From Methanobrevibacter sp. (GTDB taxonomy: Archaea; Methanobacteriota; Methanobacteria; Methanobacteriales; Methanobacteriaceae): DNA of 64,000 nt. Numbering within the stretch: position 1 is the stretch's first letter; every line of letters starts with the position of its first letter. The position numbers and the translations under genes were made by a program. This document shows positions 1-64,000 of this stretch, piece after piece. The stretch is taken from assembly GCA_022775905.1 (NCBI GenBank), contig JALFJX010000012.1, positions 1 through 64,000 of the forward strand. Direction: 5' to 3'. The notes beneath the pieces are model-generated. The model saw only the letters and a list, made by a program, of their open reading frames with translations. It did no database searches and was not told the origin of the DNA.

Positions 1-91
1 AGAAGATTTATTTGCTGAATTTCTCGGAGAGTTAAGGTTAGTAACGAATGTTTTCTTAAGAATTATTCAAAACTAGAAGTTGAGATAAAAA

Positions 92-181
92 TTATAATTC
101 TTTAAGTTCTTCACTTATGAGTTTATCATCCTCATCAAAAACCTGCTCCAAAACATAAGATGCAAAACATTTTTCATCCAT
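92..181 (-). pseudogene. Short 29-codon fragment related to the decayed gene at 618-890
   Basis: A short frame encodes 29 residues containing the core VFDEDDKLISEELKEL. A very similar stretch (VFDDDNQFISEKIKEL, preceded in another frame by EKCMAS versus EKCFAS here) lies in the decayed copy at 618-890 on the same strand. The two are therefore paralogous pieces of one unknown small protein. This copy starts with ATG just downstream of the 197-466 gene and could be its detached C-terminal part. I do not recognise the family. It may be a true small ORF, but the broken sister copy makes a remnant more likely. Confidence 0.35.
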
Positions 182-196
182 AAATTATAATCCATC

Positions 197-466
197 TTAA
201 TAAAGCAATTCTAGATTAGAAACTACTGATGATGATAATAATAAATCATTGAAAGAATCTTTACGAGGACTCCTAACACCCTCCATACCATCATAATTAA
301 AACAAGTATCAGAATATGCACTTTCTAAAACTTCTTGCCCTTCTTCTGTGTTTAAATATTCTAATTTTTCTTCAGGATTCCCATATCCATTATTTAAAAA
401 TAAATAAGTAACTCTTTCCTTAAATTCTTCAAAAGACATTGGATAATTTATTTCTTTTGTCTCCAT
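197..466 (-). CDS. Hypothetical protein, 89 aa
   Basis: This is an intact frame of 89 residues, acidic and without membrane segments. The ATG is preceded by GGAAGGTATT, an acceptable Shine-Dalgarno sequence, which supports this start. The middle (residues about 10-60) is rich in Glu, Asn and Tyr, with FEEFKERV near the N-terminus followed by two NxEE-type turns. I do not recognise a family. It is flanked on both sides by decayed copies of another small gene and lies at the edge of an accessory region, so it may itself be part of a lost element. Coding status is likely but unproven. Confidence 0.5.
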   Translation of the reverse strand: METKEINYPMSFEEFKERVTYLFLNNGYGNPEEKLEYLNTEEGQEVLESAYSDTCFNYDGMEGVRSPRKDSFNDLLLSSSVVSNLELLY

Positions 467-617
467 AATACCTTCCCTTTTTCTCTATTTTTCCAAGCAG
501 CATCATGTATTTACTGAATGTTTTCTAAAGTAATATTTAAAACTGAAAGATTAATGAGAATACAGTAAACCCTAAAAGTTGATAATAGCATATTTATATG
601 GTTGAGTTATTACCTAC

Positions 618-890
618 TCATTCCTCAGAAATCATAAAATTATATAACTCTTTAATTTTTTCGCTTATGAATTGATTATCATCATCAAAAACCTGAATCG
701 AAACAGGGACGCCATACACTTTTCAGTTTGAATAAAATTACCAGTTTCACTACTTAAAAAAATATATAGAATATACTATTCTCATTTAAAATTTCAAAAA
801 ATAAAGTTTGAGGAACTCTACCCATGCCTTTAATTAAATAATTTACTTTTGCGAATTTAATAATGTTTTTCCATTCTTTTTTTATATTCA
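618..890 (-). pseudogene. Decayed small gene, paralog of the 92-181 fragment
   Basis: Reading the minus strand through at least two frame changes gives a continuous small protein. It runs from KKEWKNIIKFAKVNYLIKG and GMGRVPQTLFFEILNE through SSETGNFIQTEKCMAS to VSIQVFDDDNQFISEKIKEL, ending in a stop at 618-620. No single frame covers it. The C-terminal third matches the 92-181 fragment. The family is unknown to me. The 5' end runs into the start of the MATE pseudogene on the opposite strand, so the boundary is approximate. Confidence 0.45.
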
Positions 891-2172
891 ATGACCCCTT
901 CAATGGTTTCTATTTCTTTATATAATACAATAGACACCCTATTCGTAGCAGGGATCAGTGCAAATGCATTAACAGCAATTTGAATATTTTCTCCAGTTTA
1001 TATGCTGATTGTATCAATCGGACAAGGTTTAAGTACAGGAATGATAAGCATAATGTCCAATTACATAGGAGCAAATGAAAAAGAAAAAGCAAATAACGTC
1101 TTTTGGCAGAGGATTTTAATATCCATTATAATTTCAATAATCTGTTTTGTATTTGCATTTTTTGGTCTTAAAGAACTATTAATTATCATGGGAGCAGAAT
1201 CTGTAATAGATCTTACTATGGATTATGCTCAAACAGTATTTGCAGGAAGTATTATAATAATTTTAAATACTGTAACAATTTCATCTTTAAGAGCAGAAGG
1301 AGATATGAAAAAAGCATCAAATATTACCATTTTTGGATTTGTTTTGAATATAATTCTTGATTACTTCTTAATATATTTCCTTAATTTTGGAATTTGGGGA
1401 GCTGGTGCTGCAACAATACTATCCACATTAATTGGAACAATTGTTGTTATATACTGGCTATTTGTTAAGAAAGATACATACCTACAAACTAAATGGTCTC
1501 ATTTTAAATTTAATATGAAATATATAAAAAATATACTATCTTTAAGTATTCCAGCTACTTTAGAAGGGTTTGTAATGAGTTTTCTGTTTATATTTGTTAA
1601 TATGATGTTAATAGTAGCTGGTGGAGACATCCATGTTGTAGCATTTACAGGATCTTGGAAAATACTGTCCTTAGGAATGATACCTGCAATAGGAGTTGAA
1701 GCAGCTATTTTAACTATTTCCGGATATTATTTTGGATCTGGAAATTATAAGAGAATTAAAAGCATATATAAATATTCAATTATATTTTCCACAACCATCT
1801 CAATCATAATAGCTATTATCCTATTTATTTTTGCAAACCAAATTTCATACTTATTCACATTATTAAATGGATAAATCAATAGGTTACTTAATAGTAAATA
1901 TCATAAGATTATTTGGAATTTATATAATATTTGTTCCACTTGGTCTTTCATCAACCGCAATGTTTCAATCAGCACAAAAAGGATTTACTTCTTTATCTTT
2001 AGTTATTTTAAGAGATCTTTTATTATCAGCAATTTTTGCGTATATATTGGGAATTCTATTAAACTTCGGAGTTTATGGAATTTATGTAGGAATCATACTT
2101 GGGATGATTGTATCTTCCATATTTAGTTATTTCTACTTTAATTGGTATTTAGATAAACTTAAAAATAATTAA
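891..2172 (+). pseudogene. MATE-family efflux transporter, inactivated
   Basis: The translation is a MATE multidrug/cation antiporter with about ten hydrophobic segments. It includes the family-typical YNTIDTLFVAGIS near the start and VPLGLSSTAMFQSAQKG near residue 340. Three defects are visible. The first transmembrane segment is missing or truncated before the ATG at 891. An in-frame TGA lies at 981-983, within ALTAI-stop-IFSPVYM, where homologs have a residue such as Gly. A one-base insertion near 1869-1870 shifts the frame after LLNG, and the rest continues as DKSIGYLIVN up to 2172. The intact MarR gene that follows 42 bp later is the likely former regulator. Three separate lesions make sequencing error an unlikely sole explanation. 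Confidence 0.85.
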
Positions 2173-2213
2173 ACACTAGATTTAATATTATGTAACCACA
2201 GTTTAATAAAGAG

Positions 2214-2648
2214 ATGTTAAATAATAATTCATTAGATTCTTTAATATCTATAATCGATAGAAACTTTAAAATCGCTTGTTTAGATAAATTTGATGAATTA
2301 GATTTAACTTTTCATAATTATATGACTTTAGAATTTATATATAATCATGAAAATGTAATTCAAAAAGATTTAGCTAGGTTATTCCATAGAAATCAAAGTA
2401 CAATAACCAGATCTATTGATAAATTGGAAAATAAAGGATTTGTTGAAAGAATTCATGATGATAATAATAAAAAAAATAATATTATCATATTAACTACTAA
2501 AGGCCAAAAAGCTGTAGAGGAAATAAATAGTTTTAAAAAAGACTTGGAAAAGGATTTAGTTTATAATTTCACAGAAAATGAAAGAGAAATATTCAAGAAA
2601 CTATTAAATAGGTTAATTCATAATTTTAATAGTTATATTTTCAAATAA
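2214..2648 (+). CDS. MarR family transcriptional regulator
   Basis: A 144-residue protein with MarR winged-helix architecture. A long N-terminal dimerisation helix (1-30) is followed by helix-turn-helix LARLFHRNQSTITRSIDKLENKGF (about 60-85), a basic wing RIHDDNNKKNN, the family-typical LTTKGQKAVEE, and a C-terminal dimerisation helix. It starts with ATG at 2214 with only a weak upstream ribosome site. It lies directly downstream of, and co-directional with, the dead MATE pump, an arrangement typical of a drug-responsive repressor and its target. With the pump broken, the regulator may now be an orphan or act elsewhere. Family assignment is secure; the ligand is unknown. Confidence 0.88.
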   Translation: MLNNNSLDSLISIIDRNFKIACLDKFDELDLTFHNYMTLEFIYNHENVIQKDLARLFHRNQSTITRSIDKLENKGFVERIHDDNNKKNNIIILTTKGQKAVEEINSFKKDLEKDLVYNFTENEREIFKKLLNRLIHNFNSYIFK

Positions 2649-2841
2649 TCCCACAATTTATATTTTCTAAAATTTTATTATAATAACAGTACTAAAAAAA
2701 TATTTATTTTATATGTATTGGTGGATTTTCTTCTTGTTTTTCATGTGACTGTTTAGCTAGTAATTTTAACCATGCATTATCAATTTCAATAAGCAAGTAA
2801 TTTCAACATCTAAATAATCTTACTTCTGTTGTTGAATATCA

Positions 2842-3175
2842 CTAAAGCATATGATTAAAACTAGAATTAAGTATTATATAAAAAGAGAAGTAGATAATTA
2901 TTTCATCTAGTGTTTTTTGGAAACATTTCTTCAGATATTTCTTGTCTTCGTTACTCATTCCAATAGCTTCTGCGATTTTTAGAACACAAAAATCTATCAT
3001 TCATACATATTAACTTCGCTGATAAACTCTCCATCTTGGTATTAATATTTACAATAGTCATGGCTTTTAGATAATCATTTTTCAGTTCAAAATCATTACC
3101 ACTCATTGACCTTGTACCTAATTGAGAAAATTTCATATTTTCAAAATTCATAATAAAACCACTTGTTGTGCGCAA
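2842..3175 (-). pseudogene. Frameshifted remnant of an unknown gene
   Basis: The first part reads in one frame from 3175 (with FENMKFSQLGTRSMSGNDF, then NINTKMESLSAKLIC) and continues after a frame change near 3000 as MIDFCVLKIAEAIGMSNED and KKYLKKCFQKTL, stopping at 2842-2844. The overlap of the two frames in the same register of sense (AKLICM / IDFCVLKIAEA) suggests one original protein with an indel near 2998. The pattern of a helix with AEAIGMSNEDKKYL loosely resembles HD-domain proteins, but no HD residues are present, so that is only a guess. No intact reading frame covers it. Confidence 0.4.
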
Positions 3176-3405
3176 GCCATATATAACTTTTCACTAATCA
3201 TTTACCAACTTAAAAAAAAACATCTAATTATTCACCCTTTTTTAAAATGTTTTGAATATAACATTTAAAACAAAAATTAGCTTGTAAACAGGAACATAAC
3301 AATCATAGACAGATGAGTTTGAGTTTATGTAAAAACTAAAATTTGATTAACATATTTATATTTTGAAATCAAAAATTAACATATTATAATTATGGATGTT
3401 TTATT

Positions 3406-4803
3406 ATGAAAGTGACTTTAGTTAATCCACCACAAACTGCATCTAAATATAAATTCATGGGTGTTATTGCACCACCTTTAGGTATTGGTTATATAGCCGC
3501 AGTTTTGCGAGATAATGGAATTGATGTTAATATTCTTGATGCTTCTGCAGAGGATATGGATTTTAAGGAATTTTCAGAAGAAATCAAAAATAGAAGTCCT
3601 GACATCATTTCAATATCTGCACTTACACCAACAATAAATAAAGCTTTAGAAACAGCTAAAACAGCAAAAGAAGTGCTTCCTAATTCAATTATTGTAATGG
3701 GAGGATATCATCCAACTTTTGATTTTGAAGAAACATTGAAAAATGACTTTGTTGATATTGTTATTCGTGGCGAAGGAGAATATGTTCTTAGGGATTTAGT
3801 TGAAACTATTGAAAATAATGGCGATTTAAGGGAAGTTAGAGGAATTGTCTTTAAAGAAGATGACAACATTGTTTTAAATCCAAATGCTGATTTGATTTAT
3901 GATTTAGATGCTCTTCCATTCCCTGCTTTCGATTTAATGCCTATGGACAAATATAAACTTTTAGACATGGATACTCACATGGCAACTATGATTACAACAA
4001 GAGGATGTCCTATGAAATGCTCCTTCTGTTCTTCTGCTGCAATGCATGGTAGAAAAATGAGACAACGTAGTGTTGATAATATTTTAGCTGAAATTGATTT
4101 TTTACGTGAAAAATATGATATTAATACTATTGCATTCATGGATGATACATTCACATTAAAAAAATCAAGATTAATGGAATTTTGTGATAAACTTAAGCAA
4201 AAAGATTATGAGATTATGTGGGGCTGTACTGCTCGTGTTGATACTTTAGATGAAGAAGTACTTAAAAACATGAAGGAATCTGGATGTATTACTGTCTTTA
4301 TGGGTGTAGAATCTGTAGATCAAAACCAGCTTGATTCAATGGATAAAGGAATTACAGTTCCAAAAATTGAAAATGCATTTAAAATGTCAAGAAAATTAGG
4401 AATTAGAACAATAGCTTCTGTTGCCTTAGGCATGCCTGGTGACACTAAAAAGATTATGAATAAAACAATTAAATTTGTCCATAAACTTAAACCGAATTAT
4501 GCTATTTACAGTTTATCTACACCATATCCTGGAACAAGATTTTATAAAGAATCCTTTGAGAAAAATTTAATTAAAGTAAAAGATTGGTCTAAATACACAT
4601 TAATTAGCCCAATTTTAGAGACCGCAGACTGTTCTTTAAAGGATCTGAGGAAAATGCAGATTAAAGCATTTATAAAATTTTATTTAAGACCACATTATCT
4701 TTTAAGTCAATTTAGACAAGATGGAACGTATTTCATTAAAACAATATTTGGTGTAATTAAAACAGCATTAACTAAGAATAATGATAAGAACTCTGGAAAA
4801 TAA
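3406..4803 (+). CDS. B12-binding-domain radical SAM protein
   Basis: A 465-residue class B type radical SAM enzyme. Residues 1-140 form a cobalamin-binding-like Rossmann domain (VNPPQ, PPLGIGYIAAVL, and GGYHPT near 99-104, with RGEGE near 131). The radical SAM core begins with CxxxCxxC at Cys201, Cys205 and Cys208 in the context TTRGCPMKCSFCSS. The C-terminal 60 residues are basic and may contact substrate. Family members methylate or join unreactive carbons in cofactors, lipids or cell-wall precursors. The substrate here cannot be told from sequence. The gene stands alone between decayed DNA, with its own downstream hairpin. The upstream region has TATA-like AT stretches and a GGATG about 9 nt before the ATG. 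Confidence 0.85.
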   Translation: MKVTLVNPPQTASKYKFMGVIAPPLGIGYIAAVLRDNGIDVNILDASAEDMDFKEFSEEIKNRSPDIISISALTPTINKALETAKTAKEVLPNSIIVMGGYHPTFDFEETLKNDFVDIVIRGEGEYVLRDLVETIENNGDLREVRGIVFKEDDNIVLNPNADLIYDLDALPFPAFDLMPMDKYKLLDMDTHMATMITTRGCPMKCSFCSSAAMHGRKMRQRSVDNILAEIDFLREKYDINTIAFMDDTFTLKKSRLMEFCDKLKQKDYEIMWGCTARVDTLDEEVLKNMKESGCITVFMGVESVDQNQLDSMDKGITVPKIENAFKMSRKLGIRTIASVALGMPGDTKKIMNKTIKFVHKLKPNYAIYSLSTPYPGTRFYKESFEKNLIKVKDWSKYTLISPILETADCSLKDLRKMQIKAFIKFYLRPHYLLSQFRQDGTYFIKTIFGVIKTALTKNNDKNSGK

Positions 4804-4875
4804 CATGAACTTAATGTAAATCTTAATTTCATCATGCAGCATATCGATGAAGACCTTTGACTTTCCTAAATTAAA

Positions 4876-4917
4876 AAGTGGAATTGAATATTCCACTTAT
4901 ATTTTATTTTTACTTTT
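4876..4917 (+). terminator. Hairpin plus U-rich tail after the radical SAM gene
   Basis: AAGTGGAAT (4876-4884) and ATTCCACTT (4890-4898) form a perfect 9-bp inverted repeat with a 5-nt loop. A T-rich run follows (ATATTTTATTTTTACTTTT). It lies 70 bp after the stop of the 3406-4803 gene. Archaea can terminate on U-tracts alone, so the hairpin may instead protect the 3' end. Confidence 0.6.
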
Positions 4918-4959
4918 CAAATGAGTTCTCACTTTTCTGTAAATATAATATTAACATTA

Positions 4960-5656
4960 ATGGTGCATGACAATGATACGAAAAAAACAATAAAGACTTA
5001 TTGAATTGGATTTATAATTATGTATTATATTCCACTGATGAAAATAACACTTCAACATTGACATGGAATAGCACACAAAAAGATGCATGGAGATTCCTGC
5101 AGTCTATTCCACAAAAGGAAATGGTTCAGAAATACGGATTCTTTTCCAGCCGTTCACACTTTTTTTGTGGTATCCTTTGATGATGTTAAGCAAGTCTTGG
5201 AAAGAGATTTATCTCTGAGTTAACATGCAGCAAAAAAATCTACAGGCAAAACTCAAAAATCAATCGTGAAAATTAGAACATGACTGATGTTAGAGGAGCA
5301 TATCCTGATGCTACATTGGATGATGCAACTGAAGAAAAGTTTCTGTCTAACATGATGCTTAGATTATTAAATACAGGTTATCTTGAATATGTCAATACTG
5401 AAGAGAGCATAAAAAGATGTTTATATTAACTGAAAAGGGCAAAGATGCATTGGGGATATATTATAATTCTCAATTGTCCAAACTATTTTTAAAATTCAAT
5501 TCCTCAGAATTCACTAACATTAACTATTGGTTCAGCTATTAAAAACTTCTTTTCTTGAATGCTTTGATATATCGCATTGGAAAAAAAGGATTGATTTGTG
5601 AAAACGATGATGTTAATGTGAATATCACCTCATCAAATCAAATTCAAAAAGAGTAA
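4960..5656 (+). pseudogene. Decayed gene next to the integrase relic
   Basis: From an ATG at 4960 a good coding stretch runs through NNKDLLNWIYNYVLYSTDE, STQKDAWRFLQSIPQKE and KYGFFSSRSHFF. It then breaks in a T7 run near 5161-5167 and continues in other frames (FVVSFDDVKQVLERD, DVRGAYPDATLDDATEEKF, LNTGYLEYVNTEESIK, FILTEKGKDALGIYYNSQL) to about 5656. The LTEKGKDAL piece with the preceding helix looks like a winged-helix end. No frame is intact. The last part (ISYSKLL-type, then ENDDVNVN) resembles a second relic at 11655-11800, so this was a repeated gene, probably belonging to an integrating element. The function is unknown. Confidence 0.5.
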
Positions 5657-5780
5657 TTATTGGATTATCAATCTCATGTTGTTGGAAACATCAAAGTTGA
5701 AATTTTGCATACTATGTTAAATTATTACTTTTGGCTCTTTCAAAAATGTTTTTACAATCAACTTTTAAGGAGCTGAAAAA

Positions 5781-6886
5781 ATGAAAAACAATGCACTATT
5801 GAAAACCTGTTCATTACATTCAACCATTCTGAAGGCACTCAAAGGGCATACGTTTATGCACTGGAAAAATATACAACATATTTTGAAATGGAACTTAATG
5901 AACTTCTAAAAGAAGCAGAAATCAAGGAATCTGAAGGAATCAAATGAAAACACAGGAAAATCAAATTCAGACTTCTGGAATTCAGACAGTACCTGCTTGA
6001 AAACTATACTCTAAACACTGTAAAATCAGTCATGATAAATGACATCAAATTCTACAAGTTCTATGATGTTGAAATCTATGAGTTACCCAAAATCAATGAA
6101 AAATCCATTCAAAAGCCGCAGCCGATTTATTTCACTAATCTGCCGGATAAAAAAATCATCAGGGATGCATTGGGTATTGCAAATCCAGTCATGAAGGCCA
6201 TAATACTGTTTATCTGCTCCAGCGGCTGTGGACGAGCAGAATATCTAAGTTTAACAATTCAGGACTACATCGATGCACTATCTGAATATTTGCCAAAAAA
6301 TGATTTGTCAATTTTTGAGGTGATTGATTTAATCGATGATGACAAGACAATCATTCCCACGTTCAACATTCGCCGAAAAAAGACCAACAAATACTATACA
6401 ATCCACTGCAGCCCCGAAGCCATTAAAGCAATAAACGCACATATATTGTCCCGCAGAGATACTGTCACTAACGAGTCCAAACTGTTTAAGATTGCCGTTA
6501 ATTATCTTACGGTCAATTTTCAAAAAATCCATGATGATTTGGGTCTTGGAAAAATCGGCCCATACAACAGATTCAGAAACCATATGCTGCGGAAATTCCA
6601 TGCAAGTGCATTATATAATGACGGCATGAGTCTGGATGATGTAAACGATTTGCATGGTAAAGCCAAAAACAAGACTGATCAAGCATACTTCATGATAAAC
6701 CCAGAGGATTTAAAATACCAGTATATTGAACATATGTCTGCAGTAACCATAAGCACAGAAGTCAAAAAACTGCACGTCAAATCACAGGAGTTTGTAAAAA
6801 TAGAAAACGAGAAAAACGAACTGATACTGGAACTGGATCGTCTTAGATTTGACATTGACAGTCTTAAAAGCATGATTGGGAAATAA
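5781..6886 (+). pseudogene. Tyrosine recombinase/integrase, inactivated
   Basis: The C-terminal 284 residues (open from ATG 6032) contain a complete tyrosine recombinase catalytic set. The residues are Arg68 in SGCGRAEYLS, a beta-hairpin Lys near 116, His184-x-x-Arg187 in NHMLRKFH, His208 in DLHGKA and nucleophile Tyr219 in QAYF. The N-terminal SAM-like core-binding part lies upstream in the same frame (LFITFNHSEGTQRAYVYALE) but is cut by an in-frame TGA at 5945-5947, at a place where Trp (TGG) would fit (GIK-stop-KHRK). A one-base loss near 5797 separates it from the ATG at 5781 (MKNNAL). A late coiled tail follows the Tyr. The gene is dead as read. If translation restarted at 6032, an isolated catalytic domain could be made, but DNA binding would be impaired. 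Confidence 0.85.
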
Positions 6887-6908
6887 TCATTTGAAGCCAA
6901 GTGGGGAG

Positions 6909-7241
6909 TGATGGATGGAAAAAATAATCTAACATTAAATTAAAACTATAAACAATAATAATAACAGTTAACTTCAAATCACATGATTTACTTAATTGTT
7001 CTATTTATTTAATTAATTTTAGAAAAACCGTCCATCACATGACCTATAAAACTAAATACATAAATTGAAAAAAATGTTTAAATGAGTTATTTTTAAAAAT
7101 AAAGAAATTTAAATGGGAGTTATCCCAACATCAATTATGGACGAAAATTAATACTCCATATTTAATTAATAGTAGACAATATAATTATAATGACTTAATC
7201 ATATATAATGTATTTAATTAATCAATGCGAAAACCGTCCAT
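6909..7241. repeat. Set of GGACGG/CCGTCC repeats in the 530-bp gap after the integrase
   Basis: Four related copies of a short word lie between the integrase relic and the 7420 gene. They are TGATGGATGGAAAA (6909-6922), its inverse AAAAACCGTCCATCA (7023-7037), ATGGACGAAAAT (7137-7148) and the inverse GAAAACCGTCCAT (7229-7241). They form two facing pairs about 100 bp apart within otherwise AT-only DNA. Position next to an integrase suggests recombination or att-related sites, or folded-RNA arms. I see no gene in 6887-7419. Confidence 0.45.
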
Positions 7242-7419
7242 ATGATTAAATATAATAATAATTAGTATTTTTAACCTTCTTATTATTAATTAATTTTTTA
7301 TCAACCAAATCGTTTAAATCCAAATTACATATTACATTTTTATTAAACATGGTTTCACCATAATTTTATTTTTAAAAATTTATTGATGAGTCAATAAAAA
7401 TAACCAACAAAAAGTAACA

Positions 7420-7713
7420 CTATAAATCCATCACTCTTTTAGCCACATATTCCTGAGTAGCTAAAGTAACCATATCCTTGAAGTTTTCAAACTTAGTGTT
7501 TGCTTTAATAAAAGCATTTAGTTCTTCATTTAAATACAACTCTTCAGCAGTTGTTTCAGTCAGTTCTAATCCATATTTATCAATCATATCATCATAACTT
7601 CTAAATGTAGTGTTTGTTCGTATAAAATCAGTATTCAATATATCACTTAACTTGTAAGTGTTTATTCCTGATACTTCTTCAATATTTTTTCGTAATTTAT
7701 CTAAAAATTGCAT
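7420..7713 (-). CDS. Hypothetical acidic protein, 97 aa
   Basis: The protein begins MQFLDKLRKNIEEVSGINT and ends VAKRVMDL. A longer frame starts six codons earlier at 7731, but those codons contain the Shine-Dalgarno sequence AAAGGTGAT placed correctly for the ATG at 7713, so I choose 7713. The protein is helical and acidic in the middle, with no Cys and no membrane segment. Two halves look alike: TDFIRTNTTFRSYDDMIDKYG and NAFIKANTKFENFKDMVTLA. This suggests an internal duplication of about 35 residues (x-F-I-x-x-N-T-x-F-x-x-[YF]-x-D-M). I do not recognise the family. It may be a small regulatory or toxin-antitoxin-type protein from the accessory pool. Confidence 0.6.
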   Translation of the reverse strand: MQFLDKLRKNIEEVSGINTYKLSDILNTDFIRTNTTFRSYDDMIDKYGLELTETTAEELYLNEELNAFIKANTKFENFKDMVTLATQEYVAKRVMDL

Positions 7714-7967
7714 AATATCACCTTTTGACATAAATACAGCAATGATTTTTCACCATAAAGTGATTATTATATTTTTCATTATCCAAAATGATTTTTAAAA
7801 TCATAATTTGCATTTTTTATCTATTAATATACGTAATGGGTCAGGTTGTTGGTCATTTACATCAACTACATTACAGTAATTAATCTGGTGTGGTTTATAC
7901 TCATGATTGGAATAACATTCTATATACTAGGTATTATAAAACTACTATAATATAAAAGTTTCGGATA

Positions 7968-7982
7968 TGATACCAAATATCA
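7968..7982. promoter_or_regulatory. Candidate operator upstream of vapBC
   Basis: TGATA-CCAAA-TATCA is a perfect 5-bp inverted repeat about 80 bp before the antitoxin ATG. It is nested in a larger imperfect one (GGATAT ... ATATCC, 7963-7996). TATA-like AT stretches lie on both sides. VapB antitoxins usually autoregulate through such palindromes, so this is a reasonable operator candidate, but short AT-rich palindromes also occur by chance. The rest of the 347-bp gap 7714-8060 shows nothing else. Confidence 0.35.
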
Positions 7983-8060
7983 GATACATTTATATCCTAT
8001 TACAGATAGATAATATAATAGATTATCCATAACTAATATTTATCCAAGAGGTGAGAAAAC

Positions 8061-8294
8061 ATGCTTATATTAGCTACAAGTAAAATTCAAAGTAATTACC
8101 AAACCACAATCCCAAAAGAGATTAGAAAAAACTATGATATTGATGATGATACCGTCGTAGAATGGGCCATCAACAATAATGGAAATCCAGAAATAAATTT
8201 CAGAAAAAAAAGAAACTTTAAAGATTTAGTTGGAGCTTTTAAATCCGATGAACGAACAAATGCTGTAGAATTAAAAAGGAGTTTATGCGAATGA
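8061..8294 (+). CDS. vapB: AbrB/VapB-type antitoxin
   Basis: A 77-residue protein whose first 45 residues form a swapped-hairpin AbrB/SpoVT domain (SKIQSNYQTTIPKEIRKNY, then a DDDTVVEWAINNNG turn). This is the DNA-binding half of VapB antitoxins. The C-terminal tail (FKDLVGAFKSDERTNAVELKRSL) is the usual toxin-wrapping segment. A strong ribosome site, AAGAGGTGAGAAA, precedes ATG 8061. It overlaps the downstream PIN-domain gene by 4 bp (ATGA), which indicates coupled translation. It neutralises the toxin and probably represses the operon. Confidence 0.82.
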   Translation: MLILATSKIQSNYQTTIPKEIRKNYDIDDDTVVEWAINNNGNPEINFRKKRNFKDLVGAFKSDERTNAVELKRSLCE

Positions 8295-8728
8295 GAAAAG
8301 TATTTTTAGACACTTCATTCATAATGGGATTTGTCAATTCCAATGATGATTTACATGAAAATGCAATAAAATTGGAAGAGACAGAAAATGTATTGTCACA
8401 GGACTGTTATATAAACAATAACGTGTTAAATGAAGTTTTAACATTAACTGGTAGGAAAATTAACATCAATGCGGCAGAAGAAACATATTATGGTTTAATT
8501 GATAGTTTTGAAATATTAAATGAATACAATATTGTCAACTACACCAGCAAAACCTTTGATATTTTCAAAAGAGTTGTTGGACCAAACAGCAAAAAAACAA
8601 AATTAAGCTTCACAGATTCAAGCATAATTTTAACTATGAAAGAATCAAATATAACAGATTTGGTTAGTTTTGATCAACAGTTCAAACATTTCGATGAAAT
8701 AAATTTAATTGGCTCAAATTACTTATAA
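8291..8728 (+). CDS. vapC: VapC-type PIN-domain ribonuclease toxin
   Basis: A PIN-domain protein of 145 residues. Acidic residues expected for metal binding are visible: Asp7 in VFLDTSFIMGFV, Glu in NNVLNEVL (about 48), Asp in LSFTDSSIILTM (about 107) and Asp in LVSFDQQF (about 126). I choose ATG 8291 because it makes the classic ATGA overlap with the antitoxin stop, with AAAGGAG 9 nt upstream. A start two codons earlier at 8285 is also possible. The predicted role is cleavage of RNA, classically initiator tRNA or rRNA, when the antitoxin is degraded. All catalytic positions appear intact, so the pair may be functional. Confidence 0.85.
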   Translation: MRKVFLDTSFIMGFVNSNDDLHENAIKLEETENVLSQDCYINNNVLNEVLTLTGRKININAAEETYYGLIDSFEILNEYNIVNYTSKTFDIFKRVVGPNSKKTKLSFTDSSIILTMKESNITDLVSFDQQFKHFDEINLIGSNYL

Positions 8729-8884
8729 CATATTAATCTATACCAAACACCCAAAAATTTAATATGAATTTAAAAAATAAAATTAAATGAAAAACATTCC
8801 TACAAGAGCCAAAATAGTATACAAAATTCAGTTCCAACTGGAAACATTGAGAATCATAATAGAGCAATAGCTGAATGTAATGTA

Positions 8885-9389
8885 TTATTTCATTATCTTT
8901 TCAAATCGAAACATTTCCTCATCTCTCATTGGATGGTCTTTATCCCAACCATGTTCGGGATTCTTTTCATTGAAAAATTCCACTATGCTAAACCCCAATT
9001 TGTTTACGTAAAAATGAATATTCCTTTTATCGAAGTAGGGAGTGCAGGTTTCCCATATTTTTGTATTCGGATATAAAATTTCTATTTCATTCCATATCTT
9101 CTGTCCTATGCCTTTGTTTTGAGTGGTTGCGCTTACAAACAGGAAAATCCAGGTGGTTGTGTTGTGTTTTTTCATTTGTTTCAACGATCACTCCACCTAA
9201 AATAATCCCAGTATTTTTCATTACATAAGCATGAGTGTTTTCTTTTTTCAAGCATTCGTCAATGTCCTTTTCAGGCAAAACTAATTCTTCACATTTACCA
9301 TAAACATTTTCATAACCATATTGGAATGATTCCTGAAGCAACCTTTTAAATTCAGATAAATCCTCATCTTGCAATCCAATTAATTCCAT
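8885..9389 (-). pseudogene. GNAT family N-acetyltransferase with one frameshift
   Basis: The N-terminal part starts at 9389 with MELIGLQDEDLSEFKRLLQ and reads to GGVIVETNEKTQHNHLDF. The rest continues in another frame with LFVSATTQNKGIGQKIWNE (the acetyl-CoA pyrophosphate loop is QNKGIG), then WETCTPYFDKRNIHFYVNK, LGF, and ends at 8885. One extra base near 9140 (CC instead of C after GATTTT) would restore a single 167-residue GNAT protein of normal size. All other positions look conserved, so the lesion is recent or is a sequence error. Likely substrates are small amines or protein N-termini, but none can be named. Confidence 0.8.
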
Positions 9390-9822
9390 ATATAATTTAT
9401 ATAACTCACTACTTTCAAATAGTTTTCATTGAAATGTCATTATATACTTTAATGGAAACATAATCTCTTAACATTATCATTGGATATTTATCAATCACTT
9501 CAATATGCAAAATTAAATTATGAAAAAAATAATTTTAATGTCAAGTATTTAATTAAATGCTTTGAAAAGGATTTAATATAAATTTTATAAACATTTACAA
9601 ACTTATATTTATCTATCTATTTGACTGTGAAAAATGAATCAGAGATTTATTAAAATTGGTTGATGATTAATCTTTTAATGAAAAAATATATTTTAAAATA
9701 TAATAGTCCTATTGATATTATCCGGTTTTAAAAAACAATATTAATGTCTTATTGCAGAGAAAAAAATCTCTACAATACCCTACATTGACATTGATTAAAA
9801 ACATTTTTTGCATCATAATAGA

Positions 9823-9973
9823 GGTTTACTTAAAAGTAAATCCCTTGTATAACCCTATTTTTAAAAAACATGTATAAACTTAACTAATTTCCGAAAAAAT
9901 AGGCAATTAAATAGTAACTGTCTCAGGGAAAAAGCCTAGCGAAAACATTAGTTTTCAAAGTCCTTATTGACTT
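9823..9973. other. Structured intergenic stretch with three inverted repeats
   Basis: The 700-bp gap 9390-10092 has no convincing gene but holds several foldable words. TTTACTT-AA-AAGTAAA (9825-9840) is a perfect palindrome extended by GG and CC on its flanks. GAAAAC-ATTA-GTTTTC (9941-9956) and AAGTC-CTTATT-GACTT (9958-9973) are two back-to-back hairpins, and CAGAG-AAAAAAAT-CTCTAC lies near 9755. The tight pair at 9941-9973 is the most RNA-like. It could be a small RNA, or the 3' end of a lost gene. There is no similarity I recognise. Confidence 0.3.
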
Positions 9974-10092
9974 GTTTATATTTAATTACCTTTTATGAGA
10001 TTGAAAATACCCCATTATTTAAAATAATAAAACCACATAAATCATATAATTTCAATACCAAAGAGTTTACACTGCCAAAAACTTTAAACAAT

Positions 10093-11367
10093 CTATTTTA
10101 AACAGCCAATTGGAATAACTTTAACTCCATCTTTTCTGGTATGTGCTATTTCTCCTCCAGTTAAAACCGCTAAAAAACTAGGATTTCTAATTTCATCATT
10201 AGCTTCAATTAATTTATTTACCTTTAGTAAATTTTGAGCACCTTCTTCTATTTTAGTTTTTCCTAATTTGCATTCGATTAAAGCATATCTTCCGTCATTG
10301 AGATGTACAACACAATCAACCTCAACATCAGAATTATCATGATAATAAGATATTGAGCCTCCGAATTTAGAAGTGTATACACTTAAATCACGAATGCATA
10401 AATTTTCAAAAATAAAACCAAAAGTTTTCAGACCATCAAGTGTATTAAAAGCTTCAGGCCCCATGTTTAAAGCAGCTACTGAAATTGAAGGATCAATAAA
10501 GACTTTTTTATTACCTGATCTCATTGATGATTTGGATCTGATGTTTGGAGCCCATCCCCTTAAATCTTCAATGACGAATAAACGTTTCAATGAATCAATA
10601 TATGAATAATATGTTGGTTTGCTAATATCCCCAAAATTAGCGGAAATATCCGCTATTATTGTTGTGTCCTTAGCCAAAGTAGAATTGTTTCTAGCAATAG
10701 CCTTTAAAATGACTTTAACTCTATCAGGGTCACGTTTAACACCATCAACCTTGGAAATATCACTTTCAGCTATGTTATCTAAATAATTATAAGCAATTAA
10801 TAATTTATCTTTATCATCCTTTTTGTTTATAGAATCTGGCCAACCTCCACGACATGCTGCAAAAATTAAATCATCCATTGTTAAATTAGATTCAATACCA
10901 TCAATATTCATATTGGGATTATCAAATAATTCTTCAATAGAAATATTTCCATTTGATTCACCACTTTCATATAAACTCATAGGCCTCATAAATAGTCTAT
11001 GAATTCTACCAGTTCCCGAATGCATTATCTTAGACTCATCAACTACAGTAGAACCAGTTAGTATATATAATCCTTCACCTTTAAGTTCATCAACACTATT
11101 TCTAACACCATCCCACAAAATTGGTGCCATTTGCCACTCATCAATCAATCGAGGTTTTTCACCTTCTAATAATTTGGAGGGCTTAATATCCAACCACATT
11201 TGGTATTCTTCTTGTTTATCAATATCTTGAAGTTTTAAAACACTTTTAGAGTATCGTTCAGCTGTAGTTGTTTTGCCACACCATTTAGGGCCAACAATAA
11301 GTACAGCACCAATTACATTCATCCATTGCTTTAATTCATCATCCAAATATCTAGCCATATACTCCAT
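10093..11367 (-). CDS. AAA_14 / DUF4143 family ATPase with PD-(D/E)xK domain
   Basis: A full-length 424-residue protein of the AAA_14-DUF4143 family. Walker A is GPKWCGKT (26-33). Walker B is LIDEWQ (74-79), and a sensor-like LTGS occurs near 103. The C-terminal domain has a nuclease-like motif: Asp351 in EVDCVV followed by Glu365-x-Lys367 in LIECKLG, the signature of a PD-(D/E)xK fold. A strong AAAGGAGGTG ribosome site supports ATG 11367. These genes are common and mobile in gut archaea and bacteria. Proposed roles range from DNA repair to defence or toxin-like activity, none settled. It stands alone between decayed DNA yet is intact, suggesting selection or recent arrival. Confidence 0.85.
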   Translation of the reverse strand: MEYMARYLDDELKQWMNVIGAVLIVGPKWCGKTTTAERYSKSVLKLQDIDKQEEYQMWLDIKPSKLLEGEKPRLIDEWQMAPILWDGVRNSVDELKGEGLYILTGSTVVDESKIMHSGTGRIHRLFMRPMSLYESGESNGNISIEELFDNPNMNIDGIESNLTMDDLIFAACRGGWPDSINKKDDKDKLLIAYNYLDNIAESDISKVDGVKRDPDRVKVILKAIARNNSTLAKDTTIIADISANFGDISKPTYYSYIDSLKRLFVIEDLRGWAPNIRSKSSMRSGNKKVFIDPSISVAALNMGPEAFNTLDGLKTFGFIFENLCIRDLSVYTSKFGGSISYYHDNSDVEVDCVVHLNDGRYALIECKLGKTKIEEGAQNLLKVNKLIEANDEIRNPSFLAVLTGGEIAHTRKDGVKVIPIGCLK

Positions 11368-11654
11368 AGAAGCACCTCCTTTAACTATTTTTTAATAATA
11401 TATTTAACTATTTTTTGATACCGTAATTTATAGTTTTAAAAATTCTAAAATTTAGCTACAAATTAAGATTATGTTTCTATTTTTAAGTAATTTTGATTTT
11501 AAATGAGAACAATTTAACAATACTTGATAATAATTGTTGTAACATGAAATTAGGAATTTTGAAGAAAATTTATATAAAAAACATTACTGCAATCAATAAT
11601 ATTTTGAAAACTTTAGGTATCAAAACTGATATTTATATATTTATCTATTTTAAT

Positions 11655-11800
11655 TGAAGGAATAAATAATCTCAAACTAGGTCATTTGATAATCTCTGCC
11701 ATTAGCTATTCAAAACTTCTTCTGAAACTCTTTCATATATATCACAGTGGAAAACAAACTCTATTTTAGAAAACACGCCCATTGATGTTAATGTCAATTA
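11655..11800 (+). pseudogene. Second copy of the decayed element gene at 5.5 kb
   Basis: The stretch from 11700 to 11800 reads, with frame changes, AISYSKLLLKLFHIYHSGK and ends in PIDVNVN. It matches base by base, with many substitutions, the region 5535-5635 (GCTATT-x-AAAACTTCTT, CA-x-TGGAAAA, GATGTTAATGT). Both copies are broken. The remaining 11368-11654 region holds only AT-rich sequence with TATA-like words that may serve as promoter for the ATPase. Confidence 0.4.
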
Positions 11801-11829
11801 ATTAAATTAAATCTAAAAAAAAGTAGCTA

Positions 11830-12440
11830 TTAAATTATTGACGTTATGTTTTTAGAATCAATATTTAGGTTTTTAACTTTGTCTCTGTCAAAAAAATCAT
11901 AAGTATTCTTGTGGACTTGTATTAAAGTATTTTTATCAGAAACATCTAATTTCTCATCTGAATTCAATAATTCATTTAAATCATCGTTGAAAACATCAAT
12001 ATCTTTAATTAGCTTATTTAGCTTTTCTATTTCATCATCAAAATTAGTAATGAAAGTTTTAATTGATTTTAATGATAATATTTTTTTATTTAGGACTTCA
12101 TCTTCATTAATTTCATCTAAATATTTGAAATCATCTATGGATATTTTGGAATATTTTTCTTTAAATTCTGTTTTGTTTAATTTCAAACTTGTTAACTTAG
12201 TTAAATCATCATAATAATCTCTTAAATCATATGAAAGGTTTATGAATTCTTCAATTTCTTTGTTAATTTCATCTATACGTTTATTTCCAAAAAAATGACT
12301 TGACTTTATGGGTGAAAGTTTTATCTAGCTTCTTTGATTCAATATATTCTGGCAAATCCAGAGCGGAACCACACTCTTGACAAAATTATCTTCATGTTCA
12401 TTTTTAAAATTGCAGTTAGGGCAAAATTTTTCACGTGTTT
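11830..12440 (-). pseudogene. Zinc-ribbon plus coiled-coil protein, frameshifted and fused to exoIII relic
   Basis: The C-terminal 118 residues are open from 12186 to 11830 and form an acidic coiled coil (SLKSIKTFITNFDDEIEKL, KLIKDIDVFNDDLNELL). Upstream, the same strand continues the protein: EKFCPNCNFKNEHEDNF, a frame change caused by one missing T, then CQECGSALDLPEYIESKKL, NKRIDEINKEIEEFINL and into SLKLNKTEF. So the original was an N-terminal CxxC...CxxC zinc ribbon followed by a long coiled coil. The N-terminus runs directly into the C-terminal end of the ExoIII relic at about 12437 without spacer, which marks a deletion or recombination joint. Confidence 0.6.
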
Positions 12441-13075
12441 GAGACTAAGAAGTAGTCAAATCTGTATACTTTGTTTTCTTCCCTGTATCCTTTTCTGTTT
12501 GGCCACCATGAGAAATTGTCTCCTTCTGGATGGAACTTTCTGAATGCATCAACATACTTGGTTAAGATTTCATTAAACCATTCCTGCTCTTCTGGCATGA
12601 ATCCTGATTTGCCTTTGATGTTCTTAGGGTTTTTAGCATCAATCTCTTGAGAGATTCTGTTGAAATCTCCACAGATTATTGATGGCTTATTTGATTTGTA
12701 AACATATTTTGTGAACTCATCATAAAATCTGTATTTGCGATCAAGTCTTTCAGGTGAGCTGGCACCTGATGGGCAATAAACATCATACAGATAAAAGTTT
12801 TCAAACTCCATTCTGATTACTCTACCTTCAGCATCACTCCTTATCTCCAAAACCTTTTCCTAACAGAAAGCGGTTCGACCTTTGTATAAATAGCTGTTCC
12901 ATATAAATTCAGATGCAGGATAATTATAAGAAATGTAATTTTCGATTTCAGGTATTTCTGTTGATTTGACTTCTTGCAGACATAATATGTCGGGACCTTG
13001 AGATATTATCTCTTCTAAAAAACCATTTTCAATTATAGATTTAAGTCCGTTAACATTCCATGATATAATTTTCAT
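12431..13075 (-). pseudogene. xth: Exodeoxyribonuclease III (AP endonuclease) relic
   Basis: The N-terminus from ATG 13075 reads KIISWNVNGLKS and LCLQEVK, with the catalytic Asn and Glu of the ExoIII/Ape1 family. The frame then breaks after SYLYKGRTA near 12863. A short piece GKGFGDKE lies in another frame, and the rest resumes as DAEGRVIRMEFENFYLYDVY, SGASSPERLDRKYRFYDEF and ICGDFN, with the Asp and Asn of the active site. It stops after FDYFLVSN. The last 30 or so residues, which carry the catalytic SDHxP motif, are missing. At least two frameshifts and a 3' truncation make it inactive. A separate duplicate of its promoter and first codons lies at 15918-16007. Confidence 0.85.
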
Positions 13076-13139
13076 CAAAACCACTCATTTAGTAATACGT
13101 TATTAATAAGTTATGTTAGTCTATAAATTTATAATTAAT
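13050..13139. repeat. 90-bp repeat, copy A: exoIII start and promoter
   Basis: This block covers the first codons of the exoIII relic and its upstream promoter region. It aligns without gaps to 15918-16007 with about 90 percent identity by eye, including the sequence across the ATG and the TATA-like TTATAAATTTAT region. The remaining gap to 13380 shows no gene. Confidence 0.75.
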
Positions 13140-13380
13140 GTGAAACATTACAATAGCTAACAACACCAACACCCAAATCAATCCAACGAATTAATATACT
13201 TTCATGACAAAACTTTATATAAAATTAATCATTGTCTTAATTGATTTCATGAAAGATAGTGTCAATGTACCATATCTCTCATTTAGATTTATTTTAAGGT
13301 GAATAATTTTTACAGTAAGTGTAATAAAAAGTCCTGCAATTGTTTATTATCTCATTTTAAAATAGTGCAGTTCAATCTCA

Positions 13381-13712
13381 TTATTTTGAATTGAAAATCT
13401 CTTCAAATGTTTCATAACTATCAACAGGATGATAATCAACATTTAATTCTTTAAAATGTTTTTTAGTGCATTCAATTTTATAGCACTCTTCGCCCCTCAA
13501 TTTATCACGATCTATATTAGATTTGGTTTCAATTATATAATATGAATTCTTTTCAGGATTGTTTTTCACACAAATAGACCAATCAGAATTATATGTTCCA
13601 TAAGAAGTATCTATTTTAAACCAATTAGGTAGTTTTGCATAGAATGTAATTCTATTATCTATCTCCAATTTATTTGCAAATGTTACTTCGCCCCTAGAAT
13701 CATAATAATCTG
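13381..13712 (-). pseudogene. res: C-terminal fragment of a type III restriction enzyme (Res)
   Basis: The readable part begins PDYYDSRGEVTFANKLEID, directly after a stop near 13713, and runs through ITFYAKLPNWFKIDTSYGTYN, SDWSICVKNN and YYIIETKSN to the end at 13381. This is the end of the Res subunit of type III restriction systems, where the nuclease PD-(D/E)xK residues (here Asp in NSDW and Glu-x-Lys in IETKS) are found. A preceding stretch reads IYTYTSKSVSRDDKKSYM in a shifted frame. The helicase domains and the Mod partner are absent. It is a leftover of a lost restriction-modification system. Confidence 0.75.
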
Positions 13713-13830
13713 GTCATATATGATTTTTTGTCATCTCTTGAAACTGACTTACTGGTATATGTATAAATTTTCTTTTGTTTAAACAAATTTTTTTTCAAAA
13801 TACTTATCCATTTTCTTATAATCAATATTC

Positions 13831-14082
13831 TTAAGTTTTAATTTCTTCATAACATACCATCAATACAATCGGAGCATTGAAACAATATGGTGTAAAAGAC
13901 CTGATTTTTTCAAGGGATTGTTTGCTTCTGATTACAAAAACGCGCTGTGGCTGAGAATTGTTTGCAGTTGGACTGAGCTGTGATGCCTTTAAAATCTTAT
14001 CCAACTTTTCACTTTCAATCTCTCTATCCGGATATTTTCTCACAGAATATCTCTCACATGCTAGCTTTAAAAAATCCTACAT
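13831..14082 (-). pseudogene. Nitroreductase family N-terminal fragment with nonsense at codon 2
   Basis: The start ATG at 14082 has a good ribosome site (AAAGGTGAGATT), but the second codon is TAG (14077-14079). The frame then continues perfectly as DFLKLACERYSVRKYPDREIE, LDKILKASQLSPTANNSQPQ and VFVIRS. This is the FMN-binding N-terminus of the nitroreductase family (ERYSVRKY and SPTANNSQPQR are characteristic). The gene ends after APIVLMVCYEE at 13831, less than half its normal length. Both ends are therefore damaged. It abuts the Res fragment region, adding to the chain of joined gene pieces in 11.8-14.1 kb. Confidence 0.8.
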
Positions 14083-14102
14083 AATCTCACCTTTAATATT
14101 AT

Positions 14103-14828
14103 TTAAAAAAGCTTGTCTTCAACCGGTTCTCCATTGTTTATGGATTTTGCAGATACGAATGCATCAAACATTCCATATATCCATATCAGCAGTGCAAATA
14201 CCACACCGATAAATATCAGACATAATATCCCTGATATTATGTAACCTGCAATAAGCATGACCCCCTTATGATTCTGCTCATTATATATCTGACCCATTCC
14301 CGGAAAAATCATGGACAGCACCAATGCCACGAGAGGACTCTTATGGATTACTGCCGCACCGCAATGTGCACATACTTTGGCCTTTGCATCGATTTTGCTT
14401 CCGCAATTATGGCATTTTTTAATATTTGGATTGATTCTGTATCCACAAAAAGAACAGAAATCCTCATTTACTGTCTTTTGCCTGCAATTCGGACAGATCT
14501 TTATGCCTGTCGGGTTTCCGCAGTCGGGACAGAATTCTTCCATATTTAACTCGGCACCACAATGGCTGCACTTTGTAGTTGCGTTAATCTCGTTATCATT
14601 GTTGTTTTCTTTTAAAAATGAAGCTCCACAATTCCTGCAGAATTTAGCAAATGATTTCTGCTGAGTTCCGCACTCGGGACAGATTTTTATATCCCTATTG
14701 TGGAAATGTTCATCCATATCGGATTGTGAATTATTATTTTCACTGTAAAGTAAAGCTCCGCAATTTTTACAGTATTTAAATTCCTCGTCCTGTTCGCATC
14801 CGCATTGCGGACATATCTTATTTGCCAT
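14103..14828 (-). CDS. Multi-zinc-ribbon membrane protein with TM2-like C-terminus
   Basis: A 241-residue protein. The N-terminal 165 residues contain about seven zinc-ribbon halves or wholes (CPQCGCEQ, CKNCGA, CPECGTQ, CRNCGA, CSHCGAE, CPDCG, CPNCRQK, CSFCGY, CHNCGS, CAHCGA), each pair able to bind one zinc. Two hydrophobic segments follow (about 170-195 and 198-225): MIFPGMGQIYNEQNHKGVM, then a long apolar stretch. This resembles the TM2/DUF5683-type membrane module, with GxGQxY and a C-terminal DAFVSA. The ATG at 14828 follows a stretch lacking a strong ribosome site. The next gene upstream on the same strand also encodes a zinc-ribbon protein. Likely a membrane-anchored scaffold or sensor; function unknown. 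Confidence 0.8.
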   Translation of the reverse strand: MANKICPQCGCEQDEEFKYCKNCGALLYSENNNSQSDMDEHFHNRDIKICPECGTQQKSFAKFCRNCGASFLKENNNDNEINATTKCSHCGAELNMEEFCPDCGNPTGIKICPNCRQKTVNEDFCSFCGYRINPNIKKCHNCGSKIDAKAKVCAHCGAAVIHKSPLVALVLSMIFPGMGQIYNEQNHKGVMLIAGYIISGILCLIFIGVVFALLIWIYGMFDAFVSAKSINNGEPVEDKLF

Positions 14829-14855
14829 TTTTTTTAACCATCCATCAACTTAAAT

Positions 14856-15905
14856 TTATTCATAATCTTTACAGAAACTCCCAAGGGATACAGTATGTCC
14901 TAAACTACAGTAATACTCAGTATAACCTCCACCATCAAAATCAGCAGTAATGGCTCCCCCACTATCAAAGAACTCTTCGTAGCAGTACTTACAACTCAAG
15001 CCACAATAACCCCCACCGAATCGTCTTATATATTCCGCTTCTTGTCTTCTGCGTTCCTGTACCTGTCTTACACGTTTCGCTTCCTCTTTTTTAAACTCAA
15101 TTGCATTCAATATCTTTATTTTAAGATAATTATTTTCTGCAAATTCCCATTTTAGCCTTTCCCTGTATTCAAATTGAGATTCTCCGACTGCAGGAGCTAA
15201 AGAACCCAAATACTCCGGATAATTTTTGGGAACCCATTTCAGTTCAACATCCCTGAATTCAGGTTTTTCATATTTTTTATTTTGAATAGCTTCAACCCTT
15301 TTTTTATCATCTGAAAAACGTGTCCCACATGTTTTGCATAATAAATCATCAGGTTTTATTATTCCAAAACAATTAATGCAACGGTTGGGAGAGGCAATTT
15401 TCCATCTTGAACCTATTTCAGATAGATTCTCATCTATTTTAAAATTCTTTAATTTGAGACTATATACGTCATCATCCATAGTAATAATATCTGACTTGGA
15501 ATTGACTGCGACACCCTTATTATGACGTTTATTCATGGACGTATTGCGTAACGCATTAGGCAACACTACCTTAAAAAAATGCCCCTCAAAAGTGCGTTGG
15601 GGATATTTGTAGTCAAATACATAGGAAGTCCAAAGCTTTTTGCCACAGGAAGTGCAGAATCTGTTTGCATACGAGTTTTTTGCATTGCATTCATGACATT
15701 TTATATCTCTGAATAGATACCTGCATTTGCATTTAATCTGACCCTTTTTATATGCTCTTCCACAGTTAAGGCAATAGGGTTCGCAATTGTCATTCATCTG
15801 TTTAATCATATCATCATCAACAGGCAACTTTTTGCCGCAGTAAACACAAAATTTATGAACATCATTCATCTTATGGCAGTTAGGACACATTATTTTATCT
15901 GACAT
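14856..15905 (-). CDS. Large zinc-ribbon protein, 349 aa, unknown function
   Basis: The N-terminal 95 residues hold three zinc-binding units (CPNCHKMNDVHKFCVYCG, then CLNCGRAYKKGQIKCKC, then CHECNAKNSYANRFCTSCG). A middle part with one more ribbon (CINCFGIIKPDDLLCKTCG, about 177-195) follows a beta-rich stretch that mentions no known motif. A charged helix (KEEAKRVRQVQERRRQEAEY, about 275-295) leads to a C-terminal Cys/His-rich tail (CGLSCKYCYEEFF, YYCSLGHT). No membrane segment is visible. It is 28 bp upstream of the second zinc-ribbon gene and likely co-transcribed. Function not recognised. It may form a complex with its membrane-bound neighbour. Confidence 0.75.
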   Translation of the reverse strand: MSDKIMCPNCHKMNDVHKFCVYCGKKLPVDDDMIKQMNDNCEPYCLNCGRAYKKGQIKCKCRYLFRDIKCHECNAKNSYANRFCTSCGKKLWTSYVFDYKYPQRTFEGHFFKVVLPNALRNTSMNKRHNKGVAVNSKSDIITMDDDVYSLKLKNFKIDENLSEIGSRWKIASPNRCINCFGIIKPDDLLCKTCGTRFSDDKKRVEAIQNKKYEKPEFRDVELKWVPKNYPEYLGSLAPAVGESQFEYRERLKWEFAENNYLKIKILNAIEFKKEEAKRVRQVQERRRQEAEYIRRFGGGYCGLSCKYCYEEFFDSGGAITADFDGGGYTEYYCSLGHTVSLGSFCKDYE

Positions 15906-15917
15906 TTATCTACCCCA

Positions 15918-16007
15918 TTAACATTCCATGAAATAATTTTCATCAAAACCACTCAATTACTAATATGTTATTAATAATTTATGTTAGTCTATAGATTTAT
16001 AATTAAT
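15918..16007. repeat. 90-bp repeat, copy B: orphan exoIII start
   Basis: This is the gapless second copy of 13050-13139. On the minus strand it contains an ATG at 15942 followed by codons for MKIISWNVNG, and then leaves homology and hits a stop after VDKCQIK. It is therefore an orphan promoter plus ten codons of exoIII, lying between the zinc-ribbon gene and the TTGGRA array. A recombination or deletion between the two copies would explain how the exoIII, Res and nitroreductase pieces became mixed. Confidence 0.75.
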
Positions 16008-16024
16008 CGAAAGAATAACAATCA

Positions 16025-16083
16025 TTGGAATAAATTTGGAATAAGTTTGGGATATCTTTGGAAGAGGGATTTAAGTATTAAAT
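16025..16083 (+). promoter_or_regulatory. Four TTGGRA boxes at exact 11-bp spacing running into a TATA-like box
   Basis: TTGG occurs at 16025, 16036, 16047 and 16058, each 11 bp apart. The units are TTGGAATAAAT, TTGGAATAAGT, TTGGGATATCT and TTGGAAGAGGG. The next unit position (16069) begins ATTTAAGTATTAAAT, a good TATA candidate. The same design occurs at 59134-59214. The 11-bp period puts all boxes on one face of the DNA, as expected for a protein that binds cooperatively in a row. On the plus strand it points to the broken small ORF at 16117. On the minus strand it lies upstream of the exoIII-type promoter copy. Confidence 0.7.
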
Positions 16084-16116
16084 CCAAGGATATTCTTATT
16101 CCTGGCAGTTCTAGTA

Positions 16117-16257
16117 ATCAAAGTTTTAAAAGAAATTATTGAAAATGTACCTGAAGATTATGAAGTTCACTTCACTAATGGAAAGAATGTTTTTACAGTT
16201 AATGATAAATTTGAAATTGATGTAAGTCAAAAGAAAATCACATTCCAAAAATATTAA
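16117..16257 (+). pseudogene. Small ORF, about 46 aa, with the start codon ATG changed to ATC
   Basis: The frame reads KVLKEIIENVPEDYEVHFTN followed by GKNVFTVNDKFEIDVSQKK and ITFQKY, ending at TAA 16255-16257. There is no ATG, GTG or TTG at the expected place; the codon before KVLKE is ATC (16117-16119). The spacing from the TATA-like box at 16069 (about 45 bp) would suit a leaderless or short-leader gene. The composition is that of a real small acidic protein. I do not recognise it. It could be dead through loss of the start codon, or use a non-standard start. Confidence 0.45.
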
Positions 16258-16447
16258 ACGTTATTTGTCTGACAATCTGCAATCAATACTTACTTTAATA
16301 TAGTCTCATTACCAAAACATTATATATTAAATCATCATATGCTCTACTTGATTGGTGGAAACTTACTCACATTTGACAAATTTAATATATTCGTTTTGAC
16401 CAATTTTTATATGAGCATTTTATACAAAAAGTGTCAGGTAAACAAAT

Positions 16448-18265
16448 ATGTCAAGTATGAGTAGTGTTGCAGGATTATCTAAATATATTAAAACCTTACC
16501 AAAAGCTAAGTTCTCAATAATGGGCATGCTCATTATCAGTTTTATCATTGGAAGTACATATTATCTAATAGATTTAAATTCAATGAGTATTTTAGAAAAT
16601 ATTATTGCAGGAGGACTATTTGGCTTAATTGTATTTGGGATTTCATCCATCATGAGTGGGGCATTGAATCAACAAACAATTAGTGTTGTTCATGGAATTA
16701 ACTTAAAAATCAAACATTCAATGTTTTTATCTGCTCTTTCAATGACTATACTTGGAATAATTATAATTATCACAGGCGTAATCTCTCAAATATTACAAGT
16801 AAACCTCTTTTTAAACTCAATGCTATTTGGTTGTGTTTTAATCTATGGATTCAACACATTAGTATTCTGGACTACCTCTAAAGTTAGATTCATAACTGCT
16901 GCAATTACAGGTTTAATTCAACCATTACTCATACTTGCAATGTATACTTTAATTACATTTTTATTCATTGATACAAGCTTTTTAGGTTCTGTTATTTTAC
17001 AAATTACCATAAAAGCAATGATTGCTGCAATAATATTTGTTATGGCAATATATGCATTTATTAAGGTTATTGCATCTCCATTTAAGAAAAATTTAGGAAT
17101 AGGTGTTTTAGATTTATTAAGTCTATTTATTGCCCATATGAATGAAGGATCAAATTCTCTTGAAGGATTATTTGAAAATATGAGTGAAGCTATTGATACC
17201 ATTGTTACCTTTGTTAGTTTTAAAACTGAAAATGGGATAAAAGCATTATTCATATCACCTTCTGTTCATCCAGGACCTTTAGGAGATCTTGGAGGTTCAA
17301 ATATGCCGACTATTTTAGCAAACAAATTTGATCATTTTACAATGGTTGCTCATGGACCATCTACACATGATTTTAACCCAATTGCAGTATCTGAAATTGA
17401 TAAAATTGAAAAATCCGTGAAAGAAGGATTAGAAAAAGTAGAATACGGCCCAAATGCAAGTAAATTTGTGAGACATACTTCTCAAAAAGCAAAAATTGGT
17501 GTTCAATTATTTAATGAAGGTATGGTTATTTTATCAACTTTTGCTCCAGATGCAGTTGATGATATTGAATTTGGTGTGGGATTAACAATGATGACTCAAA
17601 GTAGAAGCCATTGTAATGTTAAAGATTCCATAATTGTAGATTGTAATAATTCATTTACTCCTGAAAGTGGAGAAATTTTACCTGGAAATTCAGAAGTTTT
17701 CCAAATAATTGAGGTTATTGATACAATCGATCCAAATCAAGAAAAACACGAAGTAAAAGTAGGCTGCTATGAAGATAAAATGGAAACACTAGATAAACAT
17801 GAAGGTATCGGAGATAGTGGTATAAAAACAATGATTATTGAAGTTGATAATCAAAGAACAGCATATGTGCTTTTTGACTCAAATAATATGGAAATGGGAT
17901 TCAGACAAGAAATCATTGATGCAGTTAGTGATTTAGAAATAGATGAAATCGAAGTAATGACAACTGATACACATACAGTAAATACACTTTCAAGAGGATA
18001 TAATCCTGTTGGAATTTCAAAAAGACCAGAAATCATAGAGTATGTTAGAATAAGTATAAAAGAAGCAATAAAAGATTTAGAAAAAGTAGAAGTTGGAACT
18101 GGAACTGAAAAAATTAAAAATCTTAACACATTCGGACCAAAAAATTCAACTGAATTAATTTCAACAATTAGTTCAGTAGTTGCCGTGAGTAAAATTATAG
18201 CTCCAGTATTATTGATTACAGCATTATTAATCGCATTTATATGGATATTCTTTGGTGGTTTATAA
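16448..18265 (+). CDS. DUF2070 family membrane protein
   Basis: A 605-residue protein conserved in euryarchaea. Residues 20-210 form about seven transmembrane segments. A large soluble part follows, with the characteristic SVHPGPLGDLGGSN at about 272-285 and HGPSTHDFNP near 305. A final transmembrane segment spans about 578-602. The His- and Asp-containing motifs in the soluble part look like a metal or phosphate site, and a hydrolase activity has been suspected for the family, but the reaction is unknown. It starts at ATG 16448 with no strong ribosome site. TATA-like ATATTAAA words lie upstream. It converges with the next gene, overlapping 6 bp at the ends. Confidence 0.9.
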   Translation: MSSMSSVAGLSKYIKTLPKAKFSIMGMLIISFIIGSTYYLIDLNSMSILENIIAGGLFGLIVFGISSIMSGALNQQTISVVHGINLKIKHSMFLSALSMTILGIIIIITGVISQILQVNLFLNSMLFGCVLIYGFNTLVFWTTSKVRFITAAITGLIQPLLILAMYTLITFLFIDTSFLGSVILQITIKAMIAAIIFVMAIYAFIKVIASPFKKNLGIGVLDLLSLFIAHMNEGSNSLEGLFENMSEAIDTIVTFVSFKTENGIKALFISPSVHPGPLGDLGGSNMPTILANKFDHFTMVAHGPSTHDFNPIAVSEIDKIEKSVKEGLEKVEYGPNASKFVRHTSQKAKIGVQLFNEGMVILSTFAPDAVDDIEFGVGLTMMTQSRSHCNVKDSIIVDCNNSFTPESGEILPGNSEVFQIIEVIDTIDPNQEKHEVKVGCYEDKMETLDKHEGIGDSGIKTMIIEVDNQRTAYVLFDSNNMEMGFRQEIIDAVSDLEIDEIEVMTTDTHTVNTLSRGYNPVGISKRPEIIEYVRISIKEAIKDLEKVEVGTGTEKIKNLNTFGPKNSTELISTISSVVAVSKIIAPVLLITALLIAFIWIFFGGL

Positions 18266-18532
18266 ATAAACTGTAAAAAGAGTATATGCTATAACCCATA
18301 CAAAATAGAATGGTGCGATTCCATCCCATAACCATTGGGAAAATCCTGAAATCTCATCACCAGCCATTTTTTGACAAGCTTGGCCAATGAAATACAATAC
18401 GATTAGTGCAATGAAGAATGCAAAAACATCATTCTTAAATCCGAACCAACCTAATGATAAAGCGGCAGAAATAAGAGAAGCAAATAAAGCTGCGACAACA
18501 TGAATACTTGTGATTTTAATAGTTGTGTCCAT
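18260..18532 (-). CDS. Small membrane protein, 90 aa (DUF5379-like)
   Basis: This protein has three predicted transmembrane helices (about 10-30, 35-55 and 68-88). Between the second and third is a conserved-looking polar loop, CQKMAGDEISGFSQWLWDG. The composition matches a small protein family that I recall in Methanobacteria as DUF5379. That name is from memory and not certain. A GGAGGATATCA element (minus strand) precedes the ATG at 18532, supporting the start. The gene is single, divergent from the NFACT gene and convergent with the DUF2070 gene. Function unknown; no catalytic residues are evident. Confidence 0.72.
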   Translation of the reverse strand: MDTTIKITSIHVVAALFASLISAALSLGWFGFKNDVFAFFIALIVLYFIGQACQKMAGDEISGFSQWLWDGIAPFYFVWVIAYTLFTVYL

Positions 18533-18616
18533 TGATATCCTCCGTTAAATTAAATATATTAATATAATTTTAGTGAGTTATAATATATTAAGGTATTGAT
18601 AAAAAAGGTGTTAATA

Positions 18617-20626
18617 ATGAAATCTATGTCCAATGTAGACATTTATACAATAAGTGATGAATTAAATAATTTATTAAGTGGTGCTAGAGTAGATAAATCA
18701 TTCCAACCTACAAGTGATATTGTAGTAATGAGATTCCATGTTCCTGGAACTGGTAGAATCGATTTAGTAATGCAATGCGGTTCTAGAATACACACTAGCC
18801 AATATCCTCTTGAAAATCCAACTACACCACCGTCATTTCCAATGCTTTTAAGAAAAAGAATTAAAGGAGCACATGTTGAAAGCATTAAACAACATAATTT
18901 TGATCGTGTAATTGAAATTAAAGTTAAAAAGGATAAATATTACACAATAATTGTTGAATTATTTGATAAAGGAAATATAATTCTTTTAGATGATGAAAAT
19001 AATATTATCCAACCATTAAAAAGAAAGCAATTAAGTGCAAGAGATATTAGTTCTAAAAAAGAATACAAATTCCCCGAAGAGCGAGGAATGAATCCTATCA
19101 CAGTTACTGAAGAAGAATTAAAGGAATTATTTGAAAATACTGAAAGTGATGTTGTAAGAACACTTGCAATGAATGGACTTGGAAGCTTATATGCAGAAGA
19201 AATTATTCAAAGAGCAAATAACACTATTGACATTGATAAAAATACACCTACTTCACAATTAACTGATAATCAAATCACAGAAATCTACAAAAGCCTTAGA
19301 GATTTATTTGATAATCTTAAAGAAGGATCAATAAAACCTCAAATTGTAAAAAAGGATACCAAAGAAGATGTTATTCCATTAGACCTTGTTAACTACAATG
19401 ACTTCGAAAAAACATTATACAAAGATTTCAATGAAGCCTGTGATGAATTCTATTCCAAAAAAGTAAACACCAGCATAAAAAATGTAAAAGAAGCGGCTTG
19501 GAATAAAAAGGTTAAGAAGTTTGAAAAAAGATTAAATTTACAACAAGAAACACTCGATAATTTTGCAAAGACAATTGAAGATAGTCAACATAAAGGAGAG
19601 GTTATTTATTCTAATTACTCTTCCATTGAAAACATCCTAAATGTTGTTAACTCAGCAAGGAATAAGGACTACTCTTTCAAAGATATTGGAAAAATATTGA
19701 AAAAAGCTAAAAAAGATGGTATGGCGGAAGCTCAAATTTATGAATCAATTGATAAATTAGGTGTTTTAACTTTAAATATTGATGATACTTCATTAATCAT
19801 GGACCCAAAATTAACAATACCAGAAAATGCTGAAGCATACTATGAAAAAGCTAAAAAAGCAAAAAGAAAAACAAAAGGTGCATTAATAGCTATTGAAAAT
19901 ACCAAAAAACAACTTGAAAAAATCAGATCTAAAAAAGACATAGCTATGGAACAAGTTTCAGTACCTAAAAAAAGAGTTAAGAAAAATCTTAAATGGTATG
20001 AAAAACTTAGATGGTTCATTAGCTCAGATAATATTCTAGTTGTTGGCGGACGTGATGCAAACAGTAACGAAATGGTTGTGAAAAAATATTTAGAGCCAAA
20101 TGACATTTACTTACACGCAGATATACATGGTGCAAGTTCAACAACAATAAAATTAAATGGTGGAGAATTAACTGAAAATGTCATTAAAGAATCAGGTGAA
20201 TTTGCAGCTTCATTTTCATCTGCTTGGTCAATGGGATTCACAACACAGGACGTATTTTGGGTCAATCCAGACCAAGTTACAAAGACACCTGAAGCAGGGG
20301 AATTTTTAGCAAAAGGGTCATTTGTAATAAGGGGTCACCGCAACTACATAAGAAGTGCAAGAGTAAAATTAGCAATTGGTATTGTTGATTATGAAGGTAA
20401 AAGAATAATGGCAGGACCAGTTGAAGCACTTGAAGCACATTGCGAAAATTATGTTGTGTTAAAACCAGGTTTTACAAAAAAAGAAGCAATAGCTAAAAAA
20501 ATATTGCATAAAATAAATGAAGATGATTTACTAACCCTTGATGATATCATAAGAGTATTACCATCTGGAAAATGCGATATCGACGAGGAATATCATCTAA
20601 GAAAAAAATATGAAAAAAATAATTAA
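18617..20626 (+). CDS. rqcH: RqcH/NFACT family ribosome-associated quality control protein
   Basis: A 669-residue protein homologous to bacterial RqcH/FbpA and eukaryotic Rqc2. The NFACT-N domain carries the conserved Asp96-Arg97 (NFDRVIEI) needed in relatives for tail synthesis. A central coiled coil (about 300-460) follows, and then an NFACT-R domain with GGRDANSNE, DIYLHADIHGAS and GHRNYIRSA. It binds stalled 50S subunits with peptidyl-tRNA and recruits tRNA for C-terminal tailing. I choose ATG 18617 because AAAAAGGTG lies 6 nt before it. An upstream ATG at 18596 lacks such a site. It overlaps the end of the UPF0173 gene by 4 bp, tail to tail. Confidence 0.9.
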   Translation: MKSMSNVDIYTISDELNNLLSGARVDKSFQPTSDIVVMRFHVPGTGRIDLVMQCGSRIHTSQYPLENPTTPPSFPMLLRKRIKGAHVESIKQHNFDRVIEIKVKKDKYYTIIVELFDKGNIILLDDENNIIQPLKRKQLSARDISSKKEYKFPEERGMNPITVTEEELKELFENTESDVVRTLAMNGLGSLYAEEIIQRANNTIDIDKNTPTSQLTDNQITEIYKSLRDLFDNLKEGSIKPQIVKKDTKEDVIPLDLVNYNDFEKTLYKDFNEACDEFYSKKVNTSIKNVKEAAWNKKVKKFEKRLNLQQETLDNFAKTIEDSQHKGEVIYSNYSSIENILNVVNSARNKDYSFKDIGKILKKAKKDGMAEAQIYESIDKLGVLTLNIDDTSLIMDPKLTIPENAEAYYEKAKKAKRKTKGALIAIENTKKQLEKIRSKKDIAMEQVSVPKKRVKKNLKWYEKLRWFISSDNILVVGGRDANSNEMVVKKYLEPNDIYLHADIHGASSTTIKLNGGELTENVIKESGEFAASFSSAWSMGFTTQDVFWVNPDQVTKTPEAGEFLAKGSFVIRGHRNYIRSARVKLAIGIVDYEGKRIMAGPVEALEAHCENYVVLKPGFTKKEAIAKKILHKINEDDLLTLDDIIRVLPSGKCDIDEEYHLRKKYEKNN

Positions 20627-21342
20627 TCCTGATAATCTTCAGGATTATATTCAAAATATTCATCAGGATTCATAACCACAATATCAATATTAGGGTTAAA
20701 CTGACTTACAAAATTGGCAAAAATTGCCGGATCTTGTTCTATTGGTGGAAATGTATTGTAATGCATCGGAATAACTACTTTTGGATTCATCCACATAGTA
20801 GCTAAAGCCGCTTCAAAAGGACCCATAGTAAATTTATCACCAATAGGCACCATTACCACATCAGGTTTATATAATGCACCAATAATATCTTTCATATCAC
20901 CAAATAACCCAGTATCACCACAATGATATATTTTAGTTCCATCTTCAAAAGTTATTAAAAAGCTTGCAGCAGTTCCACCAGGAACAGTTTCTTCAACAAT
21001 ATCAATGTCAGAAGAATGTTTAGCTTCAAGCATTGTGAATTTAATGTTTCTATATATGAAAGAACCACCGATATTAACACCAATATTCCTAATTCCTTGT
21101 TTTGCTAAAAAGAGTGAAATTTCGTGAATACATGCAATAGGAGCATTAGTACTATTGGATATTTCTAGAGCATCACCAAAATGGTCAGAATGACCATGAG
21201 TAAGCAAGATGATATCTGGATTTAATTCTTCCACAGGAACTTGACAAACCGGATTATTACTAATGAATGGATCAATTAAAATTCTAACATTATCATCACT
21301 GATTATTTCAAATGCTGAATGACCTAACCATCTTATTTCCAT
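20623..21342 (-). CDS. UPF0173 metal-dependent hydrolase (metallo-beta-lactamase fold)
   Basis: A 239-residue protein. The dinuclear zinc motif HGHSDH is at 49-54, with a further His in AKHSSD (about 113), Asp in HCGDTGLF (about 147) and His in PMHYNTFPP (about 198). This matches the length and motif order of UPF0173 proteins, which are cytosolic metal-dependent hydrolases of unknown substrate. It starts 1 bp into the stop of the upstream membrane protein gene (21342 shared), so the two are translationally coupled. Confidence 0.9.
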   Translation of the reverse strand: MEIRWLGHSAFEIISDDNVRILIDPFISNNPVCQVPVEELNPDIILLTHGHSDHFGDALEISNSTNAPIACIHEISLFLAKQGIRNIGVNIGGSFIYRNIKFTMLEAKHSSDIDIVEETVPGGTAASFLITFEDGTKIYHCGDTGLFGDMKDIIGALYKPDVVMVPIGDKFTMGPFEAALATMWMNPKVVIPMHYNTFPPIEQDPAIFANFVSQFNPNIDIVVMNPDEYFEYNPEDYQD

Positions 21343-22496
21343 TAAGCAGATCCCCCAACAGATCCCATAATAATATTTTCATCCAGATTAGATGCAATAT
21401 TCCAAGTTTTTTCGAAACTAGCACGAATATTTGAAATGGAATTTCTATCATCATATATTGCACCATATTCAACATCATTTTGACCTTCAGAAATAATCAT
21501 TGCATGAGAATCATCAGTAATCAAATTGACTGTGTGAACTTTAGGCACAGTTTTAATGTGAACTCCTTGTTTTAAGAGAGATGAAATCAAGAACATGTAA
21601 GACATGTCTGATGTATCAAATTCATCAATAATTACTCTAGAATAACTAGTAGGAACATGAGATAAAAACCTATCTGATAAAACAGATAAGGAAGGGATTT
21701 CCAACATCATCTCTTTATTAACATTAACTGCTAATTGATCAAAAGCTTCTTGTGAAGTTATCACTTCATCATTGCAAATAATATGACTGTTAAGTGATTT
21801 TGGTACAGGCAAGCTTTCAGGATCATTAATGTCAATTTTAATATCCCTAGGAGCGGAAACTTCAGGAGTAACTAATCTAGGAGCAGCAATAACTTCTTCT
21901 TCGATAGGAGTTGGCTCTTCTAAAGCACGTCTAATTTCATCAGATTTATCAGTTTCCACAACAAATGGTGGAACTTCTTCATCAAAATAATCAGATTGAC
22001 GTTTTTTAGGAGCTCTAGTAACTTTCAATGGTCTTCCATAATTTGGAGTGAAAACCAATTGTTTATCCAAGTCCACTTCTTTTTCTTCTCTTGGAACCAC
22101 TCTCAATACTGCTTTAGGATTATCTTCTAAAGAACTACCATAATATTCACTAGGAGTTGAATCATCATAGTCTTCAATGACTAAATCTTCATACTCATCA
22201 TCATTAAAATCATTATAATCACGACGAATTTTTAATGGTCCTTCATTACCAGTATTTCTTTTATCAAAACTGGAATTACCTTCTTTAGACTCTAAAAATT
22301 CTTTAATTTTATTTGTTGTCCTATCCGCATTAGATTCAACAAAATAGCTGATAATCATGATTATCCCAACAACCGCAATGATTAAACCAACTACTAATAA
22401 AATATCTACTAAATTATACACACTTGTCTCATACGCTATGAGAACACCAACTACAAGTAAAATAAAACCTGAAACTAATTTTATTGTATTTCCCAC
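21342..22496 (-). CDS. Two-TM protein with acidic linker and C-terminal effector-like domain
   Basis: Two N-terminal transmembrane helices (about 7-24 and 31-53) are followed by a long acidic, disordered linker (60-220, rich in Asp, Glu and Pro). A folded C-terminal domain (230-384) contains YSRVIIDEFDTSDMSYMFL and VNLITDDSHAMIISEG. That pattern resembles the ligand- or phospholipase-D-like regulatory domain found in archaeal TrmB/FilR1-type regulators, but here it is tethered to the membrane and has no HTH. I infer a membrane-bound sensor or adaptor. The ATG at 22496 has a weak site (GTGAAATC). It is coupled to the downstream hydrolase by a 1-bp overlap. Confidence 0.72.
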   Translation of the reverse strand: MGNTIKLVSGFILLVVGVLIAYETSVYNLVDILLVVGLIIAVVGIIMIISYFVESNADRTTNKIKEFLESKEGNSSFDKRNTGNEGPLKIRRDYNDFNDDEYEDLVIEDYDDSTPSEYYGSSLEDNPKAVLRVVPREEKEVDLDKQLVFTPNYGRPLKVTRAPKKRQSDYFDEEVPPFVVETDKSDEIRRALEEPTPIEEEVIAAPRLVTPEVSAPRDIKIDINDPESLPVPKSLNSHIICNDEVITSQEAFDQLAVNVNKEMMLEIPSLSVLSDRFLSHVPTSYSRVIIDEFDTSDMSYMFLISSLLKQGVHIKTVPKVHTVNLITDDSHAMIISEGQNDVEYGAIYDDRNSISNIRASFEKTWNIASNLDENIIMGSVGGSA

Positions 22497-22692
22497 GATT
22501 TCACCCTTATAAATTTTTAATCACTCTATATTTAACTATTATATAATTATCTAAATAACTATTTATAAACCTAATGGAAAAAAACACGAAAATGGTTCGA
22601 GAAAAAATGAAAAAAAGAACTCTGTATTACTTTTTTATAAAATAGTAATATTAATATAGTAAAAAATCTAACTTAAAAACTGGTGAAAAAAC

Positions 22693-22899
22693 ATGCAAAT
22701 TATGAAACAATTCATTAACGAAAATTCAGGACAAGGAGCAGCAGAATATATTTTGCTCTTCGGAGGAGTACTTGTAATTGCATTGCTAGCTTTAACCATA
22801 TACAGATCATATATGGAAACAAGTGACGTCAGCCTAAAAGCTAAAGATGACATAATAGATGTTAGAAACACAATACTTGACAATAGAACACATGTTTAA
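22693..22899 (+). CDS. Class III signal-peptide pilin-like protein
   Basis: A 68-residue protein with a class III (EppA-type) prepilin signal. A short charged N-terminus is followed by SGQGAAEYILLFGGVLVIALLAL, read here as QGAAEY and then a hydrophobic helix (residues about 14-36). The Q-x-x-x-E rule of DUF361 pilins is met, and cleavage would leave the Gln-first mature pilin. The rest is short and helical, so it is a minor or very small pilin. GGTGA lies 6 nt before the ATG. The stop overlaps the start of the next pilin gene. Confidence 0.83.
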   Translation: MQIMKQFINENSGQGAAEYILLFGGVLVIALLALTIYRSYMETSDVSLKAKDDIIDVRNTILDNRTHV

Positions 22900-23074
22900 A
22901 AAAGAAATTGACAATAAAGGACAAGGGAGTGCCGAGTTAATTTTAATAATAGGAGGTTTAATAGTTATTGTACTAATAATATCAGGTTACATTTCCAATA
23001 TAACCGAAAAAACACAAACAAATTTACATAATTTGTTAAAAATAGAAAGAGAGTTTTTAATAAATAAAATATAA
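22892..23074 (+). CDS. Second class III signal-peptide pilin-like protein
   Basis: A 60-residue protein: FKKEIDNKGQGSAELILIIG leads into a hydrophobic helix ending near residue 31. It has the same Q-x-x-x-E layout (QGSAE) as the neighbour. I choose ATG 22892, which overlaps the upstream stop (ATGTTTAA) and gives a normal short positive N-terminus. An ATG at 22859 would add an implausible leader. There is no separate ribosome site, so translation is probably coupled. The two together would form a short surface filament or pseudopilus. The prepilin peptidase and assembly ATPase are not in this window. Confidence 0.8.
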   Translation: MFKKEIDNKGQGSAELILIIGGLIVIVLIISGYISNITEKTQTNLHNLLKIEREFLINKI

Positions 23075-23096
23075 ATAGAGAGACAAACTCTCTATT
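23074..23096. terminator. Bidirectional hairpin between pilins and polyferredoxin
   Basis: AATAGAGAG (23074-23082) and CTCTCTATT (23088-23096) form a perfect 9-bp stem with a 5-nt loop. It overlaps the stop codons of both convergent genes. It can serve as terminator or barrier for both. Confidence 0.55.
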
Positions 23097-24102
23097 TTCC
23101 AACTAATGTTGAATTCAAAATTTCATTCCAAGATTCGGAGTTAATATTTTCTAAATTCAAATCAGTTCTTGTTAAAATTCTAATATTCTGTGGACATGCT
23201 TTTACACAAGCACCACATAAATTACAGAAAGATAAATCAGTTACAGATTTTCCATCAACAATTGAAACTGCATTACATGGACAGACATCTTGACAAGCAT
23301 GACAAGAATCTCCTTTACATAATTTATCTTCAGTTTCAACTAATTCTAATTTACCATTAAATGGTTTAGTTATATCAATTGCATCAACTGGACAAACCTC
23401 AGAACACCATGAACAATATACACATGAACCTTCTAAAATCATTACATCTCCAGTAATTTCTGGAACTTCAATTTCTTCTCTTAACATACAAGTAGAACAA
23501 ATTTGTTTAATAGCACCTTCAGGACAAACTCTTTTACAAACGCCACAGAAGATACATTTAGAAGTATCCACATCAATAAAGTTATTTAATTTATCTACAG
23601 ATGAAGTAGGAATATTTTTAATTGTAATCGCTTCAGCAGGACACATATCTGCACAAAAAGAACAATATATACAATCATCCTCATTTATTTCAATTTCACC
23701 TCTAACCAAATCAGCAGGTTTAGGAAGAGTTCTTTCGAAAATTATTGCATCACTAGGGCAAACACGATGACATTTTCCACAATACATACATTCTTCATCA
23801 TCAACAACAGTTCCTTTATTCCAAACAGGATAAGAGTCTACTTTTTTGATATCTTCCCCATCAACAGATAATGATAATGCATCAAACGGACAAGCAATAG
23901 AACATAATCCACAGAACACACATGAATCTGCTTTAACAGAAATTAAATCCATTTCAATTAATCCACGTGCAATAGGAACAATAGGCCCTAATCTTAAAGA
24001 AGAAGTTGGACAAACATCCGCACAAATTCCACAACCAACACAATTTACATCATTATATGATAAATTACGATGTTCTTCACCATTTCTTTCTATATTAAAC
24101 AT
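23092..24102 (-). CDS. Polyferredoxin with eight [4Fe-4S] clusters (FwdF-like)
   Basis: Eight cysteine motifs are visible: CVGCGICADVCP, CVFCGLCSIACP, CMYCGKCHRVCP, CIYCSFCADMCP, CIFCGVCKRVCP, CVYCSWCSEVCP, a variant CKGDSCHACQDVCP and CNLCGACVKACP. The number and the length of about 337 residues match the FwdF polyferredoxin of formylmethanofuran dehydrogenase better than the 12-cluster MvhB type. No other fwd gene is here, so the role could be electron transfer to another enzyme. The start at 24102 is preceded by GAGGGATATT. ATG 24114, overlapping the ferredoxin stop as ATGA, is also possible. It is cotranscribed with the ferredoxin. Confidence 0.82.
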   Translation of the reverse strand: MFNIERNGEEHRNLSYNDVNCVGCGICADVCPTSSLRLGPIVPIARGLIEMDLISVKADSCVFCGLCSIACPFDALSLSVDGEDIKKVDSYPVWNKGTVVDDEECMYCGKCHRVCPSDAIIFERTLPKPADLVRGEIEINEDDCIYCSFCADMCPAEAITIKNIPTSSVDKLNNFIDVDTSKCIFCGVCKRVCPEGAIKQICSTCMLREEIEVPEITGDVMILEGSCVYCSWCSEVCPVDAIDITKPFNGKLELVETEDKLCKGDSCHACQDVCPCNAVSIVDGKSVTDLSFCNLCGACVKACPQNIRILTRTDLNLENINSESWNEILNSTLVGK

Positions 24103-24110
24103 AATATCCC

Positions 24111-24302
24111 TCATGCTTTAGATATAGCTTGATTTGGACAGTTTTGGATACAAAGGTCACATTCATCACAGTTTTCAGGGACAATTGCTACATCCCCATC
24201 TTTTTCAATGATTGCACCTTGCTCACAAAGTTTAATACATAATCCTTGTACTGGACAATCTTGGATATGTCCACATAAATCAGAATCAATTTTTACTGCC
24301 AT
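24111..24302 (-). CDS. Small 2[4Fe-4S] ferredoxin-like protein
   Basis: A 63-residue protein. The second cluster motif is standard (CDECDLCIQNCP). The first is spread out: CGHIQDCPVQGLCIKLC, that is C-x5-C-x5-C-x3-C. This wide first motif is seen in some methanogen ferredoxins of the FwdG/FwdE type and may alter redox potential. The ATG at 24302 is preceded by GAGGTGATTAT, a strong site. It overlaps or abuts the polyferredoxin gene and likely delivers electrons to it. Confidence 0.85.
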   Translation of the reverse strand: MAVKIDSDLCGHIQDCPVQGLCIKLCEQGAIIEKDGDVAIVPENCDECDLCIQNCPNQAISKA

Positions 24303-24389
24303 ATAATCACCTCAAAAATATACATAAATATGTTATGTAATTAATTATATATCGACATGTATTAATAAACATATCGATATGATTTTCGA

Positions 24390-24848
24390 TTATTCAACAA
24401 CATTCCCATTTTGATTAATCTCACCACGCCTAATTCGTGTTGAAGATATAGGATTTCCATCATAAGCTAGTACAAAACTTACTACAACAATATCAATAGG
24501 ATCCATGCCTTTTGAAACTCTAATCTTATTAATTTCAACTGCAGTAGGTTCAGTTTCTTCACTGACAACAATAGCTTCAAATTCAGCATCATGAATTGTG
24601 GTCCCATATGGATCATTTAATGGAATCACAACAAAATCAGATTTATCAGCAAAAAAAGACCTTAAATTACTCATTCTCTCTTTACAAGAATCAATATCTC
24701 CCTTCAATCCCCCAAAAGCATCAGAAGTAACACCAATCTCAACCCTGTTACCTAATTCAAAAGCAGTTGATAATAATTTTTTGTGTCCATCGTGAAATTT
24801 ATCAAAAGTTCCACCAACAGCCACTTTATCATATTTCTTAGAATTCAT
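24390..24848 (-). CDS. coaD: Archaeal phosphopantetheine adenylyltransferase
   Basis: A 152-residue nucleotidyltransferase. The T/HxGH signature is in GGTFDKFHDGHKKLL (about 12-26; HDGH), and the second signature, ISSTRIRRGEI, lies near the C-terminus (about 134-144). Archaeal CoaD joins 4'-phosphopantetheine and ATP to dephospho-CoA in coenzyme A synthesis. The length and motif spacing are typical of archaeal, not bacterial, enzymes. The ATG at 24848 follows AGGACAATATT. The gene stands alone between the ferredoxin operon and the surface protein. Confidence 0.9.
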   Translation of the reverse strand: MNSKKYDKVAVGGTFDKFHDGHKKLLSTAFELGNRVEIGVTSDAFGGLKGDIDSCKERMSNLRSFFADKSDFVVIPLNDPYGTTIHDAEFEAIVVSEETEPTAVEINKIRVSKGMDPIDIVVVSFVLAYDGNPISSTRIRRGEINQNGNVVE

Positions 24849-24951
24849 AATATTGTCCTAATAGTTTGTAAATAACTATTTATCAGAACTATTATAAAAA
24901 ATGATGGCTATAAAAAAATAAAATTTTAAAAAAAAAAATAAAAATAGTTAA

Positions 24952-27831
24952 TTAGAATGAAAGACTGGAATAATATCCATTAAGTTTATAAGTCTTAGTA
25001 TTCCAATTACCTATCTTTCCTAACGAGTTTTTAGAACTTGTTGCATCAGCAACAGTCCAAGTACCATCAATCAATACTTGAACCCACACGTGTCCATAAG
25101 TGCTTCCACTGGTAAACTTACATGTACCATGAACATATCTAGTTGGAAGTTTAGCAGTTCTAAACATAGCTGCAAGTAAATGAGAATGATCCACACAATT
25201 TCCTTTTTTAGCATTCAAAGTACCGACAGCACCATACTTAGTATCATAATAGAAACTATATGATAAAGTGTCTCTAACATACTTGAAAATTGCATTAGCC
25301 TTAGCTTTCTGAGTTTTTAATCCTTTAGTTAATTTATCAACTAACTTTTTAATTTTAGCATTACCCACTTGGCAATTTGCAGTTGCTTTAAGATATGCTT
25401 CTAAACTTTTAATAGTGTTTTTGGAATTTATACTAGTACTTGAACTAGATGTTTTGATAGATTTAATTTCAACAAACACTGGCAATCTACCATTATCATC
25501 ACAGAATCCAACAACACGAGCAAATGCATAAACTAAACTTTTATAACCAATAGTACCTACTTTAGAACTTACAGAATTCGGCATTTTACCATTTTCTTCT
25601 GCAATTTTAACAACATTTTTTGCAACAGATAAGTAATCAGATAATTTACCTGCATGATATGTTGATGAAGGACTACTTGGGTCAGAAATATGTTTAACAT
25701 AAATCTTAGATTTGTCACCAGATTTTAACTGTACAATAGCTTTGGAAACTAAATATAAATAATCACTAGTTTTATAGCTGATACTTCCAATTTTAACAGT
25801 AGATGGTAACTTATGATTTTTCTCAATATACTTTTGCATTTTTGTTGATGCATCAATAAGTTGGTTAATAGTTACACTATTTACAACATGTATTGTAGAG
25901 GAACCTGAATATACTCCTTGAGAATATTTAATTTTATGATCACCATCAGATAAAACACCAAGTTTTACTTTAGCAACACCATATGAATCAGTAGTAGCAT
26001 TATATTGTTTACTATCAACTGTGAAAGTAACTTTAGTACTTTTAATTGGATTCTTTTTGTAATCCAATAATTTCACGGAATAAGATGCACTCTTACCAGT
26101 TGAGACATAAACAGTACTACCTACAAATTTAGTTCCTTTAATTGAAACATGTTTAGATATAGCACTATGTGCATAATAACTGCTGGAAATAGTAGTTTTA
26201 ATAGTATAATAACCTATACCTGTAGTACCAATTGCTAATTTAGCAATACCTTTTGAATCAGTAGTTTTAGTAAAAGTTTTTCCATTGAATACAAGTTTGA
26301 CAGTAATATCTTTAAGAGGGTTTCCAAATTTATTCTTTACACTAACTGAATAAACAGAACCATCTTTATAGTTCATTACTAAATCCCCTGCTGAAACTTT
26401 AGCAGTTTGTTTAGAAACAACTATTTTATTAGATCCATAACAGTAATCGAAAGAGCTTGAAGTTAAATACTGATATTTAACAGCATAAGTACCTGGTTTT
26501 ACTGTAGGGACAGTTAAATAAGCATTACCATTGGAATTAGTCTTAATTGAATAAGTTTTTCCATAAAATGTGACTTTCACAGTTTTATTGGCTAAAGCTT
26601 TACCGCTTTTTGTTAATTTAACTTTAAATTTAGATCCATCTTTATATTGCATGGATAATTTTGAAGATGTAAGTTTAGTAGTAGGGTTTTTGACATATAA
26701 TTTTCCAGATTCTGAGGAACCTGAATAATATTTGTCTCCAGAATATGAATAACTAATAGAATAAGTACCTTTAGCAAGAGTCGGAAGATATAAAGTAGCT
26801 TTTCCGTACGCATTGGTTTTAACGGTTACTTTTTTATTGTTATATTTGAATACTACACTTTTATCTTTAATTAAAACACCATGTTTGGATTTTAAAGTTA
26901 CAGTAAAAGAATACTTTGTTTTTGGTTTAATGTAAGTAGCAGTTGAACCATGAGTTAATGTTGTAGCATCTTTTAAGGAAATACAATTTCTAGACAACTT
27001 TTCACCAGAATATGGGTTAGTTGTAGTGATGACGTATTTTCCAGGTGCAATATTAACAGGTAATCTTGCAACTCCATTTGAATCAGTAGTTTTTGTATAA
27101 GTTATCCCATTAACTTTAAATGATACTTTTGTATTTGCTAATGCATTATAATTTTTCCAAAATGTTACTTCATACTGGACAACATTTCCATAGTATTTAG
27201 TAAGATCACTTCCACTTACTGAAGATAATACTTTAACTTTCTTTGAAAGAGATACATCTGCATAATTTGAACTACCAGCATATTTGACGACAGCATCATA
27301 TGTGCCTTTAGATAAAGCAGTGATTTTTACTGATGCAATACCATTACTATTGGTAGTAGCAGTGTAAGTCACTCCATTCACTTTTAAAGAAATTTTTTGA
27401 TTGCTGATACCATTGCCATTTGCATCTTTCAAGGTTACTTTAAAATATGTAGCGGATTTTCCATAATGAGTATCCTCCACAGTTAACTTTGTAGATGTTT
27501 TAGCAGGAGTAGCAGATACTGTATTATCATTAGAAACAGATAAAACATCACCATCGGTGTTATTATTACCTGATTCATTATAATTAGAAGTTTGAACATT
27601 TTCATTATTCAAATCATCATCATGAGAATTAACTATATTAGTCTCTGAGATAGAATCCTCGTTAGAAACTTCTAAATTATTTTCAACGGATAATGAATTA
27701 ACATCATCTGTCATTAAATTTGAATCTTCTGTATTTGAAGCATTATTTAATTCAGCTGCACTAATTGCTCCTACAATAAAGAAGAACATCAATACAAGTG
27801 AGATAAATAAGGCTTTATTTTTTATCGAAAT
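24952..27831 (-). CDS. Secreted surface protein: six Ig-like repeats, two pseudomurein-binding repeats, transglutaminase-like domain
   Basis: About 960 residues. After a signal peptide come an acidic Asn/Ser-rich linker (to about 95) and six Ig-like repeats (about 95-640, each with a K-VNGxTYTxTT-SNGxA-like core). Two pseudomurein-binding repeats follow (MQKYIEKNHKLPSTVKIG and NGRLPVFVEI types). A C-terminal transglutaminase/C71-like domain has Cys in KKGNCVDHSHLLAAMF, His in YGHVWVQV and Asp in VADATSS. This is the domain order of enzymes that act on pseudomurein peptides, such as PeiW/PeiP, so a cell-wall remodelling or lytic role is likely. ATG 27789 or TTG 27792 would truncate the signal peptide. 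The codons KNKALFISLVLMFFFIVGAI upstream and AGAGGTGG at 27836-27843 support a start at ATT 27831. Confidence 0.85.
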   Translation of the reverse strand: MSIKNKALFISLVLMFFFIVGAISAAELNNASNTEDSNLMTDDVNSLSVENNLEVSNEDSISETNIVNSHDDDLNNENVQTSNYNESGNNNTDGDVLSVSNDNTVSATPAKTSTKLTVEDTHYGKSATYFKVTLKDANGNGISNQKISLKVNGVTYTATTNSNGIASVKITALSKGTYDAVVKYAGSSNYADVSLSKKVKVLSSVSGSDLTKYYGNVVQYEVTFWKNYNALANTKVSFKVNGITYTKTTDSNGVARLPVNIAPGKYVITTTNPYSGEKLSRNCISLKDATTLTHGSTATYIKPKTKYSFTVTLKSKHGVLIKDKSVVFKYNNKKVTVKTNAYGKATLYLPTLAKGTYSISYSYSGDKYYSGSSESGKLYVKNPTTKLTSSKLSMQYKDGSKFKVKLTKSGKALANKTVKVTFYGKTYSIKTNSNGNAYLTVPTVKPGTYAVKYQYLTSSSFDYCYGSNKIVVSKQTAKVSAGDLVMNYKDGSVYSVSVKNKFGNPLKDITVKLVFNGKTFTKTTDSKGIAKLAIGTTGIGYYTIKTTISSSYYAHSAISKHVSIKGTKFVGSTVYVSTGKSASYSVKLLDYKKNPIKSTKVTFTVDSKQYNATTDSYGVAKVKLGVLSDGDHKIKYSQGVYSGSSTIHVVNSVTINQLIDASTKMQKYIEKNHKLPSTVKIGSISYKTSDYLYLVSKAIVQLKSGDKSKIYVKHISDPSSPSSTYHAGKLSDYLSVAKNVVKIAEENGKMPNSVSSKVGTIGYKSLVYAFARVVGFCDDNGRLPVFVEIKSIKTSSSSTSINSKNTIKSLEAYLKATANCQVGNAKIKKLVDKLTKGLKTQKAKANAIFKYVRDTLSYSFYYDTKYGAVGTLNAKKGNCVDHSHLLAAMFRTAKLPTRYVHGTCKFTSGSTYGHVWVQVLIDGTWTVADATSSKNSLGKIGNWNTKTYKLNGYYSSLSF

Positions 27832-28295
27832 TTTTCCACCTCTTGGTTCTCATTACGAAAATTTTATAGTAAAATATGATTATACTAAAATATAGTATAT
27901 TTCATAATGAGTAGATAACTCTATATAGTTTAATATTATATAAATGTTTTTAAAACTTTAAAAAGTAAAAAACGGATTTAAATTAATTAAATAGGTTAAA
28001 ATAGATAGAAATCATATATTAATTTAAAATAAAAGAACAATTAAGTTGAAATAATCAAAGATAAGATTAAATAACTTAAATTTAATTTAAATTTTAAACA
28101 ATCGCATGAAAAATAGAATTTAAATTGCATGTTAATTTACAATGAAAATCAAAAAGAATTATTTAATTATAACGGAATTCAAAAATTCATTAAATTAATA
28201 ATGAAAAATAACTCATTAAGAGATTAATAAATCAAAAATAACTGATTTAAATCAGAAAACAGAAAAACACAAAAAACAGAAAAATAGATGATTGT
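27832..28295. other. AT-rich promoter gap without genes
   Basis: This 464-bp gap between the surface protein and the radical SAM gene contains no coding frame I trust. It holds the palindrome at 27881-27899, the TATA-like TATTATATAAATG near 27934 facing left, and long ATTTAAATT stretches toward the right-hand gene. I see no other structure. Confidence 0.5.
27881..27899. promoter_or_regulatory. Palindrome in the leader/promoter of the surface protein gene
   Basis: TATACTA (27881-27887), AAATA and TAGTATA (27893-27899) form a perfect 7-bp inverted repeat with a 5-bp spacer, about 50 bp before the proposed start. It could be an operator for the cell-wall protein. The base content is AT-biased, so chance is not excluded. 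Confidence 0.35.
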
Positions 28296-29846
28296 ATGTT
28301 GTATGAAAAAAATATCTTCCAAAAAAATATCAAAAGCATAGATATTCGCATGGGATTAGCTTATCCAAACATTTATAAAACTGCAATGTCTTCATTAGGA
28401 TATAACATCTTATACAATCAAATTAATGAGCGTGAGGACTGCTGGTGTGAACGGATAATTTTTCCAAACCCAAAATCAATAGAATCAAATACACCGAGCA
28501 AGTATTTTGATATTATAAGCTTTACTATCCAGTTTGAAGAAGATTATTTTAACGTATTAAACATGCTAAAAAATGCTGAAATACCACTTAAAAGAGAAGA
28601 TAGAAATGAAAGTGATCCATTGATTATTGCGGGAGGACCATGTACAACTGCAAACCCAATGCCAATATCTGATTATATTGATCTTTTTGTAATTGGTGAA
28701 GGAGAAACAGTGATTGATAATATTTTAGATACATATCAAAATCATGGCAAAAATTTAGAAAAATATTTAGAAATAGAAAGCATCTACATTCCCAAGTATA
28801 ACAATAATACAAAAATAAATATCATACAAAATATGGATGATGCATATCACATTACAGAACCAATCGTGAGTAAAAGTGATGATGAAAATTATCAGACAAT
28901 TTTCAATAATTCAATAATGTTAAATGTTTCTCGAGGATGTACTAGAGGTTGCAGATTCTGTATGTCAGGATATTTATACAGACCCATGAGAGAAACTGAA
29001 TACAAAAAACTAATTGACATTGCAATTAAAAATCGTGAAAATACCGACATAAATAAAATCACATTAATTGGTGCTGCAGTTTCAGATTACCATAATTTGG
29101 AAAATTTGATTAGTGGTTTGGAAAAAGAAGGTTTTCAAATTTCAACACCTTCACTTAGAATTGAATCAATAACAAAGGAAACTTTAGCATCATTGAAAAA
29201 AAGTGGATTGAAAACAATTACTCTTGCACCAGAATCAACTGAAGAATTACGAAAAGTAATCAATAAAGAGATACTGGAAGAAAAAATTTTTACAGTAATA
29301 AAAAATGCTGTTGAACTTGACTTTAAGATAAAATTATATTTCTTGATTGGCATTCCTGGAGAAACTATGGATGATATAAAAGAACTTTGCCAATACATGA
29401 AAAATATTGCGGAAATGCACAATAGCATTAAAAATGTAAAATTTAGTGTAAATCCCCTCATTCCAAAACCACACACACCATTACAATGGGAACCTTACGA
29501 TTTTAAGGATATTAAAAAGAAAACTAGATATATCAACAAAGAAATGAGGAAATATAATATTAAGTGCGAAAGTCCTAAAAAAGGGCTAATTCAATATATA
29601 TTATCTTGTGGAAATAGGGGCATTGGTGCAATTATTGAGAAATCTTTAACAAAACAGCCAACATTAAAAGAATGGAGAGAATTATTACCTGAATATGATA
29701 TTGATGATTCATTGCCTTGGGACAATATTGACGTTGGCGTAAATAAAAGATTTTTAAAAATAGAAAATAAACGATTAAGAAATTTAAAGCAAACACCATG
29801 GTGTGAAGAAAGTCCATGTTACAATTGTGGATCATGTGAAAAATAA
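28296..29846 (+). CDS. Radical SAM protein with N-terminal B12-like domain and C-terminal Cys tail
   Basis: A 516-residue protein. The N-terminal 180 residues resemble a cobalamin-binding-like fold (YPNIYKTAMSSLGYNILY, IIAGGPCTTANPMP, FVIGEGE). The radical SAM motif is Cys215, Cys219 and Cys222 in SRGCTRGCRFCMSGY. The C-terminus ends with CEESPCYNCGSC, a possible extra Fe-S or zinc site. This arrangement matches the large, poorly characterised group of radical SAM proteins related to TIGR03960-type proteins. The substrate is unknown. The ATG at 28296 lacks a strong ribosome site. It is followed in the same direction by an aminotransferase and a CDF transporter. Confidence 0.82.
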   Translation: MLYEKNIFQKNIKSIDIRMGLAYPNIYKTAMSSLGYNILYNQINEREDCWCERIIFPNPKSIESNTPSKYFDIISFTIQFEEDYFNVLNMLKNAEIPLKREDRNESDPLIIAGGPCTTANPMPISDYIDLFVIGEGETVIDNILDTYQNHGKNLEKYLEIESIYIPKYNNNTKINIIQNMDDAYHITEPIVSKSDDENYQTIFNNSIMLNVSRGCTRGCRFCMSGYLYRPMRETEYKKLIDIAIKNRENTDINKITLIGAAVSDYHNLENLISGLEKEGFQISTPSLRIESITKETLASLKKSGLKTITLAPESTEELRKVINKEILEEKIFTVIKNAVELDFKIKLYFLIGIPGETMDDIKELCQYMKNIAEMHNSIKNVKFSVNPLIPKPHTPLQWEPYDFKDIKKKTRYINKEMRKYNIKCESPKKGLIQYILSCGNRGIGAIIEKSLTKQPTLKEWRELLPEYDIDDSLPWDNIDVGVNKRFLKIENKRLRNLKQTPWCEESPCYNCGSCEK

Positions 29847-29878
29847 TTCTTAGAAAAAAATTAATTTACAATAAATAA
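29845..29878. repeat. 35-nt dispersed element, copy C
   Basis: This copy begins TTCTTAGAAAAAAA and ends TTTACAATAAATAA. It matches the copies at 32472-32506 and 33889-33924, which share TTCTAGAAAAAAAT and a following TTTACAGTAACTAA-like part. It lies between the radical SAM stop and the aminotransferase promoter. Confidence 0.4.
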
Positions 29879-29904
29879 TATATTAATTAAATAGAGGCAA
29901 AAAT

Positions 29905-31026
29905 ATGATAAATCCAGCAAGTAGAACAAAATCAATTGAATTATCATTAATCAGAAAAATGTTTGAAGTTACAAATCCTAATGCAATAAACTTAGGAATC
30001 GGTGAGCCTGATTTTGATGTTCCAGAAAATATCAAAAATGCTATGAAACAATCAATTGATGAAAATGATACTCATTATACTCCAAATAAAGGATATATTG
30101 AATTAAGAGAAGAAATTTCTAAAAAGTTTAAAAAAGAAAATGAGATAAATACTAATCCGGATGACATTATTGTTACAGTAGGTGCTAGTGAAGGATTGTT
30201 CATGTGTACTCAAGCATTCATTGAAAAAGGAGATGAGGTGTTGCTTCCAAATCCAAGTTTCCTTTCATATGAAGCATGCGTGAAATTAGCTGATGGAAAT
30301 ATTGTACCAGTTGACTGCACTATGGAAAATGAATTTAAATTAAAAGCAGAAGACGTACAAGAAAAAATAACTGATAAAACAAAAGCAATAATATTAAATT
30401 CACCATCAAATCCAACTGGTGCTGTAATGGATAAAGAAGACATAAAAGCGATTGCAGATTTATCCATGGATAATGATTTCCTAATAATTTCTGATGAAAT
30501 ATATGAAAAAATCATTTATGGTAAAAAGAATTATTCTCCTGCAAAATACGGCGACAATGTAATTACTTTAAATGGATTTTCAAAAACATATGCAATGACT
30601 GGACTTAGAATAGGTTATTTAGCAACAACAAATGACTATTATACAGAACAGTTGCTTAAAATACATCAATATAACATTGCATGTGCAAATACAACAGCAC
30701 AAAGAGGAGCATATGAAGCATTAACTGGACCTCAAAATGAAGTTGAAAAAATGGTTTCTGAATTCCAAAGAAGACGTGACCTCATCGTCAGCCGTTTAAA
30801 CGGAATGGGATATGAAACAGTAAATGCAGAAGGTGCATTCTACGTATTCCCAAGAATTGAAGATAAAGAATTTGTAATGAAAGCTGCAAAAGCAGGTGTA
30901 ATTACAGTTCCGGGAATTGCATTTGGATCCAACGGAGATAATCATGTACGTATGTCCTATGCAAATTCATACGAAAACATCGAAAAAGCAATGGATATTT
31001 TAGAAGAGAGTGTAGTTAATGGATGA
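29905..31026 (+). CDS. Pyridoxal-phosphate aminotransferase, class I/II
   Basis: A 373-residue fold-type I aminotransferase of the aspartate/aromatic group. It has NLGIGEPDF near 29-37, the substrate-contact region YTPNKGYIELR, NSPSNPTGAV (about 165-174), ISDEIYEKIIY (about 195-205), the Schiff-base lysine Lys227 in LNGFSKTYAMTG, and the carboxylate-binding Arg in NHVRMSYANS. It makes amino acids from 2-oxo acids with glutamate or aspartate as donor. Substrate specificity cannot be fixed by sequence alone. GAGGCAAAAAT precedes the ATG. It overlaps the next gene by 8 bp. Confidence 0.88.
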   Translation: MINPASRTKSIELSLIRKMFEVTNPNAINLGIGEPDFDVPENIKNAMKQSIDENDTHYTPNKGYIELREEISKKFKKENEINTNPDDIIVTVGASEGLFMCTQAFIEKGDEVLLPNPSFLSYEACVKLADGNIVPVDCTMENEFKLKAEDVQEKITDKTKAIILNSPSNPTGAVMDKEDIKAIADLSMDNDFLIISDEIYEKIIYGKKNYSPAKYGDNVITLNGFSKTYAMTGLRIGYLATTNDYYTEQLLKIHQYNIACANTTAQRGAYEALTGPQNEVEKMVSEFQRRRDLIVSRLNGMGYETVNAEGAFYVFPRIEDKEFVMKAAKAGVITVPGIAFGSNGDNHVRMSYANSYENIEKAMDILEESVVNG

Positions 31027-31927
31027 ATTAAGAAATAAAGGTGGTAGAAAAGCAGCAATTGTAGCAATAGTTGCAAACACCTTTTTAACCATTTTTAACA
31101 TTATTGTGGGAATGCTGTCTGGAAGTTATGCATTAATCTCTGAAGGAGGACATACTTTATCAGACATCACAACAACAATAATTGCTTATATCGGATTTAA
31201 AATTGGTCAAAAACCTGCAGATAAAGAGCATCCACTTGGACACGGCCGTGCTGAGGCAATAAGTGGATTAGTAATTATGCTATTTTTAACAATGGTCGCT
31301 TATGAAATCATGAGTGGAGCAGTTGACAAATTGATTAATCCTTCAACAATTACAACACCAGACATATATGCTGCAGGAATGGCTATTTTTGGAATATTCA
31401 TCAATTACATAATCAGTGAATATATCATCAGATTAGGTAAACAAATCAATAGCCCAGCAATTGTAGCTGATGGAAAACATCAAAAGACAGATATATTCTC
31501 ATCAATTGCAATCCTAGTTGGAGTAATTGTGTCAAACCTAGGTTACCCCATATTAGATCCAATTATAGGATTAGTTATAGGATTTTTAATCTTAAAAACA
31601 GCATACGGCATCGGTAAAGAAAATATTGACAATATTATGGGCAGAATTCCATCACAGGAGTTTGTTAACGAAATTAAAAAAGTAGCTAATGAAAGCAGCG
31701 AATACGCTAAAAATGCTCATGACATAAAAGTAGATTATCTAGGATCATATGCAACAGTGACATTGCATATTGAAATGGATAAAAACATGACCTTGAATGA
31801 TTCACATAAGATTGTGCATGTTGTTCAAAATAATATCATTGAAAAAATACCCGATATAAAATATGTAACAGTACATGCTTGCCCTGCTGGATTAAAGTAC
31901 AACCATGACCAAGAAATAGATGAATAA
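31019..31927 (+). CDS. Cation diffusion facilitator transporter
   Basis: A 302-residue CDF family metal exporter with about six transmembrane helices. The metal site residues are present in SEGGHTLSD (His and Asp of TM2) and DGKHQKTD (His and Asp of TM5). HPLGHGRAE lies in the cytoplasmic loop. The C-terminal domain (from about 205) is the ferredoxin-like dimerisation domain. It expels divalent metal such as zinc, iron or manganese in exchange for protons. It overlaps the aminotransferase by 8 bp, so the two are cotranscribed, though no metabolic link is apparent. Confidence 0.9.
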   Translation: MDELRNKGGRKAAIVAIVANTFLTIFNIIVGMLSGSYALISEGGHTLSDITTTIIAYIGFKIGQKPADKEHPLGHGRAEAISGLVIMLFLTMVAYEIMSGAVDKLINPSTITTPDIYAAGMAIFGIFINYIISEYIIRLGKQINSPAIVADGKHQKTDIFSSIAILVGVIVSNLGYPILDPIIGLVIGFLILKTAYGIGKENIDNIMGRIPSQEFVNEIKKVANESSEYAKNAHDIKVDYLGSYATVTLHIEMDKNMTLNDSHKIVHVVQNNIIEKIPDIKYVTVHACPAGLKYNHDQEIDE

Positions 31928-31936
31928 TAATAAAAA

Positions 31937-32020
31937 CGCCGGGACCGGGATTCGAACCCGGGTGGTCATAAGACCATCGGATTAGCAGTCCGACGCCGTA
32001 CCAGGCTGGGCCATCCCGAC
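31937..32020 (-). tRNA. tRNA-Ser (anticodon GCT)
   Basis: The minus strand reads GTCGGGATGGCCCAGCCTGG, with a D-arm, then anticodon arm GTCGGA-CTGCTAA-TCCGAT with anticodon GCT. It has a long variable arm (TGGTCTTATGACCA), T-loop GGGTTCGAATCCC and acceptor end TCCCGGC. The variable arm and anticodon fix it as serine (AGC/AGT). CCA is not encoded. A TATA-like AATTTATTA lies 25-30 bp upstream. Confidence 0.96.
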
Positions 32021-32139
32021 ATTTATAACAAAACAAGTATAATAAATTATATGTTTAAACTTACTTATAAACTTAATTATTTTTTTAAATGGCATGTCAA
32101 GGAGTGGACTAATCTCAAAAATATAAGTGATCTAAAAAA

Positions 32140-32396
32140 CCCAACTCCACCCCGGGATTCTACAAGCATTGAATGTTAACAGTAAAGCTGCTCCCTTCCG
32201 GGCCTGACCCATTTCCATATCGAAGATGACTAATTTTTACCCTCCAGTAAAAACTTCATCACCACCAATCCTGTAGGACGAGGTTTCTGCGTTGTTTTTA
32301 ATAGGCTTATATCCCCTTAAAAAGCCGCCTCCTAGACTTCAACTGCACCAAAGGGGGTATGTGCTTACAGAGGACCCCTAACCCTCCAGTCTAGCC
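32140..32396 (-). ncRNA. ffs: Signal recognition particle 7S RNA
   Basis: The minus strand contains the conserved SRP helix 8 sequence GGGTCAGGCCCGGAAGGGAG, followed by CAGC, with further archaeal 7S features. A C/G-rich 5' domain is at 32390-32310. The transcript ends GTGGAGTTGGG followed by T6 (32134-32139). A TATA box, ATTTATATAAT, is centred about 27 bp before 32396, which fixes the likely transcription start. It forms the RNA scaffold of SRP for membrane-protein targeting. End positions are accurate to within a few bases. Confidence 0.93.
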
Positions 32397-32471
32397 ATAA
32401 TAATATATGATAGTAATATTATATAAATGTTAGTAAAAATAAAGCAAAAACTTGAAAAAATACTGTAAAAA

Positions 32472-32506
32472 GAATTTCTAGAAAAAAATAGAATTATAGC
32501 AACTAA
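32472..32506. repeat. 35-nt dispersed element, copy A
   Basis: This copy begins GAATTTCTAGAAAAAAATAG and ends with GCAACTAA. It is about 85 percent alike to copy B at 33889-33924. It sits between the CBS gene and the SRP RNA promoter. Confidence 0.4.
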
Positions 32507-32552
32507 TTTAAAATGATTATAATTTAAAAAAAAGAAAAATGGATGGACTAAA

Positions 32553-32936
32553 TTAGAATACCTCTTGAATAATATCCCCATCAGAGACAATACCCAATAA
32601 TTTTCCATCTTCAACAACAGGAAGTTGGTTTAAAATACCTGAAGAAACATTTTCTTTCATTATGTTAACAGCTTCTTCAATAGTATTATCTGGAGAAACA
32701 GTAACTACAGAAGTTATCATTATTTCTTCAACACTAGTTCCTAATTCATATTTATCTAAAATTAAATTATGACCAACATCAGTTGCAGTAATAATTCCAA
32801 TTAATTTATCATTCTCAACAACAGGAAGAGAACTAATTTTATTTTCCATTAATTTTTCAAATGCAAATACTACATCAACATCAGATGTAGTAGTGATTAC
32901 ATCAGTGGTCATTATTTCTTTAACTTTCCTATTCAT
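32553..32936 (-). CDS. CBS-domain pair protein
   Basis: A 127-residue protein consisting only of two CBS motifs (KEIMTTDVITTTSD ... GIITATDVG, then EIMITSVVTVSPD ... GIVSDGDIIQEVF). CBS pairs bind adenosine nucleotides or S-adenosylmethionine and act as energy or redox sensors. I choose ATG 32936, for which GTAGGTG is 6 nt upstream. ATG 32939 and GTG 32945 are alternatives. Its first codons overlap the end of the 2-phosphoglycerate kinase gene by 8 bp. It may regulate that enzyme or sense nucleotide levels. Confidence 0.88.
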   Translation of the reverse strand: MNRKVKEIMTTDVITTTSDVDVVFAFEKLMENKISSLPVVENDKLIGIITATDVGHNLILDKYELGTSVEEIMITSVVTVSPDNTIEEAVNIMKENVSSGILNQLPVVEDGKLLGIVSDGDIIQEVF

Positions 32937-33828
32937 CATTAACACCTACAAATTTTTCCAAAATATTATTTACCATCAAATCTATTGTTTCATTAATATC
33001 AATATTGTTAATTATATGAGAATCATAAATTTTTGCTTGTTCAACTAAAAAATCTTGAGTTTTTCTAATTGATTCAAAATTTTCCATATAATTTCCAAGA
33101 GATCTTTTTACCCAAGGTTGAGTGCATCTTGAATAAAAACGCTGTTTATGAGACTCTTCATTTTCAATCATCAAAGTAAACATAATAATATTATTGTTTT
33201 CAAGTAGATCTTTGCTAATAAATCCTGGAACTACATGAACTCCTTCGATAATAGTACTAATCCCCTCTTTAATAGACCTTTCAATGATTGCTTCAATTCC
33301 CACATTAACAACATCAGCATGAGCAATAAAACCTTCAATAACTCTATCCATTTTAACAGAAGGATTTTTTATACTTTCATAAGCATTGAAACTAGATTTA
33401 TGAATAACTGGACTTAATTCCTTTGAAACAACCTTTCGCATTACTTCACGAATCATGTCCGTACTTATGATATTCTTTAATCTTAATCGATTAGCCAATT
33501 CAAATGCCATTGAAGATGTACCCACACCAGATGAACCACCCATGAGAATGATTAATGGCTTTTTAGATTTCCTAAGTAATTTTAGATTTTTATATTTTTC
33601 TGCAATTTTCGAATCCATACTAATCAAATGATCTAATACAATATCTGCCAATTCTTCACGAGAAATGATAAATAACTCATTTTTAATTAGCTCATCTTCG
33701 ATTTCACTAGCAATTTCATATGCTCTTTTAGACCCAATGTAAGAAACATTCAGTGAACGAGACATGATTCCTTTGGAAAATGGTTCTTTATATTCAGTAC
33801 CATCAACATTACTAGTAACCCAAATCAT
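32929..33828 (-). CDS. pgk2: 2-phosphoglycerate kinase
   Basis: A 299-residue P-loop kinase. The Walker A motif is GGSSGVGTSS (about 97-106), and the N-terminal ATP-cone-like region (SKGIMSRSLNVSYIGSKRAY, about 20-40) is typical of the family. It phosphorylates 2-phosphoglycerate to 2,3-bisphosphoglycerate, the first step to cyclic 2,3-bisphosphoglycerate, an intracellular solute of Methanobacteriales. ATG 33828 follows GTGATTTTC. An upstream GTG at 33837 has no ribosome site. It overlaps the CBS-domain gene. The cyclising enzyme is not in this window. Confidence 0.9.
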   Translation of the reverse strand: MIWVTSNVDGTEYKEPFSKGIMSRSLNVSYIGSKRAYEIASEIEDELIKNELFIISREELADIVLDHLISMDSKIAEKYKNLKLLRKSKKPLIILMGGSSGVGTSSMAFELANRLRLKNIISTDMIREVMRKVVSKELSPVIHKSSFNAYESIKNPSVKMDRVIEGFIAHADVVNVGIEAIIERSIKEGISTIIEGVHVVPGFISKDLLENNNIIMFTLMIENEESHKQRFYSRCTQPWVKRSLGNYMENFESIRKTQDFLVEQAKIYDSHIINNIDINETIDLMVNNILEKFVGVNDE

Positions 33829-33888
33829 GAAAATCACATTAAATATGGTTAAATTTATAAAATTAATCTTAAATAAAATTTGTTATTT

Positions 33889-33924
33889 GATTTTCTAGAA
33901 AAAAAATAAATTTACAGTAACTAA
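33889..33924. repeat. 35-nt dispersed element, copy B
   Basis: It begins GATTTTCTAGAAAAAAAAT and ends with ACAGTAACTAA. It lies 60 bp upstream of the 2-phosphoglycerate kinase start and after the metallophosphoesterase stop. Compare 32472-32506 and 29845-29878. Confidence 0.4.
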
Positions 33925-33965
33925 TTAAAATTAAATAAAAAATAAAAAAAGAGAGAATAGGCGAG

Positions 33966-34655
33966 TTATTCGTCTAAAGAAATAATACTTATGTCATAAT
34001 TTGAGCCATCTTTAATATCAATCAAGACAGCACCATTATCTTTAAGCATACCTGGATTTGCCACATCAGTAGTTGTTCCAATCTTACTGAGAGATTTAGC
34101 TTCATGGATATGGCCGCAAACATTAATTTCAGGTTCAAATTCATGAATAGATTTCTGAATTCCAGAACTACCTACATGTTCACCATTGGAAACTCTGTCA
34201 GCGTCAGTATTGAATGGTGGAGCATGAGTTGCTAAAATTCTTACTTTAGGAACTTCAGTATTGTAGACATAATCATAATTAGCTAATAAATCATAAACTG
34301 ATCTGTAAATATGATCATCATCTGTTTCACCAGGTGTATTGAATGGAGTTGGGTTAGATCCTCCATAACCGAATAATATTGCATCACCATATGCAACAAT
34401 ATTATTGTGAAGACAAAATGCTACATCATTAATCGCATTACATATTCCATTTGGATCACAGTTACCTGGAAGAGCAATAACATCCACATCATATTCATAT
34501 ATTTTATTAATGAATGTTTCTACAAAATCCAAAGGTCCGAAGTCAGTAATATCTCCAAGGATTAAAACTAAATCAATATCATTATTGCCTAAATAAGTGT
34601 ATAAATTTTCGTTTTCTTCACCGTGAATATCACTTATTGCTAAAATTTTTGTCAT
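33966..34655 (-). CDS. Calcineurin-like metallophosphoesterase
   Basis: A 229-residue phosphoesterase with the family order of motifs: SDIHG (about 8-12), GDITDFG (about 33-39), GNCDPNG (about 64-70), ATHAPP (about 144-149) and GHIHEAKS (about 188-195). It coordinates two metals and likely cleaves a phosphodiester or phosphomonoester of small size. AAAGGTGATTTT, read as AGGTGATTTT, precedes ATG 34655. It is the third gene of a tight three-gene operon with DUF749- and DUF2096-like genes, 4 bp after the second. Confidence 0.85.
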   Translation of the reverse strand: MTKILAISDIHGEENENLYTYLGNNDIDLVLILGDITDFGPLDFVETFINKIYEYDVDVIALPGNCDPNGICNAINDVAFCLHNNIVAYGDAILFGYGGSNPTPFNTPGETDDDHIYRSVYDLLANYDYVYNTEVPKVRILATHAPPFNTDADRVSNGEHVGSSGIQKSIHEFEPEINVCGHIHEAKSLSKIGTTTDVANPGMLKDNGAVLIDIKDGSNYDISIISLDE

Positions 34656-34659
34656 AAAA

Positions 34660-35193
34660 TCACCTAATCTCATCAAAAAAGAAAGATCCCATTTCTTTTA
34701 AACCAGATTTGAGGTCTTCTTGGTCTCCATGTAATTGAACAGTTACATCATCATCAAATTCAATGATTAAACCATTCCATTCTGCAATTTCTTGAACTCT
34801 TTCTTCAGCTAAAGGAACTTTTAAGTTGATTCTACCAGTAGTTAAACCAGGAGGAGTATTAACTAAGAATTTTGATCGGGATTTTGCAAATTCAAATACT
34901 TCTTCTCCTCTCATGACTCTTTTTAATAAATCAATCCATTGATCAACATACTCTTCACCTTCTTCTTCAGCAATAGTTAAAAGAGTTCCTTGAATATTAT
35001 TTAAAGCCATCTCTGCTTTAGCTAAACCATTGATCAATTCAGGATGGGAAGGGTCTCTTCTGTATGAACTAATAGAAGACCTGATTAAGCCCATCTCAGG
35101 GTTAATTCCCTTAGGTATTTCATAACCTTTTTTTGCCAAATCAGTTATAAGACGTTGAAGAACTAACCAATTTTGTTCAGATGGTAAACTCAT
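34660..35193 (-). CDS. DUF2096-like protein
   Basis: A 177-residue soluble protein. It has conserved-looking features of an archaeal family I recall as DUF2096: an N-terminal helix (NWLVLQRLITDLAKKGYEIP), a middle EEEGEEYVDQWIDLLKRVMRG, and a C-terminal beta-rich part ending DDVTVQLHGD. It overlaps the upstream DUF749-like gene by 4 bp (ATGA) and lies 4 bp before the metallophosphoesterase. The three-gene unit is conserved in position only as far as can be seen here. Function unknown. The family name is from memory. Confidence 0.75.
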   Translation of the reverse strand: MSLPSEQNWLVLQRLITDLAKKGYEIPKGINPEMGLIRSSISSYRRDPSHPELINGLAKAEMALNNIQGTLLTIAEEEGEEYVDQWIDLLKRVMRGEEVFEFAKSRSKFLVNTPPGLTTGRINLKVPLAEERVQEIAEWNGLIIEFDDDVTVQLHGDQEDLKSGLKEMGSFFFDEIR

Positions 35194-35465
35194 AAATGGC
35201 CACCTATAATTTTTAAAGTAGTATGGTTAATTTTTGCATCTGCTTCTTTTAATTCAGCTTCGATTTCTGCAGTGCTTGAATAAGCATCTAAGAACAAAAC
35301 ATGGTGGGTAGAAGTACCTGCAATGTTTAAAATAGCCATTTCATCAGTAGATTTAAGTTCTCTTTTATCAATAGTTGCTTTAAATTGAACATAAGGTTCA
35401 TATTCTTCTGGAAGGTCGGAATATTTAAAGATTCCATCTAATGTTGCAACAAACATAATCTTCAC
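35190..35465 (-). CDS. DUF749-like protein
   Basis: A 91-residue protein. FVATLDGIFKYSDLPEEYEP near the N-terminus and HHVLFLDAYSSTAEIEAELK later match what I remember of the methanogen-specific DUF749 family. It has no membrane segment or cysteine. AAGAGGTGAAGATT precedes the ATG at 35465. It is the first gene of the operon 35465-33966, overlapping the second by 4 bp. Function unknown. Confidence 0.78.
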   Translation of the reverse strand: MKIMFVATLDGIFKYSDLPEEYEPYVQFKATIDKRELKSTDEMAILNIAGTSTHHVLFLDAYSSTAEIEAELKEADAKINHTTLKIIGGHL

Positions 35466-35649
35466 CTCTTATTTTTTAACATTTATTGATATCTAACTAC
35501 TCATATATAAACATGCTTACGAATAATTCGCATAAATACAAACAAAAAAATTTAAAATAAAAAAATGATTACCAATGCTGATAATCAATATCCAAAATGT
35601 GTTTTTAATGTCTAAAAAAAATAAGATAAAAGGATAGAAATCCTTAAAT

Positions 35650-36537
35650 CTATTCACCTAATGCTTTTTTGATAGCAGGGGTTGCATCAATTTGTTGAGC
35701 ATCGAAGGTTAAGTCATCAGCTGATAATCCCATAGCTAATCCATATAATTGAGCTAAGTGGAATACAGGAAGTGCAAAGTCAGTTCCGTATTTTTCGTTT
35801 ACTTCAACTTGACCTACATCAAATTGCATGTGACAGAAAGGACATACGTTAACAATTGCATCTACACCAGCAGCTGTCATATGGTCGAGTTTTTCTTTGG
35901 TGTAACTAGTAGTTACATCTTTATCTCTAGCTCTTAAACCTCCACCTGCACCGCAGCACATCATTTTGTCTTTGTAGTCTACAGATTTAGCACCAGTAAT
36001 TTCTACAAGGTCATCTAAAATAGATGGGTTTTCTGCTTGATCTTCAATACCAATAGTTTTGGTAGGTTTTAAGAAGTGGCATCCATAGTGAACAGCAACA
36101 TTTAAATCTAAAGGTTTTTCGATTAATGAAGCTAATTTTTCAAATCCAACATCATCTCTTAAAATTTGAGCGAAGTGTTTTACATTAATAGTTCCTTTGT
36201 ATTCTCTGCCAATTTCAGCTAAGTTAGCGTTGATTTTAGCTTTTTTATCTTCATCTTCTTGTAAGATGTGATTACATTCAAATAATGATCCGAAACATCC
36301 ATTACATTCGGTCATAATGTCTGCACCCATATCTTCAGCAAGAGTTAAGTTACGAGCTGCTACAGTAGCCCAAGTTTCTTCATCAAAAGAACCGAATACA
36401 CCAGGAGCAGGACAACAAGAAGCTCCTTCCATATCTTTTAATTCAATATCTAATGCTTCAAATAATTTTCTGGTAGCTTTTTCAACACCAGGATAACGGT
36501 TGTTCATAATACAACCTAAGAAGTATGCAATTTCCAT
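35650..36537 (-). CDS. hdrB: CoB-CoM heterodisulfide reductase subunit B
   Basis: A 295-residue HdrB with two CCG domains. Cysteine clusters are GCIMNN (9), SCCPAPG (about 41), CNGCFG (about 79), HYGCHF (about 153), MMCCGAGGG (about 193) and CPFCHM (about 232). These bind the two noncubane [4Fe-4S] clusters that split the CoM-S-S-CoB disulfide. It forms a complex with HdrA, HdrC and MvhAGD for flavin-based electron bifurcation. GGAGAGTTATAAT lies before the ATG. It follows hdrC by 18 bp, so the two are one operon. hdrA is not in the window. Confidence 0.96.
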   Translation of the reverse strand: MEIAYFLGCIMNNRYPGVEKATRKLFEALDIELKDMEGASCCPAPGVFGSFDEETWATVAARNLTLAEDMGADIMTECNGCFGSLFECNHILQEDEDKKAKINANLAEIGREYKGTINVKHFAQILRDDVGFEKLASLIEKPLDLNVAVHYGCHFLKPTKTIGIEDQAENPSILDDLVEITGAKSVDYKDKMMCCGAGGGLRARDKDVTTSYTKEKLDHMTAAGVDAIVNVCPFCHMQFDVGQVEVNEKYGTDFALPVFHLAQLYGLAMGLSADDLTFDAQQIDATPAIKKALGE

Positions 36538-36555
36538 ATTATAACTCTCCTCAAT

Positions 36556-37512
36556 CTATTCTTTTAATCCGCCGGTTGCTTCATCGTAACCAATTAATTC
36601 ATCAAAAGCGGTAATTTTACATAATTTTTGTACTTCAGCTAATGCTTCAGGATAAGCATGAGTTGTAGGTGGCACTTCAGGAAGACCAATTTTTGATCTT
36701 AAAGCTTTAACATTGTCATTAATAGGTACTGCATGACCAGTATTTAATACGAACACACCAGTCATTTTGTGAGCTTTAGCCATGTATCCAGCGTGAGCTG
36801 CGATGTTACGTGCTTTTTTGATGATTTCTACGATTTTAACACTTCTTAAACATCTTTCTTGGCAAGTGTAACAGGTAGTACACATCCATAAAGATTCATC
36901 AGAAATAACTTCTTCTTTTAATCCTAATAAACATTTTCTGACAATTTGTCTTACTTTATAAGGAGTTCTTCTTCCAGATGGGCATCCTCCACTACAGGTA
37001 CCACATTGGAAACAGTGTTTTACAGTTTCAATTCCAGCATCAATGAACTCAGCGGTGAAATCTGGATCACGATTACTATCATTTAATAATTCTTTATCAG
37101 TTAATAAAGTCATAGTATCTCTCTTTTTATCTTTATCATTTGAATTTTCTTCAACTTCCTCAACAACATCTTCTGTTGTTTCTTCTTCATCTTCAACAAC
37201 TTCAACTTCTTCAACAACTTCTGGTTCTTCTGGAGTTGCTTCTTCAACAACTTCAACTTCCTCAGGAGCCACTTCTTCAATAGTTTCAGCTTCTTCCACA
37301 ATTTCTTCAGATGAATCTTCTACAATTTCGATGTCTTTTTTGAAAGTTAAATCTTTTTCACTATCTTCCACTTCAGGAACGATAGTTTCTTCCATTTGTG
37401 AAGATGTAACTTCGACATCATTAGATGTGTTTGATACATCATTATTGATGTCTGTTTCTTCTTTATCTATATCTCCTTTGAACAAGGATTTAAGACGATT
37501 TATTATAGACAT
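36556..37512 (-). CDS. hdrC: CoB-CoM heterodisulfide reductase subunit C with acidic N-terminal extension
   Basis: The C-terminal 185 residues are normal HdrC, with CFQCGTCSGGCP and CTTCYTCQERC binding two [4Fe-4S] clusters. Before them is an unusual extension of about 130 residues. It starts SIINRLKSLFKG (a possible amphipathic helix), then becomes a low-complexity acidic region (repeats of EVVEE and PEEVEVVEE). GAGGTG lies 8 nt before ATG 37512, supporting use of the long form. Met131 or so (MTLLTDKELL, near 37110) with GAGAGAT upstream could be an internal start for canonical HdrC. Frame and codon use are continuous. The extension may anchor or tether the complex. Confidence 0.9.
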   Translation of the reverse strand: MSIINRLKSLFKGDIDKEETDINNDVSNTSNDVEVTSSQMEETIVPEVEDSEKDLTFKKDIEIVEDSSEEIVEEAETIEEVAPEEVEVVEEATPEEPEVVEEVEVVEDEEETTEDVVEEVEENSNDKDKKRDTMTLLTDKELLNDSNRDPDFTAEFIDAGIETVKHCFQCGTCSGGCPSGRRTPYKVRQIVRKCLLGLKEEVISDESLWMCTTCYTCQERCLRSVKIVEIIKKARNIAAHAGYMAKAHKMTGVFVLNTGHAVPINDNVKALRSKIGLPEVPPTTHAYPEALAEVQKLCKITAFDELIGYDEATGGLKE

Positions 37513-37609
37513 TAAAAACACACCTCGGATAATCATTGGACTATTTCCTCAAATCCTTAATTATACTCTTTAAAAAACCATATATAAAGGTTACTAAATT
37601 TTTTGATAG

Positions 37610-37628
37610 TGTAATCAAAAAGATTACA
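37610..37628. promoter_or_regulatory. Perfect 7-bp palindrome between two divergent promoters
   Basis: TGTAATC-AAAAA-GATTACA lies at 37610-37628. On the left is the hdrC TATA box (minus strand TTTATATA, about 37580-37588). On the right is the TATA-like TTTTTATAAACC (about 37636-37646) of the 37697 gene. It is thus placed to act on both, most likely as an activator or shared repressor site. Confidence 0.5.
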
Positions 37629-37696
37629 TCTTATGAAAAATTTTTATAAACCTAAAGATACAAATTAAAAATAAAAAGCAAATAGGAAAGAAATAA

Positions 37697-38440
37697 ATGA
37701 TAAAACAATTCGAAATCAAATCACATGACGGACCTGGAAGAGTTGGAAAAGTTGATGGTGAACTCACACCAAGAATATTTTTCAAAGAGGAATTGAAAAT
37801 TGCACCTAACCAAGGATCAGCACACAACATTGACCGTGAAATTGCAGAGTTCAATGTAAAAGAAACTTTAAGACTTGCTGAAGAAAATGTAGATATATGC
37901 GATATTGCAGTAATTCAAGGTTCTAAATACATTGATTTAAGAATCGAATGCATGAAAAAATTAGAAGAAATCGGATACAACGGATTCATAATAGCTAATG
38001 GTGATTCATTACTAACAAATTCAAGAGAACTTGTTGATGTTATTGTATCACTTAAAAAAGAAGCTAAAAAAACAAGTTATTTCATATTCCCATTTGCAGA
38101 ATTATCCTTCATGCCGATATTGACATATATGGGAATTGATGGATTTTTAGCAGACTCTGCAAACTATTATAGTTACTTGAATGTCTTGCAAACACCAACA
38201 AAATCATATGATTTGAATAACTATCCTATTTATGAAGACATTACCCAAGAAGATTTGGAAAAAAAGAATCTTGAAAATATGGAATTTGTAATAAAAGAAA
38301 TCCATGCACACATGAAAAACAGATCTTTGAGAAATCTTGTAGAGGAACGCTCAGGTACCACACCACAAAATATCTCAACCTTAAAAATACTTGATAAGAA
38401 TCATATGAATTACTTATTAGAGTATACACAATTATTCTAA
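37697..38440 (+). CDS. tRNA-guanine transglycosylase/ArcS-like protein (N-terminal type)
   Basis: A 247-residue protein starting KQFEIKSHDGPGRVGKVDGE. This matches the opening of archaeal TgtA2/ArcS proteins (FEIKSHDGPxRxGK). It also has IQGSKYIDLRIECMKKLEEI (about 75-95) and GFLADSANYYSYL. The full ArcS has several further domains (PUA and lyase), which are absent here, so this is a short relative. It may work with RaSEA in archaeosine formation or be a TGT-like paralog. AGGAAAGAAATAA precedes the ATG. It is transcribed away from hdrC through a shared control region and overlaps the next gene tail to tail by 4 bp. Confidence 0.7.
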   Translation: MIKQFEIKSHDGPGRVGKVDGELTPRIFFKEELKIAPNQGSAHNIDREIAEFNVKETLRLAEENVDICDIAVIQGSKYIDLRIECMKKLEEIGYNGFIIANGDSLLTNSRELVDVIVSLKKEAKKTSYFIFPFAELSFMPILTYMGIDGFLADSANYYSYLNVLQTPTKSYDLNNYPIYEDITQEDLEKKNLENMEFVIKEIHAHMKNRSLRNLVEERSGTTPQNISTLKILDKNHMNYLLEYTQLF

Positions 38441-38853
38441 AATTTTAATGAAGAAATAATATTTTTGAACTCGCTTTCAGATTCACCAGAAACGTCTAAT
38501 GTCCTTAGTTCGAAAATATATATTTCACCATTTTCAACAAAGACATAAGTATGGATGTCAAAGTTAATATCTGGAGTATCTATGTTAGCATGAAGTTTAA
38601 TGGCATCTTTTTCTGCAATCTGAACAAAATCAGAAGCTAAAACATTACCACCATCATTTGAAATTGCATCTTCCATGAATATTTTATAGTCATCAAGGTT
38701 TGTAGCAGTCGGAAAACTTACTGCATTAATCAAATTACCTTGGCCTTTTGACAATGTTGCTATGCAATCTGGATTTGATAGAATATCTGCTTTTTCAACT
38801 TCCCAACTGTCAGGATATTCAAAAATAATCTTTCCTGTATCAAATGTTCTCAT
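38437..38853 (-). CDS. Hypothetical protein, 138 aa
   Basis: This cytosolic protein has a beta-sandwich-like pattern: IIFEYPDSWEVEKAD (a PsbP/Mog1-like start), then VSFPTATNLDDYKIFME and an edge strand IYIFELRTLDVSG. The FxYPxxW opening is common in the Mog1/PsbP fold, but I cannot place it further. It starts 3 bp after the stop of the coiled-coil gene, so the two are likely an operon. Function unknown. Confidence 0.65.
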   Translation of the reverse strand: MRTFDTGKIIFEYPDSWEVEKADILSNPDCIATLSKGQGNLINAVSFPTATNLDDYKIFMEDAISNDGGNVLASDFVQIAEKDAIKLHANIDTPDINFDIHTYVFVENGEIYIFELRTLDVSGESESEFKNIISSLKF

Positions 38854-38856
38854 GAA

Positions 38857-39771
38857 TTATTCCTCTTTTTTTGATGAAACTTCAATAGTTTCAGGTTCTT
38901 CTTCAATAGTGTCAATATATTTAGAAAATGGTTCAGGAAGTTTTGGCATTACTTCTTTTAGGATTTCGGCAGCATCAAGTTCTAATGCTTGTCCTGAAAG
39001 CAATTGCTCCACATCAAATCCGAACTCAAATGGTTTAAGTAAATCATCAGTAGGGACTCTTAAATTAATTCTTTTTTTGTTCAATATCATTTTAAGAGTA
39101 CTAGTGTTTCTTATTTGTTCATTCATATCTTCAACAGCACTTTTTATATCATATGCTATAGCTTTATTTTTCTCATTTACTTCAAGTTTAGACTTTTCAA
39201 TGGATTTTTCCAAGTCCTCAACTAGCTGAGCATTTCTTCTGTTGATGTTTTCTCTTGCTTCATCAATGACAACATTAATAGCATTAAGAATAGATTTATT
39301 CAATTCAACATTATATGCTAAAATCATTTTGTTCTTGTAATCCAATTCTTTGAAAATAGCCACTCTCTCATCATCGATTCTGGTAATCTTTTTGTTTAGT
39401 TCATGAATTTCATCTTTTGCTTTTAAAAGTTCATCCTTATCAGTGAGTTGTTCCTTAAGAGAATCAACATCATCAAAAAATGATCCTTTGAGAGCTTGAA
39501 TCTGTTCATTTAATTTATCGATTTCTGCATCTTTTGCTTCAAGCCTGTGATAAAATTCATCAAGTTTAGAATCAGAAAATTGATTATCAATTAATGCCTC
39601 GTATTCACTTTGAGCCAATACTTTTACAAGGTCATTATCTTCAAAAGGATCTTCTTTTTTAAGACTTACCTGTTTCTGTTGAGATTCTTTTTCAACAGTA
39701 TTTCCCTCTTTATCTTTACTAGTATATTTTTTAGTATAAACTCTAACAGTTCTAAATTCCTCATTTTCCAT
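38857..39771 (-). CDS. Coiled-coil protein, about 304 aa
   Basis: Residues about 75-215 form a continuous coiled coil (LDEFYHRLEAKDAEIDKLNE, QLTDKDELLKAKDEIHELNK, then RRNAQLVEDLEKSIEKSKLE). The short N-terminal part (RTVRVYTKKYTSKDKEG) is basic and beta-like. A C-terminal globular part follows (LLKPFEFGFDVEQLLSG, PKLPEPFSKYIDTI), with an acidic tail. I choose ATG 39771 because GGGTG is upstream. A GTG at 39780 is possible. Likely structural or chromosome-related, but I do not recognise a family. It is cotranscribed with the 138-aa protein. Confidence 0.65.
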   Translation of the reverse strand: MENEEFRTVRVYTKKYTSKDKEGNTVEKESQQKQVSLKKEDPFEDNDLVKVLAQSEYEALIDNQFSDSKLDEFYHRLEAKDAEIDKLNEQIQALKGSFFDDVDSLKEQLTDKDELLKAKDEIHELNKKITRIDDERVAIFKELDYKNKMILAYNVELNKSILNAINVVIDEARENINRRNAQLVEDLEKSIEKSKLEVNEKNKAIAYDIKSAVEDMNEQIRNTSTLKMILNKKRINLRVPTDDLLKPFEFGFDVEQLLSGQALELDAAEILKEVMPKLPEPFSKYIDTIEEEPETIEVSSKKEE

Positions 39772-39852
39772 TATTGACACCCACTCTATAATAATAAGTA
39801 GATTAGTTTAATTTAAATAGTTAATGCTAAAAAAAAGAAAAAAAGAAAAAAA

Positions 39853-40011
39853 TTATTTAATTTTTTCCCTTTCAATCCATAACAACATTGCTTCTTCAAT
39901 CGCTTTTGAATACCAGCCAGTTTTGAAAAGCATCTTACTGGATGCAATTTTGCGAAATACCAAATCAACATCATTATTGATACTAATTGTAACACGCCTG
40001 TTTCGAGTCAT
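39853..40011 (-). CDS. Ribbon-helix-helix DNA-binding protein, 52 aa
   Basis: Starting at ATG 40011, MTRNRRVTISINNDVDLVFR reads as an RHH beta strand (RVTISIN) followed by two helices (DLVFRKIASSKM, SKAIEEAMLLWIERE). The size and order are those of small archaeal CopG-like repressors. A longer frame to 40065 has no supporting site. The region upstream (40048-40094) carries a 46-bp sequence repeated at 40967-41014, possibly its operator. The target is unknown. Confidence 0.68.
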   Translation of the reverse strand: MTRNRRVTISINNDVDLVFRKIASSKMLFKTGWYSKAIEEAMLLWIEREKIK

Positions 40012-40047
40012 ACAAATAGATAGTTTATACAAGTTAATAAATGTTTT

Positions 40048-40094
40048 AGTGCAGTTTAAGGACAATTTAATGTATAATTTTTAATATTGAAATT
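40048..40094. repeat. 46-bp repeat, copy 1, upstream of the RHH gene
   Basis: It contains TGCAGTTTAAGGACA, then TTAATGTATAATTTTTAAT and ATTGAAAT. The second copy (40967-41014) differs in about four positions and one 1-bp gap. It lies at the promoter of the RHH gene and includes a TATA-like TTATACAT on the minus strand. Confidence 0.6.
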
Positions 40095-40262
40095 ATATAT
40101 CCAATTCAATGAATTATCAGTTCATCAATAACATCACAAATATTATAAAAAGACAGTGATTTAAAATAATAAAAATATAATATAAAAATTATTAAAATGG
40201 ATATAATACTAATATCCATAATAAATAACTTTACAAATCATACTCATTAAAAAAAAAAAGAT

Positions 40263-40740
40263 TATTCTACAGTTTGATCATTAATTAATAATTGAGTTAA
40301 GTAATTTTGTTTTCCAATCATTTTACATAATTCCAATTGTTGCTCACTCCAACCCATATCATCTTCTTCATCTTTAAGATATACTTTCATTAAGTCATAG
40401 GTTGTTGCATCAAAAATTCCAGATTCCATAAATTCATTGACTAATGCAATTCCTTCAACAGATACGTCATAATCATGTTCAATGAATTCTACAATATCAG
40501 TAAATATTGGAGCTTCAGGAGCTGCTTCTTGTTTGATTTCTCCACCTAATCCAATATACGATCCATGAATTGTTCAACAAAATCTAATTCTTCAGTTGCA
40601 TGAGCAGCATATTTATCTCCAAGGGATTGAAATCCTAATCCTGCGAAGATTTTACCTTGAATTCTGTGTCCAAATGAATTTGCTGCTAATCCAGTTACAA
40701 GAAATTGTAAAGTTTCAATAGTTTTTTCTTTATCGGCCAT
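40263..40740 (-). pseudogene. Ferritin-like protein with one frameshift
   Basis: The N-terminal part from ATG 40740 (ETLQFLVTGLAANSFGHRI, ATEELDFVEQFMDRILD) stops at TAG 40546-40548. One missing base (TTAGG read as TAGG) restores the frame: LGGEIKQEAAPEAPIFTDIV, GIALVNEFMESGIFD and KDEEDDMGWSEQQLELCKM. It ends at 40263. The resulting 158-residue protein is a four-helix ferritin-like domain with iron ligand pairs (EELxFVEQ, then DEEDDMG and EQQLE). It may store or oxidise iron. Only one base stands between an intact and a dead gene, so sequence error is possible. Confidence 0.78.
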
Positions 40741-40966
40741 AATATCACCAATTAATGACTTAATCTTATTAAGTCTTATATTGTTCTATAATATACAAAC
40801 TATTTGAATTTATTGTACAAAATTTACAGAGCACCAGTAAAACTCAAAAAACATCTTTTTAAATATTTCAACCATTTTTTGAATAATTCTTAAAAAACTC
40901 GCATTCAGACCACTATAAAATTTTTAATATCCCCAATATAATAATATTGCCTTTTTCAATGATTTA

Positions 40967-41014
40967 ATGCAGTTTAAGAACACATTAATGTATAATTTTT
41001 AATATTGAAATTTT
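40967..41014. repeat. 46-bp repeat, copy 2
   Basis: It is about 90 percent identical to 40048-40094, sharing TGCAGTTTAAG and TTAATGTATAATTTTTAAT. It lies between the ferritin-like gene and the 41023 gene. No RHH gene follows it, so it is either a relic promoter or a second operator site. Confidence 0.55.
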
Positions 41015-41022
41015 AAAAATAA

Positions 41023-41478
41023 TTATAAAGGGAGATTTTTGGATTTGACTTTTGCCTTCAGATTATTCAAATTTCCGGAAATAATTGAAATTTTTTCACC
41101 ATCAATTTCAGCAGTATAAATCCATGCATTTTCAAAATGAGAGAAATGACCATCATTTCTTATTTCAGCATTATGCAAAGCAAGAATCTCCTTTTTCTGA
41201 ATTGCCAGCATATCAATTTTATGTATTGCCAAGTAAAAATTTCTAAAATTAGAATTTCCCTTTAAACCCTTTACAAACCAATCCATTACAATATCCTTAT
41301 CAATCCCAACAATAGATGCTGCCCTAAAAATAGAATTATATGTTTTATATGCTTCAATAACTTTCAATTGATCATTATCAAAACTTTTAAATGAATAATT
41401 CCCATGTTTCAATTGTTCATGCCTTAATTTTGATTTTAAAGAATTATTCCTTATTTGTAAACTATTTAATACATTCAT
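41023..41478 (-). CDS. Hypothetical protein with homeodomain-like HTH, about 151 aa
   Basis: The centre, FRAASIVGIDKDIVMDWFVK, looks like a three-helix homeodomain-like HTH as found in terminase small subunits or recombination proteins. The preceding segment QLKVIEAYKTYNSI and following GLKGNSNFRNFYLAIHKIDM support this. The C-terminal part, AWIYTAEIDGEKISIISGN, is beta. I choose ATG 41478 (NVLNSLQ). ATG 41487 is possible. It is a basic protein, 151 residues. The repeat near 40967-41014 lies at its 3' end. Phage-like origin is possible but unproven. Confidence 0.55.
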   Translation of the reverse strand: MNVLNSLQIRNNSLKSKLRHEQLKHGNYSFKSFDNDQLKVIEAYKTYNSIFRAASIVGIDKDIVMDWFVKGLKGNSNFRNFYLAIHKIDMLAIQKKEILALHNAEIRNDGHFSHFENAWIYTAEIDGEKISIISGNLNNLKAKVKSKNLPL

Positions 41479-41542
41479 CAATACCATTTTTGTTTTTAAC
41501 CATTAATAATATTAACATATTATTTATTAAAAAGTAAATAAA

Positions 41543-41562
41543 TTAGTATACAAGTAAACTAA
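41543..41562. promoter_or_regulatory. Imperfect palindrome at the promoter of the dehydrogenase gene
   Basis: TTAGTATAC (41543-41551), AA and GTAAACTAA (41554-41562) pair with one mismatch. It lies 15 bp before the ATG 41577 and next to the likely promoter. The size and symmetry fit a MarR-type operator, and a MarR gene sits at the far end of this gene. Confidence 0.45.
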
Positions 41563-41576
41563 TAGAGGTTTTTGAA

Positions 41577-42511
41577 ATGAGTATAAAAAAAGTCGTTGTC
41601 ACAGGCGGAGGAGTACTCGGTAGTCAAATTGCACTTCAAACTGCATATTGCGGATTTGATGTTACAATCTGGCTTAGAAGTGAAGGATCAATTGAAAGAG
41701 CTCAACCAAAACTTGAAAGATTTAAAAACATCTATGTTGACACTCTTGAGAAAATGAAAACAGATGCAAGTGCATACTGCAGAGATTATCAAAAACACCA
41801 GACTTAAGTTCTGATGAATTAGACTTGCTTAAACAGCAAGCCCAAGATGCATATGATAACTTAAAATTAACAAACAGTTATGAAGAAGCTGCTAAAGATG
41901 CTGATTTGATAATTGAAGCTATTGCCGAAAACTCAGAACAGAAAATTGCATTCTATCAGGAATTAGCAAAATACATGGAAGACAAAACAATACTTATAAC
42001 AAACTCATCAACATTACTTCCATCAATGTTTGCAGAATATACTGGAAGACCTGAAAAATACCTTTCATTACACTTTGCAAACACAATCTGGGCAAACAAC
42101 ACTGCTGAAGTTATGGGACATCCCGGAACTGAGCAAGAATACTACGATGAAGTAGTCAAATTTGCTGAAGATATAAACATGATTCCTTTAAAACTCAAAA
42201 AGGAACAACCAGGTTATATCCTAAACTCCCTTTTAGTTCCATTCCTAAATGCAGGTCAAGCATTACTTGCAAATGATGTTGCAGATCATGAAACAATTGA
42301 TAAAACTTGGATTTTAGCAACAGGAGCCCCAGCAGGACCATTCCATATTTTAGACATTGTTGGACTTGAAACAGCATACAATATTGTCATTATGAATCCA
42401 GAGTCAAAAGACCCTGAAACTACCCCTGGAAAAATTGCTAAAATGCTTAAGGAAAAAATAGATGCTGGTGAAACTGGTATTAATGCGGGAAAAGGATTTT
42501 ACGAATATTAA
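41577..42511 (+). pseudogene. 3-hydroxyacyl-CoA dehydrogenase, one frameshift
   Basis: The N-terminal Rossmann domain (KKVVVTGGGVLGSQIALQTA, IWLRSEG) reads from ATG 41577 and breaks near 41783. One missing base (AGAGATTATC for AGAGGATTATC) would give RGLSKTPDLSSDELDLLKQQ and on. The second half contains DADLIIEAIAEN, TNSSTLLPSMFAEYTGRPEK, SLHFANTIW (with the catalytic His) and GAPAGPFHILDIVGLETAYN to the end. The total of about 312 residues matches the beta-hydroxybutyryl-CoA dehydrogenase group. GAGGTTTTTGAA precedes the ATG. A single-base lesion, with all else conserved, means a recent mutation or error. Confidence 0.8.
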
Positions 42512-42975
42512 TCCTTTTCATTTTCTTTTTTTAAATTTAAATCAATAGCTCTGTGAGTTAACTCGATGAAAGTTTTCCTAAAGTTATAATTTAATCCATC
42601 CAATCCCATTTCAGACTCCCATTTATCGTTTACTTCCTTCATGATTGGAATGAAATTATTGCCTTTACTAGTTAATTTTAAAATAAAATGACGTTTATCA
42701 TTCTCAGATCTTTCACGCAAAATCCACCCATCACGTTCCAATTTCTTAACGGATTTTGTAATAGCACCTTTAGTTAAATACAATCCATCAGACAAATCTT
42801 TTTGGTTCAATTCTTCGCTTTCATGAATCATCAATATACATAAAGCAGATATCAAACTGAGATCATATTTAGAAAGTTCATCATTAAGATATGTTTTATG
42901 ATTCTTATGAAAAATAAATAATATATCTCCCAACCTATTTGAATCATAAAAACCCATTGTTTTTTCGAATTTCAT
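42508..42975 (-). CDS. MarR family transcriptional regulator
   Basis: A protein of about 155 residues with winged-helix HTH (LNQKDLSDGLYLTKGAITKS, about 65-85) and wing RERSENDKRHFILKLTSKG. It has long N- and C-terminal helices for dimerisation. I place the start at ATG 42975. ATG 42957 is as good by homology, and no ribosome site is visible, so the message may be leaderless. A TATA-like ATTTATATG lies about 25 bp upstream, with GTGTAG-CAA-CTACAC just before it. It converges on the dehydrogenase gene with a 4-bp overlap. Confidence 0.83.
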   Translation of the reverse strand: MKFEKTMGFYDSNRLGDILFIFHKNHKTYLNDELSKYDLSLISALCILMIHESEELNQKDLSDGLYLTKGAITKSVKKLERDGWILRERSENDKRHFILKLTSKGNNFIPIMKEVNDKWESEMGLDGLNYNFRKTFIELTHRAIDLNLKKENEKD

Positions 42976-43009
42976 TAAAATATAGTTTATAGAAACCCGC
43001 ATATAAATA

Positions 43010-43024
43010 GTGTAGCAACTACAC
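43010..43024. promoter_or_regulatory. Operator-like palindrome GTGTAG-CAA-CTACAC
   Basis: A perfect 6-bp inverted repeat with a 3-bp spacer touches the TATA-like region of the MarR gene. Repression by steric block of TBP or TFB is the obvious idea, with autoregulation typical for MarR proteins. It contains G and C in an AT-rich background, so chance is less likely. Confidence 0.55.
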
Positions 43025-43159
43025 AAATTAAAATCAAATAACAATATTTAAATAAAATTAAAATATAAGTATTATACGATGTGAAATATAATTCATATAT
43101 TTTAATGAAAACATCAATCATTTTATAATCTCCAAAATGTTAGAATATATTTCATTACT

Positions 43160-43401
43160 GGAAGTAGAAATGAGGACTACTTCCTCTCCCACCTTTATTT
43201 TCTAAAATTAGCTTTTATAATACTTTAATTTTTTTAAAAAATAATATTTTATTAATAATAAAAAGATTTATATATACAAAAAAATAAACTAATAATCGAT
43301 ATGACATAATATACATATCAATGGCATCAGCCAATCTCTTTTTTAATCACTGAAACGCCGAAAAAGTACCCAAAAGAAGTAGGAAAAACAGTACTACTTC
43401 T
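43160..43401. repeat. Pair of GAAGTAG...CTACTTC hairpins in a 375-bp intergenic region
   Basis: The first is GGAAGTAG (43160-43167), a 9-nt loop and CTACTTCC (43177-43184). The second is AGAAGTAG (43375-43382), an 11-nt loop and CTACTTCT (43394-43401). After each arm pair comes a similar C/T-rich part (CTCTCCCACC and AATCTCCCTAA). The middle of the gap 43045-43420 is AT-rich with no gene. This looks like a duplicated RNA or DNA structural element. The function is unknown. Confidence 0.55.
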
Positions 43402-43420
43402 AATCTCCCTAATTTTAAAG

Positions 43421-44215
43421 TTATACATCATCAAGTATTTTTGGGTCTGCTCCAGCAATTTCAACAAGATATTCTGCTTCAACAATATGGAGTTTTGAAG
43501 GAATTACAACACAATGAAGAGGCCCTCCAAAATCAAAGTCAATCAACTCTTTGATTGTTCCTGCCTTAACACATACATCCTTTGAACCAACACGTGCAAT
43601 CCCCATAGCCAATGTATCTTCATTAACTAAACCATCACGATCTTCCAAGGAATCATGAATATTCATTAAATATTCCAACCCTTGATTAACAGTCATGTAA
43701 CGGTCTTTATGAGCTTGAATATCAAGTAAGACAAGAGTATGTAAATCCATTTTTAAATTTTCTTCAATAGCTTCGTAAGGAGATTTTGGATAGAAATTAT
43801 AATCAGGGAAAGGGATTGTTGTTACTTTACCGAATTTATATCCCTGAAGGCCAGAAATAGCTGGTGCTGAAGACAAAATAGAAGAACCATGAATAACTTC
43901 ATAGTCAATACCTTTTTTAGAGCAGCGAACCAAGAAATCACTGTGAGTAGTCGCAATTAAAGGATCCCCTCCTGTGATTAAAGCAACATCCTGTGTTTTT
44001 GCTTCTTCAAGAAATTTGCTTTCTTCTTCAACTTCACCTCTGACTAAAACTTCTATTTTTTGACCTATCAACTCTTCAATAGCTTCAAAACTTGAACCAA
44101 ATAATCTTGAAGTGAAAAATTCAGCATAAATCTTATCAACATTTCTCAAACATTCTAATCCTTTTAAAGATATATCCTTTTCATCAAATAATCCTAAACC
44201 CACTAAATAAAACAT
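43421..44215 (-). CDS. dphB: Diphthine synthase
   Basis: A 264-residue SAM-dependent methyltransferase. The N-terminus FYLVGLGLFDEKDISLKGLE, the SAM site VALITGGDPLIATTHSDFL (about 76-94) and HGSSILSSAPAISGLQGYKF are hallmarks of archaeal DphB. It trimethylates the diphthamide intermediate on translation factor aEF-2. It starts at ATG 44215, only 35 bp from trm5 on the other strand, so one or both messages are probably leaderless. Confidence 0.93.
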   Translation of the reverse strand: MFYLVGLGLFDEKDISLKGLECLRNVDKIYAEFFTSRLFGSSFEAIEELIGQKIEVLVRGEVEEESKFLEEAKTQDVALITGGDPLIATTHSDFLVRCSKKGIDYEVIHGSSILSSAPAISGLQGYKFGKVTTIPFPDYNFYPKSPYEAIEENLKMDLHTLVLLDIQAHKDRYMTVNQGLEYLMNIHDSLEDRDGLVNEDTLAMGIARVGSKDVCVKAGTIKELIDFDFGGPLHCVVIPSKLHIVEAEYLVEIAGADPKILDDV

Positions 44216-44250
44216 ATATATTATATAATAATTTAAACATAAAAAACTTT
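44216..44250. promoter_or_regulatory. 35-bp bidirectional promoter between dphB and trm5
   Basis: Only 35 bp separate the two start codons. TTATATAATA at about 44222-44231 lies 20-29 bp before trm5 ATG, as for a leaderless gene. On the other strand, ATGTTTAAATTATTA lies a similar distance before dphB. There is no room for ribosome sites on both. Confidence 0.55.
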
Positions 44251-45249
44251 ATGAAATGTGTAAAAGTTCCATTAAGACAATTAAATGATACCCGTATAAA
44301 ATTAATGGAAAATGATTTGATGAATATGGAATATAAAATAAAAGCCGATACCGAGTTTGGATATATTCCAATAAATGAAGATGTTAATGATTATGAAATT
44401 GTTGATATGGAATTAGAACCAATGAAGAAAGTTCCACACAATTTTGCAGAATTGCTCGAAGAAGAGTTAACTCCAGACGAAATTGAAAATTTAAGAACAT
44501 CATTTGACACCATAGGTGATGTTGTAATTCTTGAAATTCCTGAAAACCTACAGGATAAAAAACAGATTATCGGAGATGCCGCACTTAAATTTACAAAAAG
44601 AAGATCAATTTACATGAAAAAAAGTGCAGTCAAGGGAACAACACGTGTTCGAGATTTAGAATTCTTATCAGGAGTTGATGATTCAGTAACAATCCATAAA
44701 GAACATAGTGCTAGATTAAAGTTAGATGTTCGTGAAGTTTATTTCTCACCAAGACTTGCAACCGAAAGAAAACGTGTGATGCAAAGCGTTGAAAATGGTG
44801 AAAAAATATTGGACATGTTCTGTGGAATCGGACCATTTCCAATTGTAATAGCACGAAACAAAAATGTTGACATCACAGCGGTTGACATCAATGAATCTGC
44901 AATCAAATATTTAGATGAAAATATCAAGTTAAATAAATTGAAAGGAAACATCAAAACATATTGTGGCGACGTGAGACAAGTAAGTGCTGGCTTTAACATG
45001 AAGTTTGATAGAATAATTATGAACCTACCCGGCCTTGCATATACTTTCCTTGATGTTGCAATTGATTTAATTGAAGATGGTGGAATAATTAATTATTATG
45101 AGTTTTCTGATTCATATGAACAAGGAATAAAACGTTTAAATGATGCGGCAAGTGCAGTTGGAAAAGAAGTTGAAATAATTAATTGCCGCAAAGTAAAATC
45201 AACATCCCCCGGAGAATGGCATGTAGCCATTGATGGAAAAATAAACTAA
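44251..45249 (+). CDS. trm5: tRNA (guanine37-N1)-methyltransferase Trm5
   Basis: A 332-residue archaeal Trm5. An N-terminal D1 domain and a linker precede the catalytic domain, which has VYFSPRLATERKRV (about 165-178), SAM motif LDMFCGIGPFPIVIA (about 187-201), DINESAIKYLDENIKLN, and the NLPGLAYTF catalytic loop (about 256-264). It makes m1G37 in tRNA, preventing +1 frameshifting. Its partner across the promoter, dphB, also concerns translation fidelity. No ribosome site is present and the message is likely leaderless. Confidence 0.92.
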   Translation: MKCVKVPLRQLNDTRIKLMENDLMNMEYKIKADTEFGYIPINEDVNDYEIVDMELEPMKKVPHNFAELLEEELTPDEIENLRTSFDTIGDVVILEIPENLQDKKQIIGDAALKFTKRRSIYMKKSAVKGTTRVRDLEFLSGVDDSVTIHKEHSARLKLDVREVYFSPRLATERKRVMQSVENGEKILDMFCGIGPFPIVIARNKNVDITAVDINESAIKYLDENIKLNKLKGNIKTYCGDVRQVSAGFNMKFDRIIMNLPGLAYTFLDVAIDLIEDGGIINYYEFSDSYEQGIKRLNDAASAVGKEVEIINCRKVKSTSPGEWHVAIDGKIN

Positions 45250-45254
45250 AAAAA

Positions 45255-45278
45255 TTAGATGTTGCTCCAAACATCTAA
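45255..45278. terminator. Convergent hairpin after trm5
   Basis: TTAGATGTT (45255-45263) pairs with AACATCTAA (45270-45278), a perfect 9-bp stem with a 6-nt loop. On the minus strand it is followed by TTTTTT. It separates trm5 from the convergent small gene. Confidence 0.6.
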
Positions 45279-45282
45279 AATA

Positions 45283-45729
45283 TTAAATTTGAGTATAATG
45301 GACCTCTTCATCAATGAATTCCACATTTTTAATTAGCAAAATATCTTTAAAATGATCACCAGCACCTAAAGAACGATTCTCTAAAACATTACATGAGAAT
45401 ATCTCTTGAAAATACGCATCACAAACATAAGCAGAAGGAATTTTATCTGCATCCAATTTATCCATAATTACAATTTCATCAGAAGATGTGAAAACATACT
45501 TATCACCTAAAGATTCCATCCATTTTAAATTCCCATTATCATAACCTTCATAATATGAATTGTTTTTGATATCTTCTGTTATTTTAGAAAGTTCAATTGG
45601 ACCTTCAGAGGACACATTTAAAGTTGTTCTATTTAAATTACTTGAAGAGTCATTCTCAGCAGAAACTAAAAACAATCCTAAAATAGAGATAATTACAACA
45701 ATAATTAATATTACTATTTTTTTATTCAA
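45283..45729 (-). CDS. Hypothetical secreted or membrane-anchored protein, 148 aa
   Basis: An N-terminal hydrophobic segment (residues 4-23) is followed by a polar domain of 125 residues. That domain is acidic and has two Cys (VCDAYFQEIFSCNV, about 101-113). The segment has a Lys-Lys start and ends near SAEN, so it could be a signal peptide (cut after SA) or an anchor. No known domain is recognised. It is single, convergent with trm5. Likely faces the cell surface. Confidence 0.62.
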   Translation of the reverse strand: MNKKIVILIIVVIISILGLFLVSAENDSSSNLNRTTLNVSSEGPIELSKITEDIKNNSYYEGYDNGNLKWMESLGDKYVFTSSDEIVIMDKLDADKIPSAYVCDAYFQEIFSCNVLENRSLGAGDHFKDILLIKNVEFIDEEVHYTQI

Positions 45730-45847
45730 TTAAATACCATCCAAAAAATATATTGTTTATAATTTTACAACAACTTATATAAATAGTATATACATTGAAT
45801 AAAATATAAAAATTAGTTAAAAAAAGTAAAAAATAGGGAATTATTAT

Positions 45848-46777
45848 TTAAATAGGATCAATAATTCCTTTTTCAGTTATAATACCAGTAATTAATTCTT
45901 TTGGAGTAATGTCAAAAGCAGGATTAATTACTTCAGTTCCATCAGGACAGATTCTTGCCCCACCATAATATCTTACTTCATCACCATCTCTTTCTTCAAT
46001 GACAGTATCAAAAATAGATATTTCATTATCAAATGTAGAATATGGAGCAGCAACATAAAATGGAATATTATGATGTTTTGCAGCAAGTGCAACCATAAAT
46101 GAACCTACTTTATTTACAACACCACCACGAGCAATCCTATCTGCACCAATTACAACTTTATCTATTTTTCCTTGTGACATTAAAAATCCAGATGCCACAT
46201 CAGGAATCAATTTAACAGGAATGTTTTCTTGTTGCATTTCCCAGACACTTAAACTTGCTCCTTGTCCACGTGGACGAGTTTCATCACATATTACATTAAT
46301 ATTCTTTCCTTGTTCATGTGCAGCTCTAATTACACCCAATGCAGTTCCATAATCGACACATGCAAGAGCACCAGCATTACAGTGAGTTAATATAGTGTCC
46401 CCCTCATCAATGACTTCAGCACCAAATTTTCCGATAGCCCTATTGGTTTCCATATCCTCTTCATACATTTTTAATGCTTCAGCAAGAGCATCATCACTAT
46501 TTAAAACTCTATCAACTGCCCAAAATAGATTTACGGCAGTTGGTCTTGCAGCTTTAATTTCTAAAGCAGCCTTGTTTAAGTCAACACCTTCAATATCTGC
46601 AAGTACCATTCCAAAAGCAGCTGAAACCCCAATAGCTGGAGCGCCACGAACAATCATATCCCTAATTGCTACAATTACATCCTGATAATTTTCACAGTAA
46701 ACATAAGTTAATTCATCAGGAAGCTTTGTTTGATCAATAAGTTTTAATTTATTATCTTCCCATTCAAGTGTTTTCAT
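45848..46777 (-). CDS. mtnA: S-methyl-5-thioribose-1-phosphate isomerase (aIF-2B family)
   Basis: A 309-residue isomerase. The signature RGAPAIGVSAAFG (44-56), the catalytic-cysteine loop THCNAGALACVDYG, the substrate loop DETRPRGQGASLSVW and the GADRIARGG (Asp) motif match MtnA. In archaea the same fold also includes aIF-2B subunits and ribose-1,5-bisphosphate isomerase. The RPRGQGASL and HCNAGALA motifs favour MtnA. It acts in methionine salvage. ACAAGGTGTTAAT precedes the ATG. The gene stands alone. Confidence 0.88.
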   Translation of the reverse strand: MKTLEWEDNKLKLIDQTKLPDELTYVYCENYQDVIVAIRDMIVRGAPAIGVSAAFGMVLADIEGVDLNKAALEIKAARPTAVNLFWAVDRVLNSDDALAEALKMYEEDMETNRAIGKFGAEVIDEGDTILTHCNAGALACVDYGTALGVIRAAHEQGKNINVICDETRPRGQGASLSVWEMQQENIPVKLIPDVASGFLMSQGKIDKVVIGADRIARGGVVNKVGSFMVALAAKHHNIPFYVAAPYSTFDNEISIFDTVIEERDGDEVRYYGGARICPDGTEVINPAFDITPKELITGIITEKGIIDPI

Positions 46778-46932
46778 ATTAACACCTTGTTTTAAAAAAA
46801 AGTTTCATTAAAAAGAGAAAGCATAATTAATGTTAGTTTCTAATTCTTTTTTTAAATGTATAAAAATACAATTAAAGGTTGTTTTATAATTATGCTCCCA
46901 TCTAATTTAATATCCGAAATGGATTGATTAGA

Positions 46933-46951
46933 AATGTATTAGAAATACATT
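46933..46951. promoter_or_regulatory. Perfect 8-bp inverted repeat between the pyrophosphatase and mtnA
   Basis: AATGTATT-AGA-AATACATT lies about 160 bp upstream of mtnA and 80 bp after the pyrophosphatase stop. It may be an operator, or a transcript end structure for the upstream gene. No other feature is seen in 46778-47031. Confidence 0.4.
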
Positions 46952-47031
46952 ATTTAATATTCTTTACATTATCATTTATAAATTTTTATAAAAAATGCTA
47001 GAAAATCCATTTGTTTAATAATATTCAAAAT

Positions 47032-47952
47032 TTATGCATTGTCAGTCATTATTGGAACAACTTGTTTCTTACGTGATACAACACCTTCAAGTAAAACCAT
47101 ATTATCGTTTAATTTTACACCATATGCTTTTTCAACAAGGTCTGCATTTTTACCAAGTGCAATGACTTGTGAGTTGCTGTTTACAATGTCAGTGATTAAA
47201 AGCATGAATAAATCCAAGTTTTCATCTTCAATAATTTTGTTTATACCTGCTTCCAATTCATCTTTCATTTCTAAAACATCAGGAATGCTAGCAGTGTTTA
47301 CTTGATTAACAATGGATTTAACATCTTTAAAGTCAATTTGTTTTGCATCTAATGCTAAGATTTCTTCAATAGAAAAACTGCTTAAATCAGTTCCTGCTTT
47401 AAGCATTTCTAAACCATACTCTTCTGCATCAATTTCAGCAATTTCTGCAAGTTTTGCAACTGCTTTCTTATCATCTTCAGTTGTAGTTGGAGATTTTAAA
47501 AGTAATGTATCTGAAATAATAGCTGATACCATTAATGTAGCCATTTCTTTAGTGATTTCAACATCATTTTCTTCATATAATTTACATAAGATAGTTTCAG
47601 TACATCCAACTGGTTCAAATCTTAAAAATAAAGGATATGAAGTTTCTAAAGCTAATTTATGGTGGTCAACAACTTTTAAAATATTTGCATTTTCTAAATT
47701 ATCAACAGATTCAGATGGAGAGTTGTGATCTACCAAAATAACATTAGCATCATCCTCAACACTTTCTAAAAGTTCAGGTGCATCAATACCCAAATAATTT
47801 AAAATAAATTCAGTTTCTTTATTGATGTTTCCTAATCTGTAAGCTTGAGCTTCTGAATTACCTAATTCTTTTTCTAAGTTAGCCATTACTAAACTTGAAG
47901 TAATTGAATCACTATCTGGACTTTTATGTCCAAAAACATAAGTTTTAACCAT
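47032..47952 (-). CDS. ppaC: Manganese-dependent inorganic pyrophosphatase (family II)
   Basis: A 306-residue DHH/DHHA2 protein: VFGHKSPDSDSITS (5-18), VDHNSPSESV (about 74), VVDHHKLALE (about 93) and a DHHA2 C-terminal domain ending in GVVSRKKQVVPIMTD, whose SRKKQ motif binds pyrophosphate. It hydrolyses pyrophosphate to phosphate using Mn. AGGAAAGATAAT precedes ATG 47952, so I prefer it to the ATG at 47967. Confidence 0.93.
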   Translation of the reverse strand: MVKTYVFGHKSPDSDSITSSLVMANLEKELGNSEAQAYRLGNINKETEFILNYLGIDAPELLESVEDDANVILVDHNSPSESVDNLENANILKVVDHHKLALETSYPLFLRFEPVGCTETILCKLYEENDVEITKEMATLMVSAIISDTLLLKSPTTTEDDKKAVAKLAEIAEIDAEEYGLEMLKAGTDLSSFSIEEILALDAKQIDFKDVKSIVNQVNTASIPDVLEMKDELEAGINKIIEDENLDLFMLLITDIVNSNSQVIALGKNADLVEKAYGVKLNDNMVLLEGVVSRKKQVVPIMTDNA

Positions 47953-48079
47953 ATTATCTTTCCTCATTAATTAATAAAATAAAATTAATATCAATAATTA
48001 ATGTATATAGTTCATCCATATTTAATATTGCTATAAAATAGGATTTTTATAAAAAAAATAGTAAAATAAAAAAAAGTAT

Positions 48080-48946
48080 TTAGTAATGACTATTTGGAGT
48101 CATTCCTAAATGATGATCTTCGCTTTTCTTACCTGGAACACCATAAGCATCTGCTCTACATTGAGTACATGCTCTGAATACAGGTATGATTTCTTCAACT
48201 TCTTCTCTGACTTTTTCCATCATAGAACAGTCAGGTTTACGTAAATGTTTCATTTTTGCCAATGGAATCAATGGTAATACATTCATTAAAGCTGCACCGC
48301 GTTTTTCAACTTCACGAGCAATTTCAACAATATGTTCATCATTTACTCCAGGAATTAAAACTGAATTGACTTTAACAACCAAACCATTAGCAGCTGCTTT
48401 TTCAACACCTTCCAGTTGATTTTCAATTAAGATTTTTGCAGCCTCATAACCTTTGTATATTTTTCCCTCATAATTAATGAAAGAATAAATTTCCATTCCA
48501 ATATCAGGATCTATTGCATTGATTGTAACAGTAACAGAATTTACTCCAAGTTCCGCAAGTTTATCTGCATATTTTGGAAGTAAAAGTCCGTTTGTACTCA
48601 TACATTTGATTAAATCCTGTTGTTCTTTTGCTAATTTTTCAAAGAATTCGAATGTTTCTTCGTTAGCAAGTGAATCACCAGGTCCAGCTACTCCAACAAC
48701 TGAAATTGGACCATCTGCAGTAACATTATTAACATGATTAATTGCATCATCCGGTTTCATAATACAACTTGTTACACCCGGCCTGTCTTCGTCATTGTTA
48801 ATATCTCTTGTACAGAAGTTACAAAAGATATTACATTTTGGTGCGACAGGTACATGTGCTCTTCCGACTTTATCATGCATTTTTTCATTAAAACATGGGT
48901 GTGCTTTTGTAATATGTGCAAATCTTGAACCTTTGTGTTCTTTCAT
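48080..48946 (-). CDS. nifB: NifB-type radical SAM protein (FeMo-co/L-cluster core synthase)
   Basis: A 288-residue short-form NifB. HPCFNEKMHDKVGRAHVPVA leads into the radical SAM cluster Cys38-x3-Cys42-x2-Cys45 (CNIFCNFC), followed by RPGVTS, GVAGPGDSLAN and the C-terminal CTQCRADAYGVPG, which binds further clusters. NifB builds the [8Fe-9S-C] L-cluster from two [4Fe-4S]. No nifHDK genes are here. It lies 72 bp downstream of mmp17, in the same direction, with its own TATA box (TTTATATAT near 49005-49013). This suggests a role linked to Mcr activation. GGGGGTAAT precedes the ATG. Confidence 0.88.
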   Translation of the reverse strand: MKEHKGSRFAHITKAHPCFNEKMHDKVGRAHVPVAPKCNIFCNFCTRDINNDEDRPGVTSCIMKPDDAINHVNNVTADGPISVVGVAGPGDSLANEETFEFFEKLAKEQQDLIKCMSTNGLLLPKYADKLAELGVNSVTVTINAIDPDIGMEIYSFINYEGKIYKGYEAAKILIENQLEGVEKAAANGLVVKVNSVLIPGVNDEHIVEIAREVEKRGAALMNVLPLIPLAKMKHLRKPDCSMMEKVREEVEEIIPVFRACTQCRADAYGVPGKKSEDHHLGMTPNSHY

Positions 48947-49018
48947 AATATCATTACCCCCTTTTTATAATATAACTCCTGTTATTTTGTATTGATACGA
49001 ACAAATATATAAAGTTTT

Positions 49019-49579
49019 CTAAATTCCTTTGTTCAACTCATCAATGAACTCATGAGCTTTATCAATCCAAGCATCTTTGATTAACTCATCAGTAGCTACG
49101 ACAGTAATAATATCTTCAGTAGACAAATCTTTAATGATTTTAAATCCTTCAGGCAATATTCTAAATACTGCATCATAGATACGTCTTTGTAAATTAGAAT
49201 GAGGATCATCCACTACAACAGATCCTAATTCAGTGAAATCACCTTTGATTTCAAGTTGATACCTATTTGGTTGATAGATTTCATCTCTAGAAAATCTTTT
49301 CCATAATTCCCTAAGAATGTTTGGAAGATAATTTTCATTATCAATTAAAATCATAGTGACATCATTTTGTTTATTATAAGTTAAGTTAGCCACATCTTCG
49401 AATTTAATAACATTTGAAGTTTTTCTCATTTTAATAGCTAAAACAAATACAGGGTCATCAGGATTTACATAAGCTTTTAAATCATCAACAGAAGAACCTA
49501 AAACTAAATCTTGGAAAATCTGTTTAATGATGATTTCATAAACTTCTGCGCCTCTCTCATCATAACATTCAACTAACAT
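49019..49579 (-). CDS. mmp17: Methanogenesis marker protein 17
   Basis: A 186-residue protein that fits Mmp17: LVECYDERGAEVYEIIIKQI and SSVDDLKAYVNPDDPVFVLA near the N-terminus, ELWKRFSRDEIYQPNRYQLE in the middle and DLSTEDIITVVATDELIKDA at the end. Mmp17 is a subunit of the methyl-coenzyme M reductase activation complex with McrC, Mmp3 and Mmp7. GGGTTGATTT lies before ATG 49579. It is 23 bp after mmp15 in the same operon. Confidence 0.9.
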   Translation of the reverse strand: MLVECYDERGAEVYEIIIKQIFQDLVLGSSVDDLKAYVNPDDPVFVLAIKMRKTSNVIKFEDVANLTYNKQNDVTMILIDNENYLPNILRELWKRFSRDEIYQPNRYQLEIKGDFTELGSVVVDDPHSNLQRRIYDAVFRILPEGFKIIKDLSTEDIITVVATDELIKDAWIDKAHEFIDELNKGI

Positions 49580-49602
49580 CAAATCAACCCTTTTAATTAT
49601 AT

Positions 49603-50844
49603 TTATTTATCATCTTGTCTATGTCCCATACCAGATACTAAAAGTGCACAGCCTACAGCACCAATATGTTGAGAATATTCAGGTACAATAACTTCAATTC
49701 CACCTAAAGTTTCACTTACTGCTTCAACAAGACCAGAAATTAAACTTGTTCCACCTACTTGGATTAATGGTTCACGAATATCGATTTCTTGAAGTTGTTG
49801 TTCATAAACTTGCTCTGATACGGAGTGACATGCTGCAGCAGCAACATCCGCTTTAGAACCTCCAGCAGCCAATGTAGTAACAAGGTCCTGAATACCAAAT
49901 ACAATACAGTAAGAATTCAACATAGCATTTCTCCAGTTACCTTGAACAGCAAGAGGACCTAATTCAGTAATATCCACATCTAACCTACGTGAAGTCATAT
50001 CCAAGAATCTTCCGGATGCACCTGCACAAATACCACCCATAGTGAAGTTATCAGGAATACCATTGTTTACTGTAATTACCTTATTATCCATACCACCAAT
50101 ATCTAATACAGTAGCTTCCCCTTTTTGACAATCAGCTAAGTATACTGCACCTTTTGCGTTAACAGACAATTCTTCTTGGACAAGTTCAGCACCAAATTTT
50201 TCACCCATAGTGAATCTACCATAACCAGTTGTTCCAAGACCGTCAATATCATCCCAAGTGTAACCAGTGCCTTCAAATGCTTCAGCAGCAGCAATATTTG
50301 CAGATTCAATAATGTCCTTAGTAGATGTCCAACCAGTTCCAATAACTTTATTGTTTTCCATAAGCACTGCTTTTGTAGTAGTTGAACCTGAATCTAAACC
50401 AAGAGTAAGTCCTTCTTGTTTTTCACGAGCAAGAATGTTTCTACGAGTTACTGTAGTAGCTAATGCTTCCATACGGATGAATAATTCATCAGCTTTTGTC
50501 CTTTCAGTAAATGAATAAGTAACTACTGGAATACGAGTGTTGTTCTGAATAAATCTCCTTACTTCATTTCTTACCAATGCTGCTTCTGCACATCTAAAAC
50601 AAGTTGCAATAAATACTGCATCAGGTTTACATCTACCTTCCACAATTGCCATTGCCCTTGCAATCATTAATTTTAAGCTTGAACTTTGAGCTGAAAATCC
50701 AAATTTAACGTAAGATTCATCAATGTAATCTAAATCGATTTCTGGAAGAATAATTTCAGCACCAAACTTATTTGCTGCTTTTTCAATTTCTTTTTGAATT
50801 CCACTATATTCGGTTCCACATGAAACTAAAGCAATTTTTACCAT
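49603..50844 (-). CDS. mmp15: Methanogenesis marker protein 15 (BadF/HgdC-type ATPase)
   Basis: A 413-residue protein. The N-terminal 125 residues form a domain with [20 protein letters not shown] and SFTERTKAD. The rest is an ASKHA-fold ATPase, with [16 protein letters not shown] (about 145-160), [22 protein letters not shown] (about 243) and the cluster loop [13 protein letters not shown] (about 268-280). Relatives such as HgdC use ATP to raise electrons to very low potential. This makes it a fitting candidate for an ATP-driven reductant in Mcr activation or cluster insertion, which is an inference. It overlaps or abuts mmp5 by a 2-bp gap. Confidence 0.9.
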
Positions 50845-50846
50845 TA

Positions 50847-51302
50847 TTATTCCTCCTCGCTAGTTTCTTCAAGTGAATCAATAAATTCATTGATTGCATT
50901 CACCATTACATAAGTTTCATCTTGATTATCAGGGTATTTAAGTTCTAAAACTGGAATACCTTTGTTTCTAAGTAAAAATATTGATAATTCATTAGTTCTT
51001 GCACATCCAATACAACCGAAGCCGTATGGAGCACCATCAACAACGATAGCTGCTTCTGCATCATCTATAAGAGGTCCAATAATGGACATTCTTCCACGTA
51101 CACCGGAAGGAACTTCGATTGCAGCATATTTAAGTCCGTTGAGCGGATCTTCTTCTGTAATATTCATTGGTGGAGAATCAATCTCCGGGTCTTTAATTTT
51201 TTGTCTAATTTGTTTTTGAAGAACTAAAGGAGTGTGACCTTTTCTTTCAATTAAATCTGCTAAGATTAATGAATTTGGAGGATAAACAGCGATTTTAACC
51301 AT
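50847..51302 (-). CDS. mmp5: Methanogenesis marker protein 5
   Basis: A 151-residue protein matching Mmp5: [20 protein letters not shown] at the start, [20 protein letters not shown] in the middle, and [20 protein letters not shown] (about 91-110), whose Cys pair may hold a metal. It is required or strongly retained in methanogens. The exact task is unknown. It is 8 bp downstream of mmp6 and 2 bp upstream of mmp15. Confidence 0.88.
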
Positions 51303-51310
51303 AATTTCAC

Positions 51311-51763
51311 CTATTCTTTTTTATCTAAACATTCATTCATGATTTTCTTAAATTCGTCAACAGCAATTGGTTTTTTCTCTTCGATTTCAACTTCTTTAGG
51401 ATTTTCTAAAGCTTCTGAAACATAACCAAGTATTCTATATTCTTTTTCCATTTGGTGGAAACCTTCTCTAGGACCAAATCTATGACCTCTACATCTTCTA
51501 GGGTCACCTGGAGCAAATCCTCTTTCTTTTGTGAAAATGTGATTAGGATCAAGTTTTCTAATCTCTTTAATAGCTTTGTAAACATCTTCACTTTTTCCAC
51601 TAATCATAGAACCATAACAAGTATTCTTAATAGTAAGTGGTAAGCCAAGCATGTGAAACTCACTGACAACTTGCTGTTCACTTACATGAGCTCCAGGCCC
51701 GATAAAAATCATACGAGTAATTACATCAGGATCCCAATCTTCTGTACCTAAATCAGGACTCAT
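51311..51763 (-). CDS. mmp6: Methanogenesis marker protein 6
   Basis: This protein has [20 protein letters not shown] near the start and [20 protein letters not shown] (about 90-110), both Mmp6 hallmarks. I choose ATG 51763 ([12 protein letters not shown]), which overlaps the mmp3 stop by 11 bp. A GTG/ATG at 51790-51781 would add residues not expected. There is no ribosome site, so translation depends on mmp3. The C-terminal 25 residues are charged. The molecular role is unknown. Confidence 0.87.
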
Positions 51764-53300
51764 TGTTAGATTCGGCAACATACACCACAACTCCTTCTTT
51801 TAATTTTTCAAGATAATCATAATCAGAAGTAATCTCTCCAATTATATTTGTCGCTTCAAAAGTTTCAGCAGTAGGTCCAAAGTCAGTATTATCTTCAAAT
51901 CTGATACCAATTAACCCAGCACTTTTTGAAGCCATATTAGTAATTCCTATTTGACCTCTTACTACTTTATCAACAGGGTTATTTTCAGGAACTAAACCTT
52001 TAGCTGCTTTTTTATCCCCTTCAAAGATAACAATATGCATACCCGGTACTGCAAAGTGAATTTTAAGTTGACCCACAGGATTTTCTAAAAGGCCACTCAA
52101 TAACTTAAAGTACCTTACAGATCTTGGAGCATTGTCAACGAAATTAATTGTACATAACTCATCTTTGTTAATGGCTTTAGTAATAACCTTACCCTCTCTT
52201 AGGATATCGATTGTATGTTGAGGGTTTTGCTCAACAATAATAGCATCATCATCAACAAGTCCATCAATCATATGTTCAACACCCGCTTCAACCAACATTC
52301 TAGTAGCTTCAACTTGAGTTTTGTTCAATAACATTAATCTTTCTTGTTCTGCTTTAACTGTAATAAATTCACTTTCTTTTGCAGCATCAACAAGTTCCAT
52401 ACCTTTCACTATTTTTCCAACAGTGGTGTGATTTGGGGATAAGACCCGATTTTCACGATAGATGAAAAGTTTTCCAACACCCACACCATCATTTCTAACA
52501 GTGATTGTTCCCCTATTTCTTTTAGTGGTATGTTCTTTAGGTTTTTCAAGACATGCAAGTTCATAGAACCCTAAAAATGATTCACTTTCATATGAAACTT
52601 GCATTTTACCATCTTTAATGAGTGCAAACAAATGTTCCACACAAACTGGGGACTCTTCATCAACTTCAAAAGATATATAAGTGTATAACTCATTACCTTC
52701 TTCCAAAACAGTAGTTAAATCAGATATTGATTCTATATCAGTTGTTGTGCTTCTCTCAATAATTGGTTCAATACCAGTTACCAAGTCATCATCTGTCAAG
52801 TTTTCTAAAGTTTTTCTACCACCAATGACTTGAGCAAAAATACCTTTATTGTATGGAGGTACACTGTAAACATTGGTTGTATTCTCTTTAAGTAATATTA
52901 AATGAGTAGACTCATTACTAAAACTAGACAAACTTAAAACTACATCTCCTTCATCATATTTGTATTCCTCTGAAGTTGGTTCCAAATCTGTTACAATAGG
53001 ACCAATAGCCACTTCAGTTGTAGTTGACCATCTAATATTCAAATCAACGAATTCATCATATTGATTTTTCCAGACATCTACAAGAGGTTTAGCTTCATCA
53101 GATTCATCTAATTGGATAACAATAGAACCTTTATTAGTTTTAATTTTATATTTACTAATGTTTTTTTCAAGTTCTTTTTTACCCTTGATTAAACAAACAA
53201 TACTACCAGGAGTATATGGAGCATCAGTTTCATCAATTACATCTTGAATTGTAGAAGCTTCTGCTACATCAATTTCTTCTCCATTAATTTTAATTAACAT
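51753..53300 (-). CDS. mmp3: Methanogenesis marker protein 3 (cyclophilin-like)
   Basis: A 515-residue protein. Residues 1-70 are ubiquitin/ThiS-like ([20 protein letters not shown]). Later domains include a cyclophilin-like stretch ([36 protein letters not shown]), then another ([33 protein letters not shown]). Mmp3 is a component of the Mcr activation complex (component A3). AGGAGATTGT lies before ATG 53300, with a TATA-like box further up. It is first in the operon mmp3-mmp6-mmp5-mmp15-mmp17, then nifB. Confidence 0.9.
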
Positions 53301-53426
53301 ACAATCTCCTAATTAAAAATTTTACAATATTTTATATTTTTAATCTCATTATATATTAAACTTATTTGTACATACAAAAATTATATTAACACACAATGAT
53401 AACAATATTTTAAGGAGGAAGAAATT

Positions 53427-54173
53427 ATGGGAATTAATAAAAAACATGTTTTTTCTTTACTGATAATTTTAATAATTGCAATAAGTGCTATTTCAATAGC
53501 CAGCGCATATACAGGAACAGGATTTTCACATAGCATTCCTACTTCAAAATACCATGATCTCTCAGCTTCAGATATTTTGAATAAATATAATAAAACTAGC
53601 TGCCATGTTGAAGAAAGCAGTGTTTGTACAAAAGTTGTTGATGGAGATACAATATACTTGGATAATGGTAAAAAAATACGTTTCGTTGGAGTTAATACTC
53701 CCGAAAGAGGTGTTGAAGGATACATTACTTCAAAGAATTTTGTTCAGAAGTTATGTTTAAATAAAAAAGTAGACATTGACATTGATGATTCAAAAGGTAC
53801 TGATAGATACGGAAGAACATTGGCCGTAGTTATTGTTGACGGGAAAAATGTTAATGAAATGCTTTTAAAGGAAGGTCTTGCAGAAATCATGTACATGCCA
53901 CCTAGTGAATTTAACCCATTTGATTGGGGAACCAACAACACACACGTAGATACAACCCACAGTTCATCTGCAACAAGCCCAACACATACAAGTGCAAAAT
54001 CAACAAGTTCATCTGATTCTGCTAATTATGTAGGCAATTCCAATACCGGGAAATTCCACGAAGCAAGCTGCTCTAGTGTTAAAGACATTTCTTCTGGAAA
54101 TAAAGTGTTTTTTTCAAGCCGAGATGATGCAGTAAATCAAGGGTATCAACCTTGTAAAAGGTGTAATCCTTAA
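53427..54173 (+). CDS. Secreted thermonuclease with C-terminal Ada-like zinc domain
   Basis: A signal peptide (1-27; ending SIASAY) is followed by a staphylococcal nuclease domain (about 65-170) with CTKVVDGDTIYLDNGKKIRF, GVNTPERG, DRYGRTLAVV and LLKEGLAEIM. The Arg and Asp/Glu active-site residues are present. After a Ser/Thr linker comes YVGNSNTGKFHEASCSSVKD ... PCKRCNP, a Cys4 domain like the metal-binding half of Ada (about 200-248). A strong AAGGAGGAAGAAATT ribosome site precedes the ATG. It may degrade outside DNA. It diverges from mmp3. Confidence 0.88.
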   Translation: MGINKKHVFSLLIILIIAISAISIASAYTGTGFSHSIPTSKYHDLSASDILNKYNKTSCHVEESSVCTKVVDGDTIYLDNGKKIRFVGVNTPERGVEGYITSKNFVQKLCLNKKVDIDIDDSKGTDRYGRTLAVVIVDGKNVNEMLLKEGLAEIMYMPPSEFNPFDWGTNNTHVDTTHSSSATSPTHTSAKSTSSSDSANYVGNSNTGKFHEASCSSVKDISSGNKVFFSSRDDAVNQGYQPCKRCNP

Positions 54174-54230
54174 TCTTTTTTTCTTTTTTTGAATTATGAA
54201 ATAGTAATATGAAAAATAAAATAAAAAAAT

Positions 54231-54250
54231 AAGTGACATTCATGTCACTT
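54231..54250. terminator. Bidirectional hairpin AAGTGACAT-TC-ATGTCACTT
   Basis: A perfect 9-bp inverted repeat with a 2-bp spacer (loop too tight for full pairing). On the minus strand a T-rich tail follows (ATTTTTTTATTTTATTTTT). It separates the nuclease from the convergent CPBP gene. Confidence 0.55.
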
Positions 54251-54288
54251 CTAAAAAATTAAAACTAAAATTATATCATTTACTTTTT

Positions 54289-55002
54289 TTATGTAGCCAC
54301 ATGAACAAGCGGAGCCAAATTAAAAAGCATTATTAATGAAAAATCAATAATAAGATGTACCAAATATGATACAAATATATTTTTAGTTTTTAAATAAGAA
54401 TATGCCAATGCAATTGCTGGAATAGTTATACCCACCACTGCAAAAAGAAAACTTCCATATGCAGAAGTATGTAATGCTCCAAATATGATCAAAGAAGCTA
54501 CAGCACCAAGTAAAACTGCATGTTTTCTATTTTGAGTGGATTTATAAACAAAATATGCCACCAATATAAATGGCATGAATCTAAATACCTCTTCACCAAA
54601 AATCTGCAATGCAGTGACAACCAGTAATGGAATATTTGTCAAAGCAACATTAACACCAGCATCCTGATGATGAGGAATAAGTGATACAATATTATGAATC
54701 AAACCATTTAAAACAAAATAAGCAATCACAGAAATTAAAATTGTTTTAATATCAGCAAGTTTCGGTTTTTTAAACAATAAATTTAATTTTCCTTTGGTTA
54801 TGAATAATGCTACAGCAATACCTACAACAAAATATAATACTGATTTAATATGGTAATCAATCGGAATAAATGTCATGATTAAAAACAACAAAATTCCAAC
54901 AATCAACGCACCAATATCCCCAATTGATAATTGAGGTTCACCATTATAGAATGGAAAATCAATATTCTTCTCTTTAAATCTAAACCAATTTTATTTATTC
55001 AT
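54289..55002 (-). pseudogene. CPBP (CaaX protease/Abi) membrane protease with early stop codon
   Basis: ATG 55002 has a good GGGGATTTT-type upstream site, but codon 4 is TAA (54991-54993; M-N-K-stop). The frame then runs uninterrupted to the end: NWFRFKEKNIDFPFYNGEPQ, then a membrane protein with six helices and the CPBP motifs EEVFRFMPF (Glu-Glu-x-x-x-Arg), FGALHTSAYG (His) and HLIID. A TTG at 54906 could start a shorter form that retains all catalytic residues. CPBP proteases process prenylated proteins or bacteriocin-like peptides. Whether it is dead or restarts at TTG is unclear. Confidence 0.72.
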
Positions 55003-55010
55003 AAAATCCC

Positions 55011-55808
55011 CTATAAATATAACTCCTTTCGACGTAAATCAGTATACGGTTTCTCATTTCTAACATCAATAGCATTAGACAAGTCAACATCACATATTAA
55101 TAATTCTTCACCATCGCCCGCAATATCAATTATTTCACCATTACAGTCCACAACAATAGATTCACCTGAAAAAGTCATATTATCCTCAATACCCACACGA
55201 TTACACATTGCAATGTTTACACTATTTTGGAAAGCAGGAACCCTAATTTCCCATTGGAACAATTCCTTAGGTTCATCAATAGTGTTTGCAGTAGGAATTA
55301 AAATTAGTTCTGCACCTTTCAATACACTAGTTCTGATACTTTCAGGATAATGTCTATCAAAACAGATTACAATACCAATTTTACCAAATTCAGTATCAAA
55401 TACATTAAATCCTTCTTCTGAGGGAGTATAATAATCCTGTTCATAGAAATATTCCAATCGAGCAATATGAACCATTTTCTGATTGCCAATTATTTTACCA
55501 TTATTGTCAATGAATAGACACATATCCTATTCATTGCCATTTTCTTTAATGTGAAAATTAGGAACTGCATAGATGTCATTTTTTCTGCATTCCTCACAGA
55601 TTCCATGAACATAGTCAGAGTCCATAGTTATTGAGTAATCATCTTTATTGAGTTTAGAGTATTTTGGAAAAAATCTATTTAATTGAATTTCAGGAAATAA
55701 TACTAAATCAACCCCACAATTAGATGCTCTACGAATAAACTCCAAAGATTTTTCATAATTAACTTGAGTATCTTCACTCATTTTCATCTGCGCTAAAGCT
55801 ATTTTCAT
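55011..55808 (-). pseudogene. Carbon-nitrogen hydrolase (nitrilase superfamily) with in-frame TAG
   Basis: ATG 55808 opens KIALAQMKMSEDTQVNYEK, with catalytic Glu in LFPEIQLN. An in-frame TAG at 55527-55529 follows ENGNE, then the same frame goes on with DMCLFIDNNGKIIGNQKMVH (catalytic Lys) and GIVICFDRHYPESIR (catalytic Cys), to the end at 55011. With the stop read as a residue (Tyr TAT is one change away) it is a normal 265-residue amidase, of the N-carbamoylputrescine amidase/omega-amidase kind. The Glu-Lys-Cys triad is thus split by one stop. It lies 8 bp upstream of the CPBP gene, which also has a stop. Confidence 0.8.
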
Positions 55809-55880
55809 ATTATCAAATCCATATTATATTTTATAAAATTAATTATTTAAACTTAAAATACTATCACAATCAAGATTTAA

Positions 55881-56375
55881 TTATTTACATAGAATCATGA
55901 TACTCAATTCTTCCAAAGATGCGAAAGTAGCTATCAAACATAAGATGATTAAAATATTGTCTGATGCAGTTAAGATCAGCAAGAAAGGAAGTAAAACCAA
56001 ACTAGCTCCAGTTAATTTATTTAAATAAGTGTGAAACATTACAAACTTTCCAAATTTCATAAAACCTATGCAAATAGATGAAATTTTAATTAAAAATATA
56101 ATTATAATCCATAGAATTATCATATAATTAATATTCAAAACAGGAATTATTACAATCAAAAAAGATAAGAAAAAAACAATATCTCCAAATGAATCCAATT
56201 TATCCCCAAAACTTGTATTTTCACCATGATTTCTTGCAATATAACCATCAAGAACATCGCTTATTCCACAAAGTATGAAAATTGTAAAAAAATATATGGA
56301 CAATGGTTCTGTAAATAAAAGCAAAATAGCTAAAATAATCCTAGAAATTGAAATATAATTAGCCAAATTCTTCAT
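55881..56375 (-). CDS. CDP-alcohol phosphatidyltransferase
   Basis: A 164-residue membrane protein with the family motif D-x2-DG-x2-AR-x8-G-x3-D-x3-D in DVLDGYIARNHGENTSFGDK and LDSFGD (about 42-66). Several transmembrane helices follow. It joins a CDP-lipid to an alcohol, for example in archaetidylinositol, archaetidylglycerol or archaetidylserine formation. The acceptor is not clear. ATG 56375 is the better start. No ribosome site is seen. Confidence 0.85.
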   Translation of the reverse strand: MKNLANYISISRIILAILLLFTEPLSIYFFTIFILCGISDVLDGYIARNHGENTSFGDKLDSFGDIVFFLSFLIVIIPVLNINYMIILWIIIIFLIKISSICIGFMKFGKFVMFHTYLNKLTGASLVLLPFLLILTASDNILIILCLIATFASLEELSIMILCK

Positions 56376-56418
56376 GAAAATCAAAAAAGTAGTTTAAGAG
56401 GAATAAAATTTCCCCAAA

Positions 56419-57393
56419 TTATCTAAAAATAAAAACTGGATTTTTTTCTTGATTGAATACTTCTGCTTGCTCATCTTTATAATTCAAATAAAGACTGTTG
56501 GAATCTGTGACTTCACCAACAACAGCAGCTTCAATTGAGTACTTTGCAAGATACTCTTTAATATAATCGCATTTGTCTTCACTTGCAGTAAAAACAAAAC
56601 CTGAACCCGGATATGACCTAAGCCAATCTGCCCAACTGAGAGATTCATTTCTTGGAATATCCTCCAAATTAACAACAGCACCTTTACGGGAAGTTTCTAA
56701 AAGCATTTCCAATGTTCCTAAAATTCCAGGATTTGAAATGTCTTTTCCAGATTTTATGTAATCCTGCTCTGCCAAGTATTGAACAGCAGTAATTTGATCC
56801 CTGACAAGCTGTGCATCTTTGTCATAAGTTGTATCCCAATTTAAACTGAACATTTCATGAGGTTTACCATCAAGGTCAATTGCAACAATAACTTTATCCC
56901 CAACTTCAGCTCCAAAGCTGGTTATAATTTTATCTTTTTGAGCAATTCCAACAATAGCCACCCCTAATGAGTCAACTTCACCATCAGGATGCAAATGACC
57001 TCCAACCATTGGAACTCCAAATTTTAAACATCCATCTTTGATACCTTTTAACAAATCTTCATAGATGTCATCATTGCTTATGGACATAATATTAACCATA
57101 GCCAAAGGTTTTCCACCCATTGCAGCAATATCATTTACATTTACCAAAACAGAACAGTATCCTGCCCAGTAAGGATTTACATTCATGATATCTCCCCATA
57201 TACCATCAGCAGCAATAAGCATCACCTGATTATTTCCAATATCAATAGCTGAAGCATCATCACCAATGTCAATTACAACATCTCCTGAAACATTGTATGA
57301 TTCTTCTAAAAGAGAAATTACATTATTAATAGAACTTTTACGAGATACTCCTTTAAACTCTTGAATTTCCTTAACAAGATTTTTAAAATCCAA
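56419..57393 (-). CDS. mmp2: Methanogenesis marker protein 2 (AIR synthase-like)
   Basis: A 324-residue protein of the PurM/ThiL/HypE fold. It has [16 protein letters not shown] (ATP-binding Asp cluster, about 39-54), [29 protein letters not shown] (about 85-104), [20 protein letters not shown] and a C-terminal [11 protein letters not shown]. This matches Mmp2, an AIR synthase-related protein limited to methanogens. It is presumably ATP-dependent with an unknown acceptor. It starts 17 bp after the DUF2117 gene and is likely in the same operon as DUF2117 and nob1. Confidence 0.85.
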
Positions 57394-57410
57394 AAATTAC
57401 ACTTCCTACT

Positions 57411-58529
57411 TTAATTAATATAACTAATTTTGTATTTACAATTAATATTATTTATTATTTCAATTATTTTATCCCTGACTTCATCAATGCTTGAAAAGTT
57501 CAATGATTCCTTTTTACCGTCAAACATTATGGTTTTAATATCTCGACCAACGACATCATCAAAACCACTTTCAACTTCAAAAATGATGGAATCTTTAACT
57601 TTAAATCCATCTTCTACAACTTTATCTAAATCCCCATCAGTTATTCCAATTATAGGTATATCAAACCGATACAAAATATCCGAAGATATCAAAGTTGTAT
57701 CATCACCAACAGTGATTACAACAGATGAATCCCTAAATTTGTATACATCCTCACCTGCATGGTCCAAAAAGGTAATTTTAAAATCATTAGGTTTATCATG
57801 TGAAATAACTCTTGGTGTAACTTTTGCATGTCTTAAAAGACCAGTTTTAATGATTGCAGATTCCAAATCAACTTCACCCAACTTTTCAAGACCATGAGGT
57901 TTTAGCTCACCACCAACAATATCAACAATATGATTATCTCGAGCGATTAACGTCAGTTTATCTGAATCTGTTTTACCAATGACAACACTGTTGACCATGA
58001 TGTTTTCACCAGGACTTACCCCATGCACAATTCTTTGATTAAAATCAGCATCATCCTGCCTAATATGATTTTCATAAACTTCATCAGGAGATACAATGGA
58101 AAGATTTAACTTTTGAGATAACTCCTCTACAATATCCAAATTAATATTCCATGGAATTATACTCCCATTTTCCTCGCCCGGCCTTTCAATTTGAATTACG
58201 GGAATATTGTTTTCAGCTATTTTATCAACAAAATGATTATAAACCTTATATCCAAAAACTTGACCAGTAACATCAGACTTTCCATAATTAAGTAAAAAAA
58301 TCAAATCAACATCATCATCATCATAAAATATTTTTAGAGAGTCACTTGGAACCAATTTACGTGATATATCAATTATGCCCTCTAAACAGGCATCAATAAC
58401 TGCAGTACGACCCATTGTACCGCCAAGCCTTACTGAAACATCTCCATAATTTTTAAGTAACTCTATGAGTTTTAAAGCATAACCGGAATCAATAATATTT
58501 GGACCATGAACAACAATACCTATTTTCAT
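57411..58529 (-). CDS. DUF2117-like protein
   Basis: A 372-residue soluble protein. It has an N-terminal Rossmann-like domain (KIGIVVHGPNIIDSGYALKL, RLGGTMGRTAVIDACLEG), a middle with YDDDDVDLIFLLNYGKSDVT and IPVIQIERPGEENG, and a C-terminal VVITVGDDTTLISSDILY. It resembles the archaeal DUF2117 family as I remember it. It overlaps nob1 by 4 bp and precedes mmp2. The linkage with Mmp2 may hint at a methanogen-specific role, but none is known. Confidence 0.78.
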   Translation of the reverse strand: MKIGIVVHGPNIIDSGYALKLIELLKNYGDVSVRLGGTMGRTAVIDACLEGIIDISRKLVPSDSLKIFYDDDDVDLIFLLNYGKSDVTGQVFGYKVYNHFVDKIAENNIPVIQIERPGEENGSIIPWNINLDIVEELSQKLNLSIVSPDEVYENHIRQDDADFNQRIVHGVSPGENIMVNSVVIGKTDSDKLTLIARDNHIVDIVGGELKPHGLEKLGEVDLESAIIKTGLLRHAKVTPRVISHDKPNDFKITFLDHAGEDVYKFRDSSVVITVGDDTTLISSDILYRFDIPIIGITDGDLDKVVEDGFKVKDSIIFEVESGFDDVVGRDIKTIMFDGKKESLNFSSIDEVRDKIIEIINNINCKYKISYIN

Positions 58530-59032
58530 TTGTTCACCTTAATCCTTTTTTTATATATTTTTGATCCACAGATTTCACAATCATCAAATGGATAATCATC
58601 ACCATATTCCTTTTTACAACCTTCACAGACTTTCTTCCAGTTGTAAACACCTTTAATTCCCTGAGTTATTATTCCAGAATAAGGAATTTCCATTATTTTT
58701 AGAGTATTTTGAATAGTATAATCATCACTGATAACTTTTACATTGCGACCTTCTTTTGAGAACATATATGCAAGTGAAATTAATTTTTTATCAGGTAATG
58801 ATAACCTTAAAATATCACCTGATTCAGATATAATTTTATTAACACAATTTGTATACTCATCTGGCACATCTTGTATAGTTAATTTACACTCATCAATAGC
58901 CATGTCAAATGTTAGTCTAGATTCAAAATCCTTAATTTCAGCAGTGATTTCTGGAACTGTGAAATTGTTATTAGAAGTTAATTTGAATCCATTAATAAAA
59001 GCAGATGCATCTAATATATAACAAATTTCCAT
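58526..59032 (-). CDS. nob1: Nob1 family rRNA endonuclease
   Basis: A 168-residue PIN domain plus zinc ribbon. YILDASAFINGF (Asp8), TVPEITAEIKDFES (Glu) and LPDKKLISLAY (Asp) supply PIN acidic residues. VISDDYTIQNTLKIM is also present. The C-terminus has CEGCKKEYGDDYPFDDCEICG (about 136-156). It cleaves the 3' end of pre-16S rRNA at site D. It overlaps the DUF2117 gene. There is no strong ribosome site. Confidence 0.9.
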   Translation of the reverse strand: MEICYILDASAFINGFKLTSNNNFTVPEITAEIKDFESRLTFDMAIDECKLTIQDVPDEYTNCVNKIISESGDILRLSLPDKKLISLAYMFSKEGRNVKVISDDYTIQNTLKIMEIPYSGIITQGIKGVYNWKKVCEGCKKEYGDDYPFDDCEICGSKIYKKRIKVNK

Positions 59033-59133
59033 GTAATTATATTAAATTTTATAAATTAATAAAGTTTAGTAATTAAAAAAAGATTGTAGAAAAGGAAATT
59101 TCGTCAAAAAACTTAGAATATACTTATAAATCT

Positions 59134-59214
59134 TTGGAATAACAATGGGAAGGCATTGGAAGAGTTTTGGAATGAATTTGGGAAAGAATTGGAAAAATCT
59201 ATTTAAATTTAAAT
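59134..59214 (+). promoter_or_regulatory. Six TTGGRA boxes at exact 11-bp spacing with TATA box, upstream of FilR1-type regulators
   Basis: Boxes at 59134, 59145 (ATGGGA), 59156, 59167, 59178 (TTGGGA) and 59189 fall exactly 11 bp apart. ATTTAAATTTAAAT at 59201-59214 follows one turn later. The same layout is at 16025-16083 (four boxes). Boxes, then TATA, then the ATG 37 bp later, makes this a promoter with a row of activator or repressor sites on one DNA face. The regulators just downstream could bind it. Confidence 0.75.
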
Positions 59215-59250
59215 TGAAAAATTTGATATTAACCAAAAAATTGGAGGAAT

Positions 59251-60048
59251 ATGAAAATGGATATCCATAATGAAATCAATAAAGATATCAAATTTCTTGC
59301 AAAATCAGAAATACGATTGAAAATATTAAGTGAACTACACAATAGTCCATATAGCGTACATGAACTTGTTAAAAAGACTAAAATAACTTATAGTTCCGTA
59401 TCAAGCAATATTACCAAATTAGAGCAGAATAACTACATCAAAAAAATAAAATCAAAATATTATCTAAACCCCATGACTAAAATATATTTTCACACATTGC
59501 TAGACTTCAAGCAAAGTGTTGAAGTAATTAACAAATACAGCGAATTTTGGGACAAACATAACCTAAAACAAATAAATATCGAATCAATGAAAAATATCAC
59601 AAACCTAAAAGACTCCGAATTAATTGAAACAACACCACTTGATATTTATAAAACTCATAACACCATCAAAAGTCAAATATTAGACTCAAAATCTCTTAAA
59701 GCAATTTTTCCATATTTACATCCAGAATATCCTCAACTAATTGAAAAAATCCTAAATGATAATGGAAAAGTTGAATTGATAATACCAAAAGCCATTTACA
59801 ATGCAATAACATCAAAAATCAATGTTAAAGTAAAACAAAAAGCATTATCCGAGAAAAGATTAATAATTTATCCAGTTGAAGATGATTTGAACATATATCT
59901 AACAATATGTGACGAATCAATGAGTTTAGGATTATTCAAGACAGACAAAAGTTTTGATCAAAATAGGATATTGATTTCAGACAGAGACAAATCAAAAAAA
60001 TGGGTGGAAAATTTATTTGAAAATATCAAATATGACGTGATAAAATGA
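59251..60048 (+). CDS. FilR1/DUF1724-type HTH transcriptional regulator, first paralog
   Basis: A 265-residue protein. Winged helix at about 15-75 (SEIRLKILSELHNSPYSVHE, KITYSSVSSNITKLEQNNYI). The C-terminal domain (about 110-262) has IIPKAIYNAI, RLIIYPVEDDLNIYLTICDE, SMSLGLF and LISDRDKSKKWVENLFENIK, which match the regulatory domain of the methanogen FilR1 (DUF1724) family. TTGGAGGAAT precedes ATG 59251. A second ATG lies at 59257. It overlaps the second paralog by 4 bp (ATGA). The signal bound is unknown. The phased array ahead of it is a likely self-control site. Confidence 0.83.
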   Translation: MKMDIHNEINKDIKFLAKSEIRLKILSELHNSPYSVHELVKKTKITYSSVSSNITKLEQNNYIKKIKSKYYLNPMTKIYFHTLLDFKQSVEVINKYSEFWDKHNLKQINIESMKNITNLKDSELIETTPLDIYKTHNTIKSQILDSKSLKAIFPYLHPEYPQLIEKILNDNGKVELIIPKAIYNAITSKINVKVKQKALSEKRLIIYPVEDDLNIYLTICDESMSLGLFKTDKSFDQNRILISDRDKSKKWVENLFENIKYDVIK

Positions 60049-60842
60049 CCAATATTCAAACCAAGAAAGAATTAAATGACGAATATCAAAACGTTAAATA
60101 TATTTTAACCTCAAGCATGCGCACAAAATTACTTTTAGTGCTTTATGAACATTCCAAAAAATTAGAAGACATAAGGAAAGATTTAAAGAAGCCCTCCGCA
60201 ACAATATTGCATGGACTTAAAGAGTTAGAAAATAAAAATTTGATTCATAAAATTCAGAAATATTATGAATTAACTTCAAATGGATACATCCTCACAACAA
60301 ATATGATAAAATTAATTGAAAATTGGTATTCAATAAACAAAAGCAAACAGTTCTGGAACAGCCATGACTTATCAGATATTCCTGAAGAAATACTAAAAGA
60401 TATTTATTTATTAAAAGATGTTGAATACGAAACTTCGACTACAAGCGATTTATCAAATGCATTCAATAAATATATCCAATTACTCTTAAATTCAACAGAA
60501 TTGAAAATAATTCTCCCAATATACTCTGAAAACCATTTTAAATATATTATTGATTTTTTAAATGAAAATAAACCATCAAAACTAGAATTGATAGTTAATG
60601 AAAAAATTCTAAATTCAATAAAACAAAATCAAAATCTAGAGAAATCATTACTAGAAAATGAAAACGTGACAGTTAAATGCATTGAACAAGATTTAAAGCT
60701 ATTTTTAACATGTTCAGACAACTTCATGTCATTGACATTGTTTTTAAAAGATGGGCATTATGATGATTCCCAAATATTGATTGGAAAAGATAAAAATGCT
60801 CTAAAATGGGCTTTAAATTTAATTCAATGTTTTACAAACTAA
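60045..60842 (+). CDS. FilR1/DUF1724-type HTH transcriptional regulator, second paralog
   Basis: A 265-residue paralog of the previous gene with equal length and layout. HTH at about 20-75 (SSMRTKLLLVLYEHSKKLED, KKPSATILHGLKELENKN) and FilR1-like domain with YSENHFKYIIDFLNE, CIEQDLKLFLTCSDNFMSLT and LIGKDKNALKWALNLIQ. It is coupled to the first through ATGA. Two such paralogs in a row may form a heterodimer. No separate ribosome site is needed. Confidence 0.82.
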   Translation: MTNIQTKKELNDEYQNVKYILTSSMRTKLLLVLYEHSKKLEDIRKDLKKPSATILHGLKELENKNLIHKIQKYYELTSNGYILTTNMIKLIENWYSINKSKQFWNSHDLSDIPEEILKDIYLLKDVEYETSTTSDLSNAFNKYIQLLLNSTELKIILPIYSENHFKYIIDFLNENKPSKLELIVNEKILNSIKQNQNLEKSLLENENVTVKCIEQDLKLFLTCSDNFMSLTLFLKDGHYDDSQILIGKDKNALKWALNLIQCFTN

Positions 60843-60856
60843 AAAAAGAGGTGATT

Positions 60857-61180
60857 ATGTTCAATGAGATAACAATAACCAAAATGAGCAAAATTAAAGA
60901 TAAAGAACTTTCTAATTTATTAATTGGTAGAAAAGGAGGAATAACAACTATTAAAATAACAGATCAAATACTACAGCAACCTCATAATGCAAATCAATTA
61001 TCTAGAATATTACACTTAGATTATAAAACAATAACATATCACTTAAACCTCATGATCGACCATGAATATGTGGAAAAAGAAAAGATTACACAGAATTACA
61101 TTTATTATCCAAGTAAAAAATTATATAATTGCATAGAAGAATATAGTCTAATAAGGAATTTTCTTAAAATTGAATATTAA
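60857..61180 (+). CDS. ArsR-like winged-helix regulator, 107 aa
   Basis: GAGGTGATT lies directly before ATG 60857, so this start is preferred to a longer frame. The winged helix (about 25-90) has ITDQILQQPHNANQLSRILH, LDYKTITYHLNLMIDHEYVE, followed by a YYPSKKLY wing. It lacks the FilR1 domain and has no metal-binding cysteines. It lies 14 bp after the second FilR1 paralog. A three-gene regulator unit is thus likely, ending just before moaB, which follows 12 bp later and may be cotranscribed. Confidence 0.78.
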   Translation: MFNEITITKMSKIKDKELSNLLIGRKGGITTIKITDQILQQPHNANQLSRILHLDYKTITYHLNLMIDHEYVEKEKITQNYIYYPSKKLYNCIEEYSLIRNFLKIEY

Positions 61181-61192
61181 TAGGTATAAAAA

Positions 61193-61699
61193 ATGAAAAG
61201 TAAAACAGCAAGCGAACATCAAAAAATGTCCTCAAAAGACATTACTTGTGGTGTAATCACATTAAGTGACAGTAGAAAATCAAAAAAAGCTGATTTATCT
61301 GGCCAGTATATGGCAGAAGAAATTGAATCCAGATACAGTTTAAAATCTAGAAGCTTGATTCCAGATGAAAAAGAAGATTTGATTGATGCTATTGAAACCA
61401 TGATTGATGACAATATTGATGTTATCTTAACAACTGGAGGAACAGGTCTTGATCCTCGTGACATAACAGTTGAAACAGTAGAATCACTCTTTGAGAAAAA
61501 ACTCGATGGATTTGGAGAAATGTTTAGAGCAAAATCTTATGATGAAATTGGTGCTGCAGCATTACTTTCAAGAGCAACAGCAGGAATATACAAAAAAACA
61601 GTTATATTTTCTATGCCGGGTTCTCCAAATGCAGTTAAAACTGCATTTAGCATAATAATTGATGAACTTCCTCATTTTGTCCATCATGTTAAAAAATGA
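61193..61699 (+). CDS. moaB: MoaB/MogA family molybdopterin-type protein
   Basis: A 168-residue protein. The nucleotide-binding motif TTGGTGLDPRDITVE (about 80-94), GVITLSDSRKSK at the start and SMPGSPNAVKTAF near the end are MoaB/MogA signatures. It adenylylates molybdopterin, needed for the tungsten/molybdenum enzymes of methanogenesis such as formylmethanofuran dehydrogenase. AATAGGTATAAAA precedes the ATG. A strong hairpin overlaps its stop. Confidence 0.88.
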   Translation: MKSKTASEHQKMSSKDITCGVITLSDSRKSKKADLSGQYMAEEIESRYSLKSRSLIPDEKEDLIDAIETMIDDNIDVILTTGGTGLDPRDITVETVESLFEKKLDGFGEMFRAKSYDEIGAAALLSRATAGIYKKTVIFSMPGSPNAVKTAFSIIIDELPHFVHHVKK

Positions 61700-61728
61700 T
61701 GAAATTAAATTTCATCATTAATTCTTTT
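61697..61728. terminator. Hairpin at the moaB stop
   Basis: TGATGAAAT (61697-61705) and ATTTCATCA (61709-61717) form a perfect 9-bp stem with a 3-nt loop. It is followed by TTAATTCTTTTTTT. The TGA stop is part of the stem. It ends the regulator-moaB unit and faces the convergent pyrE. Confidence 0.65.
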
Positions 61729-61733
61729 TTTAA

Positions 61734-62258
61734 TTAAAAAAATTCATTAACACTTATCAAAGGTTCTAATTTAATACCTTCTTTTTCAAATGCTTCAATA
61801 GCACCTTCTTCACGATCAACAACAACAAATGCTCTTGTTACATTACCACCATTTTCATTAATAGCTTTAATAGCTTTTAAAAGTGAACCCCCAGTAGTTG
61901 AAACATCTTCAACAACAATAACATTGTCGCCTTCGTTTAATTCACCTTCAATTAACTTGGAGGTACCGTAACCTTTCTTTTCTTTACGGATCATCAATAA
62001 AGGAAGTTTTGATTCTAAGGAAACCGCAGTAGCAATTGGAACTGCACCCAATGCGGGACCTGCAACTTTATCAACTTCTTTTAAATCAAGCTTTGAAGTA
62101 ATTAATTTTGAAATAGTAGAAAGAATTTCAGGTTCAGTAATAGCTTTTTTCATGTTAATGTAATAATTACTTTTCTTTCCAGAAGATAATGTGAAATCAC
62201 CTTCAAGAAACACATCATTATCTTTTAATAAATTAATTAAATATTCTTTAGAAACCAT
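61734..62258 (-). CDS. pyrE: Orotate phosphoribosyltransferase
   Basis: A 174-residue phosphoribosyltransferase. The PRPP motif [13 protein letters not shown] (about 115-127), the substrate loop [17 protein letters not shown] and [19 protein letters not shown] (about 18-36) are PyrE hallmarks. It makes OMP from orotate in pyrimidine synthesis. I choose ATG 62258 rather than TTG 62267, as the family starts near [10 protein letters not shown]. It lies 9 bp after the PRC-barrel gene in one operon. Confidence 0.9.
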
Positions 62259-62267
62259 GTAAATCAA

Positions 62268-62498
62268 TTAAATATCATCTTCGCCTTTGAGTAAAATTTT
62301 ATCACCAATAACTTTCACTAATTCTATTGGAATGACGTTTTCACTAGCTTTAATTTGTTCTGATAATCCTGTTTTTTTAATTACTAAATCTGTAAGTTCA
62401 AATGTATCTTTATCAAAAAGAACATCAGAGACTTTTCCAACGATTTGAATTTCAGCATCGAGAACTTCTTTACCAAATAATTCATCTTTAATTCTCAT
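62268..62498 (-). CDS. PRC-barrel domain protein
   Basis: A 76-residue protein consisting of a PRC barrel: MRIKDELFGKEVLDAEIQIV, a beta strand pattern KVSDVLFDKDTFELTDLVI and IPIELVKVIGDKILLK. Such small proteins are common in archaea next to unrelated enzymes and may bind RNA or proteins. AAGGTGTTTTTTT precedes ATG 62498. A longer frame to 62534 has no support. It is the first gene of the unit with pyrE. Confidence 0.85.
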   Translation of the reverse strand: MRIKDELFGKEVLDAEIQIVGKVSDVLFDKDTFELTDLVIKKTGLSEQIKASENVIPIELVKVIGDKILLKGEDDI

Positions 62499-62613
62499 AA
62501 AAAAACACCTTATTCTTATGTATTGTATTTTCAATTTAAAATATATTACCCTATATGAAAAATTGTATTTAATATAAACAACATAATAACAATATTGATT
62601 TTAAGGTGAATTT

Positions 62614-63870
62614 ATGGAAGAGAAAACATTCACAGTATCCGAAATTAATTCTTACATCAATAGAAAATTGAAAATGGATCCTAATTTGAAAAATATTTAC
62701 ATTAAAGGTGAACTTTCCAATTACAAATCTTATCCTAGCGGACATAGTTATTTTACTCTAAAAGATGAAAACTCACAAATCTCAGGAGTAATGTTTAAAG
62801 GTTTTAAAGATAAATTTCTAAATTTTGAACCAGAAAATGGTATGAAAGTTATCATTAAAGGAAAAATTGAAGTTTATGTGAAAAATGGAAAATATCAATT
62901 ATATGCCACCAAAATGACCGAAGACGGGATGGGGAATTTGCATATTGCTTATGAGCAACTAAAGAAAAAGCTCAATAAGGAAGGATTATTTGACGATGCG
63001 CATAAAAAAGAGATACCAAAATATCCTAAACGCATTGGTGTTGTCACAGCACAAACAGGTGCTGCAATTAGAGACATCATAACAACAATAAAGAAAAGAT
63101 ATCCCATTTGTGAAATTTTAGTCTTTTCAACATTAGTGCAGGGAGACCAGGCAGCAGCAGAAATTGTAAGCCAAATTAACCATGCACAAGAATATGATTT
63201 AGATACACTGATTGTTGGTAGAGGTGGAGGAAGTATTGAAGATTTATGGCCATTCAATGAAGAAATTGTTGCACATGCAATTTATAACTGTAAAATACCA
63301 GTCATTAGTGCAGTAGGGCATGAAATTGATTATGCAATATCTGACTTCGTAGCAGATAAAAGAGCACCTACACCTACAGGTGGTGCAGTGCTTGCAGTAC
63401 CCGACATAACTGAAGTTAAAAACAACATAAACCAACTTTCAGACAATATTAATAAGATCATTTCAGACAAGATTAGTCAAAATAAAACTACATTAAAACA
63501 TATTTCTGAAAAGCAAATTTTAAAAAATCCAAAATCAATTTATGAAATCAAAGGAATGGATTTAGATAGTCTAATGGACAAGTTAAATTTTGCATCTAAA
63601 AACATAATCAATGAGAATAAAACAAAATTATTCAGATTAGAAAACTCAATTGTTCTAAAAAACCCTACAGAGATAACACACTCTAAAAGAGAAATATTCT
63701 TAAAGAATTTTGAAAAGTTAGAAGTATTAAACCCTCTTAAAACATTGAAAAGAGGCTATACATTAGCAAAAAGTAATGATAAAGTCATTTCATCAGCAAA
63801 AGATGTTGAAACAGGAGATCAAATTGACATTGAATTTGATGACGGAATTGTAAATACAAAGGTGATATAA
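62614..63870 (+). CDS. xseA: Exodeoxyribonuclease VII large subunit
   Basis: A 418-residue XseA. An OB-fold at 1-100 ([40 protein letters not shown]) is followed by the catalytic domain ([62 protein letters not shown]) and coiled coils. The enzyme degrades single-stranded DNA from both ends. It is typical of bacteria, and presence here suggests an old transfer shared by Methanobrevibacter. TTTTAAGGTGAATTT precedes the ATG. It overlaps xseB by 1 bp. Confidence 0.93.
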
Positions 63871-64000
63871 TGGAAAATTTAAGTTTTGAAGAAAGTTTAG
63901 AAAAATTAGAAGAAATCGTTAACAAATTAGAGAATGGAGATGTGCCATTAGATGATGCAATTGATGAATTCAGCAACGCAATGAAACTAGTTAAATTATG
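63870..64000 (+). CDS. xseB: Exodeoxyribonuclease VII small subunit (partial)
   Basis: The first 43 codons are present: [20 protein letters not shown], then [14 protein letters not shown], a perfect XseB start. It begins within the xseA stop (TAATG), with GGTGATAT just upstream. The window ends before the stop codon; the family is about 60-80 residues. It partners with XseA in exonuclease VII. Confidence 0.88.

Follow-up and report, generated by a model that had tools for sequence, protein, structure and literature searches.

In Methanobrevibacter, the four-gene operon A-B-C-moaB is preceded by an array of short boxes repeated at 11-bp steps up to its promoter. Comparison between genomes establishes that the array exists, that it keeps a fixed register, that it is conserved across the genus, that it has changed together with the operon proteins, and that few other sites of its kind occur. 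We propose that the array is the autoregulatory operator of A-B-C-moaB and is probably bound cooperatively by a winged-helix protein that the operon itself encodes (rough probability, 0.6).

A Six-Box Array Lies Directly Upstream of the Operon Promoter

In the window (the whole stretch of 64,000 nucleotides analyzed), the array takes up the intergenic space that separates the operon from a divergent nob1-like gene. The features are as follows.

58526..59032, minus strand: PIN-domain (nob1-like) gene, divergent, bordering the intergenic region that holds the array (open reading frame and domain match)
59134..59199, plus strand: six-box 11-bp array (window sequence and orthologous arrays)
59200..59207, plus strand: TATA box TATTTAAA of the regulator operon (distance from the last box constant in nearly all species)
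59251..60048, plus strand: gene A, winged-helix regulator with FilR1_middle domain (PF08350, 77.7 bits; Pfam)
60045..60842, plus strand: gene B, second FilR1_middle winged-helix protein (PF08350, 70.6 bits; Pfam)
60857..61180, plus strand: gene C, 107-aa winged helix (HTH_5, ArsR-like), candidate array binder (domain match and structure model)
61193..61699, plus strand: moaB/mogA-type molybdopterin-biosynthesis gene (PF00994), last in the conserved operon (Pfam)

The boxes start at 59134 (TTGGAA), 59145 (ATGGGA), 59156 (TTGGAA), 59167 (TTGGAA), 59178 (TTGGGA), and 59189 (TTGGAA), and the corresponding 11-bp units read, in order, TTGGAATAACA, ATGGGAAGGCA, TTGGAAGAGTT, TTGGAATGAAT, TTGGGAAAGAA, and TTGGAAAAATC. 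The step between neighbors is exactly 11 bp throughout, and the last box overlaps the BRE, directly abutting the TATA box. The longest in-phase chains of [TA]TGG[AG]A in the window are six boxes at 59134 and four at 16025; all remaining plus-strand boxes are single at spacing 11, and at control spacings of 7–10 and 12–15 no in-phase chain in the window exceeds two. When the window was simulated 40 times with a Markov model, the maximum chain was one in 38 simulations and two in the other 2. The window sequence and these simulations bear out an earlier note on this DNA, which had described six TTGG or ATGG boxes followed by RA at exact 11-bp spacing and then a TATA element. Genome-wide searches used patterns and a profile. 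The pattern search for three or more consecutive TTGGRA boxes at about 11 bp returned only the 59134 and 16025 arrays, and the reversed pattern, run over the whole genome as a control, gave 0 matches. A low-complexity repeat of period 9 is also present in the window, at 37181–37235.

Both A and B score far above the Pfam gathering threshold for FilR1_middle (27 bits). They overlap through ATGA at 60045–60048, so that the coupling of A to its paralog had been described correctly; the unit downstream of the array, taken before to be a FilR1-type pair, does contain that pair, but C and the moaB/mogA gene had been overlooked. The order A-B-C-moaB recurs in the loci read, with the exception of G008, which lacks C. 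A domain search found no receiver (REC) domain in A or B, no kinase lies among the genes adjoining the operon, and there is no ParA- or TubZ-like NTPase in the operon loci read. The predicted structure of C is an ArsR/MarR-like winged helix (pLDDT 90.7), and a fold search with this model ranks ordinary ArsR/MarR regulators first. The archaeal partition protein AspA is among the weaker matches (profile E 0.003–0.006; fold TMt 0.71), and TubR is not among the PDB sequence matches listed for C. At one locus (L150, 4268–5359) B and C are fused in a single open frame of 363 aa, suggesting that the two proteins work together.

The Array Is Conserved in Register across Methanobrevibacter

An orthologue of A is present in 63 of 67 Methanobrevibacter genomes, most of the compared genomes being fragmented metagenome assemblies. 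The earlier note had recommended comparing array length and box sequence in orthologous regions; in this comparison, boxes at 11 bp in a fixed register to the TATA box were found in 60 of 61 readable promoters, the sole exception being G008. Individually, 55 of the 61 promoters reach p < 0.01 against shuffles, four more (G015, G022, G080, and G088) have p = 0.01–0.02, and those of G008 and of G062, the latter with about two boxes, fall short of significance, single p-values being slightly optimistic because, of the TATA candidates, the one with the highest lag-11 score was taken. This choice affects neither the constancy of the distance nor the agreement between species. Averaged over 42 promoters, self-identity within the 77 bp upstream of the TATA box is 0.60 at lag 11, 0.595 at lag 22, and 0.58 at lag 33, compared with a background of 0.23–0.26 at unrelated lags. 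A site of this kind is thus conserved in front of the regulators' own operon, as an autoregulatory operator should be.

Within the stretch read, the regulator promoters have between about 2 and 17 boxes, and in G013 the array reaches the ends of two contigs, which carry 11 and about 25 boxes, respectively. Free variation of the boxes between close strains had been named as grounds for abandoning the proposal. Number and sequence do differ by species, but register, spacing, and similarity within an array are kept. Higher-order repeats inside the G013 and G090 arrays show that arrays, to judge from their sequences, grow by tandem duplication. G090 contains an isolated run of 43 consecutive TTGG-type boxes, spaced exactly 11 bp apart and with higher-order repeats as well (L402, G090:C24:213500-218500, positions ~2374–2846 counted on the reverse strand); it adjoins a nucleotidyltransferase-like gene and has no recognizable promoter behind it.

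A neutral minisatellite or a chance tandem repeat could account for such growth, but not for a register to the TATA box fixed in about 60 species, a spacing that stays at 11, or the same arrays at unrelated loci; the cross-species register refutes this origin, to which we give almost no weight.

Box Letters Change by Clade and Together with Operon Proteins

The commonest box class across the genus is TTGGRA. TTGAA and ACCGAA boxes are found in G005 and G025, TTCA boxes in a clade of 11 species (support 100/100), and boxes TTGGAGGAA in G001, G034, and their relatives. Box identity is 0.65 within one array versus 0.48 between genomes. The likeness of boxes within an array and the clade-wise change of letters are what one would expect of an operator that changes in concert with its reader. 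Among all boxes, it is the last one that contains the most informative G column. Most likely, the boxes have changed in step with the operon proteins, and the array is the operon's own control site.

The strict 11-bp period also fits an array that bends DNA or positions archaeal histones, without a dedicated sequence-specific protein, since G/C and A/T steps recurring at this interval can have such effects. We consider this improbable: the boxes always have the same orientation to the promoter, their exact letters matter and switch by clade, and a genome has a single array or a few, almost always at one of two gene classes.

C Is the Favored Candidate for the Array Binder

We compared box-profile distance with protein distance by partial Mantel tests in which the C-terminal domains of A and B served as control, and in which kinship among species is controlled only roughly. 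For the recognition helices, the partial r in 38 genomes was 0.35 for C (p 0.001), −0.004 for A, and −0.055 for B; in 58 genomes it was 0.263 for C (p 0.001), 0.035 for A, and −0.015 for B. In the larger set, box distance is likewise correlated with distance in the wing of A (0.285) and in the complete DNA-binding domain of B (0.323), and for the A and B DNA-binding domains the covariation is significant even after C is taken out. Because these non-helix parts covary as well, covariation alone does not single out C, and with 58 genomes we have downgraded C from likely to favored. A one-residue code, in which DYKT in C reads GG, seemed attractive in the first 38 genomes; it fails for G063 and G073, which have TTGG boxes, yet a C helix (NYST) that differs from that of other TTGG genomes.

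Gene content provides a second line of evidence. In G008, A and B are kept, C is absent from anywhere in the genome, and so is the array; this joint loss is seen in that one genome only. Other members of the order have an A-B pair with neither a linked C nor an array. For these reasons C (60857–61180) is our leading predicted binder, at about even odds, followed by A and/or B, or a mixed complex, as a somewhat less probable predicted reader.

That the FilR1-type pair A/B by itself, as homo- or heterodimers, binds the array while C has another role seems to us doubtful, although several observations favor it. Of the operon genes, A comes first downstream of the array; the A and B DNA-binding domains covary in part with the boxes, as described above; and in Methanosaeta (Methanothrix) harundinacea, FilR1 activates the promoter of its own gene, to which it binds (PMC3991700). 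Against this stand the recognition helices of A and B, which hardly vary or show no correlation with the boxes even as these switch class, and the A-B pairs that occur without an array. The evidence on A/B as binder is therefore divided, and the more specific proposal of the earlier note, an A/B heterodimer polymerizing along the array, is not supported over C, whose recognition helix covaries with the boxes.

Other Arrays Precede a Small Set of Accessory Genes

Within the window, a second and shorter array has the following features.

16025..16068, plus strand: second array, four 11-bp boxes at 16025, 16036, 16047, and 16058 (pattern and profile)
16069..16075, plus strand: TATA-like element ATTTAAG of the second array (window sequence)
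16102..16257, plus strand: gene for a 51-aa protein, apparent CTG start about 33 bp from the TATA-like element (homologue alignment)

The frame begins with CTG where homologues have ATG, reflecting either a non-standard start or early decay. From the position of the CTG about 33 bp from the TATA, the gene would be leaderless. With a looser profile, a third, weaker array was found on contig C10, accompanied by another copy of the ~50-aa gene. Noise aside, strong profile matches fall essentially only at the A promoter and at ~50-aa genes. Orthologous arrays and the profile search thus lend good support, at the level of sequence, to the proposal of autoregulation with the 16025 array as part of the same regulon; the earlier note was right about this second member but had noticed neither the ~50-aa gene behind it nor the array on C10.

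Array-bearing copies of the ~50-aa gene are present in G000 (two), G002, G006 (two), G024, G026 (two), G027, G070, G078, G087, and G090, and all of these genomes also have C. Searches of the small protein against Pfam and PHROGs gave nothing convincing. The copies often adjoin mobile or defense genes. Several are frameshifted, and the frameshifts are real in the two records whose sequences, read across the frameshift, were included in the small-protein alignment for search only; this suggests repeated loss of the gene. One frameshifted copy (L061, G006:C12, ~6000–6155) lies right behind a phage terminase large-subunit gene, and another (L063, G027:C86, ~6025–6180) is found in G027, where the small gene is beside a probable toxin-antitoxin pair (judged by eye). 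In G026 (L173, G026:C11, 1061–3358), a GmrSD-type restriction gene lies between two array-bearing small genes, and the next gene resembles one in the array-bearing locus of G024, as if cargo had been inserted between the two copies.

In three species of the TTCA clade, arrays stand in front of genes of another family, with products of 257–337 aa and no Pfam match (G022, G013, and G069; L347 4448–5287, L349 4458–5468, and L355 521–1291), several homologues of which, in other species, are without arrays. In G082, an array precedes a DUF6932 gene. The rest of the regulon, as predicted from these sites, is small: the ~50-aa genes plus, in other species, two further accessory families. The operon is thus the stable target, the others being accessory genes that vary between lineages.

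We also considered a viral origin of the arrays, and rejected it: the small protein has no relative in the viral contig collection or in phage records, and a search of viral contigs for the promoter-anchored array pattern found none. Forty viral contigs (L229–L268) do contain three or more TTTGGRA at 11 bp, some behind terminator-like hairpins, but none has an archaeal TATA in register. These look like unrelated sites, perhaps recombinase arm sites, and indicate that an 11-bp repeat of such a kind can arise elsewhere.

Comparison with Known Direct-Repeat Operators

Among the closest counterparts are the CarH/CarA operators of Thermus, Bacillus, and Myxococcales, which are tandem 11-bp direct repeats (PMC9304148). 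As in our array, the repeats are exact in spacing, lie at or over promoter elements, and are partly degenerate, and CarH binds them side by side on one face (PMC9304148). However, CarH is B12-dependent and its operators have 3–5 repeats of nnnnTnnACAn, whereas the arrays described here have between about 2 and more than 17 copies, and one orphan array has 43. CarH carries a MerR-type domain, in contrast to the FilR1-/ArsR-type archaeal winged helices and TTGGRA, TTGAA, or TTCA boxes of the present system. Exact 11-bp tandem direct repeats at a promoter are hence common to both, while neither the CarH consensus nor a B12-dependent CarH-family regulator was found here.

Like our operon, the type III plasmid partition system TubR/tubC combines a small winged-helix protein with a direct-repeat array upstream of its own operon, where TubR forms a filament on DNA and represses that operon (PMC5016525). 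The archaeal AspA of Sulfolobus pNOB8, a winged-helix dimer that coats DNA, nucleates in front of its gene, from where it extends over 200 bp (PMC5120986). Together with the weak match of C to AspA and the isolated 43-box array in G090, these precedents would fit a centromere-like segregation site with autoregulation as a by-product. We regard such a role as very unlikely. In the loci read, the operon encodes no partner NTPase (TubZ or ParA), the system is chromosomal, arrays recur before unrelated accessory genes, and the best structural matches of C are ordinary ArsR/MarR regulators; AspA, moreover, differs in nucleating at a 23-bp palindrome, spreading without specific boxes, and belonging to a ParBA cassette.

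FilR1 has its FilR1_middle domain in common with A and B, but is a two-component response regulator; no receiver domain was found in A or B, and no partner histidine kinase among the genes adjoining the operon. The available part of the M. harundinacea FilR1 paper makes no mention of a phased array (PMC3991700). The present system would work in a similar way to these known ones, but since a defining feature of each was missing, we do not file the array as a member of any of them. We regard it, from its sequence, as a novel archaeal type of phased direct-repeat operator, to be compared with CarH and TubR/tubC. We found nothing in the literature on such arrays in Methanobrevibacter.

Discussion

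We infer that an operon protein binds the array and that it does so cooperatively, and the sign of regulation is likewise an inference. In the mechanism that we favor, the winged-helix protein encoded by the operon would take one 11-bp box per DNA turn, as a subunit or a dimer, so that bound proteins would sit side by side on one DNA face. The resulting cooperative nucleoprotein row would stop at the last box, the one that overlaps the BRE immediately before the TATA box. Repression, by keeping TFB off the BRE, is slightly the better bet, and is suggested by this overlap and by the ArsR-like nature of C; activation would come close behind, being suggested by the position of the array upstream of the TATA box and by the auto-activation reported for FilR1 (PMC3991700). 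The 16025 array would place the 51-aa gene under the same control as the operon.

A more far-reaching and rather unlikely extension is that C, a protein of the host, forms filaments of tunable length on portable arrays, placing mobile or defense cargo under a molybdopterin-linked chromosomal switch, with orphan arrays of at least 40 boxes acting as titration sponges. Prophage-borne small genes, the uncharacterized family, and other accessory genes would then have acquired arrays in different species.

Methanobrevibacter are the main methane producers of gut and rumen, and sites are known for few of their transcription regulators. For the autoregulatory operator proposed here, sequences from more than 60 species show where the site lies, how it is phased, what adjoins it, and which few targets it has. 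The species form a natural series in the number and the letters of their boxes, which makes cooperativity and recognition by archaeal winged-helix proteins directly testable. The few other targets, many of them beside prophage or defense genes, provide a concrete hypothesis, namely host control of accessory genes. As a gene switch, the array would lend itself readily to tests, in a group of archaea for which few regulators are known.
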